This document shows, one piece after another, positions 1 to 64,000 of a DNA stretch of 64,000 bases (position 1 is the stretch's first letter; every line of letters begins with the position of its first letter). The stretch is from Akkermansia sp. (GTDB lineage: Bacteria > Verrucomicrobiota > Verrucomicrobiia > Verrucomicrobiales > Akkermansiaceae): contig JAUNRC010000003.1 in the NCBI GenBank assembly GCA_030535875.1, forward strand, positions 1-64,000, given 5' to 3'. The notes beneath the pieces were generated by a model. That model did not search any database, was not told the origin of the DNA, and was given only the letters and a program-made list of their open reading frames with translations. A program made the position numbers and the translations under genes.

Positions 1-3000
1 CAGCTCATCGTTGTAGGCAACGCTGCCGCTACGCACATGGTAGGTGCTGTAATCAGGCTCTGCAGACTTTACGTTGAGTACTCCGTTACTGAAGGTACCC
101 TCCAGAGTACTGTCATCCTTCTGCCAGACGATATCGCCGGCAGCAGTCGATGTACCGCCATTGACGATAGTGTAATCCTCGGAGCTGAACTGATAGCCGT
201 TGCTGCCTGCCTCCGAGTACGATACGCCGCCGGTTACGGCCTGAATGTCGCTACCCAGGGTGATGGTGCCGCTGAGGGCTACCGTGCCGCTGTTGGTGAT
301 GGCATTGCTGATGGTGCTGTCGCTGATGTTGGCCGTACCGCTTACCGTTGCGCCGCTGATGGTGCTGTCGGAAATAGTGATGGTGCCGCTGATGTCGCCG
401 CCGCTGATGGTGGCTCCGCTTACGGACCACGTGCCGGCCAGGGTGGAATCGGTAATCTCCACGCCGTCGTCAGCCGTCATTGTGCGACCGCCGAAGTCTA
501 CCGTAGAGCCGGTGATGGTGAGCTTGCCGGAGTTCATGATAGCGCCGGGGGTACCATCTCCATCGGTGAAGGTGTAGTTACCGTTGGAGATAGTCATAGC
601 GCTCACGGAGGTATCATCGTTGAGCGTGATGGTGGCTGCACCATCGGTGAAGAATACAGCAGCATTGGCCGTGTAGCCAATCTTGTTCGCGGTATCACCA
701 TCCGTCTCGGACCAACCGGTTGAGTTCCAATCTTCGTTGCCATTCTCCCAATACAGGTCAGGCAGCAGACCGTCGGCAGAAATAATGGCTTGGAGCTTGC
801 CGTCCGTCAGAGCCAGGGTTGCTCCGGTGAAGAGCTTGTTGGAGGAACTGAAGTAATCGCTGAAGGCTGCACCTGTACCCAGATTGATGGCGCTGCCATC
901 CGTACCGAGCAAGGAACCGACCCCGCTGAAGAGGTCAATCGTTGTGCCGGCAGTAATCGCGCTCTTATCGAGAGAGGCATTGAGGGTGGTCATACCCAGC
1001 GTGAGGGCGTTATTGCTGAGAGCGACACCCTTGGTCAAATCCCAGTTGGCACCATCAGCCCCCAGGGCAAGGGTACCGCCATCGATATTGAGAGCAGAGT
1101 TGATGGCAAGGCTGCCGCCGGGAGATACCACTGCCAGCGTAGCACCGGCGATGGAGAGCGTAGCACCATCAGCAGCGGCAAGCGTGGCATTGTTCTTCAG
1201 CTCCAGAGTAGAACCGGAGCTCAGAGCGGAAGCAAGAGTAACATTCAGAGCATGGCTTGCATCGAGACTGATTTTACCCGTGTAATTAACCATCTTACCG
1301 ATGTTCAGATTCACGGTATCGCCATTCGGACGAGTCACGACAAGATTGCCGGAACCGGTCATTGTATCCACGTCAATATTGCTCTTCCAGTTGCAAGCAA
1401 GAGCAAGATTGGAGTCCAGATTGAGAGTGTCGATAGTCACCCGTGCATCAGTAGAGGACATATCATAGATGGTCAGTCTGGAATTTGTAGCATCGGCCTT
1501 AGTCGTAATATTGCCGAGGTTCGCAGGCACACCGCGCACAAGCAGATACCCTCCATCAATCACCACCTCACTCAGACTGGAAATATCCGCCGTCTGAGCG
1601 CTGGTAGAGCCACTGCTATCATTCGATGAACCTAAGCTGAGCTTGGCGCCGGAAGCAATCTCCAGTTTTCCGGCAAATGACGTCTTAGCGCCATCCTTGA
1701 GAAGAGCTTCCTGACTAAGCACCATTGTACCGTCACCCTCCGTATTGCACAGCAACTCCAGAACCGTAGCATTCCGAGTAGCGCCATCGATTGTCAGCGT
1801 GCACCCCTCTGCCACTACAACGTTCGTGGCATCAGTAAGAGCGGAGTCTGAGCTGCTCGCATCAATGGTATTCAGGTAATATACGGTGCCGGTAGTGGTA
1901 CCGCCAATGAAGGTGACGTCACCGGTGGCGGTATCATGATTAAGGGTTGTAGCTGTACCATTAGCGAATGTGGTAGCCGTCGGATTGAAGGTGATGTTGG
2001 TACCGGCCTCAGCAGCATTTTTGACCAGATAGTATGAACTTCCGGTCGTTATCTGATAGCCGTTCTCCCCATCGCTGTATCCGTCGATTGTTCCCGTTCC
2101 GGCAATTTCAAATCCGGACAAATCATCAGCGATAACAATGTTACCGGCAACGGAGAGTACACCATTGGTTGTTACATCAATGGTAGCACCGGTTTGCAGA
2201 GTGGCACCGGCAGCGACTGCAAGGGTGCCGACTACATCCTGATTGCCGGCATTTTCAAGAGTTATGCCATTGGTCAGAGCCAAAGTGCCGGCATTGACAT
2301 TCAAGGCTGCGTAGATTGTGTTGGAAGCGCCATCAAGGGTGAGCTTACCGGCACCGTCAAGTGTGATGTTTCCGGGGTTGGGATACTCGCGGGTATTGCA
2401 GGTCAGGTTTCCTTTGATGGTCAGCTCACCTCCCTCTGCAACAGTAATGGTCGCATTATTGCGAGCCATGATGCCGGCCTCAACGATATTATTCGTTCCG
2501 CTTGCGGAAATATTTCCATCGAAGAATTCAAAATCTGCATTGCTGACATTTTTGACATAGACATGCCCATTCAGAGCGATGTTGGTTTTCATCGTCTGTT
2601 TGCCGGTTATCTCAACAGTAGCGATGTTATCAGCCGCACCGGTCAGAGAAAGACTTTGCAAGCAATTGGCTCCCCAGCCTAAACTGTCAGCCGCACCGAG
2701 AACAAGCTTACCTCCTGCAAGTACATTGGCCGCCTTGTGAATATGGGCATTGCCACTCCCTCCGGAAATGGTTACGACCGAGCCTTCCCCGATATTAACC
2801 GTTCCGAGTGCCTTGTGATCACCGGTGAAAGATGTCGTTACACCCTTAAGGGTCAGCTCTGCTGCTGCGGTTACGTCAATGCTGGAAGCGGTAAATCCGC
2901 CTACGGAATTAATCTCGACGGTCGTTGCTGTCTCGCCCGAGCCAATGGTGAGAGCTCCTACGGTGAGAGCCTCCGTGCAGTTGAACACCCAGCCTTCGCC

Positions 3001-3903
3001 GGTTACGGCCATGCTGGTGGCATCGGCTGCCTCGGTCACGGTAATTGTCTCGCCGGTGCCGGTAAAGGTGGCATTGAAAGCAGTCGATGCCGCGACATTT
3101 GCACCGTTGCTGTCCGTCCAGTTGACGGAAGTGGTGTTCCAATTATTGTCCTCCCCGTCTGTTTTCCATGTATAGGATTTTAGCTCATAAGAGAACGTGT
3201 TGCCCATGGCTTCCTTCAGTTCAGCCGCAGTAGCAGCCTCTGCCGAGGAGAAGATGGTCAGATTGGCAATCATGCCGCTGTACAAGTCGCGGTCACCATT
3301 GCCATTACCGGAACCGATGGCGATATTTTCGTTTGTAAGAGTATTCCAATTGCCGAACGACCAAGCCCCGGACTGTTTCAAATCGGTATATCCGGTGGCA
3401 CCGGTGAAGAAGTACGAATCAGATCCCTCCTTGTCCAAGTCGATGGTGACGGCTACCAGAGTCCATGTGTTCTCCGTTGTCGTCATGCCGGTAGCGTTTT
3501 TATCCGCTACACCCTTAGTCGTGAGCTGAAGATGATCCGCCTTCAAAGCGAATTTAAAGCCGTCATTTTGTCCGCCGACAGAAAATATAGAATCCTGTGC
3601 ACCATCATTCTGATTAATCCAGGCAGCTATGGTCACAAAGCCGGTATTTCCCGACAATGCGGTAATGACATCCGAATTGGAAATATTCAGAATAGCGCCG
3701 CTGTTGCTGAACTTGTAAATCGTGTCCGAACCTGTTGACAAGTTCATAACTCCGGCACCAGCCGTACCGGTACTAACAAGCGATGCCATATCAGCAACCG
3801 TCGTGAGAGCCGCCGAGGCAACTGTTGTCGAGTATACAACCGCTGCTGCAGCCATGCAGGCAAGTACAGCCTTTCTGAGCCCATTAGGGAGATGTAGTTT
3901 CAT
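1..3903 (-). CDS. Giant LamG / beta-solenoid surface protein (partial)
   Basis: An open frame runs without a stop from an ATG at 3903 to the left edge (1301 codons), so the C-terminus is missing. Residues 1 to about 31 form a signal peptide (MKLHLPNGLRKAVLACMAA, ending in ...TVASA). Residues from about 35 to 235 look like a LamG/concanavalin A-like domain (AWINQNDG, WTLVAVTIDL, SGMIANLTIF). The rest is low-complexity Thr/Ser/Gly/Ala/Asn-rich sequence with short repeated strands such as TISDSTISGATVSG, typical of autotransporter-associated beta-strand repeats forming a beta-solenoid. Family knowledge suggests an exported, surface-displayed or autotransported protein; ligand unknown. A strong sigma70-type promoter lies about 63 nt upstream. 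Whether the unseen C-terminus carries a beta-barrel or a PEP-CTERM tail cannot be told. Confidence 0.85.
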   Translation of the reverse strand, partial: MKLHLPNGLRKAVLACMAAAAVVYSTTVASAALTTVADMASLVSTGTAGAGVMNLSTGSDTIYKFSNSGAILNISNSDVITALSGNTGFVTIAAWINQNDGAQDSIFSVGGQNDGFKFALKADHLQLTTKGVADKNATGMTTTENTWTLVAVTIDLDKEGSDSYFFTGATGYTDLKQSGAWSFGNWNTLTNENIAIGSGNGNGDRDLYSGMIANLTIFSSAEAATAAELKEAMGNTFSYELKSYTWKTDGEDNNWNTTSVNWTDSNGANVAASTAFNATFTGTGETITVTEAADATSMAVTGEGWVFNCTEALTVGALTIGSGETATTVEINSVGGFTASSIDVTAAAELTLKGVTTSFTGDHKALGTVNIGEGSVVTISGGSGNAHIHKAANVLAGGKLVLGAADSLGWGANCLQSLSLTGAADNIATVEITGKQTMKTNIALNGHVYVKNVSNADFEFFDGNISASGTNNIVEAGIMARNNATITVAEGGELTIKGNLTCNTREYPNPGNITLDGAGKLTLDGASNTIYAALNVNAGTLALTNGITLENAGNQDVVGTLAVAAGATLQTGATIDVTTNGVLSVAGNIVIADDLSGFEIAGTGTIDGYSDGENGYQITTGSSYYLVKNAAEAGTNITFNPTATTFANGTATTLNHDTATGDVTFIGGTTTGTVYYLNTIDASSSDSALTDATNVVVAEGCTLTIDGATRNATVLELLCNTEGDGTMVLSQEALLKDGAKTSFAGKLEIASGAKLSLGSSNDSSGSTSAQTADISSLSEVVIDGGYLLVRGVPANLGNITTKADATNSRLTIYDMSSTDARVTIDTLNLDSNLALACNWKSNIDVDTMTGSGNLVVTRPNGDTVNLNIGKMVNYTGKISLDASHALNVTLASALSSGSTLELKNNATLAAADGATLSIAGATLAVVSPGGSLAINSALNIDGGTLALGADGANWDLTKGVALSNNALTLGMTTLNASLDKSAITAGTTIDLFSGVGSLLGTDGSAINLGTGAAFSDYFSSSNKLFTGATLALTDGKLQAIISADGLLPDLYWENGNEDWNSTGWSETDGDTANKIGYTANAAVFFTDGAATITLNDDTSVSAMTISNGNYTFTDGDGTPGAIMNSGKLTITGSTVDFGGRTMTADDGVEITDSTLAGTWSVSGATISGGDISGTITISDSTISGATVSGTANISDSTISNAITNSGTVALSGTITLGSDIQAVTGGVSYSEAGSNGYQFSSEDYTIVNGGTSTAAGDIVWQKDDSTLEGTFSNGVLNVKSAEPDYSTYHVRSGSVAYNDEL

Positions 3904-3972
3904 AATATTGAGGTGTAAGAATAAAAATCTCTGGAGCGAAAAGGGTACAGCACCCCATTCATTTACTTTCCC

Positions 3973-4000
3973 ATCATAACAAACTCCCCCATCCTGTCAA
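3973..4000 (-). promoter_or_regulatory. Sigma70-type promoter of the LamG/solenoid gene
   Basis: On the minus strand TTGACA (3995-4000) and TATGAT (3973-3978) are separated by 16 bp. The predicted start near 3966 gives a leader of about 63 nt before the ATG at 3903. Confidence 0.75.
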
Positions 4001-4134
4001 GAAAAAAGCACCCTTTTTGCCGAATTTGCAAAAAAAATATACCTGCGCTTCCCTGCAATGACATGGCCGACAGATAAAAATCAGCCTCGTATCACTCCCA
4101 TGGTGAAAAGGTCGATTATGGTCATTTTGAACGA

Positions 4135-4163
4135 TTGGGCTTGTTATTTCCTGATTTTATAGT
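4135..4163 (+). promoter_or_regulatory. Promoter of the PEP-CTERM gene
   Basis: TTGGGC (4135-4140), 17 bp, TATAGT (4158-4163). The predicted start near 4170 is 2 nt before the ATG at 4172, so the mRNA would be nearly leaderless. Confidence 0.55.
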
Positions 4164-4171
4164 AATTTATT

Positions 4172-4915
4172 ATGCGGAGCCCGTCATGTATTTGTACTAT
4201 GAGAAGAAAACTATACACGCTTTTCGCCATTTTCAGTACCGCTCAGGCTTGTGCCGCACCTCTCAATCCTGATGACTGGGAGATTGTTGACGATAAACCG
4301 TCCGAAGGTTGGCGTTTCTCCTTCGAGGACGGTAAACTGATTACTACGGGCAACACCAACGGCAAGGAGCTGTTTTACAAAGTTGACGTCGGAACAAAAC
4401 CGATGGTGAACGGTAGCGGCCTGTCCGTAACTTGCCAATTTTATAATGACTCTTTCCTGAACGATAGAGAAGTCGAATTTCAGATTATCTTCCATACGGA
4501 CAATTCTGTAAAAGAGGGCGGAGGTGAGGATGTGTTTCACATATTCCGAATGGGTAATTATTCCGATTCACTCAACATTTATGACTCTGCTAATATCATA
4601 GATGACTATATTACCCTCGAAGATGCCCATACTCTTACAACAGTCACGGTAAATTACATCATAACGAATAACAAGCTTGGTTTTACCTACACATTAAACG
4701 GCACGCAAAGTGAAGAGTTCATCTATGAAGCCGGGGAAATAAATCCCGCTTTGGACTGGCGACCGAGTTTCGGTCAGTCCAACTGCGTGACATGTGAGTT
4801 TATGGTAAGCGACCTTACCTTCACCTCATCTACGAATGTTCCCGAGCCTGCTTCTACCGCACTCTCGTTGTTGGCTCTTGCCGGTTTTGCGGCACGTCGT
4901 CGTCGTTGCCGGTAG
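4172..4915 (+). CDS. PEP-CTERM exported protein
   Basis: The 247-residue product has an N-terminal signal sequence (RRKLYTLFAIFSTAQACAAP), a central region without a recognised catalytic motif, and a C-terminal PEP-CTERM sorting tail: VPEPA near residues 225-229, a hydrophobic helix and a final basic RRRR cluster. In the PEP-CTERM family this tail directs export and processing by an exosortase, usually to the surface or extracellular matrix. The central domain (residues 35-220) looks beta-rich, perhaps lectin-like, but I do not recognise it. The ATG at 4172 fits the promoter; an ATG at 4199 would give a shorter, more canonical signal peptide. The gene is divergent from the LamG/solenoid gene, so both surface proteins share one intergenic region. 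Confidence 0.85.
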   Translation: MRSPSCICTMRRKLYTLFAIFSTAQACAAPLNPDDWEIVDDKPSEGWRFSFEDGKLITTGNTNGKELFYKVDVGTKPMVNGSGLSVTCQFYNDSFLNDREVEFQIIFHTDNSVKEGGGEDVFHIFRMGNYSDSLNIYDSANIIDDYITLEDAHTLTTVTVNYIITNNKLGFTYTLNGTQSEEFIYEAGEINPALDWRPSFGQSNCVTCEFMVSDLTFTSSTNVPEPASTALSLLALAGFAARRRRCR

Positions 4916-4945
4916 TAAAACTCGGAAGCCTGACAATATTGAATA

Positions 4946-4997
4946 CAGCGAGAATGACTACCGCTCACGCTGTTCGCTCACTGTCATTCTCTTGCTG
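4946..4997. repeat. Long hairpin downstream of PEP-CTERM gene
   Basis: CAGC plus GAGAATGAC (4946-4958) pairs with GTCATTCTC (4983-4991) and GCTG (4994-4997), 13 bp with a 2-nt bulge and a 24-nt loop. No T-run follows, so it is not a classic terminator. It starts 31 nt after the upstream stop codon. Confidence 0.6.
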
Positions 4998-5036
4998 GAA
5001 CTCGGTGAAGGCATGCTTCCCCTTTGTTTCCTTGAT

Positions 5037-5064
5037 GACTGATGCATAGCGTAGCGCATCAGTC
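5037..5064. repeat. Perfect 9-bp hairpin
   Basis: GACTGATGC (5037-5045) and GCATCAGTC (5056-5064) form a perfect 9-bp stem with a 10-nt loop. There is no T-run. It may be a REP-like element or a transcript 3' structure. Confidence 0.55.
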
Positions 5065-5184
5065 GGAGTGTTCAGGATAATTGCTGTCATGCTTCATCAT
5101 AAGTAATCAGCATTTTGAATGCTGTATCGTATGTGGCCGGTATGGGAACGAAAGTTGATTTTGTGATATCTTGCGGAGCAACAT

Positions 5185-5310
5185 GCAGACCTGCTCACTA
5201 TTATAACGTTCGGCAAATAATTGGACTGTTTGCGACTATAAGCGAGCCAAATTTCAGAGCCCGCAAGGCGGGGCTATCTTCAAAATTGCAGGTCTGCCTA
5301 ATTGCCGAAC
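5185..5310. repeat. Two crossing inverted-repeat pairs
   Basis: GCAGACCTGC (5185-5194) is complementary to GCAGGTCTGC (5288-5297), and GTTCGGCAA (5208-5216) to TTGCCGAAC (5302-5310). The order A-B-A'-B' is that of a pseudoknot rather than nested hairpins. A small hairpin (AGCCC...GGGCT) sits between them. It could be a structured RNA or a mobile-element remnant. Confidence 0.4.
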
Positions 5311-5441
5311 TCTATACTGGAATTTCCTATTTTCACCTTTTCTGTTGATAATAAGGAGTATCGCGTCCGAGTGAAATCAGAGTTGCCGGTATGCGTTTTC
5401 AGCCGTTTTTAGGGCATTTTTGAGAATGCTTCCAAAGAGAA

Positions 5442-5471
5442 GAGGGAGTTACTTTTTATCGTAACTCCCTC
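5442..5471 (-). terminator. Terminator downstream of tRNA-Leu
   Basis: A perfect 11-bp stem, GAGGGAGTTAC (5442-5452) with GTAACTCCCTC (5461-5471), and an 8-nt loop begins 11 nt past the 3' end of the tRNA. A weak T-rich stretch follows on the minus strand. Confidence 0.7.
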
Positions 5472-5482
5472 ATTTTCAGTTA

Positions 5483-5564
5483 TACGCACGAATGGACTCG
5501 AACCATCACGATGTTACTCACTAGAACCTGAAACTAGCGCGTCTACCAATTCCGCCACGTGCGC
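5483..5564 (-). tRNA. tRNA-Leu (anticodon CAG)
   Basis: The minus strand gives an 82-nt class II tRNA. The acceptor stem is GCGCACG/CGTGCGT with a G1-U72 pair and discriminator A. The D-loop is GGCGGAATTGGTAGACGC, the anticodon loop TTCAGGT (anticodon CAG), followed by an extended variable arm and T-arm GATGG-TTCGAGT-CCATT. CCA is not encoded. The 31-39 pair of the anticodon stem is U-U. A promoter lies upstream and a stem-loop terminator downstream, so it is a single-gene unit. Confidence 0.97.
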
Positions 5565-5584
5565 TTTGGAATGTTTGCGAGGGG

Positions 5585-5613
5585 ATTTAACCATAATTTA
5601 TCGAACATTGCAA
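5585..5613 (-). promoter_or_regulatory. Promoter of tRNA-Leu
   Basis: TTGCAA (5608-5613), 17 bp, TTAAAT (5585-5590) on the minus strand, about 20 nt before the mature tRNA 5' end. Confidence 0.55.
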
Positions 5614-5754
5614 GCTAAATTTTGCAAAAAATGAGAAAAACGCCTCATTTTGGCAAAAAAAAGCGCAAAATAATGAAAGAGCAGCGCTATGTATGGGGGC
5701 GAGAGATGAGATAGCAAGAGGGAAGAAAGATTAAAGAAATATCGGACTTAAGAC

Positions 5755-5782
5755 TTGACGTAATATAGGCTTGCTATATATG
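5755..5782 (+). promoter_or_regulatory. Promoter of the polysaccharide deacetylase gene
   Basis: TTGACG (5755-5760) precedes an overlapping TATATATG (5775-5782) with an extended TGC just before it. The predicted start is 5787-5789, at or next to an ATG at 5789. Confidence 0.5.
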
Positions 5783-5788
5783 AAGAAT

Positions 5789-7099
5789 ATGTTAAGATTA
5801 AGTGACATGAAGCACTACATGTACCTGGTGGCACTGATGATATGCCAGTTGACCTGGGGGCAGATGTTCGATCCGGCTCCTATCAACCCGGATCCGTTTG
5901 CCGATGCCGGAGAACTGCCGCAGTCGACATACGGTACCACAACCGGCCACACAAGCTATATCAATGACGACACCGCCGAGGAGGTTCCCCCGACGGCGGA
6001 GGATAGTGCCAATCGCTTGAAAGGTCCGCTTGTCGCCCGTGAAAAAACGCGCGTGGCCATTCTGGGCTACCACAATTTCAGTGCGACTCGCCCGGTGAGT
6101 GATATGTTGTTGCGCACTTCCGTGCTGCGCTCCCAAATGGAGCACATTCGCCGCTCGGGGCTGAGTGTCATCAGTATGCAGGAGTTTTTGGAATGGCGCT
6201 TAGGGGAGCGCCAACTACCCGAGAAATGTGTGCTCATTACCTTGGATGACGGGTGGCGTAGTGTGTACACGGATGCTTACCCCATTTTCCGTGAGTACGG
6301 TTATCCCTTCCACCTCTTTCTTTACACTCGTTACCTGAGCGGTCGCGGCGACAGCATGTCGCCTGCCATGATTCGGGAAATGATGGAGAACGGCGCCAGC
6401 GTGGGCAGTCACTCTTCTTCGCACCCGTACCCCAGTACATGGCGCAAGCACGAGGCAGCCGGGCCGGAGGCCTACGTGAAGTTCATCGACCGCGAAATCG
6501 GCGCTTCGCGCACGAAGTTGGCGGAGCTTTTCGGCACGATAGATACTTATTGTTACCCGGGCGGTTATAATGATGAAACCATGGTGAGCCGCATGAGCGG
6601 CTATGGGTACCGCGCGGCCTTTACGGTGATTCCCCGCAAGGTAACCTGCAATGTTGACCCCATGAGGATAGATCGCTACATGGTGTTCGGCACCGATCAT
6701 TCCATTTTCCGCAACGCGATGGACTTCAGCACGACGACAACGGCCTCGGGTGTAACCATCGCCGGCAAGCCGGGGACACTTTCCGGCAACAGCCCCGTAC
6801 CGCCGTTCCCGGTTACTCCGCAGCCGAATGCCGTTGTTCCCTGCGAACTGCCTGCCATTACTGCGCAGTTAAGCGGTGTGCCGGATATCGATCTTTCGAC
6901 CGTTCGCATGCAGGTGAGCGGTTTTGGCAGGGTAAATGCTCAGGTGGATGCCGCCTCGCGCAGCATTCAATGGGTGTCACCCTGCCGCATTTACATGCCG
7001 AATATCTCTGTTCACATATCTTGGAAGAATACTGACGGCTCTCGCCACCGCGCAGAGTGGTTCTTCAGTATAGACCCGAATGTGACGGTTGAACAATAA
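5789..7099 (+). CDS. Secreted polysaccharide deacetylase (NodB domain)
   Basis: The protein (about 436 residues) has an N-terminal signal sequence (KHYMYLVALMICQLTWGQ), a linker, and a NodB-homology domain between about residues 75 and 290. Hallmarks visible are TLDDGW (metal-binding Asp pair of the TFDDG motif), SHSSSHPY (HxxxH metal motif), YPGGYND and the closing DRYMVFG. Such carbohydrate esterase 4 enzymes remove N- or O-acetyl groups from peptidoglycan, chitin or other polysaccharides. A further 100-residue tail of beta character (SGVPDIDLSTVRMQVSGFG) may be an Ig-like module. The start at 5789 matches the promoter; ATG 5807 gives a shorter signal peptide and is equally possible. The next gene begins 26 nt downstream. 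Substrate is not determinable. Confidence 0.88.
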   Translation: MLRLSDMKHYMYLVALMICQLTWGQMFDPAPINPDPFADAGELPQSTYGTTTGHTSYINDDTAEEVPPTAEDSANRLKGPLVAREKTRVAILGYHNFSATRPVSDMLLRTSVLRSQMEHIRRSGLSVISMQEFLEWRLGERQLPEKCVLITLDDGWRSVYTDAYPIFREYGYPFHLFLYTRYLSGRGDSMSPAMIREMMENGASVGSHSSSHPYPSTWRKHEAAGPEAYVKFIDREIGASRTKLAELFGTIDTYCYPGGYNDETMVSRMSGYGYRAAFTVIPRKVTCNVDPMRIDRYMVFGTDHSIFRNAMDFSTTTTASGVTIAGKPGTLSGNSPVPPFPVTPQPNAVVPCELPAITAQLSGVPDIDLSTVRMQVSGFGRVNAQVDAASRSIQWVSPCRIYMPNISVHISWKNTDGSRHRAEWFFSIDPNVTVEQ

Positions 7100-7125
7100 A
7101 TCCATATTCTACCATCCGCATATTT

Positions 7126-8013
7126 ATGGACGCAGAAGAAAACAAGAACTCCGCTATCTCTGCTGAAGAGAAGCCGGCCGCTCGCAAGTCCCGCGCCGCC
7201 CGCAAGCCTGCCGCTCGTAAGAGCTCGGCTGCTGCTGTGACAACTGAGGGCGCTGCTGCCGCTCCTGCTGCCGAGAAACCCGCCCGCAAGCCCCGCACCC
7301 GCAAGGCTGCTGCCCCCGCGGCCGAGCCGGCTGCTGCTGCTGCTCAGGCTGTACCCGCTCCTGCTAAGGAAGAGCCGAAAAAGCCTGCTCGCAAATCTCG
7401 CACTCGCAAGGCTGATGTCCCGGCACCGGCCCCCAAGCCTGCTCCTGCGCAGGACAACAGCGCTCCCGCACCGGCTCCCGAGCCCGCTCCTGCCCCCAAG
7501 CCTGCACCGGCACCTGCACCGGTTCCCACTCCGGTGAACGAGCGCAAGCCCCGGCAGCCTGAGCCTGCTGTGCAGCCTCGCCCGGCACGTCAGGAGCAAT
7601 GGGAGCCCGATGCGCGTGATTTCCCCACGCCTGAGCCCGCTCCCGGCTTCTCCGCCCCCGAGACTGTCGGCGGTAACGAAGGCGGCGGCAAAAATCGCCG
7701 TAAGCGCCGCCGTAATCGCCGCAATCGTGAAAATGGTGAGCAGCAGCAGTCCCAAGCTCCCGTTCCTAAGGTCGACCCCGATGAACTGGTGCGCCGCGCA
7801 TGGAAGATATATCTTGGCGAAGTAACGGAGGAAGGTTTGGCGCTTATGGATGACCGCATCGCGGCCGAGGCCTCTCGCCGTGCTTTCCGCGTGGCCGAGC
7901 TCTTCCTTATCGAGGCTGCTCGCTATCGCCAGCCCGCCCCGCGAGCTGAGCAGACTGCTCAGGCTCCTGAGTCGGCGGAGGTGGCTGATGAGCCGAGCGC
8001 TGACGAGATGTAA
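7126..8013 (+). CDS. Basic Ala/Pro/Lys-rich protein of unknown function
   Basis: 295 residues. The first 75 carry repeated KPAARKS/RKPRTRKA blocks resembling histone H1 or AlgP-type DNA-binding tails. Residues 75-190 are Pro/Ala-rich (PAPAPKPAPAP). A basic block (KNRRKRRRNRRNR) follows near residue 187. Residues 215-270 (DELVRRAWKIYLGEVTEEGLALMDD) are less biased and probably form a small helical domain. The composition suggests binding to DNA or RNA, but no enzymatic or named domain is visible. It lies 26 bp after the deacetylase gene and is followed by a strong hairpin, so the two may be cotranscribed. The repetitive coding sequence creates many overlapping frames on both strands that are not genes. 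Confidence 0.75.
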   Translation: MDAEENKNSAISAEEKPAARKSRAARKPAARKSSAAAVTTEGAAAAPAAEKPARKPRTRKAAAPAAEPAAAAAQAVPAPAKEEPKKPARKSRTRKADVPAPAPKPAPAQDNSAPAPAPEPAPAPKPAPAPAPVPTPVNERKPRQPEPAVQPRPARQEQWEPDARDFPTPEPAPGFSAPETVGGNEGGGKNRRKRRRNRRNRENGEQQQSQAPVPKVDPDELVRRAWKIYLGEVTEEGLALMDDRIAAEASRRAFRVAELFLIEAARYRQPAPRAEQTAQAPESAEVADEPSADEM

Positions 8014-8036
8014 GCCCGCACATATATTTGTAAATC

Positions 8037-8078
8037 ATTTCGCCCCATTCTGCTGAGTTCAGCGGGATGGGGCGAAAT
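8037..8078 (+). terminator. Strong hairpin after the basic protein gene
   Basis: ATTTCGCCCCATTCTGCTG pairs with CAGCGGGATGGGGCGAAAT around an AGTT loop (19-bp stem with a few G-T pairs), starting 24 nt after the stop. The T-run is minimal on the plus strand. Confidence 0.65.
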
Positions 8079-8183
8079 ATTGTACCTGTGTCGACTATCG
8101 GCAGGGCTGCACCGTGATGGAAGGTGAGTGAGGGCGGATACCTTTCGTCGTGTGCAAGATAAAAGCAAGAGGGGGTGAGAGAT

Positions 8184-8221
8184 AAAAAAATCCGCCCCTC
8201 ACCGACGGAACGGGAGGGGCG
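8184..8221 (-). terminator. Rho-independent terminator of the MFS transporter gene
   Basis: CGCCCCTC (8193-8200) pairs with GAGGGGCG (8214-8221). On the minus strand the stem is followed by GGA and seven T residues (8190-8184). It lies 39 nt past the transporter stop codon. Confidence 0.85.
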
Positions 8222-8260
8222 AAGTGTAAGTTTCAGAGAGATGGTGAAACGGTGCGATTA

Positions 8261-10123
8261 TCAGGCTTTGGCCTCGCCTTCGGGCTCATCCTCCTTGCGG
8301 GAGGGCATCTTGCCGGTGGTGAAGTACTGCTCGATTTCCTCGAGAGTGCGACCCTTGGTTTCGGGCATGAAGAAGGCGGCGGTGATGAAGTAAATCACGG
8401 TGAAGCCGGCCAGCCAGAAGAATACGGAGGAGTAACCCGAGGAGCCCACCCACGGCAGGAAGGTGCCGGCGATGGTGGTGGAAACGGCCTGGTTAATCAG
8501 CAGGGCGATGGCCATACCGTTAGCGCGAATGCGGTTGGGCATGAGCTCGGAGAGGGCCAGCCACACACACACACCGGGACCGGCGGCGTAGAAGGCGATG
8601 AACACCACGAAGAAACCGGCAACCATGTAACCGGTGAAGGCACCGGGCTTCATGCCGATTTCGGCACGGGTAATCTCAACAGCCTTCACGGTACCCTCGG
8701 GCAGCGGGGTGCTCCAGAAGCAAATCTTGTCCATGAAGGTCGGAGCCAGAGCGACATCCTTCTTCACTTCGATGGCAGTACCTTCGGCCTCGGGCTTGTC
8801 GCTCACCTCGGCAACGTCCTGCTTGCTGTCCAGGCCGTGCTTGTAGGTGACGATGAGCTGCATGCCGGGGGTCACGCTCTCGCCCTGAGTGAACTCGGGG
8901 TAGTTCTTGGCGATGTCGGGATTGGAGGCCAGAGCCTTGGTCACGGCATCGGCTGCGGAGATGTTGAGGGTGTTGTCGGCAACGGCTGCCTTCACGATGT
9001 CCGTCACGTCCACACGCTTGTTCTCGACGGTCAGGAACATGAAGCCCACACCGGCCAGACCGACGATGATGCCCAGCGTGCCCATCTTCAGCAGGAAGGT
9101 ACGGCCCTTCTTGTCGACGAGAGATACGGCCACGATGGTCATCACCATGTTCATGACCTTAATGCCGAGGTCAGCCCAGTTGGCGAATGCACCCTGCAGA
9201 CCGGCCTGCTGGAAAATCTTTACGGAGTAGTTCAGCACGGAGTTGATGCCGGTTGCCTGTGTGCAGGCCAGCACCACAACAGCGAGGATGAAGGGGATGA
9301 CGTACTTGCGCTGCAGCAGGCTGTCGCCCTTGGCGGCCTCGGCCATGGCGGCCTTCTCGGCAGCCTCGCGGGCGTCGGCATCTTTCATTTCCTGCAGAAT
9401 TTCGCGGGCAGCCTCATCGCCGTTGTTGGCGGCAAGGGAGAGCAGAGCCTCATTCTCGCGACCGTTACGGTACAGCCAACGGGGAGACTCTTTCAGCTTG
9501 AAGGCACCCAGGAAAAGGATGACACCGGGAATGGCCGAGCACCAGAAGATAACCTGCCAGGCAATCTGTTTGCTCTCGGTCGAGACGGTCACGTCGTCAG
9601 CAGCACCCACGATGGAGGTGGTGACCAGACCGATAACGGCGGCGAACACCAGACCGACGGTGAGCATGAACTGGAACATGCCGGTGCCCTTACCGCGAGA
9701 GTTGGCATCGAGACATTCTGCCAGATACATGGGAACAACCACACCCACCAGACCGGCGGAAGCACCCTGCAGAATACGGCCGCTCATCAGCATGACGAAG
9801 CTGCCGGCAGAGAAGCAGATAACAGGGATACTCAGCGTGAAGAGAAGAGCCGATATGATGATGACGTTCCGGCGGCCCAACCACTCTGCCAGCATGCCGG
9901 CAAACAGGGAGGAGAGCACGGAACCTGCCAACACGGCTGCAACCACGATGGAGATTTCCTGCGGTGTGTAAGAGGAGGTCTTTTCAATGTAGGGCAGAGC
10001 GGCGGCGATTACGCCTACGTCAATGCCATACAGGAGACCACCAAGACCTGCCATTACCATGAGGTAAAGGGCGTAGCGCTTGACCGATGCGGAGAGATCG
10101 GTTGTCGTTGCATCTGTACTCAT
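8261..10123 (-). CDS. MFS sugar porter with large extracytoplasmic insertion
   Basis: 620 residues from the ATG at 10123. Sugar porter signatures: GGLLYGIDVGVI in TM1, WLGRR in the loop 2-3, KESPRWL after TM6, QATGINSVLNY in TM7, KKGR in loop 8-9 and PETKGRTLEEIE at the C-terminus. These place it in the sugar/H+ symporter subfamily (XylE/GLUT-like), probably importing a hexose or pentose. It is about 130 residues longer than the family norm because of an insertion between TM9 and TM10 (genomic about 8639-9031). A GTG at 10132 is an alternative start, but the -10 box TATAAT abuts it, so the ATG at 10123 is preferred. It is monocistronic, with its own promoter and terminator. Confidence 0.9.
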   Translation of the reverse strand: MSTDATTTDLSASVKRYALYLMVMAGLGGLLYGIDVGVIAAALPYIEKTSSYTPQEISIVVAAVLAGSVLSSLFAGMLAEWLGRRNVIIISALLFTLSIPVICFSAGSFVMLMSGRILQGASAGLVGVVVPMYLAECLDANSRGKGTGMFQFMLTVGLVFAAVIGLVTTSIVGAADDVTVSTESKQIAWQVIFWCSAIPGVILFLGAFKLKESPRWLYRNGRENEALLSLAANNGDEAAREILQEMKDADAREAAEKAAMAEAAKGDSLLQRKYVIPFILAVVVLACTQATGINSVLNYSVKIFQQAGLQGAFANWADLGIKVMNMVMTIVAVSLVDKKGRTFLLKMGTLGIIVGLAGVGFMFLTVENKRVDVTDIVKAAVADNTLNISAADAVTKALASNPDIAKNYPEFTQGESVTPGMQLIVTYKHGLDSKQDVAEVSDKPEAEGTAIEVKKDVALAPTFMDKICFWSTPLPEGTVKAVEITRAEIGMKPGAFTGYMVAGFFVVFIAFYAAGPGVCVWLALSELMPNRIRANGMAIALLINQAVSTTIAGTFLPWVGSSGYSSVFFWLAGFTVIYFITAAFFMPETKGRTLEEIEQYFTTGKMPSRKEDEPEGEAKA

Positions 10124-10132
10124 AACGCCCAC

Positions 10133-10160
10133 ATTATACCACTCTCACCTGCCAGTTCAA
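10133..10160 (-). promoter_or_regulatory. Promoter of the MFS transporter gene
   Basis: TTGAAC (10155-10160), 16 bp, perfect TATAAT (10133-10138). The predicted start near 10126 leaves a leader of about 3 nt before the ATG at 10123. Confidence 0.7.
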
Positions 10161-10236
10161 TCATAAAATGCCATTCCGAGCAGGTATTTTTGTGCCATGA
10201 GCGATTTTGTGCAACTTATATGCCTTTTCTTAAATG

Positions 10237-11130
10237 TTAATTGAGAAATCGGGCGGATTTGAGGGTGCTGAGTATGTCGGCGGCTGCGGATTGGCAGCAG
10301 GCAAGGGGAGTGGCCCAGGGCTCCCGGCGCAGCCATGTGCGCTGGCGCTTGGCATATTGTCGGGTAGCCAGAGCGAGGGCTGCGGTAAGTTCTGCGCGGG
10401 TGCGGGCACCGGCCAGATATTCGCGGATAAGACTCAGGCCGAGTGTCTTGGCTGCGGTGGAAGAGAGTTCATCGGGCAGAGCCGCCACTTCGTCAATGGC
10501 TCCGTTTGCTAACATGAATTCGGCTCGCCTGACTATGCGGCTGTCCAGTTCCGCCACTTCTCGGGTGAGGTGAAATCCCGGTCCGGCGGCCTGTGGTTGC
10601 CAATTATTGCGCCAGTATGAGAGCGGTTTGCCGCCTGTCAGGACGATTTCTAAATTACGAATGACGTAACGGGGGTTCTGCAGGTTGGTGGCAGCGGCTC
10701 CTTCCGGGTCGAGTTCCTGCAGGCGGCGCACGGCTTCTTCCGCCGGCAGGGCTTGCAGTTCCGCTCGCAGAGACGGGTCGCTCGGCGGTGCCGGAGATAT
10801 GCCGTGGGAGATAAATTTGACGTACAATCCGCTGCCGCCCGTCACGATGGGGATGGAGCCGCGCGCGATGATGTCGTCTATGCAGGTTTGAGCACGGCGG
10901 GCGTGGGTGGCGGCATCGTTATTTTCGCGTACATCGAGTGTGCCGATGAGGTGGTGCGGTACGCCGTTCATTTCGGCTTGCGAGGGGGCTGCCGTGAGTA
11001 CGGGCAGAGCGCGGTAGACTTGATAGGCGTCGGCGCTTACAATTTCGGCACGCCCGAGCAGGCGTGCCAATTCAACTGCTACGGCACTTTTGCCGCAGCC
11101 GGTCGGACCAAGTATGAAGATGGGTGACAT
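10237..11130 (-). CDS. miaA: tRNA dimethylallyltransferase
   Basis: 297 residues. MiaA transfers a dimethylallyl group to N6 of A37 in tRNAs that read UNN codons. Visible features: P-loop FILGPTGCGKSA near the N-terminus, SADAYQVYRALPVLTAAPS (substrate Asp and DSxQ-like motif), PHHLIGTLD, VTGGSGLYVKFISHG and NPRYVIRNLEI, in the order of the family. The start at 11130 is chosen because GGAG lies 9 nt upstream and the frame then opens directly into the P-loop strand; ATG 11145 is an in-frame alternative. It is last in a run of four DUF805 genes, 41 bp after the preceding stop, and is probably cotranscribed with at least the closest of them. Confidence 0.93.
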   Translation of the reverse strand: MSPIFILGPTGCGKSAVAVELARLLGRAEIVSADAYQVYRALPVLTAAPSQAEMNGVPHHLIGTLDVRENNDAATHARRAQTCIDDIIARGSIPIVTGGSGLYVKFISHGISPAPPSDPSLRAELQALPAEEAVRRLQELDPEGAAATNLQNPRYVIRNLEIVLTGGKPLSYWRNNWQPQAAGPGFHLTREVAELDSRIVRRAEFMLANGAIDEVAALPDELSSTAAKTLGLSLIREYLAGARTRAELTAALALATRQYAKRQRTWLRREPWATPLACCQSAAADILSTLKSARFLN

Positions 11131-11171
11131 GGCAGAGCACTCCATATCCGACGAGCGGATATTCGGTACTT

Positions 11172-11804
11172 TTACTTGGGTGCAGGGCCGTACTTGTTCG
11201 GGCCGTACAAGCGGTGCTGAGTGGAGAGGTAAAGGATGATGCTGCCGACGATGATATCCGCACGCAGGGCCGTCCATCCCCAAGCTGCTACATCTTTGGT
11301 GAAAATCTCGGGCAAGATGCCGTCTGCATGAAGAACGACGGCTAACGTACCGAGAATGGCCAAGGCAAGGAAGACAATGAGCAATCCGGGACCTTTATCC
11401 AAATCATGCAGGCGGCGAATGGTCACCATGCCGAAGGGGCAGACGAGGAGAGCCGGCAGCAACAACCATGTCCATACCGGGATTTGCGATAAACATCCTG
11501 CACGATTGCAAAGAAGAATGACGGCTCCCTCCAGCACAAACAGAGCCAGCGCTGTCAGGGTAAATGCCCAGAACTCACGGCGCGTGGAGCGGCCGCGCGG
11601 GTCGCAGTACAGGCGCAGGCAGTGCAGCACATTATGCAGCGGACTGTCGGGGTTCGTGGAGCGCAGCGGATGGTTGCAGGTCGGGCAGTTGTGCGGCAGT
11701 TGGCGATTGCAGGCCATAATGCTCTGCCCGCAGATGGGGCAGTCGCCGGCGTAGGTATGCACGCCGGCAATGGGGCCTTCGGATGTTGTGATGGTAGCAC
11801 TCAT
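11172..11804 (-). CDS. DUF805 membrane protein with N-terminal zinc ribbon (copy 4)
   Basis: 210 residues. A CPIC...CPTC zinc ribbon (about residues 20-42) is followed by a DUF805 membrane domain: GRSTRREFW entry motif, four hydrophobic segments, the TIRRLHD motif and the closing GPNKYGP. DUF805 proteins are small inner-membrane proteins of unknown function. This is the most divergent of four tandem copies and has no GYF_2 domain. A good promoter lies in the 97-bp gap upstream, so it and miaA may also be transcribed independently of the other copies. Confidence 0.85.
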   Translation of the reverse strand: MSATITTSEGPIAGVHTYAGDCPICGQSIMACNRQLPHNCPTCNHPLRSTNPDSPLHNVLHCLRLYCDPRGRSTRREFWAFTLTALALFVLEGAVILLCNRAGCLSQIPVWTWLLLPALLVCPFGMVTIRRLHDLDKGPGLLIVFLALAILGTLAVVLHADGILPEIFTKDVAAWGWTALRADIIVGSIILYLSTQHRLYGPNKYGPAPK

Positions 11805-11852
11805 GTGGCGGATGAAAGGGGCTCGCCGTTAGTCAGCGAGAGCCGTGAGTTC

Positions 11853-11880
11853 ATTTTATTCTTCAACTTGTAATTGTCAA
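11853..11880 (-). promoter_or_regulatory. Internal promoter before DUF805 copy 4 and miaA
   Basis: TTGACA (11875-11880), 16 bp, TAAAAT (11853-11858). The predicted leader is about 42 nt and contains an imperfect hairpin (GGCTC...GAGCC). Confidence 0.65.
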
Positions 11881-11901
11881 TCGAAATTTGTTGCAGCGCT
11901 C

Positions 11902-12630
11902 TTACTCAAGCGGGTATTTTACGGAAGGTCCGTACTTATTGGTCCCTCTCTGACTATCCATCAGGCTGTACATCAGGATGATGAGGCTGAAAACCACGGC
12001 CAGCACCAGGGGGCCGAAGCACAGCACATAAGTACCGGTGCTCAGGGAAGAGTTTTCCTGAGTACCATAGGTCAGGATGAAAAATATAAGCGAGGCGGAC
12101 ATCAGTACGCCGGGAATGCCGAGAATAAGAGCCATCACCGGCAGGAACATGCTGCGACCGATATCATGAAGTCGACGGACGGTCAGATTGAACAAAGGCA
12201 GGGGAGTCACTACCAGCCATATCAACATGGCTGCAATAATCATACAGCCCAGAACGGCAACAATCGGACCGGGAACTGCCGGCAGGGGAATGATGTAGTC
12301 ATTCACAAACGTCATGAGCTGACCGTAGGCCAGTACATCCAGCACCAGCATGAGCAACAGACCTATACCTCCCATGATGCTGACAAAGCCCCAAAACTCC
12401 CTTCGTGTGGCGCGACCTTGCAATGAGCAGGCTTTTTTCCAGGTGAATACGAAGTTGTGGTTGACGGCGTGCGGCTTGCGTGGGCAGAGCAGGAATTGGC
12501 ACTCGGGACAACGCATGGGAAGTCGTCCGTTCTCGATGGGCAGCTTGGCTTTGCATGCGGGGCAGAGAATATCGGTTGCCGCTGCTTCGGTAGGAGCCGG
12601 GGGCTCCTGAGTTTCTTCATGTTGACTCAT
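11902..12630 (-). CDS. DUF805 membrane protein with N-terminal zinc ribbon (copy 3)
   Basis: 242 residues. Zinc ribbon CPACKAKLP...CPECQFLLC (about residues 23-49), then the GRATRREFW motif, hydrophobic segments, TVRRLHDIGR, and a C-terminus DSQRGTNKYGPSVKYP shared almost exactly with copies 1 and 2. No GYF_2 domain. It lies 15 bp after copy 2. Role unknown; the soluble zinc ribbon suggests a cytoplasmic sensing or assembly function (inference). Confidence 0.87.
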   Translation of the reverse strand: MSQHEETQEPPAPTEAAATDILCPACKAKLPIENGRLPMRCPECQFLLCPRKPHAVNHNFVFTWKKACSLQGRATRREFWGFVSIMGGIGLLLMLVLDVLAYGQLMTFVNDYIIPLPAVPGPIVAVLGCMIIAAMLIWLVVTPLPLFNLTVRRLHDIGRSMFLPVMALILGIPGVLMSASLIFFILTYGTQENSSLSTGTYVLCFGPLVLAVVFSLIILMYSLMDSQRGTNKYGPSVKYPLE

Positions 12631-12645
12631 ACGGGTAAATATAAT

Positions 12646-13521
12646 TTAGGCTACGGGATATTTCGGGGATGGTCCGTACTGATTTGCCCCTTTGTGACTG
12701 TCGAGGAGGGTCAGGATGAATACATATATACTCATGATTACGGCAGCCAACGCGAGGAAAATCATAGCAATGATGCATGGGTGAACGCCGTACGAAACGT
12801 CGGACGTCTCTTCCGCGAACATGGAGCACCCTAAGCCGATTATGCCGCTGATAAAGATGGCCACCATCAGGCCATAGATGGCCAGCACCCACCAACCGCT
12901 GCGACCGGTGTCGTGAAGACGGCGCACACTGCTGGTAATCTGTGCCGGCAAGAATGCTAAATTGATACCGAAATAAATGGTGCAAATAATGATGAATGCA
13001 GCTATTGTCACGCCGGATATATGTTCAGGCATGCCGGTGGCGGCATCGGGGTTTTCCCACTCTGATAAGCCTTGCGACGACAGTATGGTAACAGTGGCTA
13101 CCTGAAAAAAAGTTTGTGTGCCGAAGAGGATGATGTTGCTGAAAAGGATGAAACTCCAATATTCAATACGCGGTGCGCGCCCGCGCAGGACAAAAGATTT
13201 GCGGAAAGCCAGCAGGAAGTTTTGCCACAGGTCGTTCATATTGGCTGCTCTCAGGCGATATTGACAAGTCGGGCAGCACTCGGGCAACAGACCGTCGGTA
13301 GCAGAGAGGGGCTGCTCGCAGCCCGGGCACTTGCCGGCTTCCGCCGTAACGCTCGTAGTGCCGCTGAGCAATTCCGCCAGCGGTACCCACCCGTTAGCGC
13401 CTTGTGCGGCTGCCAAGGTGCTCTCGTTTAACTTGCCGGTGGCAAGCAGGGCGCGTAGTTCATCAAGTGTGTGCGGCCCCTGCGGCTCGCGTTTTTCATT
13501 CAGATAATAATAGTTGTTCAT
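12646..13521 (-). CDS. GYF_2 / zinc ribbon / DUF805 membrane protein (copy 2)
   Basis: 291 residues. Residues 1-55 match the GYF_2 (DUF4339) pattern: NNYYYLNEKREPQGPHTLDE ... GWVPLAEL. A CPGC...CPTC zinc ribbon follows (residues 65-86), then the DUF805 domain (GRAPRIEYW, SVRRLHDTGR, C-terminal DSHKGANQYGPSPKYP). The ATG at 13521 is chosen because GYF_2 domains start exactly there; the frame is open upstream to 13587 but that part overlaps the preceding gene. Spacing to copy 1 is 7 bp, so they are certainly cotranscribed. Confidence 0.88.
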   Translation of the reverse strand: MNNYYYLNEKREPQGPHTLDELRALLATGKLNESTLAAAQGANGWVPLAELLSGTTSVTAEAGKCPGCEQPLSATDGLLPECCPTCQYRLRAANMNDLWQNFLLAFRKSFVLRGRAPRIEYWSFILFSNIILFGTQTFFQVATVTILSSQGLSEWENPDAATGMPEHISGVTIAAFIIICTIYFGINLAFLPAQITSSVRRLHDTGRSGWWVLAIYGLMVAIFISGIIGLGCSMFAEETSDVSYGVHPCIIAMIFLALAAVIMSIYVFILTLLDSHKGANQYGPSPKYPVA

Positions 13522-13528
13522 TTCGGGT

Positions 13529-14530
13529 TTAACCTTTAGGATATTTGGAGGAAGGGCCGTAGACATTGGCACCGCGTTGACTGTCAATCAGGGTGATAAC
13601 GAAAAGCGCCAATCCCATTATCGTGGAGAGGAGGTACAATACACCATTGACGCCCTGGTACATAATCATGTTGCATTGGGTTTCTATCTCATGAAGTCGG
13701 GCATCAAGCGAAGCGCTGTCTTCTATTGCAAGAAGCAACTTCCAGTTAATGTCGGCTAGGTAAGTGTAGATATCGTAGTAGTAGAAACTCTGCCATATCA
13801 CATTAACAAGCACGTATAAGCCTACCCACCAACCGCTGCCGCCCAAATCATGCATTCGGCGTACGGTCAGGCAGATGAACAATATCGTGAAATAGAGCAA
13901 CATCAGCGCATATATTCCCAGAGCAACCCACGCGACAATCATTGTCGGGTCCGTCAGGCAGGCCGCAATATCGTAATTGCCGCTCTCCTGCTCCTGCAAT
14001 ACAATGACTATGGATATCACCCAAAGAACGCTGATTGCCAGAGCAAGCGGTATACTTACTAATAGATAGAGCAGCCAAGTACTCCAGAACTCTTTGCGAG
14101 CGGAGCGTCCCTTTAATGTAAAAGAACGACGGAGAGCCAACAGCATGTTTTGCCACAGAGTGTCTTTGGCCGGGCGAAGATAAAAGCGACACTTCGGACA
14201 GCGGAGCGGTAGTTCGTTGCCTTCGCAACGGAGTTCTTCTCCGCAGTTCGGGCAGGAGCCGGGCGGTAATTCGGGTTTGGCAGGAGCTGTCACCATGCCC
14301 GGTACCGGTGGAAGATTGTCGGCAGGAGCTTGGATGGGAGCCGGTGATGAGAGCACGGAGGATTCCATGAGTTGTTTGCCGAGCGGGAGCCAGCTCTTAT
14401 CGCCCTCGCGTGCGATTTCCGTCGCGGGCGAGAGCTCACCGCGCAGCATCATGTCGCTGAGCTCCTGCAAGGTATGCGGGCCTTTCGGTGATGTTCGGTC
14501 GGAATCCAGATAATAATAGCGCTCTTCCAT
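13529..14530 (-). CDS. GYF_2 / zinc ribbon / DUF805 membrane protein (copy 1)
   Basis: 333 residues, first of the tandem set. GYF_2 domain at residues 1-57 (EERYYYLDSDRTSPKGPHTL, KSWLPLG), a Pro-rich linker, zinc ribbon Cys93/Cys96/Cys111/Cys114, then DUF805 with GRSARKEFW at 141-149, VRRMHDLGG near 223-231 and a DSQRGANVYGPSSKYP end. GYF_2 domains are thought to bind proline-rich peptides. The promoter 12 bp upstream would give a leader of only about 5 nt. The set reads copy 1-4 then miaA. Confidence 0.88.
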   Translation of the reverse strand: MEERYYYLDSDRTSPKGPHTLQELSDMMLRGELSPATEIAREGDKSWLPLGKQLMESSVLSSPAPIQAPADNLPPVPGMVTAPAKPELPPGSCPNCGEELRCEGNELPLRCPKCRFYLRPAKDTLWQNMLLALRRSFTLKGRSARKEFWSTWLLYLLVSIPLALAISVLWVISIVIVLQEQESGNYDIAACLTDPTMIVAWVALGIYALMLLYFTILFICLTVRRMHDLGGSGWWVGLYVLVNVIWQSFYYYDIYTYLADINWKLLLAIEDSASLDARLHEIETQCNMIMYQGVNGVLYLLSTIMGLALFVITLIDSQRGANVYGPSSKYPKG

Positions 14531-14541
14531 AGCTACTTTGC

Positions 14542-14570
14542 ATTCTGCCTGAGAAAGTCGGCTCTGTCAA
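14542..14570 (-). promoter_or_regulatory. Promoter of the DUF805 cluster
   Basis: TTGACA (14565-14570), 17 bp, CAGAAT (14542-14547). The predicted start near 14535 gives a leader of about 5 nt. Confidence 0.6.
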
Positions 14571-14574
14571 GGTT

Positions 14575-14630
14575 ATTTCACGATGAATGATGTTGTGATT
14601 ATTTTATATTCCGCAAAGTTATCGTGAAAT
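14575..14630. repeat. 10-bp inverted repeat upstream of the DUF805 promoter
   Basis: ATTTCACGAT (14575-14584) and ATCGTGAAAT (14621-14630) are exact reverse complements separated by 36 bp. The inner arm ends 4 bp from the -35 box. It could be a looped operator, or a 3' structure for the Wzx-like gene whose stop is at 14640. Confidence 0.5.
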
Positions 14631-14639
14631 TGTGATGCT

Positions 14640-16115
14640 TTACTCAGAAACGGTCGCACGGAAGGAATGTTTGATAATGATGAGATAGAGCGCGGCAAAG
14701 GAGATGAGTTTGACGGCAAGGTTGTACCATCCGCAGCCGGGGATGAGTTCATGGATGCTCCAAGCGCAGAGGAGAAGAAGGGGGCCGCGCAGCCGCCATT
14801 CTTTGAGAAGGCGGGTATAAAAGCGCAGGGGGCTCAGCCCCAGTCCCCGGTAGTGGATGAGGTTGAGCATGAGAAGTTGGATGGTGATGGAGCAGGCTGC
14901 CCAGATGGCCTGAGCGGCTATTCCCCACCACAGGCAGACGAAGTAGCTGACGATGATGAAGAGCAGGCTGTTAAAGGCCATGATGGCTACGCGCTGGCGC
15001 AGGGCATTGCGCGCTTGGCTGATTTGCCAGCCGAGGGCTTGTGCGAGGCTGAAGGTTTGAGGGATAATGAGAGCTACGGCGATGAGCCAGCTCAGTTCGG
15101 CTTGTTCGCCCAGTTTGTGGCCTATCCAGAGGAAGAAAAATTGGCGGCCGTAGAAGAGGATGGCTATGGCAACGGGCAGGAGGATGAGGAGCTGGGCGCG
15201 ACCGAGGCGAATCATGGCCTCCGTTTGCAGGAGGGGGCTGGCACCGCGCTGTACCATGCGCACGACTCGGGGGAGGAACAGTTGGGACAGGCAACCGCCG
15301 AGCAGGAAGTAGTTGGCGTAGATTTGCAGGCCGCAGGTGTAGATGGCTGCTTGCTCCGCGCCGCAGGTGATGGCGACGAGGTAGTTGCCGGTGCCGGCAT
15401 TGAGCATGTTGATGAGCTGGTTGAGCAGGAGCCAGCCGGAGAAGGTGAAGAGGCTGCGGCACAGGGTGAGGTCCCATTCTTTGAGGTTCAGGCGCGCTTT
15501 TAATCCGACAAAGCAATAGAGCATGTTGAGCAGGAGCGCGAGTGCTCCTGTACCGATGTTGAAGGCTACCAGCCCTATGCTGCGGTAGCCCAGGGCGGCC
15601 AGTAGCCATGTGCCGCCGGCACTCAGCAGGGAGGCACCGACGGCTATGAGACCGGGTAGGGCGAATTTTTGTCGACTGTCGGCGATGCCGGTCAGGCTGC
15701 GCGCCGGGAACATGATGGCGGCGTTGAGCAGGGTCATGAGGTAGAGTACGCGATAGGTGCTCAGTTCGGCCGGACTGAACTTGGGGAAGATTGTTCCGAG
15801 GAAGGGGTAGACGGCCAGTCCCAGCCCCAGCAGAACGGCTCCGGCCAGTGAGTAGAGAATGGTGAGGGTGCCGAGAAAGCGGGCCTCGCCCACGGTGTCG
15901 TTGCGGGCTTGGTACTCGCTGAGAAATCGGGTGCCGGTGGTGCGCCCGAGATCGCTGAGGTAGAGGCGGACCAGTAGGGTACTCGCCAGCATGTAGAGAC
16001 CGTACTCCGCCGGCCCCAGAGCTTCCAGAAGGTAGGGCGTGAGCAACAGCGGCACCCCCAGGCGCAGGCCCAGGTTGATGTAGTTGAGTACGGCTCCGGC
16101 TTTTATCTCGCTCAT
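14640..16115 (-). CDS. Wzx/MVF-type polysaccharide flippase
   Basis: About 491 residues with roughly 12 hydrophobic helices. The N-terminus MSEIKAGAVLNYINLGL...LLTPYLLEALGPAEYGLY is typical of Wzx/RfbX O-antigen flippases of the MOP superfamily, as is the LSDLGRTTGTRFLSEY segment after TM2. Such proteins move lipid-linked oligosaccharide units across the inner membrane for surface polysaccharide assembly. No glycosyltransferases adjoin it here, so the cargo is unknown. The ATG at 16115 is preferred because the family starts at this point; an in-frame ATG at 16136 adds seven residues. Base composition is like the neighbours. Confidence 0.82.
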   Translation of the reverse strand: MSEIKAGAVLNYINLGLRLGVPLLLTPYLLEALGPAEYGLYMLASTLLVRLYLSDLGRTTGTRFLSEYQARNDTVGEARFLGTLTILYSLAGAVLLGLGLAVYPFLGTIFPKFSPAELSTYRVLYLMTLLNAAIMFPARSLTGIADSRQKFALPGLIAVGASLLSAGGTWLLAALGYRSIGLVAFNIGTGALALLLNMLYCFVGLKARLNLKEWDLTLCRSLFTFSGWLLLNQLINMLNAGTGNYLVAITCGAEQAAIYTCGLQIYANYFLLGGCLSQLFLPRVVRMVQRGASPLLQTEAMIRLGRAQLLILLPVAIAILFYGRQFFFLWIGHKLGEQAELSWLIAVALIIPQTFSLAQALGWQISQARNALRQRVAIMAFNSLLFIIVSYFVCLWWGIAAQAIWAACSITIQLLMLNLIHYRGLGLSPLRFYTRLLKEWRLRGPLLLLCAWSIHELIPGCGWYNLAVKLISFAALYLIIIKHSFRATVSE

Positions 16116-16192
16116 GTTCCGGGGGTATCGTACCATATTTCAGCGACTTATCGCAAGCTCAAAGAATGATCAACAAGAAGGGGTGAGGCATG

Positions 16193-16225
16193 AAAAAAGC
16201 CGCGGCTCTTGCAGAGCCGCGGCTT
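16193..16225 (-). terminator. Rho-independent terminator of nifJ
   Basis: A perfect 13-bp stem, AAGCCGCGGCTCT (16197-16209) with AGAGCCGCGGCTT (16213-16225), a 3-nt loop, and a run of six T on the minus strand. It is 21 nt past the nifJ stop. Confidence 0.92.
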
Positions 16226-16246
16226 GTGAATGAGTTCGTGGGCTTT

Positions 16247-19200
16247 TTACTCGCCCTCGGGCAGGCTGTAATCGATGCCGGCGAGAGCCTGGTACAGGCG
16301 CCAGCGGCGTGCGATGTCAGCGGCCTCCATGTCGAGCAGCTTGTCGAAGTTGGCCTTGTTGTTCTTGGCCAGCAGACGGAAGCGGTTCTCGCTGAGCAGA
16401 GCCTCGCGCACGTCCTTCTTGGGCTTCTTGCTCTTGAGGGTGAGCGGGTTCTTGCCTTCCTTGGCGCGATCCGGGTTGTAGTTGTAGAGCAGCCAGCGAC
16501 CGCAGTCAACGGCAGCCTTCTGGCGGTCGAGTCCCTGAGCCATGTTGATGCCGTGGTTAATGCAGTGACTGTAAGCGATGACGAGTGCGGGACCGTCGTA
16601 TTCCTCAGCCTCCATGAGGGTGGTGAGGGTGTGCTGGTCATCAGAGCCCATGGCGATGGAGCCGACGTAGACGTTGCCGTAGGTCATGGCCATGTAACCG
16701 AGGTCCTTCTTCACCTGATCTTTACCGCGAGTTGCGAACTTGGCAACGGCACCGCGGGGGGTGGACTTGGAGCACTGACCGCCGGTGTTGGAGTACACCT
16801 CGGTGTCGAGCACGAGCACTTTAACATTGCGACCGGAGGCGAGGATGTGGTCCAGACCGCCGTAGCCGATGTCGTAGGACCAGCCGTCACCGCCGAGAAT
16901 CCACACGGACTTGCGGACGAGGTAGTCGGCATGAGCCTTGAGGGCTGCGAGGTCGGTATTGTCGCCGCAGGCAGCCTTGATGGCGGCTACGGTGGAGCGG
17001 GCGTTGTTGATGTCGGCTTCGGTCTTCTGCGGATTAGCCATGATTTCCTGTACAAGCTCGGCACCGATGGCGGGAACGGCGGCCTGCAGGAGTTCGATGG
17101 CGAATTGCTGCTTCTTGTCGAGGGATACTCGGAAACCGAGACCGAACTGAGCGTTGTCCTCGAAGAGGCTGTTGCACCATGCGGGGCCGCGGCCGTCGGC
17201 ATCGTGCGTCCAGGGGGTGGTGGGCAGGTTGCCGCCGTAGATGGAGGAGCAACCGGTGGCGTTGGCTACAACGAGGCGGTTGCCGAAGAGCTGACTGAGC
17301 AGCTTCACATACGGAGTCTCACCGCAACCGGCACAGGCACCGGAGAACTCAAAGAGCGGGCGTAGCAACTGGGCATCCTTCACCTTGGAGTTGTCGGTGA
17401 CGGTGCGGTCGTTGTCCGGCAGAGCCTCGAAGAACTTCCAGTTTTCGGCCTCGGGCTTGAGGGCCTCGGTGGCGGGAGTCATGGTAAGAGAAGCCGTGGG
17501 GCATACGCGGGAGCAAAGTGTACAACCCGTACAGTCGGAGGCGGACACCTGGATGACGTACTTCTTGCCGGCCCAGTCTTTGTGCATCTTGCTGGCATCG
17601 GCCGTCTTGAAGCTGTCGGGAGCGCCTTCGAGGTCGGCGGGGTCAATCATCTTGGCACGGATGGCAGCGTGGGGGCAGACCATGGTGCACTTGCCGCACT
17701 GGATACAGGCCTTGCTTGTCTCGGTCTTTTCGGGGGTCCACACGGGGATTTCGAGGGCGAGGTCGCGTTTCTCGTACTGAGTGGTACCGCTGGGGAAGGT
17801 GCCGTCGTCGGGCATCTCGCTCACGGTGACGGAGTTGCCGTTACCGGTGACAATCTTGCCGAGGACGTTGCGAACGAAGTCGGGCGGGTTGCCGGCGAGT
17901 GCCTCGGGGATTTCGTGGCCGGTGATGGTGGTGCCGAGGGGTACTTCGTGGAGGTTGGCCAGCGAGGCATCGACGGCGGCGATGTTCTTGGCGACGACCT
18001 CTTCACCCTTCTTGCCGTAGGTCTTCTTAATGGCCTCTTTGATGTAGCCCAGAGCCTCATCGGCGGGGATAACGCCGGCGAGATTGAAGAAGCAGGTCTG
18101 CATAATCATGTTGATGCGACCGCCCATGCCGGTGGCGCGGGCAACCTTGAAGGCGTCGATGCAGTAGACCTTGATATTCTTGTCGAGGATTTGCTGCTGC
18201 ATGCGGGCAGGCAGGCTGTCCCACACCTTCTCGGGGGCTACGTTGGTGTTGATGAGGAAGGTGGCGTTCTGCGCGGCGTTCTTCAGGAAGTCGAAGAGGT
18301 TGAGCAGGCTGGGCTGGTGCAGAGCGATGAAGTTGGCGTTGGTGATGAGGTAGGTGCTGTGAATCGGTGTGGTGCCGAAGCGCAGGTGAGATACCGTCGA
18401 GGAGCCGGACTTCTTGGAGTCGTACTCGAAATAGCCCTGAACGTAGAGGTCGGTGTGCTTGCCGATAATCTTAATGGCATCCTTGTTTGCACCCACGGTA
18501 CCATCGGAGCCGAGGCCGTAGAACATGCAGCGGGTCACGGTGTCGGGCTCGGTGGAGAAGGAGGGGTCGTAGGCAATGCTCTTGCCGGTGACATCGTCCT
18601 CAATACCCACGGCAAAGCCGGTCATGGGCTCGGGCTTGGCGAGCTCGTCGAACACGCCCTTGACCATGGCGGGGGTGAATTCCTTGGAGCCGAGACCATA
18701 GCGACCGCCGACAACCTTGGGCATGGCGTAGGGAAGGGTGCCGGCTACCTGAGCGTCGGCGAGGGTTTGTACAACATCCTGGAGGAGCGGCTCGCCCAGA
18801 CTGCCGGGTTCCTTGGTGCGGTCGAGAACGGCAATCTTCTGTACAGTCTTGGGCAGGGCGGCAATCACATCGGCTGCCGGGAAAGGACGGTACATGCGAA
18901 TCTTGAGCACGCCGACATCTTCGCCCATGGCATTGACGGCTTCGAGGGCAGCCTCGGCACCGGAGCCCATCATGATAATGACGCGGGTGGCAGAGGGGGA
19001 GCCGATGTACTCGACAAGGTCATAGTAGCGGCCGGTGAGATCACCGAACTTCTTCATGGCACCCTTGACAATGGCGGGTACGGCATCGTAGTACTTATTG
19101 ACGGTCTCGCGGCCCTGGAAGTAGACGTCGGGGTTCTGGGCGGTACCGCGAATGACGGGAGCATCGGGCGTGAGGCCGCGGGCGTGGAAATCATCGACCC

Positions 19201-19795
19201 ACTTCTGGTCAATCATGGCACGCAGGGTGTCGTCGGTGATGTCGGCAATCTTGCCTACTTCGTGGGAGGTACGGAAACCATCGAAGAAGTTGATGAAGGG
19301 TACGCGGCTTTCGAGGGTGGCGGCGTGAGCGATGGCGGCCATATCGGGAGCCTCCTGAGTGCTGGCACCGCAGAGCATGGCAAAGCCGGTGGAGCGGCAG
19401 CTCATCACGTCGCTGTGGTCACCGAAGATGGACAGACCCTGAGCGGCCAGAGCGCGGGCGGCAATGTGGAAGACGCAGGGGGTCAGCTCACCGGCAATCT
19501 TGAACATATTCGGAATCATCAGGAGCAGACCCTGAGATGCCGTGAAGGTGGTGGCAAGGGAGCCCGTCTGCAGAGCGCCGTGTACGGCACCGGCAGCACC
19601 GGCCTCACTTTCCATCTCGACGATGCTGGGGACCGTTCCCCAGAGGTTCTTGCGGTCTACGGCCGTCCAGGTCTCTGCCGATTCACCCATCGGAGAGGAC
19701 GGGGTGATGGGGTAGATGGCGGCCACTTCTGAACAACGGTACGCTACGGAGGCTACGGCCTCGTTGGCGTCTATGGTGCTGTATGTAGTGCTCAT
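16247..19795 (-). CDS. nifJ: Pyruvate:ferredoxin (flavodoxin) oxidoreductase
   Basis: 1182 residues, a single-chain enzyme that oxidises pyruvate to acetyl-CoA and CO2, passing electrons to ferredoxin or flavodoxin. N-terminal DANEAVASVAYRCSEVAAIYPITPSSPMGE is the conserved opening of domain I. Two 4Fe-4S clusters are seen at CIQCGKCTMVCP (about residue 698) and CTGCTLCSRVCP (about 756), and the proximal-cluster/TPP domain cysteines at CAGCGETPYVK (about 820) and ATGCSSIYGGN. The TPP motif GDGWSYDIGYGG...YSNTGGQ is near 975-1005. Length is in the family's usual range. The start at 19795 is chosen over an upstream frame because conserved sequence begins there. It has its own promoter with a structured 77-nt leader and a strong terminator. 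Its presence indicates anaerobic metabolism. Confidence 0.97.
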   Translation of the reverse strand: MSTTYSTIDANEAVASVAYRCSEVAAIYPITPSSPMGESAETWTAVDRKNLWGTVPSIVEMESEAGAAGAVHGALQTGSLATTFTASQGLLLMIPNMFKIAGELTPCVFHIAARALAAQGLSIFGDHSDVMSCRSTGFAMLCGASTQEAPDMAAIAHAATLESRVPFINFFDGFRTSHEVGKIADITDDTLRAMIDQKWVDDFHARGLTPDAPVIRGTAQNPDVYFQGRETVNKYYDAVPAIVKGAMKKFGDLTGRYYDLVEYIGSPSATRVIIMMGSGAEAALEAVNAMGEDVGVLKIRMYRPFPAADVIAALPKTVQKIAVLDRTKEPGSLGEPLLQDVVQTLADAQVAGTLPYAMPKVVGGRYGLGSKEFTPAMVKGVFDELAKPEPMTGFAVGIEDDVTGKSIAYDPSFSTEPDTVTRCMFYGLGSDGTVGANKDAIKIIGKHTDLYVQGYFEYDSKKSGSSTVSHLRFGTTPIHSTYLITNANFIALHQPSLLNLFDFLKNAAQNATFLINTNVAPEKVWDSLPARMQQQILDKNIKVYCIDAFKVARATGMGGRINMIMQTCFFNLAGVIPADEALGYIKEAIKKTYGKKGEEVVAKNIAAVDASLANLHEVPLGTTITGHEIPEALAGNPPDFVRNVLGKIVTGNGNSVTVSEMPDDGTFPSGTTQYEKRDLALEIPVWTPEKTETSKACIQCGKCTMVCPHAAIRAKMIDPADLEGAPDSFKTADASKMHKDWAGKKYVIQVSASDCTGCTLCSRVCPTASLTMTPATEALKPEAENWKFFEALPDNDRTVTDNSKVKDAQLLRPLFEFSGACAGCGETPYVKLLSQLFGNRLVVANATGCSSIYGGNLPTTPWTHDADGRGPAWCNSLFEDNAQFGLGFRVSLDKKQQFAIELLQAAVPAIGAELVQEIMANPQKTEADINNARSTVAAIKAACGDNTDLAALKAHADYLVRKSVWILGGDGWSYDIGYGGLDHILASGRNVKVLVLDTEVYSNTGGQCSKSTPRGAVAKFATRGKDQVKKDLGYMAMTYGNVYVGSIAMGSDDQHTLTTLMEAEEYDGPALVIAYSHCINHGINMAQGLDRQKAAVDCGRWLLYNYNPDRAKEGKNPLTLKSKKPKKDVREALLSENRFRLLAKNNKANFDKLLDMEAADIARRWRLYQALAGIDYSLPEGE

Positions 19796-19818
19796 AATTG
19801 TGAATTGATGTGAAAATT

Positions 19819-19874
19819 GTGTGCTACACACGGGGCGGGCTCCGTCGCAGTGCGACAAAGCTAGTCCTTACTAG
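19819..19874 (-). promoter_or_regulatory. Structured nifJ leader with three small palindromes
   Basis: Three perfect short palindromes follow one another between the predicted start site and the nifJ ATG: CTAGTccttACTAG (19861-19874), GTCGCagtGCGAC (19844-19856) and GTGTGctaCACAC (19819-19831). They could be operators or RNA hairpins controlling nifJ; no known riboswitch is recognised. Confidence 0.45.
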
Positions 19875-19878
19875 AGCT

Positions 19879-19907
19879 ATCATACACCCATTGTCTCGCA
19901 GAATCAA
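19879..19907 (-). promoter_or_regulatory. Promoter of nifJ
   Basis: TTGATT (19902-19907), 17 bp, TATGAT (19879-19884). The predicted start near 19872 gives a leader of about 77 nt. Confidence 0.7.
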
Positions 19908-20020
19908 TCCCAAAAGGCAGCATAATTGGAATTTTATGTCGAATGTCGGGTTGGGTGGGAGCAGTTTTGCAGCGTGGAAAATGGCATGATGATAAAATCG
20001 GCCGAAACGGCGGAAAGCGT

Positions 20021-20049
20021 TTGCCAAATAGGTAAATGTGTGTTACACT
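20021..20049 (+). promoter_or_regulatory. Leaderless promoter of fhs
   Basis: TTGCCA (20021-20026), 17 bp, TACACT (20044-20049). The predicted +1, seven bases after the -10, is exactly the A of the ATG at 20056. Confidence 0.65.
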
Positions 20050-20055
20050 TTCTGC

Positions 20056-21696
20056 ATGTCGAATACTCAGAGCTTTACCGCAAAGATGGCAGCCGCTCTC
20101 GGGCTGGATGAGCAGGTGATTGTACCTTACGGTCGCGACAAGGCGAAAGTCAGTTTGCAGGTGCTCCGTGAGCGCCCCCGCAAGGGTAAGTTGATTTTAG
20201 TGAGCGCGCTGACTCCTACGCCTGCCGGTGAGGGTAAGACGACTGTCTCTATCGGTCTGGCGCAAGGGTTGAAGGCCAATGGTAAGAGCGTGTGTCTGGC
20301 GTTGCGTGAGCCCAGTATGGGACCGGTGTTCGGTCGCAAGGGCGGGGCAACGGGTGGCGGAGCTTCGAGTATTACTCCCGGCGAGAGCATTAACTTGTGC
20401 TTCAATGGTGACTTTCCTGCCATTACCTCCGCTAATAATCTGCTGGCAGCCGTGATTGATAATGCTCTTTTCTACAAGACGACGCGTCTGGACCAGAATA
20501 AGGTGCTGTGGAAGCGTGTGATTGACATGAATGACCGCTCCCTGCGTAACATCGTGGTGGGGCTTAACAAGAACGGTGTGCCGCGTGAGGATGGTTTCAA
20601 TATTACGCCGGCTTCGGAGATTATGGCCTGCTTCTGCTTGGCTGAGGATTTGGAGGACTTGCGCCGTCGCATCGACAACATTGTTGTAGGTTTCACCGCT
20701 GAAGACGAGGCTGTATATGCCCGTGAGTTCGGCGTGACGGATGCTTTGCTGGCTATTCTGCGTGAGGCTATTAACCCGAATCTAGTTCAGTCTCTGGAGG
20801 GCGTGCCCGCCTTCGTGCATGGTGGTCCCTTTGCCAATATTGCCCACGGGTGCAACTCTGTTATCGCCACAAAGATGGCGCTGGCCTGTGCTGATTATGC
20901 TGTGACAGAGGCCGGTTTCGCTTTTGATTTGGGCGCCGAGAAGTTCTTGGACATTAAGTGTCGCCAGAGCGGCTTGTCGCCGGATGCCATTGTGATTGTC
21001 GCCACCATTCGTGCCCTGAAGATGCATGGCGGTGTGGCGAAGACGGAGCTCGACCCGCCGAATGCCGAGGCTGTGCGTCGTGGTCTTGCTAATTTGCAGG
21101 CTCATATCGAGAGCGCCAAGCTGTACAAGCGCCCCGTGACAGTGGCTATCAATCTTTTTGAGGCTTTCGATACGGAGGAGGAAATTGCTGCCGTGAAGGA
21201 GCTTTGCGCCGAGATGGGGGTGGGTTGCGCCGTTGCCAATGTGTTTGGCAAGGGAGGCGAAGGTGCACGCGAGCTGGCTGCGATTGTGGCTGAGAGCATG
21301 GAGGGTGTGGCTCCCGAGCCCTTTAAGTGTCTGTACGAGCTGGATATTCCCGTGGAGGAACGCATGGCTACCATCGCTCGCAAGATTTACGGTGCTGATG
21401 GTGTGGTGCTGACAAAGGCCGCTCAGAAGAAGTTGGCTCTTATGGCAGCTAATGGGCTGACGGATTTGCCGATTTGCATGGCCAAGACGCAGAACTCACT
21501 TTCCGACAATGCTGCTTTGCCGGGGCGCCCGAGCGGATTTACGGTGACGGTGCGTGATTTCGAAATTGCTAATGGCGCCGGTTTCCTGGTGGCTCTTTGC
21601 GGTGATATCATGCGTATGCCGGCTCTGCCCAAGGTACCTTCCGCCTGTGCTATTAAGGTGGATGCCGACGGCAACATCTCCGGCATGAAGGGTTGA
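20056..21696 (+). CDS. fhs: Formate--tetrahydrofolate ligase
   Basis: 546 residues, close to the usual 550-560. It condenses formate and THF with ATP to 10-formyl-THF, feeding one-carbon metabolism in the cytoplasm. Recognised by the P-loop TPTPAGEGKTTVSIGLAQGL near residues 55-75, REPSMGPVFGRKGGATGGG, the EAGFAFDLGAEKFLDIKC block, and LPKVPSACAIKVDADGNISGMKG at the C-terminus. The ATG at 20056 is preferred to an in-frame GTG at 20038, which lies inside the promoter spacer. It is divergent from nifJ and apparently monocistronic. Confidence 0.96.
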   Translation: MSNTQSFTAKMAAALGLDEQVIVPYGRDKAKVSLQVLRERPRKGKLILVSALTPTPAGEGKTTVSIGLAQGLKANGKSVCLALREPSMGPVFGRKGGATGGGASSITPGESINLCFNGDFPAITSANNLLAAVIDNALFYKTTRLDQNKVLWKRVIDMNDRSLRNIVVGLNKNGVPREDGFNITPASEIMACFCLAEDLEDLRRRIDNIVVGFTAEDEAVYAREFGVTDALLAILREAINPNLVQSLEGVPAFVHGGPFANIAHGCNSVIATKMALACADYAVTEAGFAFDLGAEKFLDIKCRQSGLSPDAIVIVATIRALKMHGGVAKTELDPPNAEAVRRGLANLQAHIESAKLYKRPVTVAINLFEAFDTEEEIAAVKELCAEMGVGCAVANVFGKGGEGARELAAIVAESMEGVAPEPFKCLYELDIPVEERMATIARKIYGADGVVLTKAAQKKLALMAANGLTDLPICMAKTQNSLSDNAALPGRPSGFTVTVRDFEIANGAGFLVALCGDIMRMPALPKVPSACAIKVDADGNISGMKG

Positions 21697-21715
21697 TAAC
21701 TTCTTCATTTCATTG

Positions 21716-21754
21716 AAAAAATCCCCCCGGTAACGACAGGTTACCGGGGGGGAT
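21716..21754. terminator. Bidirectional terminator between fhs and EF-hand gene
   Basis: ATCCCCCCGGTAAC (21721-21734) pairs with GTTACCGGGGGGGAT (21740-21754). Six T follow on the minus strand, terminating the EF-hand gene; on the plus strand it closes fhs with a poorer T-tract. Confidence 0.88.
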
Positions 21755-21788
21755 TCTGCATATAGTTGTGCAATAAAATGCACCGAAA

Positions 21789-22298
21789 TTATTTGTGGCT
21801 ATGGCCGCGGAGGCTGTTGCGACGATTTTCAATCGCATTGCGCATGGCGGCCTTCTCGGTATCATCCAGTTTGCCGTCCTTGTTGGCATCGAACTTATCC
21901 TTGAGTCTCTGTTGGAGCTCGACGCGGTGGCGCTTATGTTCTGCCTTCATGGCAGCCTGTTCGCTCTCATTAAGCTCACCGTCATGGTCGAGGTCAAACT
22001 TTTTGAGGATGCGGGCGCGGTGTCGATTGCCGCGGAAATCGCCACCCTCGGGGCGATGAGCATTTTTCTTACGGCGGGGGTGCTTGGCCATTTCTTCCCG
22101 CATGGTAGCTTTTTCATTCTCGTTCAGCTTGCCATCCTTGTCGGCATCGAACTTTTGCAGCATGCGCGCATGCATGTCGGCACGTTTGCCGGGGGTGGGC
22201 ATGGCTCCGGCTGCACCCCAATGAGAGGGCGGGGCAGGTTGTTCTTGTGCGAGGGTAGGAAGAGCGACGATAAGCGCCGCGATAAGTGTATTCTTCAT
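21789..22298 (-). CDS. Secreted EF-hand protein (three EF-hands)
   Basis: 169 residues with signal peptide MKNTLIAALIVALPTLAQEQ and three canonical 12-residue calcium loops: DADKDGKLNENE, DLDHDGELNESE and DANKDGKLDDTE, separated by Lys/Arg/His-rich linkers. The C-terminus is basic (RRNSLRGHSHK). EF-hands of this type bind Ca2+; the partner or process is unknown. An in-frame ATG two codons upstream (22304) is possible; 22298 is chosen by analogy with the paralogue beginning MKKSLILAL. It is a paralogue of the next gene upstream, and both carry an identical 12-mer about 80 nt before the start. Confidence 0.88.
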   Translation of the reverse strand: MKNTLIAALIVALPTLAQEQPAPPSHWGAAGAMPTPGKRADMHARMLQKFDADKDGKLNENEKATMREEMAKHPRRKKNAHRPEGGDFRGNRHRARILKKFDLDHDGELNESEQAAMKAEHKRHRVELQQRLKDKFDANKDGKLDDTEKAAMRNAIENRRNSLRGHSHK

Positions 22299-22376
22299 CA
22301 GCATGTTTTTGGGTGGGTATGGGGATTATCGGGCACCTATCGCCCTCTGTTGAAGAGAACGTAAAATGCGGTTGAT

Positions 22377-22388
22377 ATCTACATAAAA
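22377..22388 (-). promoter_or_regulatory. Shared 12-mer upstream of EF-hand gene (copy A)
   Basis: TTTTATGTAGAT in gene orientation, 79 nt before the ATG at 22298. The identical 12-mer occurs 81 nt before the start of the paralogous EF-hand gene. It is probably a promoter element or regulator site. Confidence 0.5.
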
Positions 22389-22420
22389 TATGAAAGATAA
22401 TATCGAAAGGGACGGAGGTC

Positions 22421-22462
22421 AAAGGAAAACAGGGGAAAGCCTGTTAAAGCTTTCCCCTGTTT
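22421..22462 (-). terminator. Terminator of the second EF-hand gene
   Basis: AAACAGGGGAAAGC (22427-22440) pairs perfectly with GCTTTCCCCTGTTT (22449-22462), 14 bp with an 8-nt loop, 29 nt past the stop; TCCTTT follows. Confidence 0.8.
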
Positions 22463-22491
22463 GTTGAAATGGAATTGTAAATCAGTAGAGA

Positions 22492-23148
22492 TTACATGCC
22501 GCAACCGCAGTTCTTACGGCACTTGTTGCCGAAGCTCGGGCGCTGCCATCCCTGATGAGCGCCGAAGTTGTGGTGATTGAACTTTCCGCACTTGTGGAAG
22601 CGGGGACCCATGGGGCGACGACCCTCAAAGTTCATACCGCACTTGGGACCCATCTGACCGCACTTGTGGAAGCGGGGGGCCATGGGGCGACGGCCTTCAC
22701 GATTCATGCCCTTTTTGTCATGGCGATGACCGTGCTTGCCGAACTTGTGGCTTTTACCTTTCTTGTGGTCGGCTTTGTGACCGTGGGCGTGTTTTTTGAA
22801 AGCCTCCTTAACAGCCTTTTTCTCATTATCGTCGAGTTGACCATCCTTGTTGGCATCAAACTTGTTCATGAATTCAGCCTTGAAGTGATCCTTCACGGCT
22901 TTCTTCTCGTTGTCATCAATCTTGCCGTCCTTGTTGGCATCAAACTTGTCCATGAATTTGGCCTTGCGAGCTTCCATGATAGCCTTGCGGTCAGGAGCCA
23001 CCTGAGGTGCGGGGGCTGCCTGAGGAGCAGGAGCAATCTGAACGGCGGGAACGGATTCCGGAGCGGGAGCCGGTGCCGGTTGGGGCTGTTGCTCCTGAGC
23101 GAATATCGGCAGAGCGGCCACAAGGGCGAGGATGAGTGATTTCTTCAT
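22492..23148 (-). CDS. Secreted EF-hand protein with His/Cys-rich repeat tail
   Basis: 218 residues. Signal peptide MKKSLILALVAALPIFAQEQ, a Pro/Ala/Gln-rich spacer (QPAPAPAPES), two EF-hand loops (DANKDGKIDDNE and DANKDGQLDDNE), then a Lys/His/Gly-rich region (HAHGHKADHKKGKSHKFGKH). The tail holds two near-identical repeats around REGRRPMAPRFHKCGQ and FEGRRPMGPRFHKCGK and ends in NKCRKNCGCGM. The tail composition suggests additional metal binding or a covalently linked surface protein (inference). It is a paralogue of the downstream EF-hand gene but has its own terminator between the two. Confidence 0.85.
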   Translation of the reverse strand: MKKSLILALVAALPIFAQEQQPQPAPAPAPESVPAVQIAPAPQAAPAPQVAPDRKAIMEARKAKFMDKFDANKDGKIDDNEKKAVKDHFKAEFMNKFDANKDGQLDDNEKKAVKEAFKKHAHGHKADHKKGKSHKFGKHGHRHDKKGMNREGRRPMAPRFHKCGQMGPKCGMNFEGRRPMGPRFHKCGKFNHHNFGAHQGWQRPSFGNKCRKNCGCGM

Positions 23149-23228
23149 AATCTGATTTTGTTTGCAGTTAAGATGTCGGTAAGCCTTAGCGGCTCCTTAC
23201 ATGATGGTGAACGCAGCCGCTGCAAAAA

Positions 23229-23240
23229 ATCTACATAAAA
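23229..23240 (-). promoter_or_regulatory. Shared 12-mer upstream of EF-hand gene (copy B)
   Basis: TTTTATGTAGAT in gene orientation, 81 nt before the ATG at 23148, identical to the site upstream of the paralogue. Flanking bases differ, so the match is not simply a recent duplication of the whole region. Confidence 0.5.
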
Positions 23241-23307
23241 AGTCCAACAAATAATTCATTGCTCCATCGGAGCTGAGCGCGATGTCTGGCATGAGCGCAC
23301 TTAGCGC

Positions 23308-23336
23308 TTGTCAGGGAGAGGCTGAGAGAGTATGAT
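23308..23336 (+). promoter_or_regulatory. Short-leader promoter of leuB
   Basis: TTGTCA (23308-23313), 17 bp, TATGAT (23331-23336). The predicted start near 23343 leaves about 4 nt before the ATG at 23347. Confidence 0.68.
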
Positions 23337-23346
23337 AGGGACATAC

Positions 23347-24444
23347 ATGAATACATACAAGATTGCAGTTCTGGCGGGTGACGGAATCGGCCCGGAGGTG
23401 ATGGAGCAGGCTTTGCGCGTGCTGGATGCCGTTGAGTCGCGCTATGGCTTCCGTACGGAGAGAACTTCCTGTTACGTGGGTGGTGCCGGTATCGATAACT
23501 GCGGCAAAGCCCTGCCGGCAGAGACTTTGGCTGCCTGCGAGGCGGCGGATGCTATCCTCTTCGGTTCCGTGGGTGGTCCTAAGTGGGACAGTCTGCCGCC
23601 GGATGAGCGTCCCGAGCGTGGGGCTCTGCTGCCGCTGCGCAAGCATTTCAACCTGTATGCTAACCTGCGTCCCGGGATTTGTCTGCCGGAGCTGGTGGAG
23701 GCATCGCCCATCAAAAACAGCATCATCCCGCAGGGCTTCGATATCTTGTGTGTGCGTGAGCTGACCGGCGGTATGTACTTCGGTGAGCCTAAGTTCTATG
23801 GTGAGCGTGACGGCGAGATAGTTGCTCTCGATACCCTGTTTTATAAAAAGAGTGAGGTGGAGCGTATAGCTCATGTGGCTTTCGAGGCTGCCCGCGGTCG
23901 TAAAGGGCGCCTGTGCAGTGTGGACAAGGCTAATGTGCTGGCCTCGTCGGTAATGTGGCGTGAGGTGATGAATGCCATTGCACCCCAATACCCGGATGTT
24001 GAGCTTACCCACATGTATGTGGACAATGCTGCCATGCAGTTGGTGCGCAATCCCAACCAGTTTGATGTGATGGTTACGGAGAATACCTTCGGCGATATTC
24101 TGACCGATGAGATGGCTATCGTGTGCGGTTCTCTGGGTATGTTGCCCAGTGCCTCGCTTTGCCAAAACGGAGAGAGCACCTTCGGCTTGTATGAGCCTTC
24201 CGGCGGTTCCGCTCCTGACATTGCCGGTAAGGGAATCGCAAATCCGATTGCACAGATTCTCTCTATGGGGATGTTGTTGCGCTATTCCTGCCGCGAGGCT
24301 GTTGCGGCCGATGCCGTGGATGCCGCTGTTCGTGCCGTGATTGCAGCCGGTTACCGTACGGGTGATTTGTGTACCGGAGCGGAAGGTGAAATCCGAGTGG
24401 GAACGGCCGCTATGGGCGATGCCATTATTGCCGCCTTGAAGTAA
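23347..24444 (+). CDS. leuB: 3-isopropylmalate dehydrogenase
   Basis: 365 residues. It catalyses the NAD-dependent oxidative decarboxylation of 3-isopropylmalate in leucine synthesis. Motifs: [15 protein letters not shown] at the N-terminus, [10 protein letters not shown], the [11 protein letters not shown] region, [17 protein letters not shown] (substrate Lys and LeuB-type signature), and [15 protein letters not shown] followed by [20 protein letters not shown] (metal and NAD site). Length is normal for the LeuB family. The start at 23347 is chosen because the upstream in-frame ATG at 23332 lies inside the -10 box. No leuA, leuC or leuD is adjacent, so the leucine genes are dispersed in this genome. 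Confidence 0.95.
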
Positions 24445-24452
24445 TTGCTCTC

Positions 24453-24488
24453 TTGCTGACATTGATTTCACTTCACAGTCGTCAGCAA
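24453..24488. repeat. 8-bp inverted repeat around the TPM-protein promoter
   Basis: TTGCTGAC (24453-24460) and GTCAGCAA (24481-24488) are exact inverted repeats separated by 20 bp. They flank the -35 box at 24472-24477, placing one arm in the promoter spacer: an operator candidate, or leuB's 3' hairpin. Confidence 0.45.
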
Positions 24489-24500
24489 ACACGCTATAAC
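24472..24500 (+). promoter_or_regulatory. Leaderless promoter of the TPM-domain gene
   Basis: TTCACA (24472-24477), 17 bp, TATAAC (24495-24500). The predicted +1 is exactly the A of the ATG at 24507. Confidence 0.65.
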
Positions 24501-24506
24501 TGAGCC

Positions 24507-26393
24507 ATGCCGATTTGTCCCCGCTGCAATTCCACCATCCATTCGGGCGCTGAAGAACAGTGCCCGGCCTGCGGCTATGGAATGGAACGGGCGGATGCTT
24601 TGTTCGGGGTTAACGATGTGGAGTTTACGCGTGTGGTGGACGATGCCGGGGCGCTCACTCATAAGGAGCGCATGGAACTTCTGCGCAGTTTGGCTGATAT
24701 GGAGCGCCACGTTCCTCCCGTGGCACTTTGCATCTATATTACCGACCACGGGCAGTTGCAGGAGTTCCGTCCGCATGCGCATTGGATTCTCAATCATGCG
24801 CGCATCCACCACCCTTCGTTCGGTAAGCGTGAACAGATGAAGGCTATTGAAGATGCCGTTCTTACCGAGCGGCGCCCCGGTGAGGGGCGTCCTCAGGTCG
24901 AAGAAGAGGAGCCCGGCCGGGTGGTTCGAATGTGGCGCGACTTCTGTAATTGGTGCCGTGATCTCTGTCTGCCCACTCCGCCGCCTGTTCGGCAGGACTG
25001 GATATTGATGTTGGTGGTAGATGTGCAACTGGAGACAGCCTGTTTCTCCTGGGGCTACATGCTCGACCCTTACATTAACGTTGATAAAATCAATTCCTGT
25101 ATTCTAAAGGCTCGCCTGCAGTTCCGAGAGCGAGAAATGGTGACGGCCCTGCGCATGGTGATGTTTGAAGCCGTGACCATGCTGGCGAAGGCCTCTCGCA
25201 AGGTTAACAGGGGCTTGCGTCAGGCACAGCGCCGAGGGATGAGTGTGCTGCCTTGGTTGCTCGCCGGTACGGCGTTGATGGCCGGTGAGGGTATGGCACA
25301 GGAGGCTCCCGCTGCGCCCGAAGCCGCTCCGGCAGCCGTAGCTCCCGCGGCCGAGGCTCCGGCCGAGTCCGCTCCCGCACAGCAGCCTGCACCACCGCCG
25401 CCGCCGGTGAAACCCGGTGTGGCAGCCTCGTATTCGGCAGATCCTCAGTGGTCGTCGGTTGATTATGTTCACTTGATGTCAGGCCGTTTGCCGGATGGGT
25501 TTAATCAGTTGATGCCGGGTGGTAAGCAAAGGGAGCTTCGAGCACCTGAGCCGCAGCGCCGTCGTGAGCGGCCTGCTCGCCGCCGGAGAGCAACTGCTGC
25601 CGAGCCGGTCGGGGAGGAGAGTGATGTGAAGGTGCCGGGGCGCTATTGCAAGCATTATCTGGACTCTCGCGGTGAGGTGGTGATAGACCCTCAGATGTTG
25701 CTCAGCGAGCCGGGGCGGCAGGATGTGTCGCATGTGCTGCGTGAGCTCAATGCCCGCTCGAAGTTCCATATCTACGTTTCGGTTTTTTTGGAAGGTCAGG
25801 AGGTCCCCCGTGAGTTGGATGCCACAAACCTCGTCACACACACGCAAGTGGCGCGTCCCGGGCAGTACGCCGTTATGTTGCAGTACTCGGTCGGTCATCC
25901 GGCCGGGGTGGAGCTGGGGTACAGGGAGATTAAGCCGAGTGATGAGCAGGTGCGCGAGTGGTTGCTCTCTGTTCGTCGTAGTGTGAATGCCGCCGGTGGC
26001 GGTGTGGAGGGTTTGCTGGCGGGTATTTATCGCCTGCATAGCCTTATTGAGCCGATTTCTTCGAGTTTCGTTCCGCTTACTCCCGAGGTGGACGGCGTGC
26101 AGCTTATTGAGTTGCCGCTCAAGCAGGAAGAGGAGGTGGAAGAAATCAGTTATAAGAAGCAGGTTGAAATGTGGGTGAAAGCGGGCGGAGCCACTCCGTA
26201 TGTCATCGCACTGGTTGTGCTGGCGGGGATTGTCAGCCTGTTTTGGTGGCTTATCTACTGGCACCTGCACTGCGGCCGCCTGTTTTCATCGGAGCCGGAT
26301 TGTCGTTTGGGCTCTCGCTATGGGGCGGGTGTGTCGCGCTATGTGAGGTACTTGGAGGGCAAGGAGGCCGGTAAGGAAAAGCAGCTCTTCTGA
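24507..26393 (+). CDS. Zinc-ribbon membrane protein with two TPM-like domains
   Basis: 628 residues. Residues 4-22 form a CPRC...CPAC zinc ribbon. Residues about 35-220 (VDDAGALTHKERMELLRSLADME) match the opening of TPM (TLP18.3/Psb32/MOLO-1) domains. A hydrophobic helix near 247-263 and an Ala/Pro-rich linker (APAAEAPAES) follow, then a basic stretch. A second domain (about 375-560; LDSRGEVVIDPQMLLSEPGR) appears to be a diverged TPM-like copy, and a transmembrane helix lies near 573-595 before a short tail. TPM domains occur in membrane-anchored proteins and some have phosphatase activity, but the function here is unknown. It is convergent with uvrB, 5 bp between stops. Confidence 0.75.
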   Translation: MPICPRCNSTIHSGAEEQCPACGYGMERADALFGVNDVEFTRVVDDAGALTHKERMELLRSLADMERHVPPVALCIYITDHGQLQEFRPHAHWILNHARIHHPSFGKREQMKAIEDAVLTERRPGEGRPQVEEEEPGRVVRMWRDFCNWCRDLCLPTPPPVRQDWILMLVVDVQLETACFSWGYMLDPYINVDKINSCILKARLQFREREMVTALRMVMFEAVTMLAKASRKVNRGLRQAQRRGMSVLPWLLAGTALMAGEGMAQEAPAAPEAAPAAVAPAAEAPAESAPAQQPAPPPPPVKPGVAASYSADPQWSSVDYVHLMSGRLPDGFNQLMPGGKQRELRAPEPQRRRERPARRRRATAAEPVGEESDVKVPGRYCKHYLDSRGEVVIDPQMLLSEPGRQDVSHVLRELNARSKFHIYVSVFLEGQEVPRELDATNLVTHTQVARPGQYAVMLQYSVGHPAGVELGYREIKPSDEQVREWLLSVRRSVNAAGGGVEGLLAGIYRLHSLIEPISSSFVPLTPEVDGVQLIELPLKQEEEVEEISYKKQVEMWVKAGGATPYVIALVVLAGIVSLFWWLIYWHLHCGRLFSSEPDCRLGSRYGAGVSRYVRYLEGKEAGKEKQLF

Positions 26394-26398
26394 GCAGT

Positions 26399-28567
26399 TC
26401 AGCGCTGTCGCAGCAGATTGATTTTGTCCCTCAGGACGGCGGCAAGCTCGAAGTCGAGTCGGGCGGCGGCCTCTTTCATTTCTTTTTCGAGGCGGTTGAT
26501 GGTGTCGCTTACCTGCTCATCGTCTTCTGCTGCCATGAGGATGGGTTCGTCTTCTTCGTCATCAGGCGTATAGAGGCGCAGGGTGCTTTGGTCGGCACGG
26601 GCAACGGTGTGGGGGATGATGTTGTGCTCTTCGTTATATGCCTGTTGGATGGCGCGGCGGCGGTCACTTTCTTCCACGAGCCGACGAATGGAGTCGGTAA
26701 CGACATCACAAAAGAGTACGCACTCACCGTGTATGTGACGTGCAGCACGTCCGGCGGTCTGAACAAGGCTGGTCTCGTTGCGCAGAAAGCCTTCTTTGTC
26801 GGCATCGAGTATGCAGACGAGTGAGACTTCCGGCAGGTCGAGCCCTTCGCGCAGCAGGTTGATTCCTACCAGAATATCCACGCTGCCGTTGCGCAGTTTA
26901 CGCAGGATTTCCACGCGTTCGATGGCATCGACATCCGCATGGATATATTCCACCTGCAGGCCGATGTTGCGGAGGTAGTCGGTGAGGTCTTCGGCGGTGC
27001 GCTTGGTGAGGGTCGTGACCAGTACTCGCTCACGCACGCTCACGCGGGCATGGCAAAGCTCGATTGTCTTGTCAATTTGACCGTCGAGGGGGAGGAGGGT
27101 GATTTTCGGCTCCAGCAGGCCGGTGGGACGGATAAGTTGCTCGACGATGAGCGGTTGTCCTAGTCGGCGGGGATTGAACTGCTCTGTGGGGACGGAGGAG
27201 GGATGGGGTGGTACGCGTAGCTCCTCGAGGCGGTGGAAGAAGACACCGCGGAAGTTATCGGGAGCGTGGGTGATGGCCTGACTGGCTTTTTCGCTGCGGG
27301 CGTGGGTGTTGCCCCGCTTTGCTTTGAGCACGGGTATGTAGTTGTTGTTGCCGGGCACGCAGTTGACGTATTCAAAAGGCCCGGGGGTAGCGCTGACGTA
27401 GACGAGTTGAGCTTGTCGGGCCATGAACTCGTCGAAACGCAGAGGTCGGTTGTCGAGCGCGGAGGGCAGTCGGAAGCCGTGGTCGATGAGCACTTGTTTG
27501 CGGGAGCGGTCGCCCTCGTACATACCTCCGATCTGAGGGACGGTGGCGTGCGACTCGTCGATGATGGTGAGGTGGTCGGCCGGGAAGTAGTCCTGAAGGG
27601 TGGAGGGGGTAGAGCCGGGAGCTCTGCCGGCGAGGTGGCGCGAGTAGTTCTCGATGCCCTTGCAGAAGCCGATTTCGTTGATGAGCTCGAGGTCGTAGTC
27701 GGTGCGCATTTTAAGGCGCTGGGCTTCGATGAGTTTGTTCTGTTTTTCAAACCATGCGACTCGCTCGGCCAGTTCTTTGCGAATGGAGAGGATGGCCGGG
27801 TGGCGTTTTTCGGGTGACGAGACGTACTGCTTGACGGGGAAGAAGAGGTAGCTGCTCATTTTTTCGCGTGAGCGGCCGGTGGCGGCATCGATGAGGGTGA
27901 TGGCATCTATCTCATCTCCGAAGAACTCCACGCGGATGGCCTCGCCGTCACTTTGCGCCGGGTAGATTTCCACCACATCACCGCGCACGCGGAAGGTGCC
28001 GCGGCGGAAGTCGAAGTCGCTGCGCTCGAAAAGAAGTTCCGTCAGGCAGGCCAGCATGGCATCGCGGTCCAGCTCCTGTCCCGTGCGGATGGAAAGGGTG
28101 AGTTCTCGGTAATCTTCCGGCGAGCCCAAGCCGTAAATGCAGCTTACGCTCGCTACGACAATGACATCGCGGCGCAGCAGCAGGGAACGCATGGCGTTGA
28201 GACACAGGCGGTCAATCTCCTCGTTAATGGCGCTGTCTTTCTCGATGTAAGTGTCGGTGCTGGCGATGTAAGCCTCGGGCTGGTAGTAGTCGAAGTATGA
28301 GACGAAGTACTCTACGGCATTGTGCGGGAAGAAACTCTTGAGCTCGGAGTAGAGCTGCGCGGCCAGAGTTTTGTTGTGCGAGAGCACCAGCACGGGGCGG
28401 TCCTGTGCAGCGATGATGTTGGCCATGGTGAAGGTCTTGCCGCTGCCGGTTACGCCGAGGAGGCACTGGTGCTTGTTGCCGGCTTGCAGAGATTTGAGGA
28501 GCTTGCCGATGGCCTGTTCCTGATCGCCCGAAGGCTTGTAATCTGTCACCAGTTGAAAGACGGACAT
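26399..28567 (-). CDS. uvrB: Excinuclease ABC subunit B
   Basis: 722 residues. UvrB is the damage-verifying helicase-like subunit of nucleotide excision repair. Walker A GVTGSGKTF at 38-46, beta-hairpin region around YFDYYQPEAY (91-100), DESH at 337-340, YVSATPG at 390-396, RPTGLLEP at 480-487, the helicase block GINLLREGLDLPE...QTAGRAAR, and a C-terminal UVR domain (MKEAAARLDFELAAVLRD) that contacts UvrC. The protein exceeds the common 660-680 residues because of about 67 extra residues between SATPG and RPTGLL (genomic about 27158-27379). Its promoter gives a 15-nt leader without a Shine-Dalgarno sequence. Confidence 0.97.
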   Translation of the reverse strand: MSVFQLVTDYKPSGDQEQAIGKLLKSLQAGNKHQCLLGVTGSGKTFTMANIIAAQDRPVLVLSHNKTLAAQLYSELKSFFPHNAVEYFVSYFDYYQPEAYIASTDTYIEKDSAINEEIDRLCLNAMRSLLLRRDVIVVASVSCIYGLGSPEDYRELTLSIRTGQELDRDAMLACLTELLFERSDFDFRRGTFRVRGDVVEIYPAQSDGEAIRVEFFGDEIDAITLIDAATGRSREKMSSYLFFPVKQYVSSPEKRHPAILSIRKELAERVAWFEKQNKLIEAQRLKMRTDYDLELINEIGFCKGIENYSRHLAGRAPGSTPSTLQDYFPADHLTIIDESHATVPQIGGMYEGDRSRKQVLIDHGFRLPSALDNRPLRFDEFMARQAQLVYVSATPGPFEYVNCVPGNNNYIPVLKAKRGNTHARSEKASQAITHAPDNFRGVFFHRLEELRVPPHPSSVPTEQFNPRRLGQPLIVEQLIRPTGLLEPKITLLPLDGQIDKTIELCHARVSVRERVLVTTLTKRTAEDLTDYLRNIGLQVEYIHADVDAIERVEILRKLRNGSVDILVGINLLREGLDLPEVSLVCILDADKEGFLRNETSLVQTAGRAARHIHGECVLFCDVVTDSIRRLVEESDRRRAIQQAYNEEHNIIPHTVARADQSTLRLYTPDDEEDEPILMAAEDDEQVSDTINRLEKEMKEAAARLDFELAAVLRDKINLLRQR

Positions 28568-28588
28568 GTTGTGCCGGAGTTCAGGCGC

Positions 28589-28617
28589 ATTGTACCTTTT
28601 CTTCGGAACAGGTGCAA
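28589..28617 (-). promoter_or_regulatory. Promoter of uvrB
   Basis: TTGCAC (28612-28617), 17 bp, TACAAT (28589-28594). Predicted leader about 15 nt. No LexA-type palindrome is evident. Confidence 0.68.
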
Positions 28618-28683
28618 GTGTTTTCTCTTATAAGCGCAGGATGACTGTTTGCTGCGGCAATTTGTTGCAGTCGGGATAGATGC

Positions 28684-28713
28684 TTGACAATCGGCGGGTT
28701 TTGGGGCTATGAT
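28684..28713 (+). promoter_or_regulatory. Promoter of the small membrane protein gene
   Basis: TTGACA (28684-28689), 18 bp, TATGAT (28708-28713). The predicted start near 28720 leaves about 7 nt before the ATG at 28727. Confidence 0.7.
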
Positions 28714-28726
28714 AGTCGTGTAGCTT

Positions 28727-29104
28727 ATGTACATACCAACGCAAGAGGAGAGGTATAGTAAGGTGGCCGGCTTCACGCTGTTTCTGTGCGTGCTGGTTCC
28801 CAGTGGCATTGTGGCTTGGTTGTACGGGAATGAGTTGGATTTGTTGGCATGTGCCTTTGCCTTTCTGGAGCCGCCTGCCTTTGTGCTGAAGGCGAGTGGC
28901 TGCGGAAGTTCGGTGGCCTTTATTCTGTCGGCTTTGCTGCAGGCTGTTCTGTTCTTTTGGGTGAGTCGCAGTCGTCGATTAACTCCGCGCGGTAAGCTGA
29001 CGATAGCTGTGACTTGGGGTATGTTGTTTGCGTTGTTATTGCGCGTGCTGATTGCCTGGCAGTTCTGGGTGGCTGCCGGAGGTGGTCAGGCTCCTGTTCA
29101 ATAA
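28727..29104 (+). CDS. Small membrane protein of unknown function
   Basis: 125 residues with three or four hydrophobic segments: about 14-33 (VAGFTLFLCVLVPSGIVAWL), 35-55, 62-82 (VAFILSALLQAVLFFWVS) and 95-118. The N-terminus is short and polar, and a basic cytoplasmic loop (RSRRLTPRGK) lies before the last helix. No family is recognised. It has a strong promoter and is divergent from uvrB. Its last 7 nt overlap the 3' end of the ribbon-helix-helix gene on the opposite strand. Confidence 0.7.
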   Translation: MYIPTQEERYSKVAGFTLFLCVLVPSGIVAWLYGNELDLLACAFAFLEPPAFVLKASGCGSSVAFILSALLQAVLFFWVSRSRRLTPRGKLTIAVTWGMLFALLLRVLIAWQFWVAAGGGQAPVQ

Positions 29105-29241
29105 CCGCTGCGGTTCAGGTAGAAATGCAGGGCTAATTTGAGCACGGAGGTGCGGTCGATGTTGCGGGCTTTGGCGAATTGCTCTAAGCGAGCGAACAGT
29201 TCGTTGCGACAACGGAACGTTATCATGTGTAGTGCGTTCAT
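29098..29241 (-). CDS. 47-residue ribbon-helix-helix protein
   Basis: A short frame encodes MNALHMITFRC, then RNELFARLEQFAKARN, then DRTSVLKLALHFYLNRSGY. The pattern of one beta strand and two helices with a turn at NIDRTS is that of CopG/Arc-type ribbon-helix-helix DNA-binding proteins, which act as dimeric repressors or antitoxins. No toxin gene adjoins it; the upstream gene on the same strand is a Ser/Thr kinase 63 bp away. A promoter with predicted +1 at the ATG itself supports expression. Fold assignment is from sequence pattern only. Confidence 0.7.
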   Translation of the reverse strand: MNALHMITFRCRNELFARLEQFAKARNIDRTSVLKLALHFYLNRSGY

Positions 29242-29247
29242 GCGGTT

Positions 29248-29276
29248 ATGATGCCGCTTTTGCCGCGTTTTTGCAA
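29248..29276 (-). promoter_or_regulatory. Candidate leaderless promoter of the RHH gene
   Basis: TTGCAA (29271-29276), 17 bp, CATCAT (29248-29253, 4 of 6 consensus). Predicted +1 is the A of the ATG at 29241. Confidence 0.45.
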
Positions 29277-29304
29277 GCCATGTTGGGCGTATGCCTTGTA
29301 ATAG

Positions 29305-30333
29305 TTATCGGGCGCGCAGGTCGTGAATCCATTCCCTGACGCTCTGGTAACGCCCTTCAATGTTGGGGTTGAGTGCCTTGTCGATGCTGGCCAGAAGTTG
29401 GGGATGGTAGATGGCGGTGAGCTTGGGGATGGAGGCAAGAGGGTCGAGCGTGTCGTAGAGCATACGTTGGCGACCGGCTGCCGGGGTGTTGCCCGTGAGC
29501 AGGTAATAAAGCGTGGCTCCGAAGGCGTACAGGTCCGTCCACGGACCGAGCTGGGAGGTGTTTTCGCCTTGTTCGGGCGGGCTGTAGCCCTGAGATTCGA
29601 CAACGGCGGTCGAGGCGTCGGCATTGCGCTCGCGGGCGGCTCCCATATCGATGAGAACCGGGCGGCCGTCTCGCGTGACGAGGATGTTGTCGGGCTTAAT
29701 GTCGAGGTGGAGTATGTTGCGGGAGTGGAGGTAGTCGAGAGCATCGAGCACACGCACCATCATGGAGTAGAGGTCGTCCTGCGGGATGTGGTTGAGGTGT
29801 TTCTTGTAGTCGTAGATGACATCGGCCAGGCACTTGCCGTCGATGTACTCCGTGACATAATAGGCTGTTTGGTGCGCCTCAAAGAAGGAGTAGATTTTGA
29901 CGATGTTGGGGTGGTCGAGAGTGGCCAGCAGTCGTACTTCGCGCAGGAAGTTGCTCATGGCCCAGTCGCAGCTCTCTTGCTCGACGTGTGATTGGCGTAC
30001 GACATCGAGGGTGCGGTTGCGGCGTTTGCAGAGGGAGTGGGGAAAGTTCTCTTTAATGACGACTTTGCGGTTCAGCAGTTCGTCGGAGGCGAGGTAGGTC
30101 ACGCCGAAACCGCCTTCGCCTATACATTTTATGAGGCGATAGCCGTTAATCATGTAGTTCTCGGGCAGTTCCTTGGGGGCGGGACAAAGGTCGTCGAACT
30201 CATCTGTCACGCTTTGTGCCCCGGCTGCAGCTCGATCGAGAATATTCTGCATGAAGGAGATGTTTGATTGCTCCTTTGCCGCCGGAATGGGAGGGGGAGC
30301 CGGTACGGGGAAAATGGGCGTGGAGTCCGTCAT
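29305..30333 (-). CDS. Serine/threonine protein kinase (PknB-like, soluble)
   Basis: 342 residues. A Pro-rich N-terminal 60 residues precede a Hanks-type kinase domain: Gly loop IGEGGFGVTY (71-80), VVIKE lysine K94, catalytic loop HLDIKPDN (209-216), DMG (229-231) in place of DFG, SPPEQ (251-255) for APE, and TDLYAFGATLYYLLTG. It lacks a transmembrane helix and a sensor domain and ends soon after the C-lobe, so it is probably cytosolic. HRD is changed to HLD, as in some non-RD bacterial kinases; catalytic Asp and Asn are present, so activity is expected. The start at 30333 is chosen because the frame upstream overlaps the preceding gene. It lies 29 bp after the AMP-ligase gene and is likely cotranscribed. 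Confidence 0.88.
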   Translation of the reverse strand: MTDSTPIFPVPAPPPIPAAKEQSNISFMQNILDRAAAGAQSVTDEFDDLCPAPKELPENYMINGYRLIKCIGEGGFGVTYLASDELLNRKVVIKENFPHSLCKRRNRTLDVVRQSHVEQESCDWAMSNFLREVRLLATLDHPNIVKIYSFFEAHQTAYYVTEYIDGKCLADVIYDYKKHLNHIPQDDLYSMMVRVLDALDYLHSRNILHLDIKPDNILVTRDGRPVLIDMGAARERNADASTAVVESQGYSPPEQGENTSQLGPWTDLYAFGATLYYLLTGNTPAAGRQRMLYDTLDPLASIPKLTAIYHPQLLASIDKALNPNIEGRYQSVREWIHDLRAR

Positions 30334-30362
30334 GGTTGGGAGAGTGAGTGTCGGTAGGTGGT

Positions 30363-32546
30363 TCAGACGGGAATGATGCCGAGTTGATTGCACACTCCCC
30401 GGTAGCAGAGCGGGTAGTTCAGTCTGCCGTTGGAGAGTACGGGAATGGTTTTGACGGGGAGAATGCGGTCGGGAGCCCAACTGGCGGGATAGCGGGCATT
30501 GAGCAGGCCGTAGCGGGCTGTGATGAGGTCTTGCGGTACTACGGTCTTGTGAAGGGTGGAGAGCAGGACCAGTATGTCGCCTTGCCCTCTGGGATTGGGT
30601 ACGCCTACAATAGCCAGTCGCCGTATGCCGTCAGCAGGATTGGCTCCCAGTACGCGGTAGAGGGCTTCTTCCGCAGCTTCGTGCGGAACGAGATTATCGC
30701 CTACTTTGCTGAAGCGGGCTTTTCGTCCGCAGATTGTGAGCAGGCCGTCGGGGTCGAGCTTGCCGATGTCGCCGGTGCAGAACCACTTGCCGCGCATGCA
30801 GGTGGTGGCTTCGGGGCGATCTTTGAGGTAGGCTTGCAGGGTGGCGGAACCTTTGAGCCAGATGAGGCCGAGGCTGTTGGCCGGTTGTGTGACCTCCGGG
30901 CGGTTGATATCGGTTATTCGTATGGCTGTTCCGGGTAGTGGCTGTCCGCAGGAGCCGATGTGCCCTGCCGGGATGATGTGCGAAGTTCCCGGCGCCGGTG
31001 ACGGCATGGGTGCACAGATGGCGATGGGTGCGGCATTCTCACCCATGGTGTAGCACTCCATGAGGTTGAGGCTGTACTTGGCTGCCGCGAGGTGAGCAAG
31101 GTCGATGGGGAGCTTTTCGCCGGCGATGAGGTAGTAGCGCAGCGAGGTAAAGTGGTCGGGGGTGCCGGCGTTGAGCAGAGAGTAGGTCTGAGCCGGGGTG
31201 AAGGCGGTGAGCACCGTGCCGTAGTTGTGGATGAGTTCGCAGAGACGGCGCGGGGTGGTGGTGTCGGGATAGGTGACGATGTCCATCCCGCTGAGCAGCG
31301 GCAGGAGTAGGCCGCAGAGCAGGCCGATAGGATGGCTGAGCGGGAATGCCGAGAGGCAGCGCTGACCGGGTTTGAGGGGCAGACGGCTGTTCATTTGCAC
31401 GGCGGCACTCAGTAGCATGCGATGGCTCATCGGTACTCCTTTGGCTATGCCGCCGGTGGCACCGGTGAAGAGGAGGGCTGCCTCGTCATCGGGCTGAACC
31501 TGCTCCTGCTGCAATCGTCGAGTGAGCAGTTCGGTCTTGCCGAGCCGTATGACGACATCGCGGAGCCTGACGCTGCCATTACCCACGTCTGCCAGATGTT
31601 TGTCGATGTAGATGAGGTCGCGCTGGTGGGGCCAGTTAAATTGTCGGAGTTTGTGGGTGAAGCGGACTTCGGTGATGAAGCGGTTGACCCCCGATTGCTC
31701 CACCTGATAGCGGAAGTTTTCGGGCTCGGCGTTGTAGTTGAAATTGACCGGGGTTATGCCGCTGAGCAGGCATGCCAGGTTGGCAATGGCGGAAAGTTTG
31801 CCGGGGGGCAGGATGATGCCCAGCCGCTTGTTGGTGATATTTTTGTGCAGAGTCTCGCTGAAGATGAGCGCATAACTGAGCAGTCGCCGGTAGCTGAGCT
31901 GGCTGTCATCCACGCCATCGATTATCATGGCATCGGGGTGGGCGATGAGGCTTTGTACCAGAGCTTGTGTGAGGCTTTGCTCCGTGAGATAGGGGTGGTT
32001 GTTGAGCTGCTCGGCTGCGGCTTCCATCCACGCATTGCGTATCTTGGTGCTCAGGGTCGGACCGGGTTTGATTTCCGGTGCGAAGGTGATGTGAAGTTTG
32101 TCGTATGGCCCCGATGTGACAATGCCGCCGATGAGCTTGTCATTGTACATGCCAACATAGACCGGAAGCGCTGAGAGCCTGCTGCCGTCTGCAAAGCTCA
32201 GCAGGCGGGCCGGAACGTCGGTCAGGGCGGCAGCCTGTTGACCGGGGTGCCCGCAGAGCAGGACAACGTGACGTCCTTGCACCAGACGATCCCGAACCAA
32301 TTGAATGATATCTTCGTTGCCGGAGCGATCAATAGCGCACAGGAACCCGGTGGCTCGTGATTGCGAGAGGTACATGACGACTTCCGGGTCGGGGCGCAGG
32401 GTGTTCTCCACCATCCAAACGACGCGGTCACGCCCGCCCAGCGCTTCTTCAAGCGCTCGCAGTGCAGTCAGGTCTACCCGATTGGGTACGACCAACGTGG
32501 GGCTTGCGGGTATGTTGCCGCTGCCCTCTATGGTGGGGGTAATCAT
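30363..32546 (-). CDS. Aas-like protein: degenerate acyltransferase plus AMP-dependent acyl ligase
   Basis: 727 residues. Residues about 10-190 resemble a PlsC/LPLAT acyltransferase, but the NHxxxxD motif reads PNRVDLTAL, without the catalytic His. Residues about 215-720 form an adenylate-forming ligase: P-loop LLFTGATGGIAKGVPMSH, YTMGENAAPIA, WFCTGDIGKLDPDG and the CGRKARFSKVGDNLVP hinge region. The order matches Aas (acyl-ACP synthetase/2-acyl-GPE acyltransferase), which recycles lysophospholipids at the inner membrane. Loss of the His suggests the N-domain may be inactive, leaving an acyl activation role (inference). A promoter 14 bp upstream gives a leader of about 7 nt containing AGAGGA. 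Confidence 0.78.
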   Translation of the reverse strand: MITPTIEGSGNIPASPTLVVPNRVDLTALRALEEALGGRDRVVWMVENTLRPDPEVVMYLSQSRATGFLCAIDRSGNEDIIQLVRDRLVQGRHVVLLCGHPGQQAAALTDVPARLLSFADGSRLSALPVYVGMYNDKLIGGIVTSGPYDKLHITFAPEIKPGPTLSTKIRNAWMEAAAEQLNNHPYLTEQSLTQALVQSLIAHPDAMIIDGVDDSQLSYRRLLSYALIFSETLHKNITNKRLGIILPPGKLSAIANLACLLSGITPVNFNYNAEPENFRYQVEQSGVNRFITEVRFTHKLRQFNWPHQRDLIYIDKHLADVGNGSVRLRDVVIRLGKTELLTRRLQQEQVQPDDEAALLFTGATGGIAKGVPMSHRMLLSAAVQMNSRLPLKPGQRCLSAFPLSHPIGLLCGLLLPLLSGMDIVTYPDTTTPRRLCELIHNYGTVLTAFTPAQTYSLLNAGTPDHFTSLRYYLIAGEKLPIDLAHLAAAKYSLNLMECYTMGENAAPIAICAPMPSPAPGTSHIIPAGHIGSCGQPLPGTAIRITDINRPEVTQPANSLGLIWLKGSATLQAYLKDRPEATTCMRGKWFCTGDIGKLDPDGLLTICGRKARFSKVGDNLVPHEAAEEALYRVLGANPADGIRRLAIVGVPNPRGQGDILVLLSTLHKTVVPQDLITARYGLLNARYPASWAPDRILPVKTIPVLSNGRLNYPLCYRGVCNQLGIIPV

Positions 32547-32559
32547 ATCCTCTGCGGCG

Positions 32560-32588
32560 AGTGTAGCACATTATGGACTTGCATGCAA
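32560..32588 (-). promoter_or_regulatory. Promoter of the Aas-like gene
   Basis: TTGCAT (32583-32588), 17 bp, TACACT (32560-32565). The predicted start near 32553 is 7 nt before the ATG at 32546. Confidence 0.65.
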
Positions 32589-32617
32589 CACCTGAATGTT
32601 GCTGCATGGTGCAGTGA

Positions 32618-34381
32618 TTACATTTTGTTGAGGTAATCAATGTAAGCTCGGCGAGCTTCTTCGGGGGTGTAGTTGTGTTTCTCAGCGCTTTCTTCCGTTG
32701 CTGCCTGTTGTGTGGTAAATGGCGTGGTGGGTAGGGTTGAGGCGGCAGGCAGGTCACCAATGGCGGCAAAAGCCGAGCCGGTGTCGCCGTTGCGGACATT
32801 CTGGTTGTTGGCTTTGCGAACTTCCTTGGGGGTGCCAGAAGCGTAGCGACGGGTTTTGTTGCCGAGGGTGGTAACGACCTTGTTCTTCTTGTGAATGTAC
32901 ACGAGTTTACCATTGAGGACTTCCTCGAGACTGCGGGTGTCTTCGGAGCTTAAATCATTACCATTGGTTAAGCGGAGCAGGGAGACCACTTCCACTTCGC
33001 TCAGCGGGGAAATCTGTTCGCTTTGGATAGTCAGGAGGTTGAGTGTGGGGCGGGTCAGATCAAAGTAGGCGGTATGTGAATTATCGTCGTCTTTGGAGGG
33101 GTAGCTGAGTTTGAGGAAATCTCCGCTCGGGGTGACTCTTTGCACGCGTCTGTTGTTGAGCAGCATGGTACGCAGAGCAACCATTCGGTCGGTGTTGATG
33201 AGATGTTTTTCCGCCTGCTGTCCGTGGTAGACGATAATTTCACAGTTGCCGCTTCGCTCATGATGGATGTAGAGCGGTGTCGGGAAAAGCTCGAGGAGTT
33301 TTTTGCGCAGTTCTGTTGCTTTGGCGCGTTCTTCCGATTTAACGGCTTCGATGATGAAAGCACCCAGTCGACCGTCAGGCTCTGCCAGAGCGAGTACTCG
33401 GCAGTCATCGATGTGGTAGATGTGCAGGCCGGCATCGACTTCTCGTCCGCCGCCGAAGTACTTGCGCAGTTCGGTAAGGGTGGCACGCTTTTCGTTCTGT
33501 TGCTCGGTATTGGATTTAGCGATGGATTCATCGCTGCTGACTGACAGATTGGCTTCTTCCGACGGGAAATTGAATGGGGGGAAGATGTAGTGGTTGATGC
33601 CCTCACGGGAGCGGTAGGCGCTGTGAAGTCGTCTTTTATATCCTAAGCAGTAGACGTTTTTGCGGCGTGCGAGGTGGGTGTCGTTCGTAGAGTTGCTGGA
33701 GATGGGGGAGGCTCCGCCCAGAGCCGATGAGAGCATGCGCAGGGTTTGGCGGTTGGAGGGTAGGCCGTAATCGTGTGCTGCGAGCATGGGGACGGCCTGA
33801 TGGCTGATGTGCTCGGCTATGCGAATCTCAATATACGGAACTATTGGAGAGGTGAGATCCGGGGTGATTTCGTAGCGGAGATTGTTACTGTCGCTGTAAC
33901 TTCGGAAGGATATGCCGCCGTTGTGCCAGCGGTGTGGGGTGCAGTTCTTTTGCTCTGTGTTGAGGATGTTGTAGACGGTTGTCAGACGCGATGTTGCGAC
34001 GATTGAGTCGTTGCCGTTCTGAGCCAGCTCTGCCACACTTTCGTAGAGCATGACGGCAGAATATCCGTCTTTTGAGTAACGGATTTCCGGTTCTTCTCCG
34101 ATGCTCAGCAGGGCTGAGAGGAGTTCTACGGTATCTTCCGCCTTGTCGCCCTTGTTGTTGGTGTGCAGGAGTACCGCTCCGATGTTTCCTTCGTTGTCAG
34201 CCAGTACGAGAACGTGGCATTCTTTCGTGTAGAAGAGCAGGGCATCTTCTCCGGAAAGCTTGCTGTTGTCCAAGTATGAACTGAGTTCCGAGATGGTGCT
34301 GATGGCCCATACAGGACTACCGACAGTCATGAGGAATGCTGCCGTTGCTGTAAGAAATCCTGTTTTCAGCCATTGACGCAT
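32618..34381 (-). CDS. Secreted protein of unknown function with internal duplication
   Basis: 587 residues. Signal peptide RQWLKTGFLTATAAFLMTVG...VWA. Two stretches look like copies of one domain: residues about 30-90 (ISELSSYLDNSKLSGEDALL, CHVLVLADNEGNIGAVLL) and about 300-365 (LTELRKYFGGGREVDAGLHI, CRVLALAEPDGRLGAFII), each followed by a helical E/K-rich segment. The C-terminus (YTPEEARRAYIDYLNKM) is charged. No known catalytic motif is seen. It starts 5 bp after the NahK-like gene, so the two are cotranscribed, but a functional link is unproven. Confidence 0.7.
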   Translation of the reverse strand: MRQWLKTGFLTATAAFLMTVGSPVWAISTISELSSYLDNSKLSGEDALLFYTKECHVLVLADNEGNIGAVLLHTNNKGDKAEDTVELLSALLSIGEEPEIRYSKDGYSAVMLYESVAELAQNGNDSIVATSRLTTVYNILNTEQKNCTPHRWHNGGISFRSYSDSNNLRYEITPDLTSPIVPYIEIRIAEHISHQAVPMLAAHDYGLPSNRQTLRMLSSALGGASPISSNSTNDTHLARRKNVYCLGYKRRLHSAYRSREGINHYIFPPFNFPSEEANLSVSSDESIAKSNTEQQNEKRATLTELRKYFGGGREVDAGLHIYHIDDCRVLALAEPDGRLGAFIIEAVKSEERAKATELRKKLLELFPTPLYIHHERSGNCEIIVYHGQQAEKHLINTDRMVALRTMLLNNRRVQRVTPSGDFLKLSYPSKDDDNSHTAYFDLTRPTLNLLTIQSEQISPLSEVEVVSLLRLTNGNDLSSEDTRSLEEVLNGKLVYIHKKNKVVTTLGNKTRRYASGTPKEVRKANNQNVRNGDTGSAFAAIGDLPAASTLPTTPFTTQQAATEESAEKHNYTPEEARRAYIDYLNKM

Positions 34382-34386
34382 GGAGT

Positions 34387-35538
34387 TTATCTCGATTTGT
34401 AGGATTTTGTGAGTCGCTTGATGAATTTCTCCATGCGGGGGAGATTTGTCTGAATGCTGCGAGCCAAGGCGAACTGGTTGCGGGCGCGGATGAGATTGTG
34501 CTCCGGTTTTTCGGTGCGGAAGTATTTGTCACCGTCCAGATAGTCGGTCAGGAAGCGCATGCCGATTTCTGCCGTGATGAGCCAGCCGGCAAATGCTAAC
34601 TGGTTGATTTCGTTCTGGGTGAGGAATTCGTGGGCGGCATCCAGGTAACCTTCTGCCAGCGATTCGAAGAAAGGCATCTGCATGACGACTTGCGAGAGAT
34701 CTTCTTCGTCCTCACTGGCGGTGCAGGTCGCGGTGCGTACCATGTCACCGAAGTCGTAGAGCGAGAGCCCGGGCATGACTGTGTCCAAATCGATGACGCA
34801 GACGGCCTCATCCGTCTCTTCATCGAGCATGACGTTGTTGATTTTCGTGTCGTTGTGGGTGATGCGGGTGGGCAATTCGCCTTTGCTCTGCATATCGGTG
34901 AGGCGGCTGAACATGGGCGACCAGGTTTTGAGCATCTCCAGTTCAGCCTCGCAGTTCTTTGCTCGCCCCAGCGGGTCGGCTTCTGCGCTTTGAAGGAGGG
35001 CTTGGTAGCGCAGCGGGGTGTTGTGGAAGTTCGGAATGGACTCTTTGAGGTCTTCCGGGTTCATATCGGAGATGAGCTCCTGAAATGAGCCGAAAGCAAA
35101 ACCTGCCTGATATGCCTGACGGGTATTCTCGACAACATCGTAGGTGTGGGTACCTTCGATGTTGTTGTAGCAGCGCCACATACCACCCTCTTCGGGGAGA
35201 TTGATGTAGTTACGACCGCCGCGGGCGGGATACAGGGTGAGAGGTTGACCTGCCGTGCTCTTGCGGCGGCGCATGGTTTTCCACCTGATGTGGCGGGTCA
35301 CCTTTTCAACATTTTTCATGACCATGACCGGGTCTTTGAACACGTAGTCGTTGACGCGTTGGAGAATGTAGCGTTCATGGACACCGTCCTCGGTCAGATA
35401 GCAGGCGCGATATGTTGTGTTGATGTGGCCGTTACAGAGTTCTTCTCCGTATTGAAAATCACCGTTGATGGCGAATTGGTCGCCGATGCGGGCGATGCGT
35501 TCTGCAATAGCACCTTCAGTTAATCTGTTCTGGGGCAT
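34387..35538 (-). CDS. nahK: N-acetylhexosamine 1-kinase-like phosphotransferase
   Basis: 383 residues of the aminoglycoside phosphotransferase/choline kinase fold. The catalytic loop THNDTKINNVMLDEE (about 227-241) and metal-binding VIDLDTVMPGLSLYDFGD (about 248-265) closely match the NahK type, which phosphorylates GlcNAc and GalNAc at C1 in mucin and milk-oligosaccharide use. N-terminal GHINTTYR and the YILQRVN nucleotide-site segment also fit. In a mucin-degrading lineage this would channel released N-acetylhexosamines into metabolism. The gene begins 42 bp after the upstream secreted-protein gene. Other APH-family sugar kinases are the alternative, so the symbol is tentative. Confidence 0.78.
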   Translation of the reverse strand: MPQNRLTEGAIAERIARIGDQFAINGDFQYGEELCNGHINTTYRACYLTEDGVHERYILQRVNDYVFKDPVMVMKNVEKVTRHIRWKTMRRRKSTAGQPLTLYPARGGRNYINLPEEGGMWRCYNNIEGTHTYDVVENTRQAYQAGFAFGSFQELISDMNPEDLKESIPNFHNTPLRYQALLQSAEADPLGRAKNCEAELEMLKTWSPMFSRLTDMQSKGELPTRITHNDTKINNVMLDEETDEAVCVIDLDTVMPGLSLYDFGDMVRTATCTASEDEEDLSQVVMQMPFFESLAEGYLDAAHEFLTQNEINQLAFAGWLITAEIGMRFLTDYLDGDKYFRTEKPEHNLIRARNQFALARSIQTNLPRMEKFIKRLTKSYKSR

Positions 35539-35580
35539 GGTCGGGAGAGATGTTTAATTAGCAGTCTGATGTGTGAAAAA

Positions 35581-36396
35581 TCAGTCGTTGTTGAGCTGGA
35601 TGCTCAGCAGTTTGAGGCGGTCGGTAGCATCGTCCTTCACGACAACGTTAATCTGGGACTGGCGGTTGGAGACCACAAACTTGCCCACTTTGAGTTGGGT
35701 TTCTTTTACGAGGGCCTTTTTGCCGTCTTTGGGAGCGGGAGTCGGAGTGGTGATGCGGAAGGCTACCTGCTGACCATGAGTTGCCTGTGTGAAGTTCCAG
35801 GAGTTTTTCTCATTGATGCCTTCCTTGCGGTAGGGACCTACGACTTTCTTGCTCACATCACTGAAGTCACCTTTGGCGGAGGTGTAGATGGTGACGCTGC
35901 GGGGTGAAAGGTTAATCAGGTGCACACCCTTGGAGGGGAAATCGGCTTCGTTGATGAAGAATGTCTTAGCCTTGGCCGGAGTCTCGCCGGGGATGACGAT
36001 GCAAAGCACCTTGCCGCCGCCGCCGCCCGGTACATTGATGGTCATGACGGGTTTGGGCATGTCGGCCGGGGGGGTCGCTTTGGCTCCTTTTTTACCGGTT
36101 TCGGGCGGATTGGGGGCCTTGTCGTAGAAGTTGATGGTGCCGGCAATGGGTTTGATGCGCTGGGTGGGGATGCGGCCGGAGATGCTGGTGCTCTTGTACT
36201 CTTTGCCTGCAAGGTAATAGAGGGGGCTGGGCAGACGGCCGCCGCCGGTGGAGCAGATGACGAACCGTACGCCGGTCTTGGGGGCGGCTTCTTCAGCAGC
36301 GGCAGCACCGCGCGCGCTGCGGGAAGATTGAGCGTAAGCGGGAGTAAGGGCAAATATCGCTGCCAGAACTAAAGAAAGAGTCAGGAACTTCTTCAT
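35581..36396 (-). CDS. Secreted protein of unknown function
   Basis: 271 residues from the ATG at 36396, which starts a clean signal peptide (MKKFLTLSLVLAAIFALTPA, cleavage after YAQ). The mature part is Lys/Pro/Gly-rich with beta-strand character (VMTINVPGGGGGKVLCIVIP, GVHLINLSPRSVTIYTS, LKVGKFVVSNRQSQINVVVK). No known domain is recognised. An upstream promoter gives a 20-nt leader. The next gene, the NahK-like kinase, begins 42 bp downstream in the same direction. Confidence 0.75.
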   Translation of the reverse strand: MKKFLTLSLVLAAIFALTPAYAQSSRSARGAAAAEEAAPKTGVRFVICSTGGGRLPSPLYYLAGKEYKSTSISGRIPTQRIKPIAGTINFYDKAPNPPETGKKGAKATPPADMPKPVMTINVPGGGGGKVLCIVIPGETPAKAKTFFINEADFPSKGVHLINLSPRSVTIYTSAKGDFSDVSKKVVGPYRKEGINEKNSWNFTQATHGQQVAFRITTPTPAPKDGKKALVKETQLKVGKFVVSNRQSQINVVVKDDATDRLKLLSIQLNND

Positions 36397-36422
36397 ATCG
36401 TGATATATTTTCGTACCCCGCA

Positions 36423-36451
36423 AATTTACCATCCCCATGCTCCTATTGCAA
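36423..36451 (-). promoter_or_regulatory. Promoter of the secreted-protein/nahK group
   Basis: TTGCAA (36446-36451), 17 bp, TAAATT (36423-36428). Predicted leader about 20 nt. Confidence 0.62.
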
Positions 36452-36453
36452 GC

Positions 36454-36486
36454 AAAAACTGCGACGCATATCAAATTGCGTCGCAG
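36454..36486 (-). terminator. Rho-independent terminator after the YggS-like gene
   Basis: A perfect 10-bp stem, CTGCGACGCA (36459-36468) with TGCGTCGCAG (36477-36486), then five T on the minus strand. Confidence 0.88.
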
Positions 36487-36520
36487 CAGGTCATAAGGTG
36501 ATTTTGAAGCGGGAAATGAT

Positions 36521-37216
36521 TCAGTTATTGCCGTAATCGCGTTTGCCGAAAATAGCGGAGCCCACTCGGACGATGGTGGAGCCTTCTTCCACGGCTACGG
36601 CATAGTCGTGGCTCATGCCCATGGAGAGTTCCGGCAGGGGCAGGGGGCCGCGCTCGCGCAGGCTTTCGGCCAGTCGGCGCAGGGTGATAAAGGCCGGGCG
36701 GGCACCCTCGGGGTCAGCCGTGGGGGCGGGTATGCACATGAGACCGCGAATGTCGAGGTTGGGCAGAGCGGTCAGAGCCTCCCATTCCTTTGTGAGTTCT
36801 TCGGGAGTGAAGCCGTGCTTGCTTTCTTCTCCGTCGACGTTGACTTCCAAAAGGATGGCTGCGGTTTTTCCCAGTTCGCCGGCTATACGGCTGATGGCCT
36901 CGGCCAGTTTGCGGCTGTCGACGGCTTCGATGAGGGCGATGTTTTGTTCGAGGGCTTTGCGAACTTTGTTGCGCTGGAGCGGGCCGATGAGGTGCCACAC
37001 GCAGTCAGCCGGCATGGCAGGGATTTTTTCCATGGCTTCCTGCAGGCGGTTCTCGCCGAAGAGACGTTGACCGTCTGCATAAGCCTGCATGATGTCGCTG
37101 ACGGGGAAAGTCTTGCTGACGGCCAGCAGGGTGGTGCTGCCGACGGGGCGTCCGGCGCGTTGTTCGGCGGCGGCTATGTTGTCGCGAATTTCCTGTAATT
37201 GTTCCTGAATGTACAT
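36521..37216 (-). CDS. yggS: PLP homeostasis protein, YggS/PROSC family
   Basis: 231 residues, normal length for the family of non-catalytic PLP carriers with an alanine racemase-like barrel. Seen: LLAVSKTFP with the PLP lysine near residue 34, FGENRLQEAMEK, WHLIGPLQRNK, LMCIPAP, LSMGMSHDYAVAVEEGSTIVRVGSAIFG. It lies 18 bp after the coiled-coil/TPR gene and is followed by a strong terminator, so it is the second gene of that transcript. Confidence 0.95.
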   Translation of the reverse strand: MYIQEQLQEIRDNIAAAEQRAGRPVGSTTLLAVSKTFPVSDIMQAYADGQRLFGENRLQEAMEKIPAMPADCVWHLIGPLQRNKVRKALEQNIALIEAVDSRKLAEAISRIAGELGKTAAILLEVNVDGEESKHGFTPEELTKEWEALTALPNLDIRGLMCIPAPTADPEGARPAFITLRRLAESLRERGPLPLPELSMGMSHDYAVAVEEGSTIVRVGSAIFGKRDYGNN

Positions 37217-37234
37217 GGCTTCGGGGAAAGTGGG

Positions 37235-39715
37235 TTATCGCTTGTTGCGGTGTTTGGCGGAGGGGAGTTCTTTAATATCGCCGCCGCGCTCACGCAGGCG
37301 CTGGGGTTCGGGGCGTTTGAGGCGTAATTTGACGCGGTGACGGTAGCCGCCGGCATTGGTGCGCACTCGTACGGTGGAGAATCGGCTTTTGTGGGTGGTG
37401 TGGCCTTTGCCGGCCTCGGAGGGAGTGGGCGCGGCTTTGATGTCGAGAGCTTGCAGACGTGCCAGCTCATCGGCTACACTCTGTTGTTCCGGGGTTTGAG
37501 CTTTGTCAGCAGGAGCGGGAGTCGGGGTTGGCTGTTCCGCTTGCTGTGGGTCAGAGGGAGTGGGAATGTCGGTGCCGGGTTCGGCATTTTCGGCCAACAA
37601 TCGGGCGACTTCTTCATCGTTGGCCCGCAGGCGAGCTGCTTCTTCCTCCGGTTTGATGTCGGCTACGAGGTCGGTGCCGGGGTTTTTCACGTTGTCGGGA
37701 TGATTGCGGAGGTATTTCTCGAACTCGGGGTCGGGCTCGGCGCCGCTGTGGATGGCTCGGTCGTAGGCGCGCGCGGCGTCGGGTATGCTGCCAAGCTCGG
37801 CATACAGGCGGGCCATGTTGTAGTGTGCATCACTCAGCTCGGGCTTGAGCTTAACGGCTGCGGCAAAGTGCTTGAGTGCTTCGGCATGGCGACCGCTTAT
37901 GCCCTCAATGTTGGCTAAGTAGAAGAAGGCTTCGGCATTGGCCGGGTCGAGTTCAATGGTGCGGATGAACATGCGCTCGGCTTCTTCCATGCGGTCGAGA
38001 CGGTAGAAGGAGATGCCGGCCAGATAGTAGGTGATAGGCAGCTCCGGGGCCAGACGGGTGGCGCGGTTAAGATATTCGATGGCCTCGTCGCACTTGTTGC
38101 GGTAGAGGAGGATGGTGCCGAGATTGACCAGTCCGGGGACATGGTTGGGTTGGTAATCGTAGAGGGTACGGTAGAGCTGCTCGGCGGAGGTGTAGCGTGC
38201 TTTGGAGAAGGCCTTGTCGGCCAGGCTGGCGAGGGTTTGGATTTCGAGGCTGCGGCGCACGGCGTTCGTGCCGTCGGATTCTTTCATTTCGCCGGCTTCA
38301 CCGTTGCGGATGGACTCGATGAGTCTGCGTTCGGAGTCGGTGAGTTCGAGTTTGCTTTCCTCATCGAGGCGCTGAAGCTCGGCGGTCATCTCGCTGTTGT
38401 TGTTCTTGAGCTGTTTGTAGGTCTCGATGAGGAGCTTGCGACCCTGCTCCTGCATTTCGATGGTGCGGCGCTGCTTGGCGATGACTTCCTTGAGAACCTT
38501 GTTTTCTTCGACGAGGGCGGGGTCGATGTCGGGGCGTGCGGCGGTGGCATCCACCTCGGCTTCGAGGTTATTGAGTCGCTCTGTCAGCTCGGAGATGCGG
38601 CGGCGGTAGCCGCGGTTTTCGTCATAGACCAGCCCCATCTGCTCGCGCAGTTGGTCAATTTCGGAGCGGGCTTCGTTGAGCTGCTGTGCCAGAACATCTT
38701 TTTCGTCGGAGGAGCCGGCCATCTGTGCTTCGAGTGCCTCGACCCTGGCGCGTGCGGCTTTGAGCTGTTCGGCCAGAGTGAGGTTCTGGTCGAGCAGGGC
38801 CTTGGTTTTTTCGGGGCTGTTGAGCTCGACGATGGCGCGCAGTTGTTCGTTCTCAGCCTTTAATTGGTCACGTTCGCGGGTCACGCGTTCCAGCTCGGCC
38901 TGAGTTTGGGCCAGTTGGCCGGCGAGTTCGTTGGCGCGGTCTTCGGCGGCCTGTCGGGCGCGTTCGGATTCGCGGAGTTTGTCTTCTGCCTCAGCCAATC
39001 GGGCGGCGAATGATTCTACAACTTCGTTGTTGATTTTGCGCTCTTCGGAAATTTGGGTGAGGAGCTTGTCGTAGCGCTCTTTGTAGGCCTGTTGTTCGCT
39101 CTTGGCGGTGGCAAGTTCCTGCTGGCTCTTTTTGAATTTCTCGGAGAGAACGAGGAAGCTCTGAGCCATGTCTTTGCACTCTGCACGGAGCCGTGCCAGT
39201 TCTTCGCGCAGTTCCTTGTCGGTGGCTGCGTAGTCCGGCAGACCGTCCGGCGATATACCCTCCTGAGCGTTCAGGTGCTCAGCAATGCCGGGCAGGTTGA
39301 TATTGACTTCCTGTGGTACGGGGCGACCGGGTTGGCGGCCGGTGGGGATGGGGGCTTTGGCTGCTTCTTCCTGATATCGGCTGATGTTGGCTGCCAACTG
39401 TTCGCGCAGGTAGTTCATCATGCGGGGTTTCCAGTTCGGGTGGTCACGCACGATGACTGCCATCATTTTTTCAGCTTGGCGGGCCTTGCGGAGAGCTTGG
39501 TTGTAGTTACCGTTCGAGGCAGCTTTTTCGGCATCATTTCGCAGACCGTATGCGACGAGGAGGTCCTCGCCCGGATCTCTTGCTGTCCGGTTGCGGGGGC
39601 CGGCCAGTACCATGCCGGCTTGTCCGGTGCTTCGGCTTTGAGCCCATAACGGGCTGTTGCTCAGAAGTACAAGGCCTCCGAGGGCTAAGGCGGAATATGT
39701 GGTGAAAGCAGACAT
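37235..39715 (-). CDS. Exported coiled-coil/TPR protein
   Basis: About 826 residues from the ATG at 39715, which begins a signal peptide (SAFTTYSALALGGLVLLSNS, ending LWAQ). Residues about 155-470 are a long heptad-rich coiled coil (EERKINNEVVESFAARLAEA, QLNEARSEIDQLREQMG). Residues about 500-670 contain four or five TPR units (HVPGLVNLGTILLYRNKCDE, ITYYLAGISFYRLDRMEEAE, AEAFFYLANIEGISGRHAEA). The tail is Pro/Gln-rich and then strongly basic (HRVKLRLKRPEPQRLRERGG). It is probably an envelope scaffold. A TTG at 39742 could start the same frame, but the ATG gives a proper signal peptide. Confidence 0.82.
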   Translation of the reverse strand: MSAFTTYSALALGGLVLLSNSPLWAQSRSTGQAGMVLAGPRNRTARDPGEDLLVAYGLRNDAEKAASNGNYNQALRKARQAEKMMAVIVRDHPNWKPRMMNYLREQLAANISRYQEEAAKAPIPTGRQPGRPVPQEVNINLPGIAEHLNAQEGISPDGLPDYAATDKELREELARLRAECKDMAQSFLVLSEKFKKSQQELATAKSEQQAYKERYDKLLTQISEERKINNEVVESFAARLAEAEDKLRESERARQAAEDRANELAGQLAQTQAELERVTRERDQLKAENEQLRAIVELNSPEKTKALLDQNLTLAEQLKAARARVEALEAQMAGSSDEKDVLAQQLNEARSEIDQLREQMGLVYDENRGYRRRISELTERLNNLEAEVDATAARPDIDPALVEENKVLKEVIAKQRRTIEMQEQGRKLLIETYKQLKNNNSEMTAELQRLDEESKLELTDSERRLIESIRNGEAGEMKESDGTNAVRRSLEIQTLASLADKAFSKARYTSAEQLYRTLYDYQPNHVPGLVNLGTILLYRNKCDEAIEYLNRATRLAPELPITYYLAGISFYRLDRMEEAERMFIRTIELDPANAEAFFYLANIEGISGRHAEALKHFAAAVKLKPELSDAHYNMARLYAELGSIPDAARAYDRAIHSGAEPDPEFEKYLRNHPDNVKNPGTDLVADIKPEEEAARLRANDEEVARLLAENAEPGTDIPTPSDPQQAEQPTPTPAPADKAQTPEQQSVADELARLQALDIKAAPTPSEAGKGHTTHKSRFSTVRVRTNAGGYRHRVKLRLKRPEPQRLRERGGDIKELPSAKHRNKR

Positions 39716-39783
39716 GAAGAGATTTTCCCTATGGTAGCTCAATCTTGCGGCAAAGCAAGCAGGAAGTGTGTCACGTTGCGGAC

Positions 39784-39812
39784 TTGCCTTGAGAGCTCAT
39801 GAGCGTTAGAAT
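39784..39812 (+). promoter_or_regulatory. Leaderless promoter of the SNF2 helicase gene
   Basis: TTGCCT (39784-39789), 17 bp, TAGAAT (39807-39812). Predicted +1 is the G of the GTG start codon at 39819. Confidence 0.6.
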
Positions 39813-39818
39813 GGTTGC

Positions 39819-42482
39819 GTGCAGATAACGCTCGTTCATGAAGCCGGTCGATTGGTGCTGATGCCGCAGGGGTGTCAGCCCCGGCTGGAGCGTGCCTTTG
39901 CGGCTTCTGTCGGGCGGGGGATGCTGGATTTGCTTCGCTACGGATTGCCGACCGGGGCTGCTCCGATGCTGGCGTGGTTGCGTGAGTGGGCACGGGAGCG
40001 CATGATGGCGTATCTTCGTGCACTTCGTCGAGGGGAGGAGGCCGGGGCTGTTCTTCGGTTGAATACTCAACAGGCTGCTGCCCTGCTCGAAAGTATGCCG
40101 CCGTTGGGAGGCGATGTGCTTGCAGCCTGCGATGTGGCGGCGTGGGCGGAGAGTTTGGAACCGGCGCTTGTGTGGTTGGCAGAGCGTGAATGCTGTTCGC
40201 CTGAGACATGGTTGTGCCGCTTGGGGGAAGGGTGGCAACAGTTGGGGATGCTTTGTTTTCATTTGGCGGAAAATGCCGGCGAGGCGACGGAGAGTGCACC
40301 TTTTGCCTTTTTGGCAACATTTGTTCACAAGGTGGGGCAGGATGGGCGTGCGCGCCATGCGCCCTTGGGGTTGGCGGCGCGCCTGCTGGCGGATGATGCC
40401 GCGGCAATGCTGGATATTCTGCGCCCCTTGCGGCAGGTGGCGGCTCAAAGTCCTTTCATGGCCGAGCTGGTGAACTCGCAGGCGGTGTACAGGCCGTGCG
40501 GCTGGAGTGCTCGGCAGGCTTATGAGTTTTTGCAGGCTCTGCCTTTGTTGGAGCAAGCCGGTATCGAGACCCGTATCGTTAATCTTTGGAAAACGCAGCC
40601 GCCCCGTGTGGAGCTGGAGGTGAAGCTGGAGATGGCGGAGCCCGGTTCCGGCAAGCCCGATGCCGCGCCGTCCGTCAATGTGAACTCTTTGCTGCGATTT
40701 TACCCCCGTGTGGTGCTGGGCGATTATCATTTGACGGACGAGGAACTGGCGGAATTGCTCGCGGGCGATGAGGATGGTCTGGTGCGTTTTCGCGGTGAAT
40801 GGGTGCGCCTGGACCGGGACAAGCTGAATGGTTTGCTCAATAGCTGGCGGCAGGCCGTGCGTATGGCTGCCGGGGGCATACCCCTGATGGTGGGGCTGCG
40901 ATATCTGCTGGGCAAGCGCAGTGAAGCTCTGCCGCAGCTCCCTCCGCTCGAAGACGGAGCCCGTGTGGCTGCGGGAGCTCGCCTGTCGCTGGCGCTCAGT
41001 AATCTTCAGTTCGGCAATGCGCTGCCACAGCTCCCGCCTGAATTGGCCGGAACTTTGCGGCATTACCAGATGGATGGTGTACGATTTCTGCTCAATGTGA
41101 CCGAGGCCGGGTTCGGTGCCTGCCTTGCGGATGATATGGGCTTGGGGAAAACCCTTCAGGTCATCAGTTGGCTGGTTCATTTGGCGCAGTCGGACATATT
41201 GGGTGAGGGAAGAGGGGCTGCTCTTATCGTGACCCCGGCCTCGTTGCTGACCAACTGGCAGGAGGAACTGCGGCGATTTGCTCCGCAGCTCAGGGTGGTG
41301 CTGCTGCACCCCTATGCTCTTAACCGACAGGACTCCGACTACCTGCGTACTAATCCTGAATGGCTGATGCGCCGCGCACATGTCGCGCTTACCACCTACG
41401 GTATTGCCACGCGCAATGAATTATTCGCGCGCTGCTCATATCCCGCTCTGGTGCTGGACGAGGCGCAGGCGGTGAAAAATGCGGACTCACAGCGTACGCG
41501 TGCCATTTGTCGTCTGAGCAGTCCTCGGCGCGTAGCGCTGACGGGTACTCCGGTGGAGAACTCCCTCTCGGAGTTGCGCAGTTTGTTTGAGTTCCTGAAC
41601 CCGGGATTGCTGGGGACGGAAAAAGAATTTCATGCTTTGGTGCAGGGGATGGGGTGTGACTACACACCCTTGCGCCGTTTGGTGCGGCCCTTTATGTTGC
41701 GCCGTTTGAAGAGTGACCCCTCTTTGCTGCCGGAGTTGCCTCCCAAGACGGAAATGCCGGCCTTTTGTCTGCTCACGCCGGAGCAGGCTCGCCTCTATTC
41801 CCGAGAGGTGGAAAATCTGCGAGCGGTCGTGGCTGAGCCCGACCCGCAAACGCGATTGACATTGGTTCTGCCTATTCTCGGGCGACTGAAGCAGATTTGT
41901 AACCACCCGGCTCAGTATTGCGGTGAGAGTTGGTTTGAGCCGACGGCGAGCGGGAAGTTTGAGCGTTTGGGGCAATTGGCTCGTCAGATTGCGGCGGCAG
42001 GGGATTGCTGCTTGGTGTTTACGCAGTACCGCAGTATGATTGAGCCCTTGCATGAGTACCTGACGGAGATTTTCGGCGCGCCCGGGCTCAGCTTGCACGG
42101 CGGCACACCCATTGCGGAGCGGCAGCGATTGGTGAGCCGGTTTCAGGCGGTAGGCGGTCCTCGCTTCTTCGTTCTTTCGCTCAAGGCGGCCGGCACCGGG
42201 CTTACCCTCACCCGGGCCCGGCATGTTATCCATTTTGACCGCTGGTGGAACCCCGCGGTTGAAAATCAGGCCAGCGACCGCGCTTACCGTATGGGGCAGC
42301 AGCAGCCGGTCATCGTTCATCCCCTTATCTGTCGCGGTACGATTGAGGAAAATATCCACAACATGCTCATGCGCAAGAGCGCTATGGCGGAGCAATTGCT
42401 CGCCGGCGGGCTCGAAAAACTCCTGTTGCACCTCAGCGCCGAGGAACTGATGGCTTGCGTGGATGGCGCTGCTCAGGTCTGA
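39819..42482 (+). CDS. SNF2-family DEAD/DEAH-box helicase
   Basis: 887 residues from a GTG start. The first 420 residues hold no named domain that I recognise. The ATPase core then begins with LRHYQMDGVRFLL, Walker A DDMGLGKTLQVISWL (about 438-452), IVTPASLLTNWQEEL, Walker B DEAQAVKN (about 547) and LTGTPVENSLSELRSLFEFL. The C-lobe has VFTQYRSMIEPL, LHGGTPIAERQ, LSLKAAGTGLTLTRA and HFDRWWNPAVENQASDRAYRMGQ. These are the complete SNF2/HepA-type motifs: a DNA translocase that remodels protein-DNA complexes. GTG 39819 coincides with the predicted transcription start. It is convergent with the 98-residue membrane gene, only 3 bp between stops. Confidence 0.92.
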   Translation: MQITLVHEAGRLVLMPQGCQPRLERAFAASVGRGMLDLLRYGLPTGAAPMLAWLREWARERMMAYLRALRRGEEAGAVLRLNTQQAAALLESMPPLGGDVLAACDVAAWAESLEPALVWLAERECCSPETWLCRLGEGWQQLGMLCFHLAENAGEATESAPFAFLATFVHKVGQDGRARHAPLGLAARLLADDAAAMLDILRPLRQVAAQSPFMAELVNSQAVYRPCGWSARQAYEFLQALPLLEQAGIETRIVNLWKTQPPRVELEVKLEMAEPGSGKPDAAPSVNVNSLLRFYPRVVLGDYHLTDEELAELLAGDEDGLVRFRGEWVRLDRDKLNGLLNSWRQAVRMAAGGIPLMVGLRYLLGKRSEALPQLPPLEDGARVAAGARLSLALSNLQFGNALPQLPPELAGTLRHYQMDGVRFLLNVTEAGFGACLADDMGLGKTLQVISWLVHLAQSDILGEGRGAALIVTPASLLTNWQEELRRFAPQLRVVLLHPYALNRQDSDYLRTNPEWLMRRAHVALTTYGIATRNELFARCSYPALVLDEAQAVKNADSQRTRAICRLSSPRRVALTGTPVENSLSELRSLFEFLNPGLLGTEKEFHALVQGMGCDYTPLRRLVRPFMLRRLKSDPSLLPELPPKTEMPAFCLLTPEQARLYSREVENLRAVVAEPDPQTRLTLVLPILGRLKQICNHPAQYCGESWFEPTASGKFERLGQLARQIAAAGDCCLVFTQYRSMIEPLHEYLTEIFGAPGLSLHGGTPIAERQRLVSRFQAVGGPRFFVLSLKAAGTGLTLTRARHVIHFDRWWNPAVENQASDRAYRMGQQQPVIVHPLICRGTIEENIHNMLMRKSAMAEQLLAGGLEKLLLHLSAEELMACVDGAAQV

Positions 42483-42485
42483 GAT

Positions 42486-42782
42486 TTATTGGCGGCAAAG
42501 AAAGTAAAATCCGACCCCGGCCAGCAGGCCGATAAATAAACTCCAAAAATGGACTTTTTCGTCGCACAGGTGCCAGTAGTAGCGCTTAATGATAAGTCCG
42601 CGCACGACCTGCCAGATGAAGAAAAGTCCCATCATCAGGCCGCTCATAAGCTCGAAGATATCGTGGAGCCATGCAGCCAGCAGAACCAGCCCTATGCCAA
42701 GCAGCAGCACATAGCAACCCTTCTCCCAGAGCTGTCGGCTCCTGCTGTCGTCATCAGGTAATTTGAAGGACTCCGGGCTCAT
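42486..42782 (-). CDS. Small membrane protein overlapping the antiporter gene
   Basis: 98 residues with three hydrophobic segments: about 24-42 (GCYVLLLGIGLVLLAAWL), 45-63 (LMSGLMMGLFFIWQVVRG) and 78-97 (FWSLFIGLLAGVGFYFLC), and a charged N-terminus. Its ATG overlaps the stop of the cation:proton antiporter gene by 4 bp (ATGA arrangement), implying translational coupling and perhaps an accessory role. Not a family I recognise. Confidence 0.7.
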   Translation of the reverse strand: MSPESFKLPDDDSRSRQLWEKGCYVLLLGIGLVLLAAWLHDIFELMSGLMMGLFFIWQVVRGLIIKRYYWHLCDEKVHFWSLFIGLLAGVGFYFLCRQ

Positions 42783-44485
42783 CTTTTGCCGGTTGTGGCA
42801 GATTTGTGCGCATCGGTCAGTCGCCGGCGGTTTTCGTAGCGTTCGCGGGTAACCTGTTCCTCGGTGGCACCGAGTGAGCGCAGGGTGTGAGAGGCCATGG
42901 AGAGCGCGGCTTCTTCCTCGCCCGAGAAGACGGTTTCGGCTCCTTGTGAGCGCAGGAGTCGGGCGTTGCGGATGTAAGTGGTATTGGCCATGACGACGAT
43001 GTGGGGATTGAGTCCGCGGGCACTTTCGGCAATCTCATGAGCGGGAGCCGCTGCGGTGGTGATGATGATGGCTTTTGCCTTTTCAGCACCGGCCATTTGA
43101 AGGATGCTGCGCAGACGGGCATCGCCGTGCAGGACGGGCATGCCTTGCTTTGCCAGACGGTTAACGGTGTCGATATTCATTTCCAGAACGACGACTTCCA
43201 GGTCGTACTTGCGCAGGATGTCGCTCATGATTTCACCGCAGGGTCCGTAACCTACCAGCAGAATGCGGTGGTGCTCATCACTCGGGGGCGGTACATTGCT
43301 GACGACGTTTTTCTTAGCCCCTATGCCGCGTTTTTCCAAGCGGTCGGCGATGACGGGGACGAAGCGGTAGAGGGCGGCGTTGAGGGTGATGGTGATGATG
43401 GCCACACCGGTAATGACGTTGGCGGCATAGCCCGGCAGGATGTGGTACCGGGTGGCAATCAGCGTGGCCAGAATGAAGGAAAACTCACCGATTTGGGAGA
43501 GCGAGGCTGCGGTCTTGAGCGACATGCGGAGGGGCTTGCCCAGCAGGCGTATGACGATGTAGGCCGTGATAGGCTTCACCAGCATGGCCACGCCGCAGGT
43601 CGCAAGTGTCAGCGGCCAGTAGTCCAGCATCCCCATGAAGTCAAATCCCATGCCGACCGATACAAAGAAGAGCACGGCAAAGGCATCTTTCATCGGCAGA
43701 GCATCACTCGCTGCTCGGCTGGCAAAGCGGCTTTGGCCCAGCACCATGCCCGAGAGGAAGGCTCCGAACTCCATGCTCGCATCGAACCCTCTGGCAGCCA
43801 GCACGGCAAAGCCCAGAGCAAAGACCAGCACCGCCAGCGTGAAGAGCTCGCTAGAGGCGCTGCGCGAGACGTAGGTGAGAACTTTTTTCATCACCTTGCG
43901 ACCCAGGAAGGCAATGCAGAGCACCAGCAAGGTCAGTTTAATGCCGGCGCTGCCGATGGCCGGACCGAGTTCTTTGCCGCTGATGATGACCGGCAGCAGT
44001 ACCAGCATGAGAATGGTGAAGATATCTTCCACCACGAGCCAGCCTACGGCTGTGTGGCCGGTGGGGGTTTGTAACAGGCGGTTATCGCCCAGCACGCGAG
44101 TGAGCACAACCGTACTGCTCACGCAGATGCACAGCCCGAACATCACGCTGTTGAGCCAGCTTTGCTCGCCGCCGAGGAAGTGGAAGATGATTGCTCCCGC
44201 TCCGGTGCATGCTCCCATGCAGATGAGCGCTCCGGGTACGGCAACTTTTTGTACGGCAATGAGGTCTTTGATGTGGAACTGCAAGCCCACACCGAAGAGC
44301 AGAAGTACCACCCCGAGGTGGGAGAAATCCTCTACGATGTGGCTGTCAACCGGTTCTCCCCACCAAGGTTGTGCTGCCAGCATGCCGGCAATCAGGTAGC
44401 CGATAAGGGGCGAAAGTTTGAGCTTATGGGCAATGATGCCCAGTACGAGAGCCAGAGTAAGTCCGATGACGAGAGCGTGTATCAT
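42779..44485 (-). CDS. CPA2 cation:proton antiporter (KefB/YbaL type)
   Basis: 568 residues. An N-terminal Na+/H+ exchanger domain (about 1-385) has 12-13 helices, including HKLKLSPLIGYLIAGML, VEDFSHLGVVLLLFGVGLQF, WLVVEDIFTILMLVLLP and LSQIGEFSFILATL. From about 405 a TrkA-N/RCK domain starts with RILLVGYGPCGEIM and VVVLEMNIDTVN, which binds nucleotides and gates K+ or cation efflux coupled to proton entry. A charged tail (RERYENRRRLTDAHKSATT) follows. It resembles YbaL/KefB; the ion is not determinable. It is translationally coupled to a small membrane protein. Confidence 0.92.
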   Translation of the reverse strand: MIHALVIGLTLALVLGIIAHKLKLSPLIGYLIAGMLAAQPWWGEPVDSHIVEDFSHLGVVLLLFGVGLQFHIKDLIAVQKVAVPGALICMGACTGAGAIIFHFLGGEQSWLNSVMFGLCICVSSTVVLTRVLGDNRLLQTPTGHTAVGWLVVEDIFTILMLVLLPVIISGKELGPAIGSAGIKLTLLVLCIAFLGRKVMKKVLTYVSRSASSELFTLAVLVFALGFAVLAARGFDASMEFGAFLSGMVLGQSRFASRAASDALPMKDAFAVLFFVSVGMGFDFMGMLDYWPLTLATCGVAMLVKPITAYIVIRLLGKPLRMSLKTAASLSQIGEFSFILATLIATRYHILPGYAANVITGVAIITITLNAALYRFVPVIADRLEKRGIGAKKNVVSNVPPPSDEHHRILLVGYGPCGEIMSDILRKYDLEVVVLEMNIDTVNRLAKQGMPVLHGDARLRSILQMAGAEKAKAIIITTAAAPAHEIAESARGLNPHIVVMANTTYIRNARLLRSQGAETVFSGEEEAALSMASHTLRSLGATEEQVTRERYENRRRLTDAHKSATTGKR

Positions 44486-44588
44486 GGTTGCGAGCGTCGC
44501 ATGTGCTGTCTGACGGCGCAGTTGCTACTTTATCACTTTTCTCTGTCTTTTGGCAAGCCGGAAGTATGCCGTATGGATGTAAAAAGGC

Positions 44589-44617
44589 TGGATTTTGTTT
44601 CGGTTATGCGTTACAAT
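44589..44617 (+). promoter_or_regulatory. Near-leaderless promoter of the ankyrin gene
   Basis: TGGATT (44589-44594, weak), 17 bp, TACAAT (44612-44617). Predicted start near 44624, one base before the ATG at 44625. Confidence 0.5.
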
Positions 44618-44624
44618 GCCGGGC

Positions 44625-45257
44625 ATGAGCGATATTGAGTGGAATAGCGTGACTGTCAGCGATGAGGAAAAACCGCAGGTGAGCATGGAGGAGCTGCGTG
44701 AATTGGCTGCTGACCTCGACCCCGATGACTTTGATGAGCCCGTGCAGGAATTCCTGGATGAACTCATGCAGGCGGAGGATGTCAGCGACTTGCAGAAGGC
44801 GGCCACTCTACTGTTGCAGGATGAAATTGATTTTTCGCCGGAACTGGCGGAGATGGGGATTGAGCCTGACAGGGGATTGATTACCCTGCTGATTGCCACG
44901 GGGGCTGATGTGAATGCGCTCAATGCTTACGGTCAGGCTCCGCTGCACTTAGCGGCTCAGTATGGCTATGCGCCGATTGCGGAGATGTTGCTGGCGGCCG
45001 GAGCCAAGGTGACGGTGCGCAATCATGCCGGGAAGTTTGCTGCTGATTTGACGGACGATGCTGAGCTGAAAGCCCGACTGTCGCCTCCCTCATTCTTCGA
45101 TGAGGACATGCAGTTGCCGCCGGAAATTGAGGATGCCGATTATGTGCCTCCTCATGATGAGGAGTGCGGTTGCGGCTGTCACCACGAGCACGGTGATGGT
45201 GAGTGCTGTTGCGGCCATGAGCACGGCGGGGAACACGAGTGCCGTTGCGGACACTGA
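44625..45257 (+). CDS. Ankyrin-repeat protein with Cys/His-rich tail
   Basis: 210 residues. An acidic helical N-terminus (about 1-75; EELRELAADLDPDDFDEPVQ), two ankyrin-like units (GLITLLIATGADVNALNAYG, APLHLAAQYGYAPIAEMLLAAG), an acidic linker, and a C-terminal 33-residue tail built from ECGCGCHHEH, ECCCGHEHGG and ECRCGH. The tail is reminiscent of metal-binding termini such as those of SlyD-type chaperones. A soluble adaptor with metal-binding capacity is plausible (inference). There is no signal peptide. The ATG at 44625 fits the promoter. It is convergent with the FtsB-like gene, 9 bp between stops. Confidence 0.8.
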   Translation: MSDIEWNSVTVSDEEKPQVSMEELRELAADLDPDDFDEPVQEFLDELMQAEDVSDLQKAATLLLQDEIDFSPELAEMGIEPDRGLITLLIATGADVNALNAYGQAPLHLAAQYGYAPIAEMLLAAGAKVTVRNHAGKFAADLTDDAELKARLSPPSFFDEDMQLPPEIEDADYVPPHDEECGCGCHHEHGDGECCCGHEHGGEHECRCGH

Positions 45258-45266
45258 GTGAGCTGT

Positions 45267-45689
45267 TTAATTTTTGCGCTGAGCGGGCTTGCGGCGTTTT
45301 TTCTGCTGCTTTTGTTGGCGGCGGAGGTCAGCCGGGGAGGGACGTCGGATGATAATCTCTCCTTCTTTTGCCATGTCGGCTCTGTCGCGTGCTACCTGTT
45401 CAAAGTACTCGGGGTCGGTCATCCAGATGTAGCGACTGTAAGCCTCGGCCTCTTCTTCCCGTGCCTTACGAAGTTGGTACTCCGTGTGTTCTTTCTGTTG
45501 ATGGAGCCGTTGCAGTTCGAGCATGGGGGGCAACATGAGCATGGTGCCCAGGAAGGCCACTAAGCCGAGGAAGATGAGAGCCGACACTCCCAGTACGTGC
45601 CGTATGCCCTTGGAGCGTTGATCGCGGATGTTGTCCAGCTCTTCCAGTGTGTGGTATGAGCGGCGCAGGAAAGGTAGTTTAATGGCCAT
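45267..45689 (-). CDS. Septum formation initiator family protein (FtsB/DivIC-like)
   Basis: 140 residues: a cytoplasmic N-terminus of about 30 residues, one transmembrane helix (GVSALIFLGLVAFLGTMLML), a coiled coil (ELQRLHQQKEHTEYQLRKAR) and the FtsB/DivIC hallmark DPEYFEQVARDRADMAKEGE. A basic tail (RRQQKQQKKRRKPAQRKN) follows. FtsB-type proteins form the FtsQLB divisome complex in the inner membrane. It starts 21 bp after the spermidine synthase-like gene and is presumably cotranscribed with it. Confidence 0.85.
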   Translation of the reverse strand: MAIKLPFLRRSYHTLEELDNIRDQRSKGIRHVLGVSALIFLGLVAFLGTMLMLPPMLELQRLHQQKEHTEYQLRKAREEEAEAYSRYIWMTDPEYFEQVARDRADMAKEGEIIIRRPSPADLRRQQKQQKKRRKPAQRKN

Positions 45690-45710
45690 GCTGTGCGGCG
45701 GCGGTCGGGG

Positions 45711-46388
45711 TTAGTGAGCGTTGCGCTCGGCAAAGGGGACAAAGCGCCCGCGGCGGGCCAGTACAACCGTGTGCATGCGCAGTTGCTTGCCCTTGGAGGA
45801 TGCCGGAACCGGGGTGGTGCTGACCTCAAAGCCGGCGCGCATGAGTGTGCTCTCCAGACGTTTGTCGCGGCGGGCCACGGTGATGGCCAGCAGACTGCCG
45901 CCTTTCAGGGCGTTGAAGTAGGCTTGGGCATCTCCCAAGCTCAGCTCACAGCGAGCATGAACATGGCGCAGCAGGATGGCATGCAGTGAGCCGGTGCGCT
46001 TGCGGCACAGCGTGGCGGCATCCGCCACCTCGGCGCTCACTCGTTTGTCCTGCCATACATCCTTGTTGGCGCCGTGTTGGCGGTTCCAGTCAATGATGGC
46101 TGCCACCGGTTCGGCTACAATGAACTTAGCTTTTTCGCGCGGCAGGCATTCCATGGCCTTGGCCAGCCCATAGCCGAGCCCCAGACCGGCAATCATGATG
46201 CAGGGTTGCGTGGCACGTGTGATGGGGGATGTTGCAATTTCGGCCATGGAGTCTTCGCTGCCATGAGTGAAAGAGCTTGCACAGGGCAGTCCGTCGTGCT
46301 GCAGGGAGAGCTCACCGTCGCGTTCCCACAGCTCCCACACGCTGCCGTCTTCCATCTTCTGTTCGCCTAATTTGGTCAGGGGCTTCAT
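45711..46388 (-). CDS. Spermidine synthase-like / SAM-binding Rossmann protein
   Basis: 225 residues. MIAGLGLGYGLAKAME is a glycine-rich motif I of a Rossmann methyltransferase-type fold, KFIVAEPVAAIIDWNR gives the acidic end of strand 2, and DAQAYFNALKGGSLLAITVA the C-terminal part. The layout resembles spermidine synthases and their non-catalytic relatives, but the catalytic aspartate signature (GGDGG...) is not seen, so substrate and activity are unknown. The promoter predicts a 1-nt leader. It is followed by the FtsB-like gene. Confidence 0.72.
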   Translation of the reverse strand: MKPLTKLGEQKMEDGSVWELWERDGELSLQHDGLPCASSFTHGSEDSMAEIATSPITRATQPCIMIAGLGLGYGLAKAMECLPREKAKFIVAEPVAAIIDWNRQHGANKDVWQDKRVSAEVADAATLCRKRTGSLHAILLRHVHARCELSLGDAQAYFNALKGGSLLAITVARRDKRLESTLMRAGFEVSTTPVPASSKGKQLRMHTVVLARRGRFVPFAERNAH

Positions 46389-46395
46389 GCAGCCT

Positions 46396-46425
46396 ATTGT
46401 AGCAGAATGTACAGTTGTTTGGCAA
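46396..46425 (-). promoter_or_regulatory. Near-leaderless promoter of the spermidine synthase-like gene
   Basis: TTGCCA (46420-46425), 18 bp, TACAAT (46396-46401). Predicted start near 46389; the ATG is at 46388. Confidence 0.65.
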
Positions 46426-46495
46426 GCGCGTAATGTGTAATTCCTCTTACCGGCTCCGTTAATTATCTTTTTAGAGCTGACTTTGAGATTTATGC

Positions 46496-46524
46496 TTGAC
46501 TTTGCTCCAACTATCGGTTAACGT
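46496..46524 (+). promoter_or_regulatory. Possible fabF promoter
   Basis: TTGACT (46496-46501), 17 bp, TAACGT (46519-46524, only 3 of 6 consensus). Predicted leader about 10 nt. Confidence 0.35.
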
Positions 46525-46540
46525 AGACACAGAAAAAGTC

Positions 46541-47794
46541 ATGAAAGACCGTCGAATCGTAATTACTGGCATGGGTGCTCTGTCTCCTCTCGGCAACAGC
46601 GTGGAGGAGACTTGGGCAGGTATGAAGGCGGGCCGTTCCGGCATCACCACGATTGAGAGTATCGACACTTCGCTCTTTCCTGTTCATATCGGTGGTGAGG
46701 TGAAGGGGCTGGATGCTACTCCCTATTTCAAAAAAGACCCCAAGGCTGTTCGCCGTTGTGACCGCTTTGAGCAGCTTGCTATGGCCGCTACCGGTATGGC
46801 TATGGAGAACGCCGGGCTCGACCCCGAGAAGCTCGACAAGAACCGCGTGGGTGTGATGATTGGCTCCGGTATCGGTGGTCTGGGTATTCACAGCGCCAAC
46901 TGCGAGACTCTTGTGACTTCCGGTCCCCGTCGTGTATCGCCCTTCTGCATTCCGTACATGATTACGAACATGGCCTCCGGCATGGTGAGCATTGAGTATG
47001 GTTTCGGCGGTCCGAATATGAGTATTTCCACGGCCTGCGCCACTTCCAATCACTCTATCGGTGAGGCTTGGCGCATTATGAAGTTCGGCGATGCTGACGT
47101 GATGATCTGCGGTGGTGCCGAGGCTACCATTCTTCCGATTGGCATTACCGGTTTCGCCAACATGAAGGCTCTTTCCACCCGCAATGATGACCCTGCAACC
47201 GCCTCCCGCCCCTACGATATTGATCGCGACGGTTTCGTGATGAGTGAGGGTGCCGGCATCATCATTCTGGAGACTTTGGAGCACGCTAAGGCTCGCGGTG
47301 CCCGCATTCTGGCTGAGCTTGTGGGCTATGGCCTGAGTGCCGACGCCTACCACCTCACTTCCCCCATGCCTGAGGGTGAGGGTGCCAGCCGCTGCATGGA
47401 GATGGCTTTGGAGCACGCCGGTCTTAAGCCCGAGGATGTGGACTATGTGAACACTCACGGCACCTCCACCACTCTGGGTGATATTTGCGAGACCAAGGCC
47501 ATTAAGCGTACTTTCGGTGACTATGCCAAGAATGGTCTGGTGGTAAGCTCCACCAAGTCCATGACCGGCCACCTTCTGGGTGCAGCCGGCGGCATTGAGC
47601 TGCTGGCCTGCGTGATGGCCATTCAGGATAATTTCATTCCGCCGACCATCAACGTGTTCAATCAGGACCCTGAGTGTGACCTCGATGTCTGTCCGAATGT
47701 GGGTCGCGAGAAGAAGGTGGATGTTGCGCTGAGCAACTCCTTCGGCTTCGGCGGTCACAACGCTTCGCTCGTCGTGAAGCGCTTTGTGGACTGA
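46541..47794 (+). CDS. fabF: Beta-ketoacyl-ACP synthase II
   Basis: 417 residues, usual length. FabF elongates acyl-ACP with malonyl-ACP in type II fatty-acid synthesis. Motifs: RRIVITGMGALSPLGNS, the active-site cysteine C166 in ISTACATSN, the first catalytic His in VNTHGTSTTLGD, the Lys-containing SSTKSMTGHLLGAAGG with the second His, and a C-terminal ALSNSFGFGGHNAS. The ATG at 46541 starts directly in the conserved strand; an upstream TTG at 46496 lies in the presumed promoter. It is not next to acpP or other fab genes. Confidence 0.96.
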   Translation: MKDRRIVITGMGALSPLGNSVEETWAGMKAGRSGITTIESIDTSLFPVHIGGEVKGLDATPYFKKDPKAVRRCDRFEQLAMAATGMAMENAGLDPEKLDKNRVGVMIGSGIGGLGIHSANCETLVTSGPRRVSPFCIPYMITNMASGMVSIEYGFGGPNMSISTACATSNHSIGEAWRIMKFGDADVMICGGAEATILPIGITGFANMKALSTRNDDPATASRPYDIDRDGFVMSEGAGIIILETLEHAKARGARILAELVGYGLSADAYHLTSPMPEGEGASRCMEMALEHAGLKPEDVDYVNTHGTSTTLGDICETKAIKRTFGDYAKNGLVVSSTKSMTGHLLGAAGGIELLACVMAIQDNFIPPTINVFNQDPECDLDVCPNVGREKKVDVALSNSFGFGGHNASLVVKRFVD

Positions 47795-47828
47795 AGAACC
47801 GAATCATCCGATTTGCGGTAAACTTTCA

Positions 47829-47867
47829 GAGGGCGGCGGTCGGGGGATGAACCCTGCCGCCGCTCTT
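47829..47867 (+). terminator. Terminator-like hairpin between fabF and the next gene
   Basis: About 11-12 bp of stem (GCGGCGG 47833-47839 with CCGCCGC 47857-47863 plus flanking pairs). It ends 10 nt before the next ATG and has no T-run, so it may act as an attenuator or mRNA 3' end. Confidence 0.4.
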
Positions 47868-47877
47868 GTATGAACAG

Positions 47878-48369
47878 ATGAAAGAAGTTCTCAGCAAGTT
47901 GTTGCAAGTTGTTCGCCGTTGTGCGGCGGCGCTGCGCCTGCCGGCCGGCATGACATCATTGGATATGTTGTTGCTGCGCTGGGTCGGCCTGAGTGTGCCG
48001 GTACTGCTGGTGGTGATGGTGCTGCTGCTGACCAATGGTCTGGAGTGGGCCGATGAGGCACAGTTGTACCTGATATGCGATGCTCCGTTTTATCTGGAGG
48101 CCGAGGCGGCGCAGAATGTTGTACCCGGGCCGGTAGGGATGTTTGCCCTCTGTGCGATTGTCACCTTGTATTTATCGCTGGTGTTGCTGAGAGAGCCGAC
48201 GGTTGTCGGTCGGTTGCAGATGGTGGTACCGGCGCTGGTGGCGGCATTGCTGCCCGGCTTGCTCTGTGTGCTGTGGGATTGTGTGTTCCCGGTGGCGCCG
48301 CTCGTGTTGTGCGTGCTGCTGACATGGGGGCTGACGTGGGTGCCGTTTTATAATAGCCGGAAGTCATGA
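47878..48369 (+). CDS. Membrane protein of unknown function upstream of recR
   Basis: 163 residues, with hydrophobic segments at about 30-52 (WVGLSVPVLLVVMVLLLTNG), 80-103 (VGMFALCAIVTLYLSLVLL) and 112-150 (MVVPALVAALLPGLLCVLWD). The stop overlaps the recR start by 4 bp (ATGA), so the two are translationally coupled, though a functional link to recombination is not obvious. The ATG at 47878 is chosen; an in-frame TTG at 47866 lies in the hairpin. Family not recognised. Confidence 0.7.
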   Translation: MKEVLSKLLQVVRRCAAALRLPAGMTSLDMLLLRWVGLSVPVLLVVMVLLLTNGLEWADEAQLYLICDAPFYLEAEAAQNVVPGPVGMFALCAIVTLYLSLVLLREPTVVGRLQMVVPALVAALLPGLLCVLWDCVFPVAPLVLCVLLTWGLTWVPFYNSRKS

Positions 48370-48974
48370 AAGCGCAGGATTATCCGCGACAGGTACAGGA
48401 ACTGATAGCTCGCCTCAAGCGCATGCCGGGGGTGGGCAGTCGTGGTGCGGAGCGCCATGCCTTGTGGTTTCTGCAGCACGGCAGGAACGACGCTCGAGCT
48501 CTGGCCGAGGCTCTGTTGGCCGCTGCTGATGAGGTGGGCTCCTGTCCTCAGTGCGGTTTCTTTTCGCAGAAGGGGGAACTGTGTACTGCTTGCAGCGACC
48601 CGGCTCGTGATGGCGCATTGCTTTGTGTGGTGGAGCAGCCCACGGATGTGCTGCCCATTGAGCGCTGCGGAACATTCCGAGGCTTGTACCATTGTTTAGG
48701 TGGCAAGATTTCCCCGTTGGATGGAGTGCTGCCGGAGGATTTGTCGGTGGCTCAGTTGTTGGAGCGAGTGAAGAAGGCCCCCGGATGTGAAGTTATTTTG
48801 GCAGTGGGGAGCGATGTGGAGGGCGAGACGACGGCTCTTTATCTGGCGGAGCAACTGGCGCAGTCAGATTGTCGGGTGAGCCGTTTGGCGCAGGGTATGC
48901 CGGCCGGAGCCGGTCTGGGGCAGGCCGATGCTGTGACTCTCATGCGTGCTCTGGAGGGGAGAAAGGGACTTTGA
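48366..48974 (+). CDS. recR: Recombination protein RecR
   Basis: 202 residues, standard size. RecR works with RecF/RecO to load RecA at gaps. Visible: N-terminal helix-hairpin-helix LKRMPGVGSRGAERHA, a C4 zinc finger CPQCGFFSQKGELCTAC, the Toprim domain starting LLCVVEQPTDVLPIE with YHCLGGKISPLDG, and the Toprim EVILAVGSDVEGETTALYLA. GGAAG just before the ATG could serve as ribosome binding site. Confidence 0.96.
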   Translation: MKAQDYPRQVQELIARLKRMPGVGSRGAERHALWFLQHGRNDARALAEALLAAADEVGSCPQCGFFSQKGELCTACSDPARDGALLCVVEQPTDVLPIERCGTFRGLYHCLGGKISPLDGVLPEDLSVAQLLERVKKAPGCEVILAVGSDVEGETTALYLAEQLAQSDCRVSRLAQGMPAGAGLGQADAVTLMRALEGRKGL

Positions 48975-49061
48975 TTTATCGTTGACGGGAGCTGTTCGGA
49001 TGGCTGAACAGGTGGAGATATAGCTTGCAGTTTGCTGCCGTTAGGTGCAGAACTGTGGGGT

Positions 49062-50777
49062 ATGAGTACAAGCGTTGCAGATGAAATAGCCGCTGTTCCG
49101 GCAGCAGCGGGGTGTAGGCGTATGTATGCCCGAACGGAACAGGCGCTCAGCCCGGTGCCTGAGGCTTTGCAACAGCGAGAGGAATTGCGCTGTATCGGTA
49201 TGCAGAGTGATGAGGGAGCGGCCTTCGCGGCTGCCGGTGAGGCCCAACTGACCGGGCAGTTGACCCTGTGCTGTGGTAGCGGCGGATGGGGAAATTGGCA
49301 GATGTGCGGCGGATTGTACGAGGCGCATTACTCTGCTTCGCCGTTGGTGGCGCTGGCTCCGCATGTGCCCGCAAGCACCATGGGAAGCAGGTATTTTCAG
49401 GAGTCGCGTCCGGAATGGGGGCTGCGTGATTGTACGTCGTATTGCGAAATGGCTTATGAACCCGGTCAGGCGGTGCGGAGTGTAGCCGAGGCGATTAGGG
49501 TGGCATGTTCGCAACGGACGACGGCAGCCGTGGTGCTCCCTTCCGATGTCATGAATTGTCCGGCAAGCTGTGAGACGGAGTTTCCCTACTTCCCGAGCAT
49601 GTCTGCACGGGCAACGGCTGAGCCGAGTATGAGCGAGGTGGCCCGTCTGGCGGAATTGTTGAACAGGAGCCGTAAGGTGGTATTTCTCTGCGGGCGTGGC
49701 TGTGAAGGTGCCCACGATATTCTGACGGAGTTGGCTCAGCGGCTCTGTGCGCCCATCGCCTACACTCTGCGCGGTAAGGATATTATGGAGAAAGACAATC
49801 CCTGTGCTGTGGGGATGATTGGTTTGTTGGGCTGGGGAGATGCTCCGGCTGCGGTGCAGGTGGCGGATTTGCTGGTGCTGTGGGGAACGGATTTTCCTTA
49901 TGGCTGCTTTTTGCCGGAACATGGTCAGGTTGCGCAGGTTGATATCGACGGCGCGGCGCCCGGGCGGCGGGTGCGCCTGTGCCATGCGGTGCAGGGTGAT
50001 GTGGCCCGTACGGCAAGTTTGCTACTGCCCTTGCTGCGGGGGCACCGTTCCGATGAGTTTCTTGCACGCTCGCTTATGCGGCACGGCAAGGCGCTCGTTG
50101 CGTTGGAACGTTCGTTGCGCGAGCAGGATGAGAGGGCTCCCATTCGCCCGGAGTATCTCACGCGTATCCTGAGCAGTCATGCCGAGCCCGATGCTGTTTT
50201 TACCATTGACATCGGGCCGCCCGTTATATGGGCCGCCCGGTATCTTCAGGCCTTCGGTAAGCGCCGGCTCATCGGTTCGTTCAAATATGGTGCAACGGGT
50301 TGTGCACTTGCCATGGCCATCGGGTGCAAGGCGGCATCGCCCTCGCGGCAGGTCATTGCCCTTTGTGCGGCCGAGAGTTTCAATCGTCAGCTCGGTGAGT
50401 TGCTTACGCTGGCGAGAGAGGGGCTCAGCGTGAAAGTTGTGGTGTACAATGTCTCCTCACCGCATGTCGTGAACATGCCGGGGAGTGCCTCTTCTTCCGT
50501 CGTTGCTGATTTGACGATGGTGGCCCGAGGGTTGGGGATTGAGGCTGAGCGGGCGGAGCAGGTGGGCGGTGTGATGGCTGCCGTGCGCCGTTGTCTGGCG
50601 GCACAGGGGCCGTTCCTTCTTGATGTGCAACTCGATCGGCACGCCTTGGCACAGCCGCCGGGCTCGGACCTGCTGCGAACTATTCGCCACCTCAGCGATA
50701 AGGAATCCTGTAACTCTCGCTGCGAACTCGATACCGTTAAGCGCCTGCTCTTCGGCAACAGTCATTTTTATAGCTGA
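49062..50777 (+). CDS. PoxB-like protein lacking TPP/Mg ligands (probable pseudoenzyme)
   Basis: 571 residues aligning along its whole length with pyruvate dehydrogenase (quinone)/pyruvate oxidase: FAAAGEAQLTGQLTLCCGSG, MGSRYFQES, VVLPSDVM, ALRGKDIMEKDNPCAVGMIG, GPPVIWAARYLQAFGKRRLI. The key residues have changed. The catalytic Glu of the RHE motif reads QSDEGAA (Asp50). The TPP/Mg motif GDG is AAE (436-438), and the Asn about 27 residues later is Val464. The FAD-binding middle domain looks intact. It therefore probably binds no thiamine diphosphate and may be non-catalytic or repurposed. The ATG at 49062 is preferred to an upstream TTG at 49032. It is convergent with ruvC, 15 bp apart. Confidence 0.85.
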   Translation: MSTSVADEIAAVPAAAGCRRMYARTEQALSPVPEALQQREELRCIGMQSDEGAAFAAAGEAQLTGQLTLCCGSGGWGNWQMCGGLYEAHYSASPLVALAPHVPASTMGSRYFQESRPEWGLRDCTSYCEMAYEPGQAVRSVAEAIRVACSQRTTAAVVLPSDVMNCPASCETEFPYFPSMSARATAEPSMSEVARLAELLNRSRKVVFLCGRGCEGAHDILTELAQRLCAPIAYTLRGKDIMEKDNPCAVGMIGLLGWGDAPAAVQVADLLVLWGTDFPYGCFLPEHGQVAQVDIDGAAPGRRVRLCHAVQGDVARTASLLLPLLRGHRSDEFLARSLMRHGKALVALERSLREQDERAPIRPEYLTRILSSHAEPDAVFTIDIGPPVIWAARYLQAFGKRRLIGSFKYGATGCALAMAIGCKAASPSRQVIALCAAESFNRQLGELLTLAREGLSVKVVVYNVSSPHVVNMPGSASSSVVADLTMVARGLGIEAERAEQVGGVMAAVRRCLAAQGPFLLDVQLDRHALAQPPGSDLLRTIRHLSDKESCNSRCELDTVKRLLFGNSHFYS

Positions 50778-50792
50778 GTGCGCTGCGGCGGG

Positions 50793-51299
50793 TCAGATGT
50801 ACTTGCGGTCGCGGAAAATGTGAGCTTTTATCGGGTCGGCCGCAGCAAGGTGGGTGAAACCGATGGCCAGCGCATCGGCCGCGTCGGGGGCGGGAGTCTC
50901 GGTCAGTTGCAGCATAGCTCTCATCATGAAGGCAACCTGCTGTTTGCCGGCGGCACCTCTGCCGACGGTAGCCAGCTTAACGCAGGTGGGAGGGTACTCC
51001 ATGATGGGCAGGTCATAGCGGGCTGCCGCCAGCACCGTGGCCGCTCTCGCCGAGCCCATGGTGATGGCGGTGCGGTGGGATTGTACATAGATGATGGCCT
51101 CGATGGCCAGTTCATCGGGCTGCCATTGTTCTATCAGCGAGCAGACTTTCTCGTGAATGGCCAGCAGACAGCGGCTCTGCGGTAATTTTTGCGGTAGTGA
51201 CAAGGTGCCGTAGTCCAGTGCAACGGCACGGCGATGGTCGCCGTCCAGCACCGCATAGCCGGTGTTGCGGATGGCCGGGTCTATGGATATCACGCGCAT
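50793..51299 (-). CDS. ruvC: Holliday junction resolvase RuvC
   Basis: 168 residues. MRVISIDPAIRNTGYAVLD holds catalytic Asp7; LAIEAIIYVQSH holds Glu67; APDAADALAIGFTH holds the final acidic pair (Asp139, Asp142). SARAATVLAAA and GRGAAGKQQVAFM are also RuvC-typical. RuvC cleaves Holliday junctions with RuvAB. It lies 30 bp after ispE in the same direction; ruvA and ruvB are not adjacent. Confidence 0.95.
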   Translation of the reverse strand: MRVISIDPAIRNTGYAVLDGDHRRAVALDYGTLSLPQKLPQSRCLLAIHEKVCSLIEQWQPDELAIEAIIYVQSHRTAITMGSARAATVLAAARYDLPIMEYPPTCVKLATVGRGAAGKQQVAFMMRAMLQLTETPAPDAADALAIGFTHLAAADPIKAHIFRDRKYI

Positions 51300-51329
51300 C
51301 GGGGCGGTTGAATGACGGCTTGTTTACGT

Positions 51330-52175
51330 TCAGTCCTGCTGAGGATTGACGTAGCCGCAGTAGCTCCAGAGCGTGGGGTCGAGCTCGGCCCGTGCTGCCT
51401 CGGCCAGAGCGCGGGCCTGCTCCGGGGTTTCGGTCAGGGCGAAGAGGGTGGAACCGCTGCCGCACATGAGAGCGGCTCGCACACCGGGTTGCCCCAACAT
51501 CCACATCTTCATGAAGCCCAGGATGGGGAACTTGGTGAAGACCGCACGCTCCAGCTCATTGACCAGTTTGATGCCGTCAACCATCTGGGCATTGTAATTC
51601 ACTCCCTTGATGCGGTGAGCTCCGTGCAGCAGTTTGTACGCACTCGGGGTCGATACCGCAAACTGCGGCTTGAGCAGAACGATGGGGCTGCTCCACTCCT
51701 TCAGTTCGGGAACAGGTGTGACAATTTCACCGCGGCCGGTGCAGCGGCTGATGACGGGGTCGAGGAAGAAGGGTACGTCGCTGCCGAGGGCTGCGGCCAT
51801 GCTTTGCAGTTCCTCGGGGCTGTAATTCGTGCCGATGATGTCATTGCAGGCCTTCAGCGTGATGGCACCGTCTGCCGAGCCGCCGCCCAGCCCTGCACCG
51901 TGGGGGATATTTTTGGTGAGGGTGATGCGCTGCTTGGCCTTGCGGCCGTAGGCCTTTTCGAACTCGCGCACGGCTTTGACCACAAGGTTACTCTCGTCAG
52001 TGGGAACTCCGGGGGTGTCGCACAGCAGGGTGGTGGTGCGCGAGTTGTGGAAATCCAGACGGTCCGTCAGGTCGAGCCGTGCCATGAGGATGTCTACATT
52101 ATGGTAGCCATCTTCGCGCTTGCCCAGTACCCGCAGGGAGAGATTGATTTTCGCCGGTGCCGTGTAGGTCGTCAT
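51330..52175 (-). CDS. ispE: 4-diphosphocytidyl-2-C-methyl-D-erythritol kinase
   Basis: 281 residues of the GHMP kinase family, acting in the MEP route to isoprenoids. TYTAPAKINLSLRVLGKREDGYH at the N-terminus is diagnostic for IspE, the glycine-rich ATP loop IPHGAGLGGGSADGA is at about 90-104, and LGSDVPFFL is the third conserved block. Promoter geometry places +1 on the A of the ATG. First gene of a probable ispE-ruvC unit. Confidence 0.95.
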   Translation of the reverse strand: MTTYTAPAKINLSLRVLGKREDGYHNVDILMARLDLTDRLDFHNSRTTTLLCDTPGVPTDESNLVVKAVREFEKAYGRKAKQRITLTKNIPHGAGLGGGSADGAITLKACNDIIGTNYSPEELQSMAAALGSDVPFFLDPVISRCTGRGEIVTPVPELKEWSSPIVLLKPQFAVSTPSAYKLLHGAHRIKGVNYNAQMVDGIKLVNELERAVFTKFPILGFMKMWMLGQPGVRAALMCGSGSTLFALTETPEQARALAEAARAELDPTLWSYCGYVNPQQD

Positions 52176-52181
52176 GCCTTT

Positions 52182-52210
52182 AGTCTACACGAAAAGCCAC
52201 GTTGCGTCAA
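52182..52210 (-). promoter_or_regulatory. Leaderless promoter of ispE
   Basis: TTGACG (52205-52210), 17 bp, TAGACT (52182-52187). Predicted +1 is exactly the A of the ATG at 52175. Confidence 0.65.
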
Positions 52211-52304
52211 CAGCTCCTCTGCTCCCTTACCCACAAAATGACGTACACATCGGCAGATTTTTGCGAAAAAATGCAGAAAAATGAAGATTTTTGTCAGATT
52301 AGGC

Positions 52305-52331
52305 TTGCAAATGGGTGCCGGGCGGTATATC
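52305..52331 (+). promoter_or_regulatory. Near-leaderless promoter of guaB
   Basis: TTGCAA (52305-52310), 15 bp, TATATC (52326-52331). Predicted start near 52338, one base before the ATG at 52339. Confidence 0.5.
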
Positions 52332-52338
52332 CTCCGCT

Positions 52339-53793
52339 ATGGCAGAAATTCAGCTTGGACTTACATTTGACGACGTGCTCCTGCTTCCTTGCCTGAGCAC
52401 CATTCTTCCCGGCGAGGCCGACCCCTGTTCTCAACTTTGCGCGGATTTCCCGCTCCGCCTGCCCATTCTCTCCGCTCCCATGGACACGGTGACGGAGGTA
52501 GACATGGCCATCGCCATGGCTCGTGAGGGTGGTCTGGGTGTCATTCACCGTAATAACCGCATCGACGACCAGGCCGCTATGGTGGCTAAGGTGAAGCGTT
52601 TTGAAAACGCCGTTATCACCAAGCCCCTGACCGTAACGAGCGACATGAGCCTGAGCCGCGTGAAGGGCATCATGCTCGACCACGGCTTCTCCGGTCTGCC
52701 CGTTGTGACCGAGGGTAACGTGCTGGTCGGCATCATCACCGGTCGCGACATGCGAGTGGTCGACGGTCATGACCTCGACAAGCTCACCGTTGCCGATGTG
52801 ATGACCCCCATGAGCCGCCTGATTACCGGCACTCCTTCCACCACTCAGGAAGAGGCTCGCAAGATTCTTTACTCCAACCGCATCGAAAAACTCCCGCTCG
52901 TTGATGACAAGGGCTGTCTGGTCGGTCTGATTACCGACACCGATATTCGCAAGCGCGAGGCATTCCAAGAGTCCACCAAGGACGAGTTGGGTCGCCTGCG
53001 CTGCGGTGCTGCCGTCGGTCCGGGCCCTGAGTTCATGGCTCGCGCACAGGCCGTTGTTGATGCCGGGGCCGATGCCCTTTTCATCGATGCCGCCACCGGC
53101 CACACCAGCCGAGTGCTGCACGTCATCGAGAAGCTGCGTGAGCTCGGCAAGCCGGTTGTAGCCGGTAACGTGGTCACTCAGGACGGCGCTCGCGATCTTA
53201 TCTCCGCCGGTGCCAGCGCCATTAAGGTAGGTGTGGGCCCCGGTTCCATCTGCACCACCCGCATCATCTCCGGTGTGGGCATGCCCCAGTTCTCCGCCAT
53301 TCAGGAGGTGGCCAAGGTGGCACGTCCTGCCGGCGTGACCGTGATTGCCGACGGCGGCATCCGTTACTCCGGCGATGCCGTGAAGGCTCTTGCTGCCGGT
53401 GCCGACCTCATCATGATGGGCGGTATGCTTGCCGGCTGTGAGGAAAGCCCCGGTGCTGTCGTGCACTACCAGGGACGTAACTTCAAGACCTACCGCGGCA
53501 TGGGCTCTCTCGGGGCCATGCGTGCCGGCTCCGGCGACCGCTACGGTCAGAACGGCAGCGGCAAGCTCGTGGCGGAAGGTGTGGAGGCTCGCGTGCCTTA
53601 CAAGGGCATGTTGGCTGACGTTATCTTCCAGCTCGTGGGCGGTCTGCGCTCCGGTATGGGCTACCTCGGTGCCAAGAGCCTGGATGAGCTGCGCGAGCAC
53701 GCTCGCTTTGTGCGCATCACCGCCGGCGGCTTGCAGGAGAGCCACCCGCATGACGTTACCATCACGCAGGACCCCGGCAATTACAGCCGTTAA
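52339..53793 (+). CDS. guaB: Inosine-5'-monophosphate dehydrogenase
   Basis: 484 residues, usual length. It oxidises IMP to XMP with NAD, committing purine flux to [13 protein letters not shown] and SAPMDTVTE at the N-terminus, a CBS pair (about 92-205; [40 protein letters not shown]), catalytic loop [17 protein letters not shown] with the active Cys, [10 protein letters not shown], and the flap [10 protein letters not shown]...RVPYKG. The start at 52339 is chosen over a GTG at 52315, which would overlap the promoter. A terminator follows. Confidence 0.97.
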
Positions 53794-53821
53794 TCCCGCC
53801 GATGGTACTTCCTTTTTTCCG

Positions 53822-53855
53822 GCCCTGCCATCGTTCCCGATGGCAGGGCTTTCTA
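53822..53855 (+). terminator. Rho-independent terminator of guaB
   Basis: A perfect 12-bp stem, GCCCTGCCATCG (53822-53833) with CGATGGCAGGGC (53838-53849), a TTCC loop, and a T-rich tail TTTCTACTT. Confidence 0.85.
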
Positions 53856-53934
53856 CTTGTTCGGAACTTTTTCTTGTTTTCTGAGGAAATCATGATATTC
53901 TGATAGGAGACAGTTCGATTGATAATTAAACGAC

Positions 53935-54780
53935 ATGATAAAGCGATTGGTGTATATGCTGTTGGTGATGGTGCTGCCGGTGACGGCGGCACCGGAGAAG
54001 GCTCCCCGTGAACTGGAGGGCGGTTGGGTCTATGCCTGGGGTGATGAGTTTAACGGGACGAAGCTCAATACGAAGAAATGGGCTTATGAGCTGGGGGTGG
54101 TGCGCAATCCCGGCGCATCGCAGGCCTACACGAAGGATTGTGTGCGGGTGAAAAACGGCAAGTTGCAGTTGATTTCACGCGCGAAGCCTACTCCGAATTG
54201 TCATTATAAAGAGGGGTCGTCGCGGTGGACGGAGAAGATAAAGACTCAGCCATTTGCCAGCGGTTCCGTGACGACGCGAGGTGTCAAGCATTTCGAGGCT
54301 CCGGGACGATTGGAGTTTCGTGCTCGTGTGCCGAAGGGTAAGGGTGTGTGGCCGGCTATTTGGACCATGCATGTGAATGATTACGGCTGGCCGGCGAATG
54401 GTGAGATTGATATTCTGGAGCATATTTCTCAGGAGCCGGAGACTTGTTAATCTATTTTCCGGTGGGGGAGGAACGGAGGTAATCAGGAGCAGAAGGTGGT
54501 GCGTACCCGCCGATTTAAGGATTATAGCAAGAAGTTCCACACTTATGTTCTGGAGTGGGATGAGGAGATGATGCGCATACTCATCGACGATGAGGAGGTT
54601 GGGCGTGTGAAGATTGCAGATGCCAATTACCCCAACGGCGATAATCCTCTGCGCACTCCCTGCTACATTATTATGAACACCGCCATCGGCGGTCATGGTA
54701 CTTGGCCGGAGATGGCCGACCCCAAAGATTACCCCGTGAAGTTCGAGATTGATTACGTTCGTTACTACACGAAGAAGTAG
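53935..54780 (+). pseudogene. GH16 family glycoside hydrolase interrupted by in-frame TAA
   Basis: A signal peptide (IKRLVYMLLVMVLPVTAAP) leads into a GH16 domain: WGDEFNGTKLNTKKWAYELG, GRLEFRARVPKGKGVWPAIW and the catalytic GEIDILEH (Glu157 nucleophile, Asp159, Glu162 acid/base). Codon 172 is TAA (54448-54450). The same frame then continues without interruption to 54780 with WGRNGGNQEQ, TYVLEWDEEMMRILIDDEEV, PCYIIMNTAIGGHG and a closing FEIDYVRYYTKK, exactly what a GH16 enzyme needs after its active site. So this is one gene of 282 codons with a nonsense codon, probably a Tyr codon originally. The truncated product would lack half of the beta-jelly roll. Sequencing error or recent inactivation are both possible. 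Confidence 0.82.
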
Positions 54781-54783
54781 GGT

Positions 54784-56943
54784 TTATTCTTCAACGTGGA
54801 AAGTGGATTGAGCACTGTGCTCCGGTGTGACGGCTCGCAGGGTGTGGGTGCCGGGGCGCAGGATGACGTACCACTTGCCGTTGCGCTGTATGGTGCGCAG
54901 TGTGTCGCTGTGCCATGTGGTGGCGGCAGGTGGTAGGGTGGAGCGCAGTTCTGCCATGCGCCCGCCGTGCGGGAGTGTGGGGTCGATGGTCAGGGTGGTG
55001 CCGGGCGCAGGGATGAGGATGGCCGGACGGCGGTCGGAGGGGGCCGTTGCGGCTAAAGTGTAAAGATGGTTCATGCCGGAGTGTTTGTACCACTCTGTGT
55101 AGCGGGAGTCGAGGACGACCCGGCCTTGTTCGTCGTAGTCGGCAGCGGGGAAGGAGGTCAGATTTTCGGGGGTGGCCAGTTCGGTGGTGCGGCAATCCTG
55201 CGGGGTATGCTCGGTAGCGGGGGTACCGGTGCGGGTGTCGATGGTGATGGCGGTCAGACCTTCGGGTTGTTCCGGGAAGGAGGCGGGCTGTCGGCGATGC
55301 AGTTCTTTCATGACGCGGTGAAAGATGGGGCCGGCTCCGCTTATGCCGGAGATGTGGTACATGGGTGAGTTGTCGAAGTTGCCTACCCATACGCCGACGG
55401 TATATTCGGCGGTGAAGCCCAGGCACCAGTTATCGCGGTAGTTGGAGGAGGTGCCGGTCTTGGCCGCAACTCGGTAGGGAAAACTCAGGGCCGGTGCCGG
55501 ACCGAAGGTGGCAGCGCGTGCCGCTCGGTCGGAGAGGATGTGGGCAATGCGGTAGCTGTCGCGGGGCGGTAGGAGCTGCTGCGCTGTGGCGGGGGTGAGC
55601 GGTAGGCGGAATTGCAGCGGCAGGTGACTGCCGTTGCGTGCCAGTGTGCTGTAGGCGCTTACCAGTTCTGTGAGGGTGACGTGAGCATTGCCGATGGCGA
55701 GTCCCAGTCCGTACTCGGCCTTGTCGCCCGATATGGTGAACCCGAGGGAGCGCAGGAGCGATATTTGGCGTTCTACGCCGCCGTAGCGGTTGAGGGCCTC
55801 CATGGCGGGGATGTTTTGTGAGCAGGCCAGAGCCTGACGCATGGTGATGGGACCGAGATATTTGTCGTTGTAGTTGCCCGGTGCCTGTATGCCGTCCGGG
55901 CTGCGGTAGAGCGTGGGTACATCAGCCAGAATGGTGCCGGGCCATGCGCCGTTCCCCAGTGCCATGAGGTAGACGAAGGGCTTGAGCGTGCTGCCGGCGG
56001 AGCGGGGGGTGCGAAGGCCGTTGAGTGCTCCGCCGCGCCGACTGTCGGGGAAGGCCGCAGGCAGGGCTACCAGTACTTCGCCGCTGCGGTTGTCGGTTAC
56101 GAGTATTGCGGCTTGTGAGACGTTGTGTTGATGTAGCCGGCGAACTTCCTCCCGGACGATTTGTGTGCAGCGGCGCTGGAGCTCGGCATCGATGGTCAGG
56201 GTGCCGCCGTAGCGGGTGATGGGGGGAGCCGAGATGGTATGAGCGCTTGCGCCGAGTTCTTCCGGGGTGGGGTGGCCGAGTTGTTGCAGGATGTGGTTGC
56301 GGCGTTGCAGGGCTGCCTGCGGGTGCTGAAGGGGATTGAGTCGTGAGGGAGCCTTGACCAGTGCTGCCAGAAGGGCGGCCTCGGGGTGGTTCAGTTCGTT
56401 CGCGGGCTTGCCGAAGTAAAAGCGGGCGGCGCAGGCCGCTCCCCGACAAAGGTTGCTGAAGTCGGCGCGATTAAGGTAGGCAAGCAGCAGCTCATGCTTG
56501 CTGTGGCTCATTTCGAGGCGGCGGGCCTGCAGCGCCTCGCGGATTTTACTTGTCCAGTTGCGGGCTGCGGGTGGGGAGTAAAGTTTGGCCACCTGCATGG
56601 AGATGGTGCTTGCGCCGCTGTGGCTGCTGCCGTTGAGGCGATGGATGAGAGCTCGTGCCACTGCCGGGAAGTCGATGCCGCCGTGGTGGTAGAAGCGTTT
56701 ATCCTCGGCGGCTACGAGAGCTTGTGCCAGCGGGGCGGGGACTTCCGTTAAGGGGTGGCAGCGGTAGCCGTCCTTCCCGGTAACAAAGCCCAGCCATTCC
56801 CCGTGTCGGTCATAGACTGCCGTGCTTGGCGGAGGGGTGATGTTCGGTTTGCTCACGCAGAAAGGGAGCAGGTAATAAGCCACCGCAGCTCCTCCTATCA
56901 GAGTAGCTGCGGTGCTGAGAACGATTTTGAGCGGGCGCTTCAC
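54784..56943 (-). CDS. pbpC: Penicillin-binding protein 1C
   Basis: 719 residues. One N-terminal membrane helix (about 6-28), a GT51 glycosyltransferase domain with the catalytic Glu in AAEDKRFYHHGGID (about 79-91), and a transpeptidase domain with SAGSTLKPF (Ser318, Lys321), SQN (375-377) and KTGTS (495-499). A C-terminal BiPBP_C-type beta domain (about 630-719; PGTTLTIDPTLP, WYVILRPGTHTL) is characteristic of PBP1C. It is bifunctional in peptidoglycan synthesis at the periplasmic face. The start overlaps the stop of the alpha-2-macroglobulin gene by 4 bp, the pairing known for pbpC and bacterial A2M (yfhM). Confidence 0.96.
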   Translation of the reverse strand: MKRPLKIVLSTAATLIGGAAVAYYLLPFCVSKPNITPPPSTAVYDRHGEWLGFVTGKDGYRCHPLTEVPAPLAQALVAAEDKRFYHHGGIDFPAVARALIHRLNGSSHSGASTISMQVAKLYSPPAARNWTSKIREALQARRLEMSHSKHELLLAYLNRADFSNLCRGAACAARFYFGKPANELNHPEAALLAALVKAPSRLNPLQHPQAALQRRNHILQQLGHPTPEELGASAHTISAPPITRYGGTLTIDAELQRRCTQIVREEVRRLHQHNVSQAAILVTDNRSGEVLVALPAAFPDSRRGGALNGLRTPRSAGSTLKPFVYLMALGNGAWPGTILADVPTLYRSPDGIQAPGNYNDKYLGPITMRQALACSQNIPAMEALNRYGGVERQISLLRSLGFTISGDKAEYGLGLAIGNAHVTLTELVSAYSTLARNGSHLPLQFRLPLTPATAQQLLPPRDSYRIAHILSDRAARAATFGPAPALSFPYRVAAKTGTSSNYRDNWCLGFTAEYTVGVWVGNFDNSPMYHISGISGAGPIFHRVMKELHRRQPASFPEQPEGLTAITIDTRTGTPATEHTPQDCRTTELATPENLTSFPAADYDEQGRVVLDSRYTEWYKHSGMNHLYTLAATAPSDRRPAILIPAPGTTLTIDPTLPHGGRMAELRSTLPPAATTWHSDTLRTIQRNGKWYVILRPGTHTLRAVTPEHSAQSTFHVEE

Positions 56944-59900
56944 CGAGGTGATATTTCAAAGTGCTGCGGAACGCTCAGTCCGTGAACTTCGGGGTTGTAC
57001 ATCAGCTCCGCCGTTGCTGCCGGGGCAGTCACGCGACCGCTGCGCACCACGCGGGCTACATAGCTGCTTTCCAGTCCGTTGGGGCCGATGTGGTTTGCAA
57101 ACAGGCGTACGCGGTCTTTGAGGAACTCCTTGTTGTTGATTCCGACGGCAAACCACCACCAGTCGCGGGAGCTCTGAGTGTTGATGCCGGCGGGCAGTGC
57201 CTGCGAGCTCAGCTCGGGGTTGACGGCCTCGAAACCGGCGGGCAGACGATCTTCCAGCACGAGATAACGCATGGGCTGCTCCTTGTTGGTCAGCTTAACC
57301 GAGAGGTTGATCTTGACGATGTCGCCGACCTTGAAGGTGGAGGTGGGCTTCCAGCTTCCGTCGGGCTGAAGTTGCTCGTAGTGGCGCGCAACGGATATTC
57401 CCTTGTCGATGGCCTGCTCCGGTTGTGCGGTGCGGAGGTAACCCTCCGTCCGGCCGGAAACGTAGACCGTGTTTTTGCCGGCGGTGTATGTAGTGGTGTC
57501 GCCGATGTTTGTGCTGACATTCAGGGGCTTGTCGGTGCTTACGGCTACGCCGTTGATGGTGATGTGAAGTGATTTGAGCCCTTTGTTGCGGCAGTACATA
57601 TCAACCGCGAGTATCATCCATGCATTGCGCCAGGTGGAGTAGCGACCGGGGGAGTTCTGTATGCAACGGCGCAGGCGCGTGATGGTTACCGGCGAGTCTG
57701 CCGCAAAACGAGCAGCGAAGAGCGCCTGAAGGGTTGCGAGCGGCGGCAGGTGGTAATTTTCGAATACGACGCTGCGCTTGTCGGCATTGGCGCGCTTGAT
57801 CAGTTCCGCTGCCTGCGGGTGCCCGATGGAGCCGGCGCAGTAGGCCAGAACCCAGTTTTCCTGAGGTGATGTGGCAAGGCGTTCTTTGTTGATGCGGTTG
57901 AGAACCATATCGAAGAGCGTTTTATCGAGCTTGTCGCAGAGGGCCAGCACGAGAAGTCCGAGGTAGGGCTCGGTGTTTTTCTCTAAGATGCTGGTTTTCA
58001 GGACGTAGAAGTCGCTGAAGCAATATTCGCCCATCAGGTGCGATATCAGAACGGCGTAGGCGGAGAATGCTGTGGGGGTGCTGTCGTCGTCCCAGTAGCG
58101 GTACTTAGCCGGACCGAGCTTGCGCTGTTGCAGTTTTCTCTTCACTTCTGCCAGAATGGCGGCAGAATCTTTGTCCTTGGGGTAGTTCAGACCGAGGGCA
58201 TGTTGCAGGTTCTCCCGCAATATCCACGGCAGAGCGGTGGAGCAGAGCTGCTCCGTGCAGCCGTAGGGGTAGGTGAAGAGGTAGTTGAGCTGTTCGCTCA
58301 TACCAATCAGCGGAGAGGGTGAGAATGTCAGCTCTGCCGGAGTGCCGTTGCGGTAGGCGCGCTGCAACCAGTTGTTCAGGTTTGCGGAGCGATTGCCCGG
58401 CAGTTCGGTGAAGATAATTTCACGCAGGAACGGGGTGGGCGGTACGGCTTGGAAGCTCAGTTCCACGGCATCTTTCACGCGGCGGAGTTGAGCGTTCTGC
58501 TCGGCACCTTCGGCTTGGATGCTCCATTGCAACTTCACGGGACCGGTTTCTTTCACTTTGATGGGGAAGTGGATGGTGGCGGGCTCGTTGCTGCTGAGGG
58601 TGACGGTTTGGGTGGTGGTGGGCAGCTCAACATTGCTGCCGCTCATGCTGACCCGCCAGGTGACGGCCTTGTCGGTGTAGCCGGTCGGCATGTCGTCGGG
58701 CAGCATGCTCACGGTCACGGGGAGGTCGAGCTCATCGCCCTCGGTTGCGCTCATGGGGGCAATGGGTTCGAGCATGATGGGTTTCTTCACCGTATATTGA
58801 GCTTGTCCTGCACCGAATTTGTCACCGGCGCTTGCAACGGCCATCAGGCGGTAGCGGGTGAGGGTGTCGGGGTTGCTGTATGTTGCGCGGAAGTTGCCGT
58901 TCGCGTCCGTTCTTACGCTGCTCAGCCACAGGGCGCAGGGGGTGAAATTGCTGCGGATGTAGGCGGTCTGGTCATCGCTCAGGGCATCGTTGCCTTCGCA
59001 CTCCATATCGTCACCGCCGCCGATGAACACGCCCTTGTTGCCGAAGTCGCGCTGACGGAGGTTCTCGCTGCTGAGGTAGTGGAGTGCCGAGTAGGTGGCA
59101 ACTTGGTGCGGGCGACCTTCTTCGCTGTAGAAGTAGGCGGCGGGGTCGGGCAAATCATAGCCTGTGACTTGCAGGGTGCCTTCGTCTTCGGCGTAGAGGG
59201 TGACATCGGCGTTGGCCACCGGTTGACCATCCGGCCCGGTGATGGTGCCGCTCACGGTGCATTCTTCGCCGGGGTAGAGCAGTTGTTGCGGTGTTTGCAG
59301 ATTGACGGTAAGATTTTTATGTTCGGGTGCAATGTTCAGGGCGCAGGCTCCGAGTTTTTCTTGGGGCTTGCCGCTCCTGCTGCGATTGCCGTCGTTCTGT
59401 ACGAGGCCTACGCTCACGTAGACAACGGGAGCATCGCCCGCCTCGATGGGGATTTCAATAACCGGTTTGTCTACGGTTACGCTGCGGCGGAAGTGGCGCA
59501 GCACGCGGTCTCGGTCGATGGTGACAAGCAGTTCGGCATCGACCGGGGTCTTGATGAGAATCTTGGCGGTGTCGCCTGTCTTGTAGAGCGGCTTATCCGG
59601 CACAAGCTCCACGGTATCGTACTGCATGTGTTCCCAGGGGCTGACCTCATCGCCCCAGATGAAATGGCGCGTGGCGCTGCGGAAGTCGCGGCCCTGAGAG
59701 TCCTTGCCGCTGACGATGATGTCGTAGCGGCCTGCACTATCTACCGGGATGTTGACGGTGCTTTGTTTGCCGGTGAGGCTTACGGGGATGGTTTGTGTGG
59801 TGTTTTTCTCCGAGCTGTTGCGTACGGAAGAACGACTGTAGGAGCCATAGCGGTAGGGGTGGAAGACGGTGCGTTCCACGGTGATGAGAGCCTGAAGTTC

Positions 59901-62828
59901 CGGGCCGTCCCAAGGGGTGCCGTCGGGCTTGATGGCAATGAGGTCAACGGGGATGTTGCCGCCGACTTTCGCCAGCGTGACGTGCGGACGCAGACCGACG
60001 TAGACATCGGCCGGGTGCAGGGTGGACTTTTGTACGCTGCGTATGCTCTGCTCGTTGCCGTTGGTTACGGTGGTTGTGGCGGTGATGTTGCACAGGCGCG
60101 GGAAGTCCTGTGACGGCAGGGAGAAGGTGGCGGAGCCTTGTCCTTTTTCATCGAGAGTACCTTCGCGCGACATGTAGTCGGTGGAGTTGCTGCGGGAACC
60201 TCCGTAGTAGTAGGCGTAAAAAAAGTCCCAGGGATTTTCGCGGAAGTCACCGAAGCGGAAATCGTACCATTGCTCCTGATTGGGGTAGAAGTTGCTGAAG
60301 GTGGTGTGTACGTTCCAATTGACGATGCCGTGAGCCACGGGGGTGGTGGTGAAGTTGGTTGCCGTGGCTTCGATGCTGATCTGACGGGACTCGGGTCGGA
60401 GTGTGAGTGAGCTCTTTACTTCGAATTCATTGCGGCGGAACTCCTCGCTGTGTATGGCAATGGTGGCGGAACGGGGGAGGTCGGCGTTATCTTCCGGCTT
60501 TTTGTCGGGGCCGATGCAGGCGGCGACAGCGGCCTTGTCGGGGCTGGTATTGTCGGCATCTCCCTTGTAGGTGATATCAAAGGTAACGCGGTAGAGGCCG
60601 ACGGAGTTTACGGGGAGGTCGAGCGTGAATGTGCCGTCATCCTGAAGGGTGACATCGTAGCGTGCTACTTCGTTGTCATCGAGTGTAACCTTGGCGGTAA
60701 TGGCCTCGATGTCGGGGGTGGTGAGCTCGTTGTTCTTCACCCAGCGGGCTATGCCTTTGATGTGGGCCGTCTCGCTCGGGCGGTAGAGGCTGCGGTCGCT
60801 GAAGAGGTAGACTAAGGGGGTGGGGATGTCGGCGGGGGTGATGCCCTGTTGCAGCAGTTCGGAGAGGCGGTAGCTGTTGCCGATGGTGCAGTAGTGGTCC
60901 ATGTCACCGGGGTGGTGGATGAGGGTCACGCAGTCGTCGGCTGTACTGAGTTGCAGGTAGCGCGTTCCGGTGGGGAAGTCACCTTGGGCTATGCCGTCGC
61001 GGACGGGGAGTTCGCTCAGTTGGTTGCCGTCTTTATCCAACAATCGCAGGGTGGCGGTCGGAACTTCCGCCGCGCTGCTCAGGTGGTAGGCCCATGCCAG
61101 AAGTTTGTTGCCGTTGCTCTTCCACAGCAGGCCGAGGTCTGTGACTTGGATGAGGCTCTGATTGACAACGGGAGTCTTGCTGTTGCGCAGGGGGGTGCCT
61201 TCGATGTCAATGAAATAGAAGCCGCCTGTCGGTTGACCGGCGAAGAGTTCAGCCAAAGGCAGGTTGAGCTCGTAGTTGGCGCCGGCTTGCAACGGTCGCT
61301 CTGCCGTGGCCTGAACGCCGGGCAGTGCAGCGGTGTTCACGCGATTATCTTCGATTTTTTCATCGCTGAGATTGGCGGCTTTGCGGTTGGTACTTTGCCG
61401 ATTGCCCTCTCTCCATGTGGCGAACTCCTGACCGGTGTAGAGGGTGGAGTAGTCCCGGAGCAGGCGCACGGCATCGGCCGGAGTGCTGCTCAGCTTCCAT
61501 ATACGGGCACGACCGTTCTCGAGCTGTCCGTAGCGGCAACGTATGGTGGTGCTGCCGCGCAGTTGCAGATGGTTGGCGTTGACATCCGTGTAGATGAAAG
61601 GGGTGGCGGGCTGCAGCATGGTCGTATCTGCAAGCTCGGTAATGTCGGTGGGGGCAGGTGTGCAGGCGGGAGTGTATTTGCCGCTGCACTTCAGCCTGAC
61701 CTCGCGGCCACCGGTTTCGGCTGCCAGTGTGACGGAGCTTATGCCTTCTTTCCTGTTGCCGTCCATCAGGGTCAGGGTAAGGTTCTCGGTTGCGGTGGGG
61801 GTAAGGGTGATGTCCTTGCCGCGAACCTTGCTGCGCAGGGCGCCGTCTTTCCATTCAAGGGGCTTCCATTCATTGCTGTGAGCGTCTTCCCGAATGTGCC
61901 ATGTAAGGCTGCGCAGAAGTTCGGTGACATCGCTTGCGGCGGCCGGCATGTCGAACTGAAGTTTGACCTCATAGTTGCCTTTGTCTTTGACGGTTTTGCT
62001 CAGTTCGTAGGACAGAGAAGGTGCTGAGATATATGAGAAATCATCGTCTTTTATGCTTTTCTCGGCATCGTTCCACTTGCTGTTGGGGAGGATGAGGTAG
62101 ATTTTCTCGCCGGATTCTGCTATTCCGGGCGGTTCAATAATCCAGGCATCGGGTATGACTTCATCGGCCGGGTGTTTGGCGAGTTCCTCGCGGTCATTTT
62201 GGTCGAGGTTAAAGTTGCTGGCGCAGTCGAAGTCATCCCAGTTGTTCAGAGCATCGGCAACAGTTGCCGGGCGGTAGCTGAGGGGGAAGCGCCGATTGCG
62301 GTAGAAATAGCAGAGCCCCGGCAGAAGTTCGCGGACTTTTTCGCTGTATTCCGGTTCGCGGGGACGGATGATGACTTGATTGCGCTCCGTGCTGCTGTAG
62401 TTGATGACGGAGCCTTTCGAGGTCGACAGCAACAGGTTAGCGCCGCTCAGTTTGTCGCCTTTAAGGTTTTTCAGTTCGGTCGGTATATCTATTCTGAGAA
62501 TTTGCAGCGGCGGGAGGTCGCGCGTGAGGGTGAGTCTTATACGCGAGGTGCTCAGCCATATTGCCTTGTAACAATCAGGTATGGAGCAGGTGAAGAAGCC
62601 GGCCTGAACTTCTTTGCCCACTTCTTCATCGGGCACCATCTGTACATGAAAATTGATGTGCAGATTGGTTCCCTCCGTTAATCGGTAGTAATAATAATGT
62701 TCGATTGTGGGGGCGGGAATATTGACTTCCGCTGGAGCGATTACAGCCGGGGACTGTTCCTGAGCTATGAGCAACTGGCCCGGAGTTAAGAGAAAAAGAG
62801 TGCAGAGAAGGGGATGACAGGAGTTCAT
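56940..62828 (-). CDS. Bacterial alpha-2-macroglobulin family protein
   Basis: 1962 residues. Signal sequence CHPLLCTLFLLTPGQLLIAQ, then a string of beta-sandwich MG domains, an Arg-rich bait-like section, and the complement-like domain with thioester YPYGCTEQLC (Cys1524 to Gln1527, matching CxEQ). DRSLYRPSETAHIKGIARWV and FTPCALWLSSVRTDANGNFR are strongly conserved A2M blocks. Family members trap attacking proteases, with PBP1C repairing the wall. There is no lipobox, so the protein is probably periplasmic or secreted rather than a lipoprotein as in YfhM. It is cotranscribed with pbpC (4-bp overlap). The promoter and a palindrome lie upstream. Confidence 0.95.
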   Translation of the reverse strand: MNSCHPLLCTLFLLTPGQLLIAQEQSPAVIAPAEVNIPAPTIEHYYYYRLTEGTNLHINFHVQMVPDEEVGKEVQAGFFTCSIPDCYKAIWLSTSRIRLTLTRDLPPLQILRIDIPTELKNLKGDKLSGANLLLSTSKGSVINYSSTERNQVIIRPREPEYSEKVRELLPGLCYFYRNRRFPLSYRPATVADALNNWDDFDCASNFNLDQNDREELAKHPADEVIPDAWIIEPPGIAESGEKIYLILPNSKWNDAEKSIKDDDFSYISAPSLSYELSKTVKDKGNYEVKLQFDMPAAASDVTELLRSLTWHIREDAHSNEWKPLEWKDGALRSKVRGKDITLTPTATENLTLTLMDGNRKEGISSVTLAAETGGREVRLKCSGKYTPACTPAPTDITELADTTMLQPATPFIYTDVNANHLQLRGSTTIRCRYGQLENGRARIWKLSSTPADAVRLLRDYSTLYTGQEFATWREGNRQSTNRKAANLSDEKIEDNRVNTAALPGVQATAERPLQAGANYELNLPLAELFAGQPTGGFYFIDIEGTPLRNSKTPVVNQSLIQVTDLGLLWKSNGNKLLAWAYHLSSAAEVPTATLRLLDKDGNQLSELPVRDGIAQGDFPTGTRYLQLSTADDCVTLIHHPGDMDHYCTIGNSYRLSELLQQGITPADIPTPLVYLFSDRSLYRPSETAHIKGIARWVKNNELTTPDIEAITAKVTLDDNEVARYDVTLQDDGTFTLDLPVNSVGLYRVTFDITYKGDADNTSPDKAAVAACIGPDKKPEDNADLPRSATIAIHSEEFRRNEFEVKSSLTLRPESRQISIEATATNFTTTPVAHGIVNWNVHTTFSNFYPNQEQWYDFRFGDFRENPWDFFYAYYYGGSRSNSTDYMSREGTLDEKGQGSATFSLPSQDFPRLCNITATTTVTNGNEQSIRSVQKSTLHPADVYVGLRPHVTLAKVGGNIPVDLIAIKPDGTPWDGPELQALITVERTVFHPYRYGSYSRSSVRNSSEKNTTQTIPVSLTGKQSTVNIPVDSAGRYDIIVSGKDSQGRDFRSATRHFIWGDEVSPWEHMQYDTVELVPDKPLYKTGDTAKILIKTPVDAELLVTIDRDRVLRHFRRSVTVDKPVIEIPIEAGDAPVVYVSVGLVQNDGNRSRSGKPQEKLGACALNIAPEHKNLTVNLQTPQQLLYPGEECTVSGTITGPDGQPVANADVTLYAEDEGTLQVTGYDLPDPAAYFYSEEGRPHQVATYSALHYLSSENLRQRDFGNKGVFIGGGDDMECEGNDALSDDQTAYIRSNFTPCALWLSSVRTDANGNFRATYSNPDTLTRYRLMAVASAGDKFGAGQAQYTVKKPIMLEPIAPMSATEGDELDLPVTVSMLPDDMPTGYTDKAVTWRVSMSGSNVELPTTTQTVTLSSNEPATIHFPIKVKETGPVKLQWSIQAEGAEQNAQLRRVKDAVELSFQAVPPTPFLREIIFTELPGNRSANLNNWLQRAYRNGTPAELTFSPSPLIGMSEQLNYLFTYPYGCTEQLCSTALPWILRENLQHALGLNYPKDKDSAAILAEVKRKLQQRKLGPAKYRYWDDDSTPTAFSAYAVLISHLMGEYCFSDFYVLKTSILEKNTEPYLGLLVLALCDKLDKTLFDMVLNRINKERLATSPQENWVLAYCAGSIGHPQAAELIKRANADKRSVVFENYHLPPLATLQALFAARFAADSPVTITRLRRCIQNSPGRYSTWRNAWMILAVDMYCRNKGLKSLHITINGVAVSTDKPLNVSTNIGDTTTYTAGKNTVYVSGRTEGYLRTAQPEQAIDKGISVARHYEQLQPDGSWKPTSTFKVGDIVKINLSVKLTNKEQPMRYLVLEDRLPAGFEAVNPELSSQALPAGINTQSSRDWWWFAVGINNKEFLKDRVRLFANHIGPNGLESSYVARVVRSGRVTAPAATAELMYNPEVHGLSVPQHFEISPR

Positions 62829-62864
62829 GGGAGGGTGTGGGGAAATGTTTGTTCTGATGCTTGA

Positions 62865-62893
62865 AATATATCTCTTTGCGCGTGTGTATGCAA
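62865..62893 (-). promoter_or_regulatory. Promoter of the A2M-pbpC operon
   Basis: TTGCAT (62888-62893), 17 bp, TATATT (62865-62870). Predicted leader about 30 nt. Confidence 0.65.
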
Positions 62894-62901
62894 GCGCAAA
62901 G
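62874..62901. promoter_or_regulatory. Palindrome overlapping the A2M-pbpC promoter
   Basis: CTTTGCGC (62874-62881) and GCGCAAAG (62894-62901) are exact inverted repeats with a 12-bp gap. They bracket the -35 box and cover part of the spacer, an arrangement typical of a repressor operator. Confidence 0.5.
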
Positions 62902-62964
62902 TGGTGCAGTTTATAAAATTATACCGATGAAATTGTTAGTGTAGTTCTGTATGTCGGTCGGTAT

Positions 62965-62999
62965 AAAAAATCCCCCTGCCGATGTTGCCCGGCAGGGGG
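62965..62999 (-). terminator. Rho-independent terminator of transketolase
   Basis: CCCCCTGCC (62972-62980) pairs with GGCAGGGGG (62991-62999). On the minus strand the stem is followed by six T. It lies 29 nt past the stop codon. Confidence 0.9.
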
Positions 63000-63028
63000 G
63001 GGTGTTCTGTCGACGGAGGCTGCGGGAA

Positions 63029-64000
63029 TTACAGCTTTTCGGCGTGTGCTACGATGTTGGGCACGTTCATGCCGAGCTCCTTCAGTACGACATCACCGGG
63101 GGCGGAGAAGCCGTAGGAGTCGATGGAGATGATGCTGCCCTCAGTGCCGACGTAGCGGTACCAGAGGTCGCTCTTGCCGGCCTCGACAGCCAGACGTCGG
63201 GTGCAGGCGGCGGGCAGTACGCTCTCGCGGTACTCGGCGCTCTGACGATTGAAGCGCCACATGGAGGGCATGGAAACTACGCGTACATCGGGGCCGAGCT
63301 GCTGAGCTGCTTCGAGGGCGAGGATGACTTCGGAGCCGCTGGCGATGATGATGCGACCGGGCTGCTCTGTCTCTTCCTTACGGGCAATGTAGGCGCCCTT
63401 GAGTGTGCCCTGACGGCGCGTCTCGGCGCTGATGGGTTGTACGGAGCTCAGGCTGGGGATGTTCTGGCGAGTGAAGATGAGGGCGGTGGGGCCGTCCTTG
63501 CGCTCCATGGCGCACATCCAGGCACCTGCGGCTTCTTCCTCGTCGGCGGGACGTACAACGTCCAGATTGGGGATGATGCGCAGACCGGTGACTGTCTCGA
63601 CGGGCTGGTGAGTGGGGCCGTCTTCACCCACGGCAACGGAGTCGTGCGTGAGCACATAGGTCACCGGCAGGTGGGAGAGGGCTGCTACGCGGATGGAGGC
63701 GCGCATGTAGTCAACGAATACGCAGAAGGTGCCGGCCGATACGCGGAAGAGGCCGTCGTAGGCGATGCCGTTGCAGATGGCGGCCATGGCGTGCTCACGA
63801 ATACCGAACCAGAAGTTGCGACCCGTGTAGCTCTCGGCGGAGAAGTCGCCGCCGTTCTTCAGGTAATTCTTGTTGGAGGAGAAGAGGTCAGCGCTGGTGG
63901 AGAGCAGGCCGGGGCACTTGTCGCCGATGGCGTTCTGAGCGACGGCACCGGAGGAACGGGTGGCCTCTTTGCACCCTTCGGCAAAGGCGGGAATCATGCC
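63029..64000 (-). CDS. tkt: Transketolase, C-terminal part (runs off the right edge)
   Basis: The last 323 residues are present; the start is beyond position 64000. Seen: FWFGIREHAMAAICNGIAYDG, TYVLTHDSVAVGEDGPTHQPVE (pyrimidine-domain TPP region and active-site His), LDVVRPADEEEAAGAW, and the C-terminal domain from GRIIIASGSEVILALEAAQQ. Transketolase shuttles two-carbon units in the pentose phosphate pathway. The N-terminal TPP-binding half is not visible. It ends with a strong terminator. Confidence 0.95.
   Translation of the reverse strand, partial: GMIPAFAEGCKEATRSSGAVAQNAIGDKCPGLLSTSADLFSSNKNYLKNGGDFSAESYTGRNFWFGIREHAMAAICNGIAYDGLFRVSAGTFCVFVDYMRASIRVAALSHLPVTYVLTHDSVAVGEDGPTHQPVETVTGLRIIPNLDVVRPADEEEAAGAWMCAMERKDGPTALIFTRQNIPSLSSVQPISAETRRQGTLKGAYIARKEETEQPGRIIIASGSEVILALEAAQQLGPDVRVVSMPSMWRFNRQSAEYRESVLPAACTRRLAVEAGKSDLWYRYVGTEGSIISIDSYGFSAPGDVVLKELGMNVPNIVAHAEKL

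Follow-up and report, generated by a model that had tools for sequence, protein, structure and literature searches.

A PoxB homologue of gut Akkermansia that has lost its ThDP/Mg signature and shows constraint shifted to the FAD domain

PoxB-type enzymes are textbook two-cofactor enzymes, and in their relatives the acetohydroxyacid synthases FAD is considered a relic with no redox role. In the ThDP superfamily, loss of catalysis with retention of the fold is exemplified by the yeast pseudoenzyme Thi3, a regulator, and regulators of this type retain ThDP binding. The closest described systems to the protein analysed here are E. coli PoxB (pyruvate:ubiquinone oxidoreductase, 3EYA/3EY9), C. glutamicum PQO (pyruvate:quinone oxidoreductase, 9EV3-9EV6), which has been solved with FAD and ThDP-Mg, and the canonical PoxB of Akkermansia itself. 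Our literature search found no work on degenerate PoxB in Akkermansia or on ThDP pseudoenzymes of this kind. The gene lies in a 64,000-nucleotide stretch of Akkermansia sp. DNA (contig JAUNRC010000003.1, positions 1 to 64,000; the window), and we judge its product to represent a genuine pseudoenzyme clade within a known family, one in which constraint has shifted between domains.

The window protein has the three-domain fold and domain order of E. coli PoxB and aligns with it end to end (residues 3-535, E 7e-109), in agreement with a first-pass annotation made from the letters alone, which had also correctly described the frame as free of frameshifts. The 571-residue frame begins at the ATG used as start position in nearly all relatives and contains no internal stops (Table 1). 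All three Pfam TPP_enzyme domains are matched, and the best NCBIfam match is the PoxB model, at 484.8 bits against an equivalog cut-off of 792 bits, a comparison scored for the window protein only. A full PoxB-like fold is predicted by AlphaFold2 (pLDDT 80.2, pTM 0.80), and the nearest solved folds over the whole chain are C. glutamicum PQO (9ev4/9ev6), the best structural match, and E. coli PoxB (3eya/3ey9), with TM-scores of 0.84-0.86. By fold and by sequence over its full length, the protein thus falls within the PoxB/PQO family.

Table 1. Features of the degenerate poxB gene, its product and its surroundings in the window.
Feature	Position	Strand	Basis
Degenerate PoxB of 571 aa, frame open over its full length (ATG at 49062, stop codon at 50775-50777)	49062..50777	+	Profile/sequence matches, AlphaFold2 model
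PYR (N-terminal ThDP-binding) domain, aa 1-185; relaxed, 24/47 canonical-invariant residues kept	49062..49616	+	
Q-S-D in place of R48-H49-E50; catalytic Glu lost	49203..49211	+	
Central FAD domain, aa 186-345; 23/23 canonical-invariant residues kept, slowest domain within the degenerate clade	49617..50096	+	
PP (C-terminal ThDP-binding) domain, aa 346-530; retains its core but not the cofactor loop, 26/40 canonical-invariant residues kept	50097..50651	+	
AAE in place of GDG (diphosphate/Mg loop), aa 436-438	50367..50375	+	
Val464 in place of the metal-ligand Asn (E. coli N460)	50451..50453	+	
C-terminal tail, aa 531-571; last residues VKRLLFGNSHFYS	50652..50774	+	
recR, upstream neighbour here and of the degenerate copies in G055 and G039	48366..48974	+	
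ruvC, convergent downstream neighbour	50793..51299	-	
Pyruvate:ferredoxin oxidoreductase (PFOR), intact alternative ThDP-dependent pyruvate route	16280..19780	-	

What sets the protein apart from both solved enzymes is its cofactor site. In E. coli numbering, R48-H49-E50 has become Q-S-D, G432-D433-G434 has become A-A-E and N460 has become V, although none of these seven positions varies among 36 canonical Akkermansia PoxBs; the alignment with these copies bears out the substitutions exactly as they had been read in the first pass. Both the GDG...N motif for ThDP/Mg and the catalytic Glu of the RHE motif are accordingly missing, and with them the residues with which C. glutamicum PQO holds ThDP-Mg. 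In the wider ThDP-decarboxylase superfamily, conservation reaches 98% for the first Gly of GDGX, 91% for the Asp (Glu in 7%) and 94% for Glu51 (PMC3534367), so that simultaneous loss of all these sites goes beyond ordinary variation, whereas Glu50 to Asp taken alone would be a mild change. The loss is also wider than three sites: of 87 positions in the two ThDP domains that are constant across the canonical Akkermansia copies plus E. coli PoxB, the window protein differs at 37. Hence, of the proposal that a full-length frame had been retained with targeted loss of the catalytic apparatus, the first half stands and the second needs qualifying: the loss is not narrowly targeted, as relaxation extends to the PYR domain and to much of the PP domain. 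At the level of sequence, the ThDP signature of the window protein is gone and FAD binding seems retained, unlike the situation in Thi3-type regulators. The C-terminal tail differs from that of E. coli PoxB, and its ending (VKRLLFGNSHFYS) is similar to that of the sister canonical clade (VKRLLFGNRHFFS; KRLLFGN), which is suggestive, though only that, of a use perhaps retained by the tail.

Degenerate copies are not confined to the window. Among 76 genomes of the genus, mostly metagenome-assembled, PoxB is degenerate in 10, canonical in 37 (one of these a fragment only) and absent from about 29, an absence that may partly reflect incomplete genomes; given this number, the gene appears to be readily lost. 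Six degenerate copies (the window, G031, G040, G055, G039 and G025) form one clade with support of 100/100, in a group dominated by herbivore-gut assemblies, and the five nearest relatives of the window copy are all degenerate, contrary to the scenario of simple decay in a single copy among intact relatives. The other four (G050, G059, G014 and G030) are related or independently degenerate, and a single origin of all ten is compatible with the data (AU p 0.31). A sequencing or assembly artefact is ruled out by the recurrence of degenerate copies in independent assemblies from sheep, water buffalo, goat, horse and roe deer. None of the ten degenerate genomes shows a canonical PoxB beside the degenerate copy, the only other candidate being an ALS-like protein of about 25% identity, so that the protein is unlikely to serve a canonical PoxB of its own genome as regulatory partner. 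As a separate observation, PoxB-like proteins at E <= 1e-60 were found only in the window's genus among 145 genomes covering 16 genera of the family, which suggests either acquisition at the base of Akkermansia or loss in other lineages of the family.

The ten copies differ in how far the ThDP site has eroded. Both the GDG Asp and its partner Asn are lost in nine, the Glu in six. Within the six-member clade the triplet equivalent to GDG is different in each copy (AAE, HAG, QGS, RAG, SAS, TVD), while L047 and L048 have TAE in common. The copy of G050 retains RHE with SSE in place of GDG, suggesting that ThDP loss begins at the metal/diphosphate site; L030 has an intact RHE motif and no GDG, and in L031 several deletions have shortened the PYR domain. 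The weakest degenerate case is the copy of G059 (L045), with a GES triplet, an intact Asn and a C-terminus cut by the contig end. Even the most eroded copy gives a confident full-length AlphaFold2 model (pLDDT 81.5).

Degenerate and canonical genes are orthologous and partly occupy the same position. Convergent ruvC lies 3' of canonical poxB in G027, G034, G041, G019 and G037 and of the degenerate copies in G014, G030 and G050, as it does in the window, which ties both kinds of copy to one chromosomal position. The canonical copies (e.g. L012, L008, L035), at about 41-48% identity to the window protein, have RHE, GDG and Asn all intact and an FAD domain that is not specially conserved. Two further observations concern the surroundings. 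In G039, ruvC is instead found between an Ank gene and an FtsB-like gene (L056, around 681-1200), so the locus has been rearranged. A gene for a small hydrophobic protein between fabF and recR (47866-48369) shows about 59-62% identity to its counterparts in G039 and G055, against 83-89% for its neighbours, and is thus much faster evolving.

In the degenerate clade, constraint has moved to the FAD domain. The first-pass annotation had called this domain well kept, and indeed the window protein retains 23/23 of its invariants compared to 50/87 for PYR and PP together (Fisher p=3e-5). Across the six-member clade, FAD invariants number 23/23 in five copies and 20/23 in the sixth, with 36-57/87 in the ThDP domains (p 0.015 to 8e-8); L030 is the only degenerate copy in which the contrast is non-significant. 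Tree lengths within the clade are 6.02 for PYR, 1.22 for FAD and 3.15 for PP, whereas three canonical clades give 0.77/1.12/0.83, 2.31/1.71/1.57 and 1.26/2.01/1.33, i.e. the ThDP domains evolve at 2.6-4.9 times the rate of the FAD domain in the degenerate clade and at 0.6-1.35 times in the canonical ones. Compared to a canonical clade of similar synonymous divergence, FAD-domain identity is 74% rather than 76%, while PYR identity falls from 70 to 41% and PP identity from 77 to 54%. Divergence at four-fold sites is equal across the domains (0.56-0.63) and lies near the 0.54-0.62 of recR, ispE and ruvC, neighbours that show 83-88% amino-acid identity in the same comparisons. The contrast between FAD and ThDP domains therefore arises from selection on the protein, and recombination of the FAD segment or a low local mutation rate is ruled out as its source. 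Overall amino-acid divergence is high, with the window protein 51-60% identical to the copies of species whose gyrB is 91-96% identical; horizontal transfer of an old allele is not needed to account for this, the synonymous divergence being like that of recR, ispE and ruvC, although that of gyrB is lower. We note that canonical PoxB, too, is far more diverged than gyrB at synonymous sites between close species (0.52 vs 0.10 for G027/G015), a gap, seen in L022/L012 and other pairs, that could reflect codon bias in gyrB or exchange of one gene.

Based on these data, we consider it probable that the gene is a PoxB orthologue whose product no longer binds ThDP/Mg or oxidises pyruvate and which purifying selection keeps as a ThDP-independent flavoprotein. 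Whole-gene neutrality (w=1) is rejected by pairwise codon models in each of the degenerate pairs tested (2dlnL 149-277), with dN/dS well below 1. Synonymous divergence is saturated for all degenerate pairs except L047/L048, for which dS is 1.17 and w is 0.14, similarly distant canonical pairs having about 0.05; as both copies carry TAE, the loss most likely predates their divergence, and the constraint measured would be that acting since then. The alignment of relatives thus places the variant in a conserved clade with dN/dS far below 1, and the pseudoenzyme reading of the first-pass annotation gains support from the degenerate clade, the open frames and the FAD domain. The copies combine residue loss relative to active homologues with intact frames and purifying selection across species, and a pseudogene would be expected to show neither open frames nor whole-gene w well below 1. 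Counting against a retained flavoprotein are the very high amino-acid divergence, the frequent loss of the gene, the saturated dS, the largely metagenome-assembled origin of the genomes and a PYR domain close to neutral in L028/L031 (w 0.39, 2dlnL 4; the pairwise PYR test of L001/L028, with a negative 2dlnL, was left out).

The same observations lead to an alternative, unlikely in our view, in which lineages using PFOR can do without PoxB and are slowly losing the gene, its frames open by chance or recency. Absence from many relatives, the interspersion of species with lost, degenerate and canonical copies on the gyrB tree and the near-neutral PYR domain in two copies are all in line with slow decay. 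So is the distribution of cytochrome bd, with which quinone-linked oxidases are usually paired; it is present in 36/37 canonical, 6/10 degenerate and 21/29 PoxB-absent genomes and hence more often missing where PoxB is non-canonical (raw p=0.0015). This link, which hinted at relaxed respiration, loses significance on phylogenetically independent pairs, however. Against slow decay, 10/10 frames have stayed open although neutral drift at such divergences yields many stops (0/300 simulated runs were free of stops at 0.2 substitutions per site), and the FAD-domain invariants are intact despite erosion elsewhere and even synonymous divergence. Across the genus, cytochrome bd is missing from 13 of the 76 genomes, several of them near-complete (G053, G056, G066, G075), and some Akkermansia lineages seem to lack it through loss.

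Conservation within the degenerate clade also extends to two parts of the PP domain (aa 361-400 and 421-440), as expected for a scaffold or interface, and 33 positions, many in the FAD domain, are fixed in the six-member clade and different or variable in canonical copies. Both observations could also fit a new catalytic activity, with the former ThDP pocket remodelled for another ligand or reaction and FAD still used; a shared new site should be conserved, however, and the GDG-equivalent triplet and the PYR pocket residues vary among clade members, making this reading improbable. That ThDP is still bound via altered residues, with weak pyruvate oxidase activity, is very improbable indeed, since the occasional ability of Asp or Glu to stand in (7% of superfamily members have Glu at D444 of GDGX; PMC3534367), the Glu kept in L004, L030, L047 and L048 and the GES plus Asn of L045 are outweighed by replacement of the GDG Asp by Ala/Gly/Val/Ser and of the partner Asn by V/Y/R/D/A in 9/10 copies, and, within the window's clade, by the loss of most pocket residues of the PYR domain.

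Returning to a ThDP-independent flavoprotein, we propose the following mode of action. The window protein would neither bind ThDP nor oxidise pyruvate, the latter being left to PFOR. Degenerate PoxB would still bind FAD, as far as its conserved residues can tell, and would keep a PoxB-like assembly, perhaps including the contact made by the C-terminal tail. It may then act via the flavin or the surface of the FAD domain, either as a redox carrier or sensor in which another donor takes the place of hydroxyethyl-ThDP, or as a binding partner without catalysis. More tentatively, the clade may have turned from a pyruvate oxidase using ThDP and FAD to an FAD-only redox enzyme, sensor or binding partner, of which intermediates survive (L030, L031).

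In these proteins evolution has separated the two cofactors, one pocket being gone and the other domain constrained, and intact, intermediate and strongly eroded copies are found in one genus. The degenerate PoxBs therefore offer a chance to test what the FAD domain of the superfamily does alone, an old question given the FAD of acetohydroxyacid synthases. In addition, annotations of 'pyruvate oxidase' in gut Akkermansia metagenomes may label proteins unable to oxidise pyruvate. For the Akkermansia of herbivore guts, the keeping of a whole protein after loss of its ThDP pocket suggests a use other than the original reaction.
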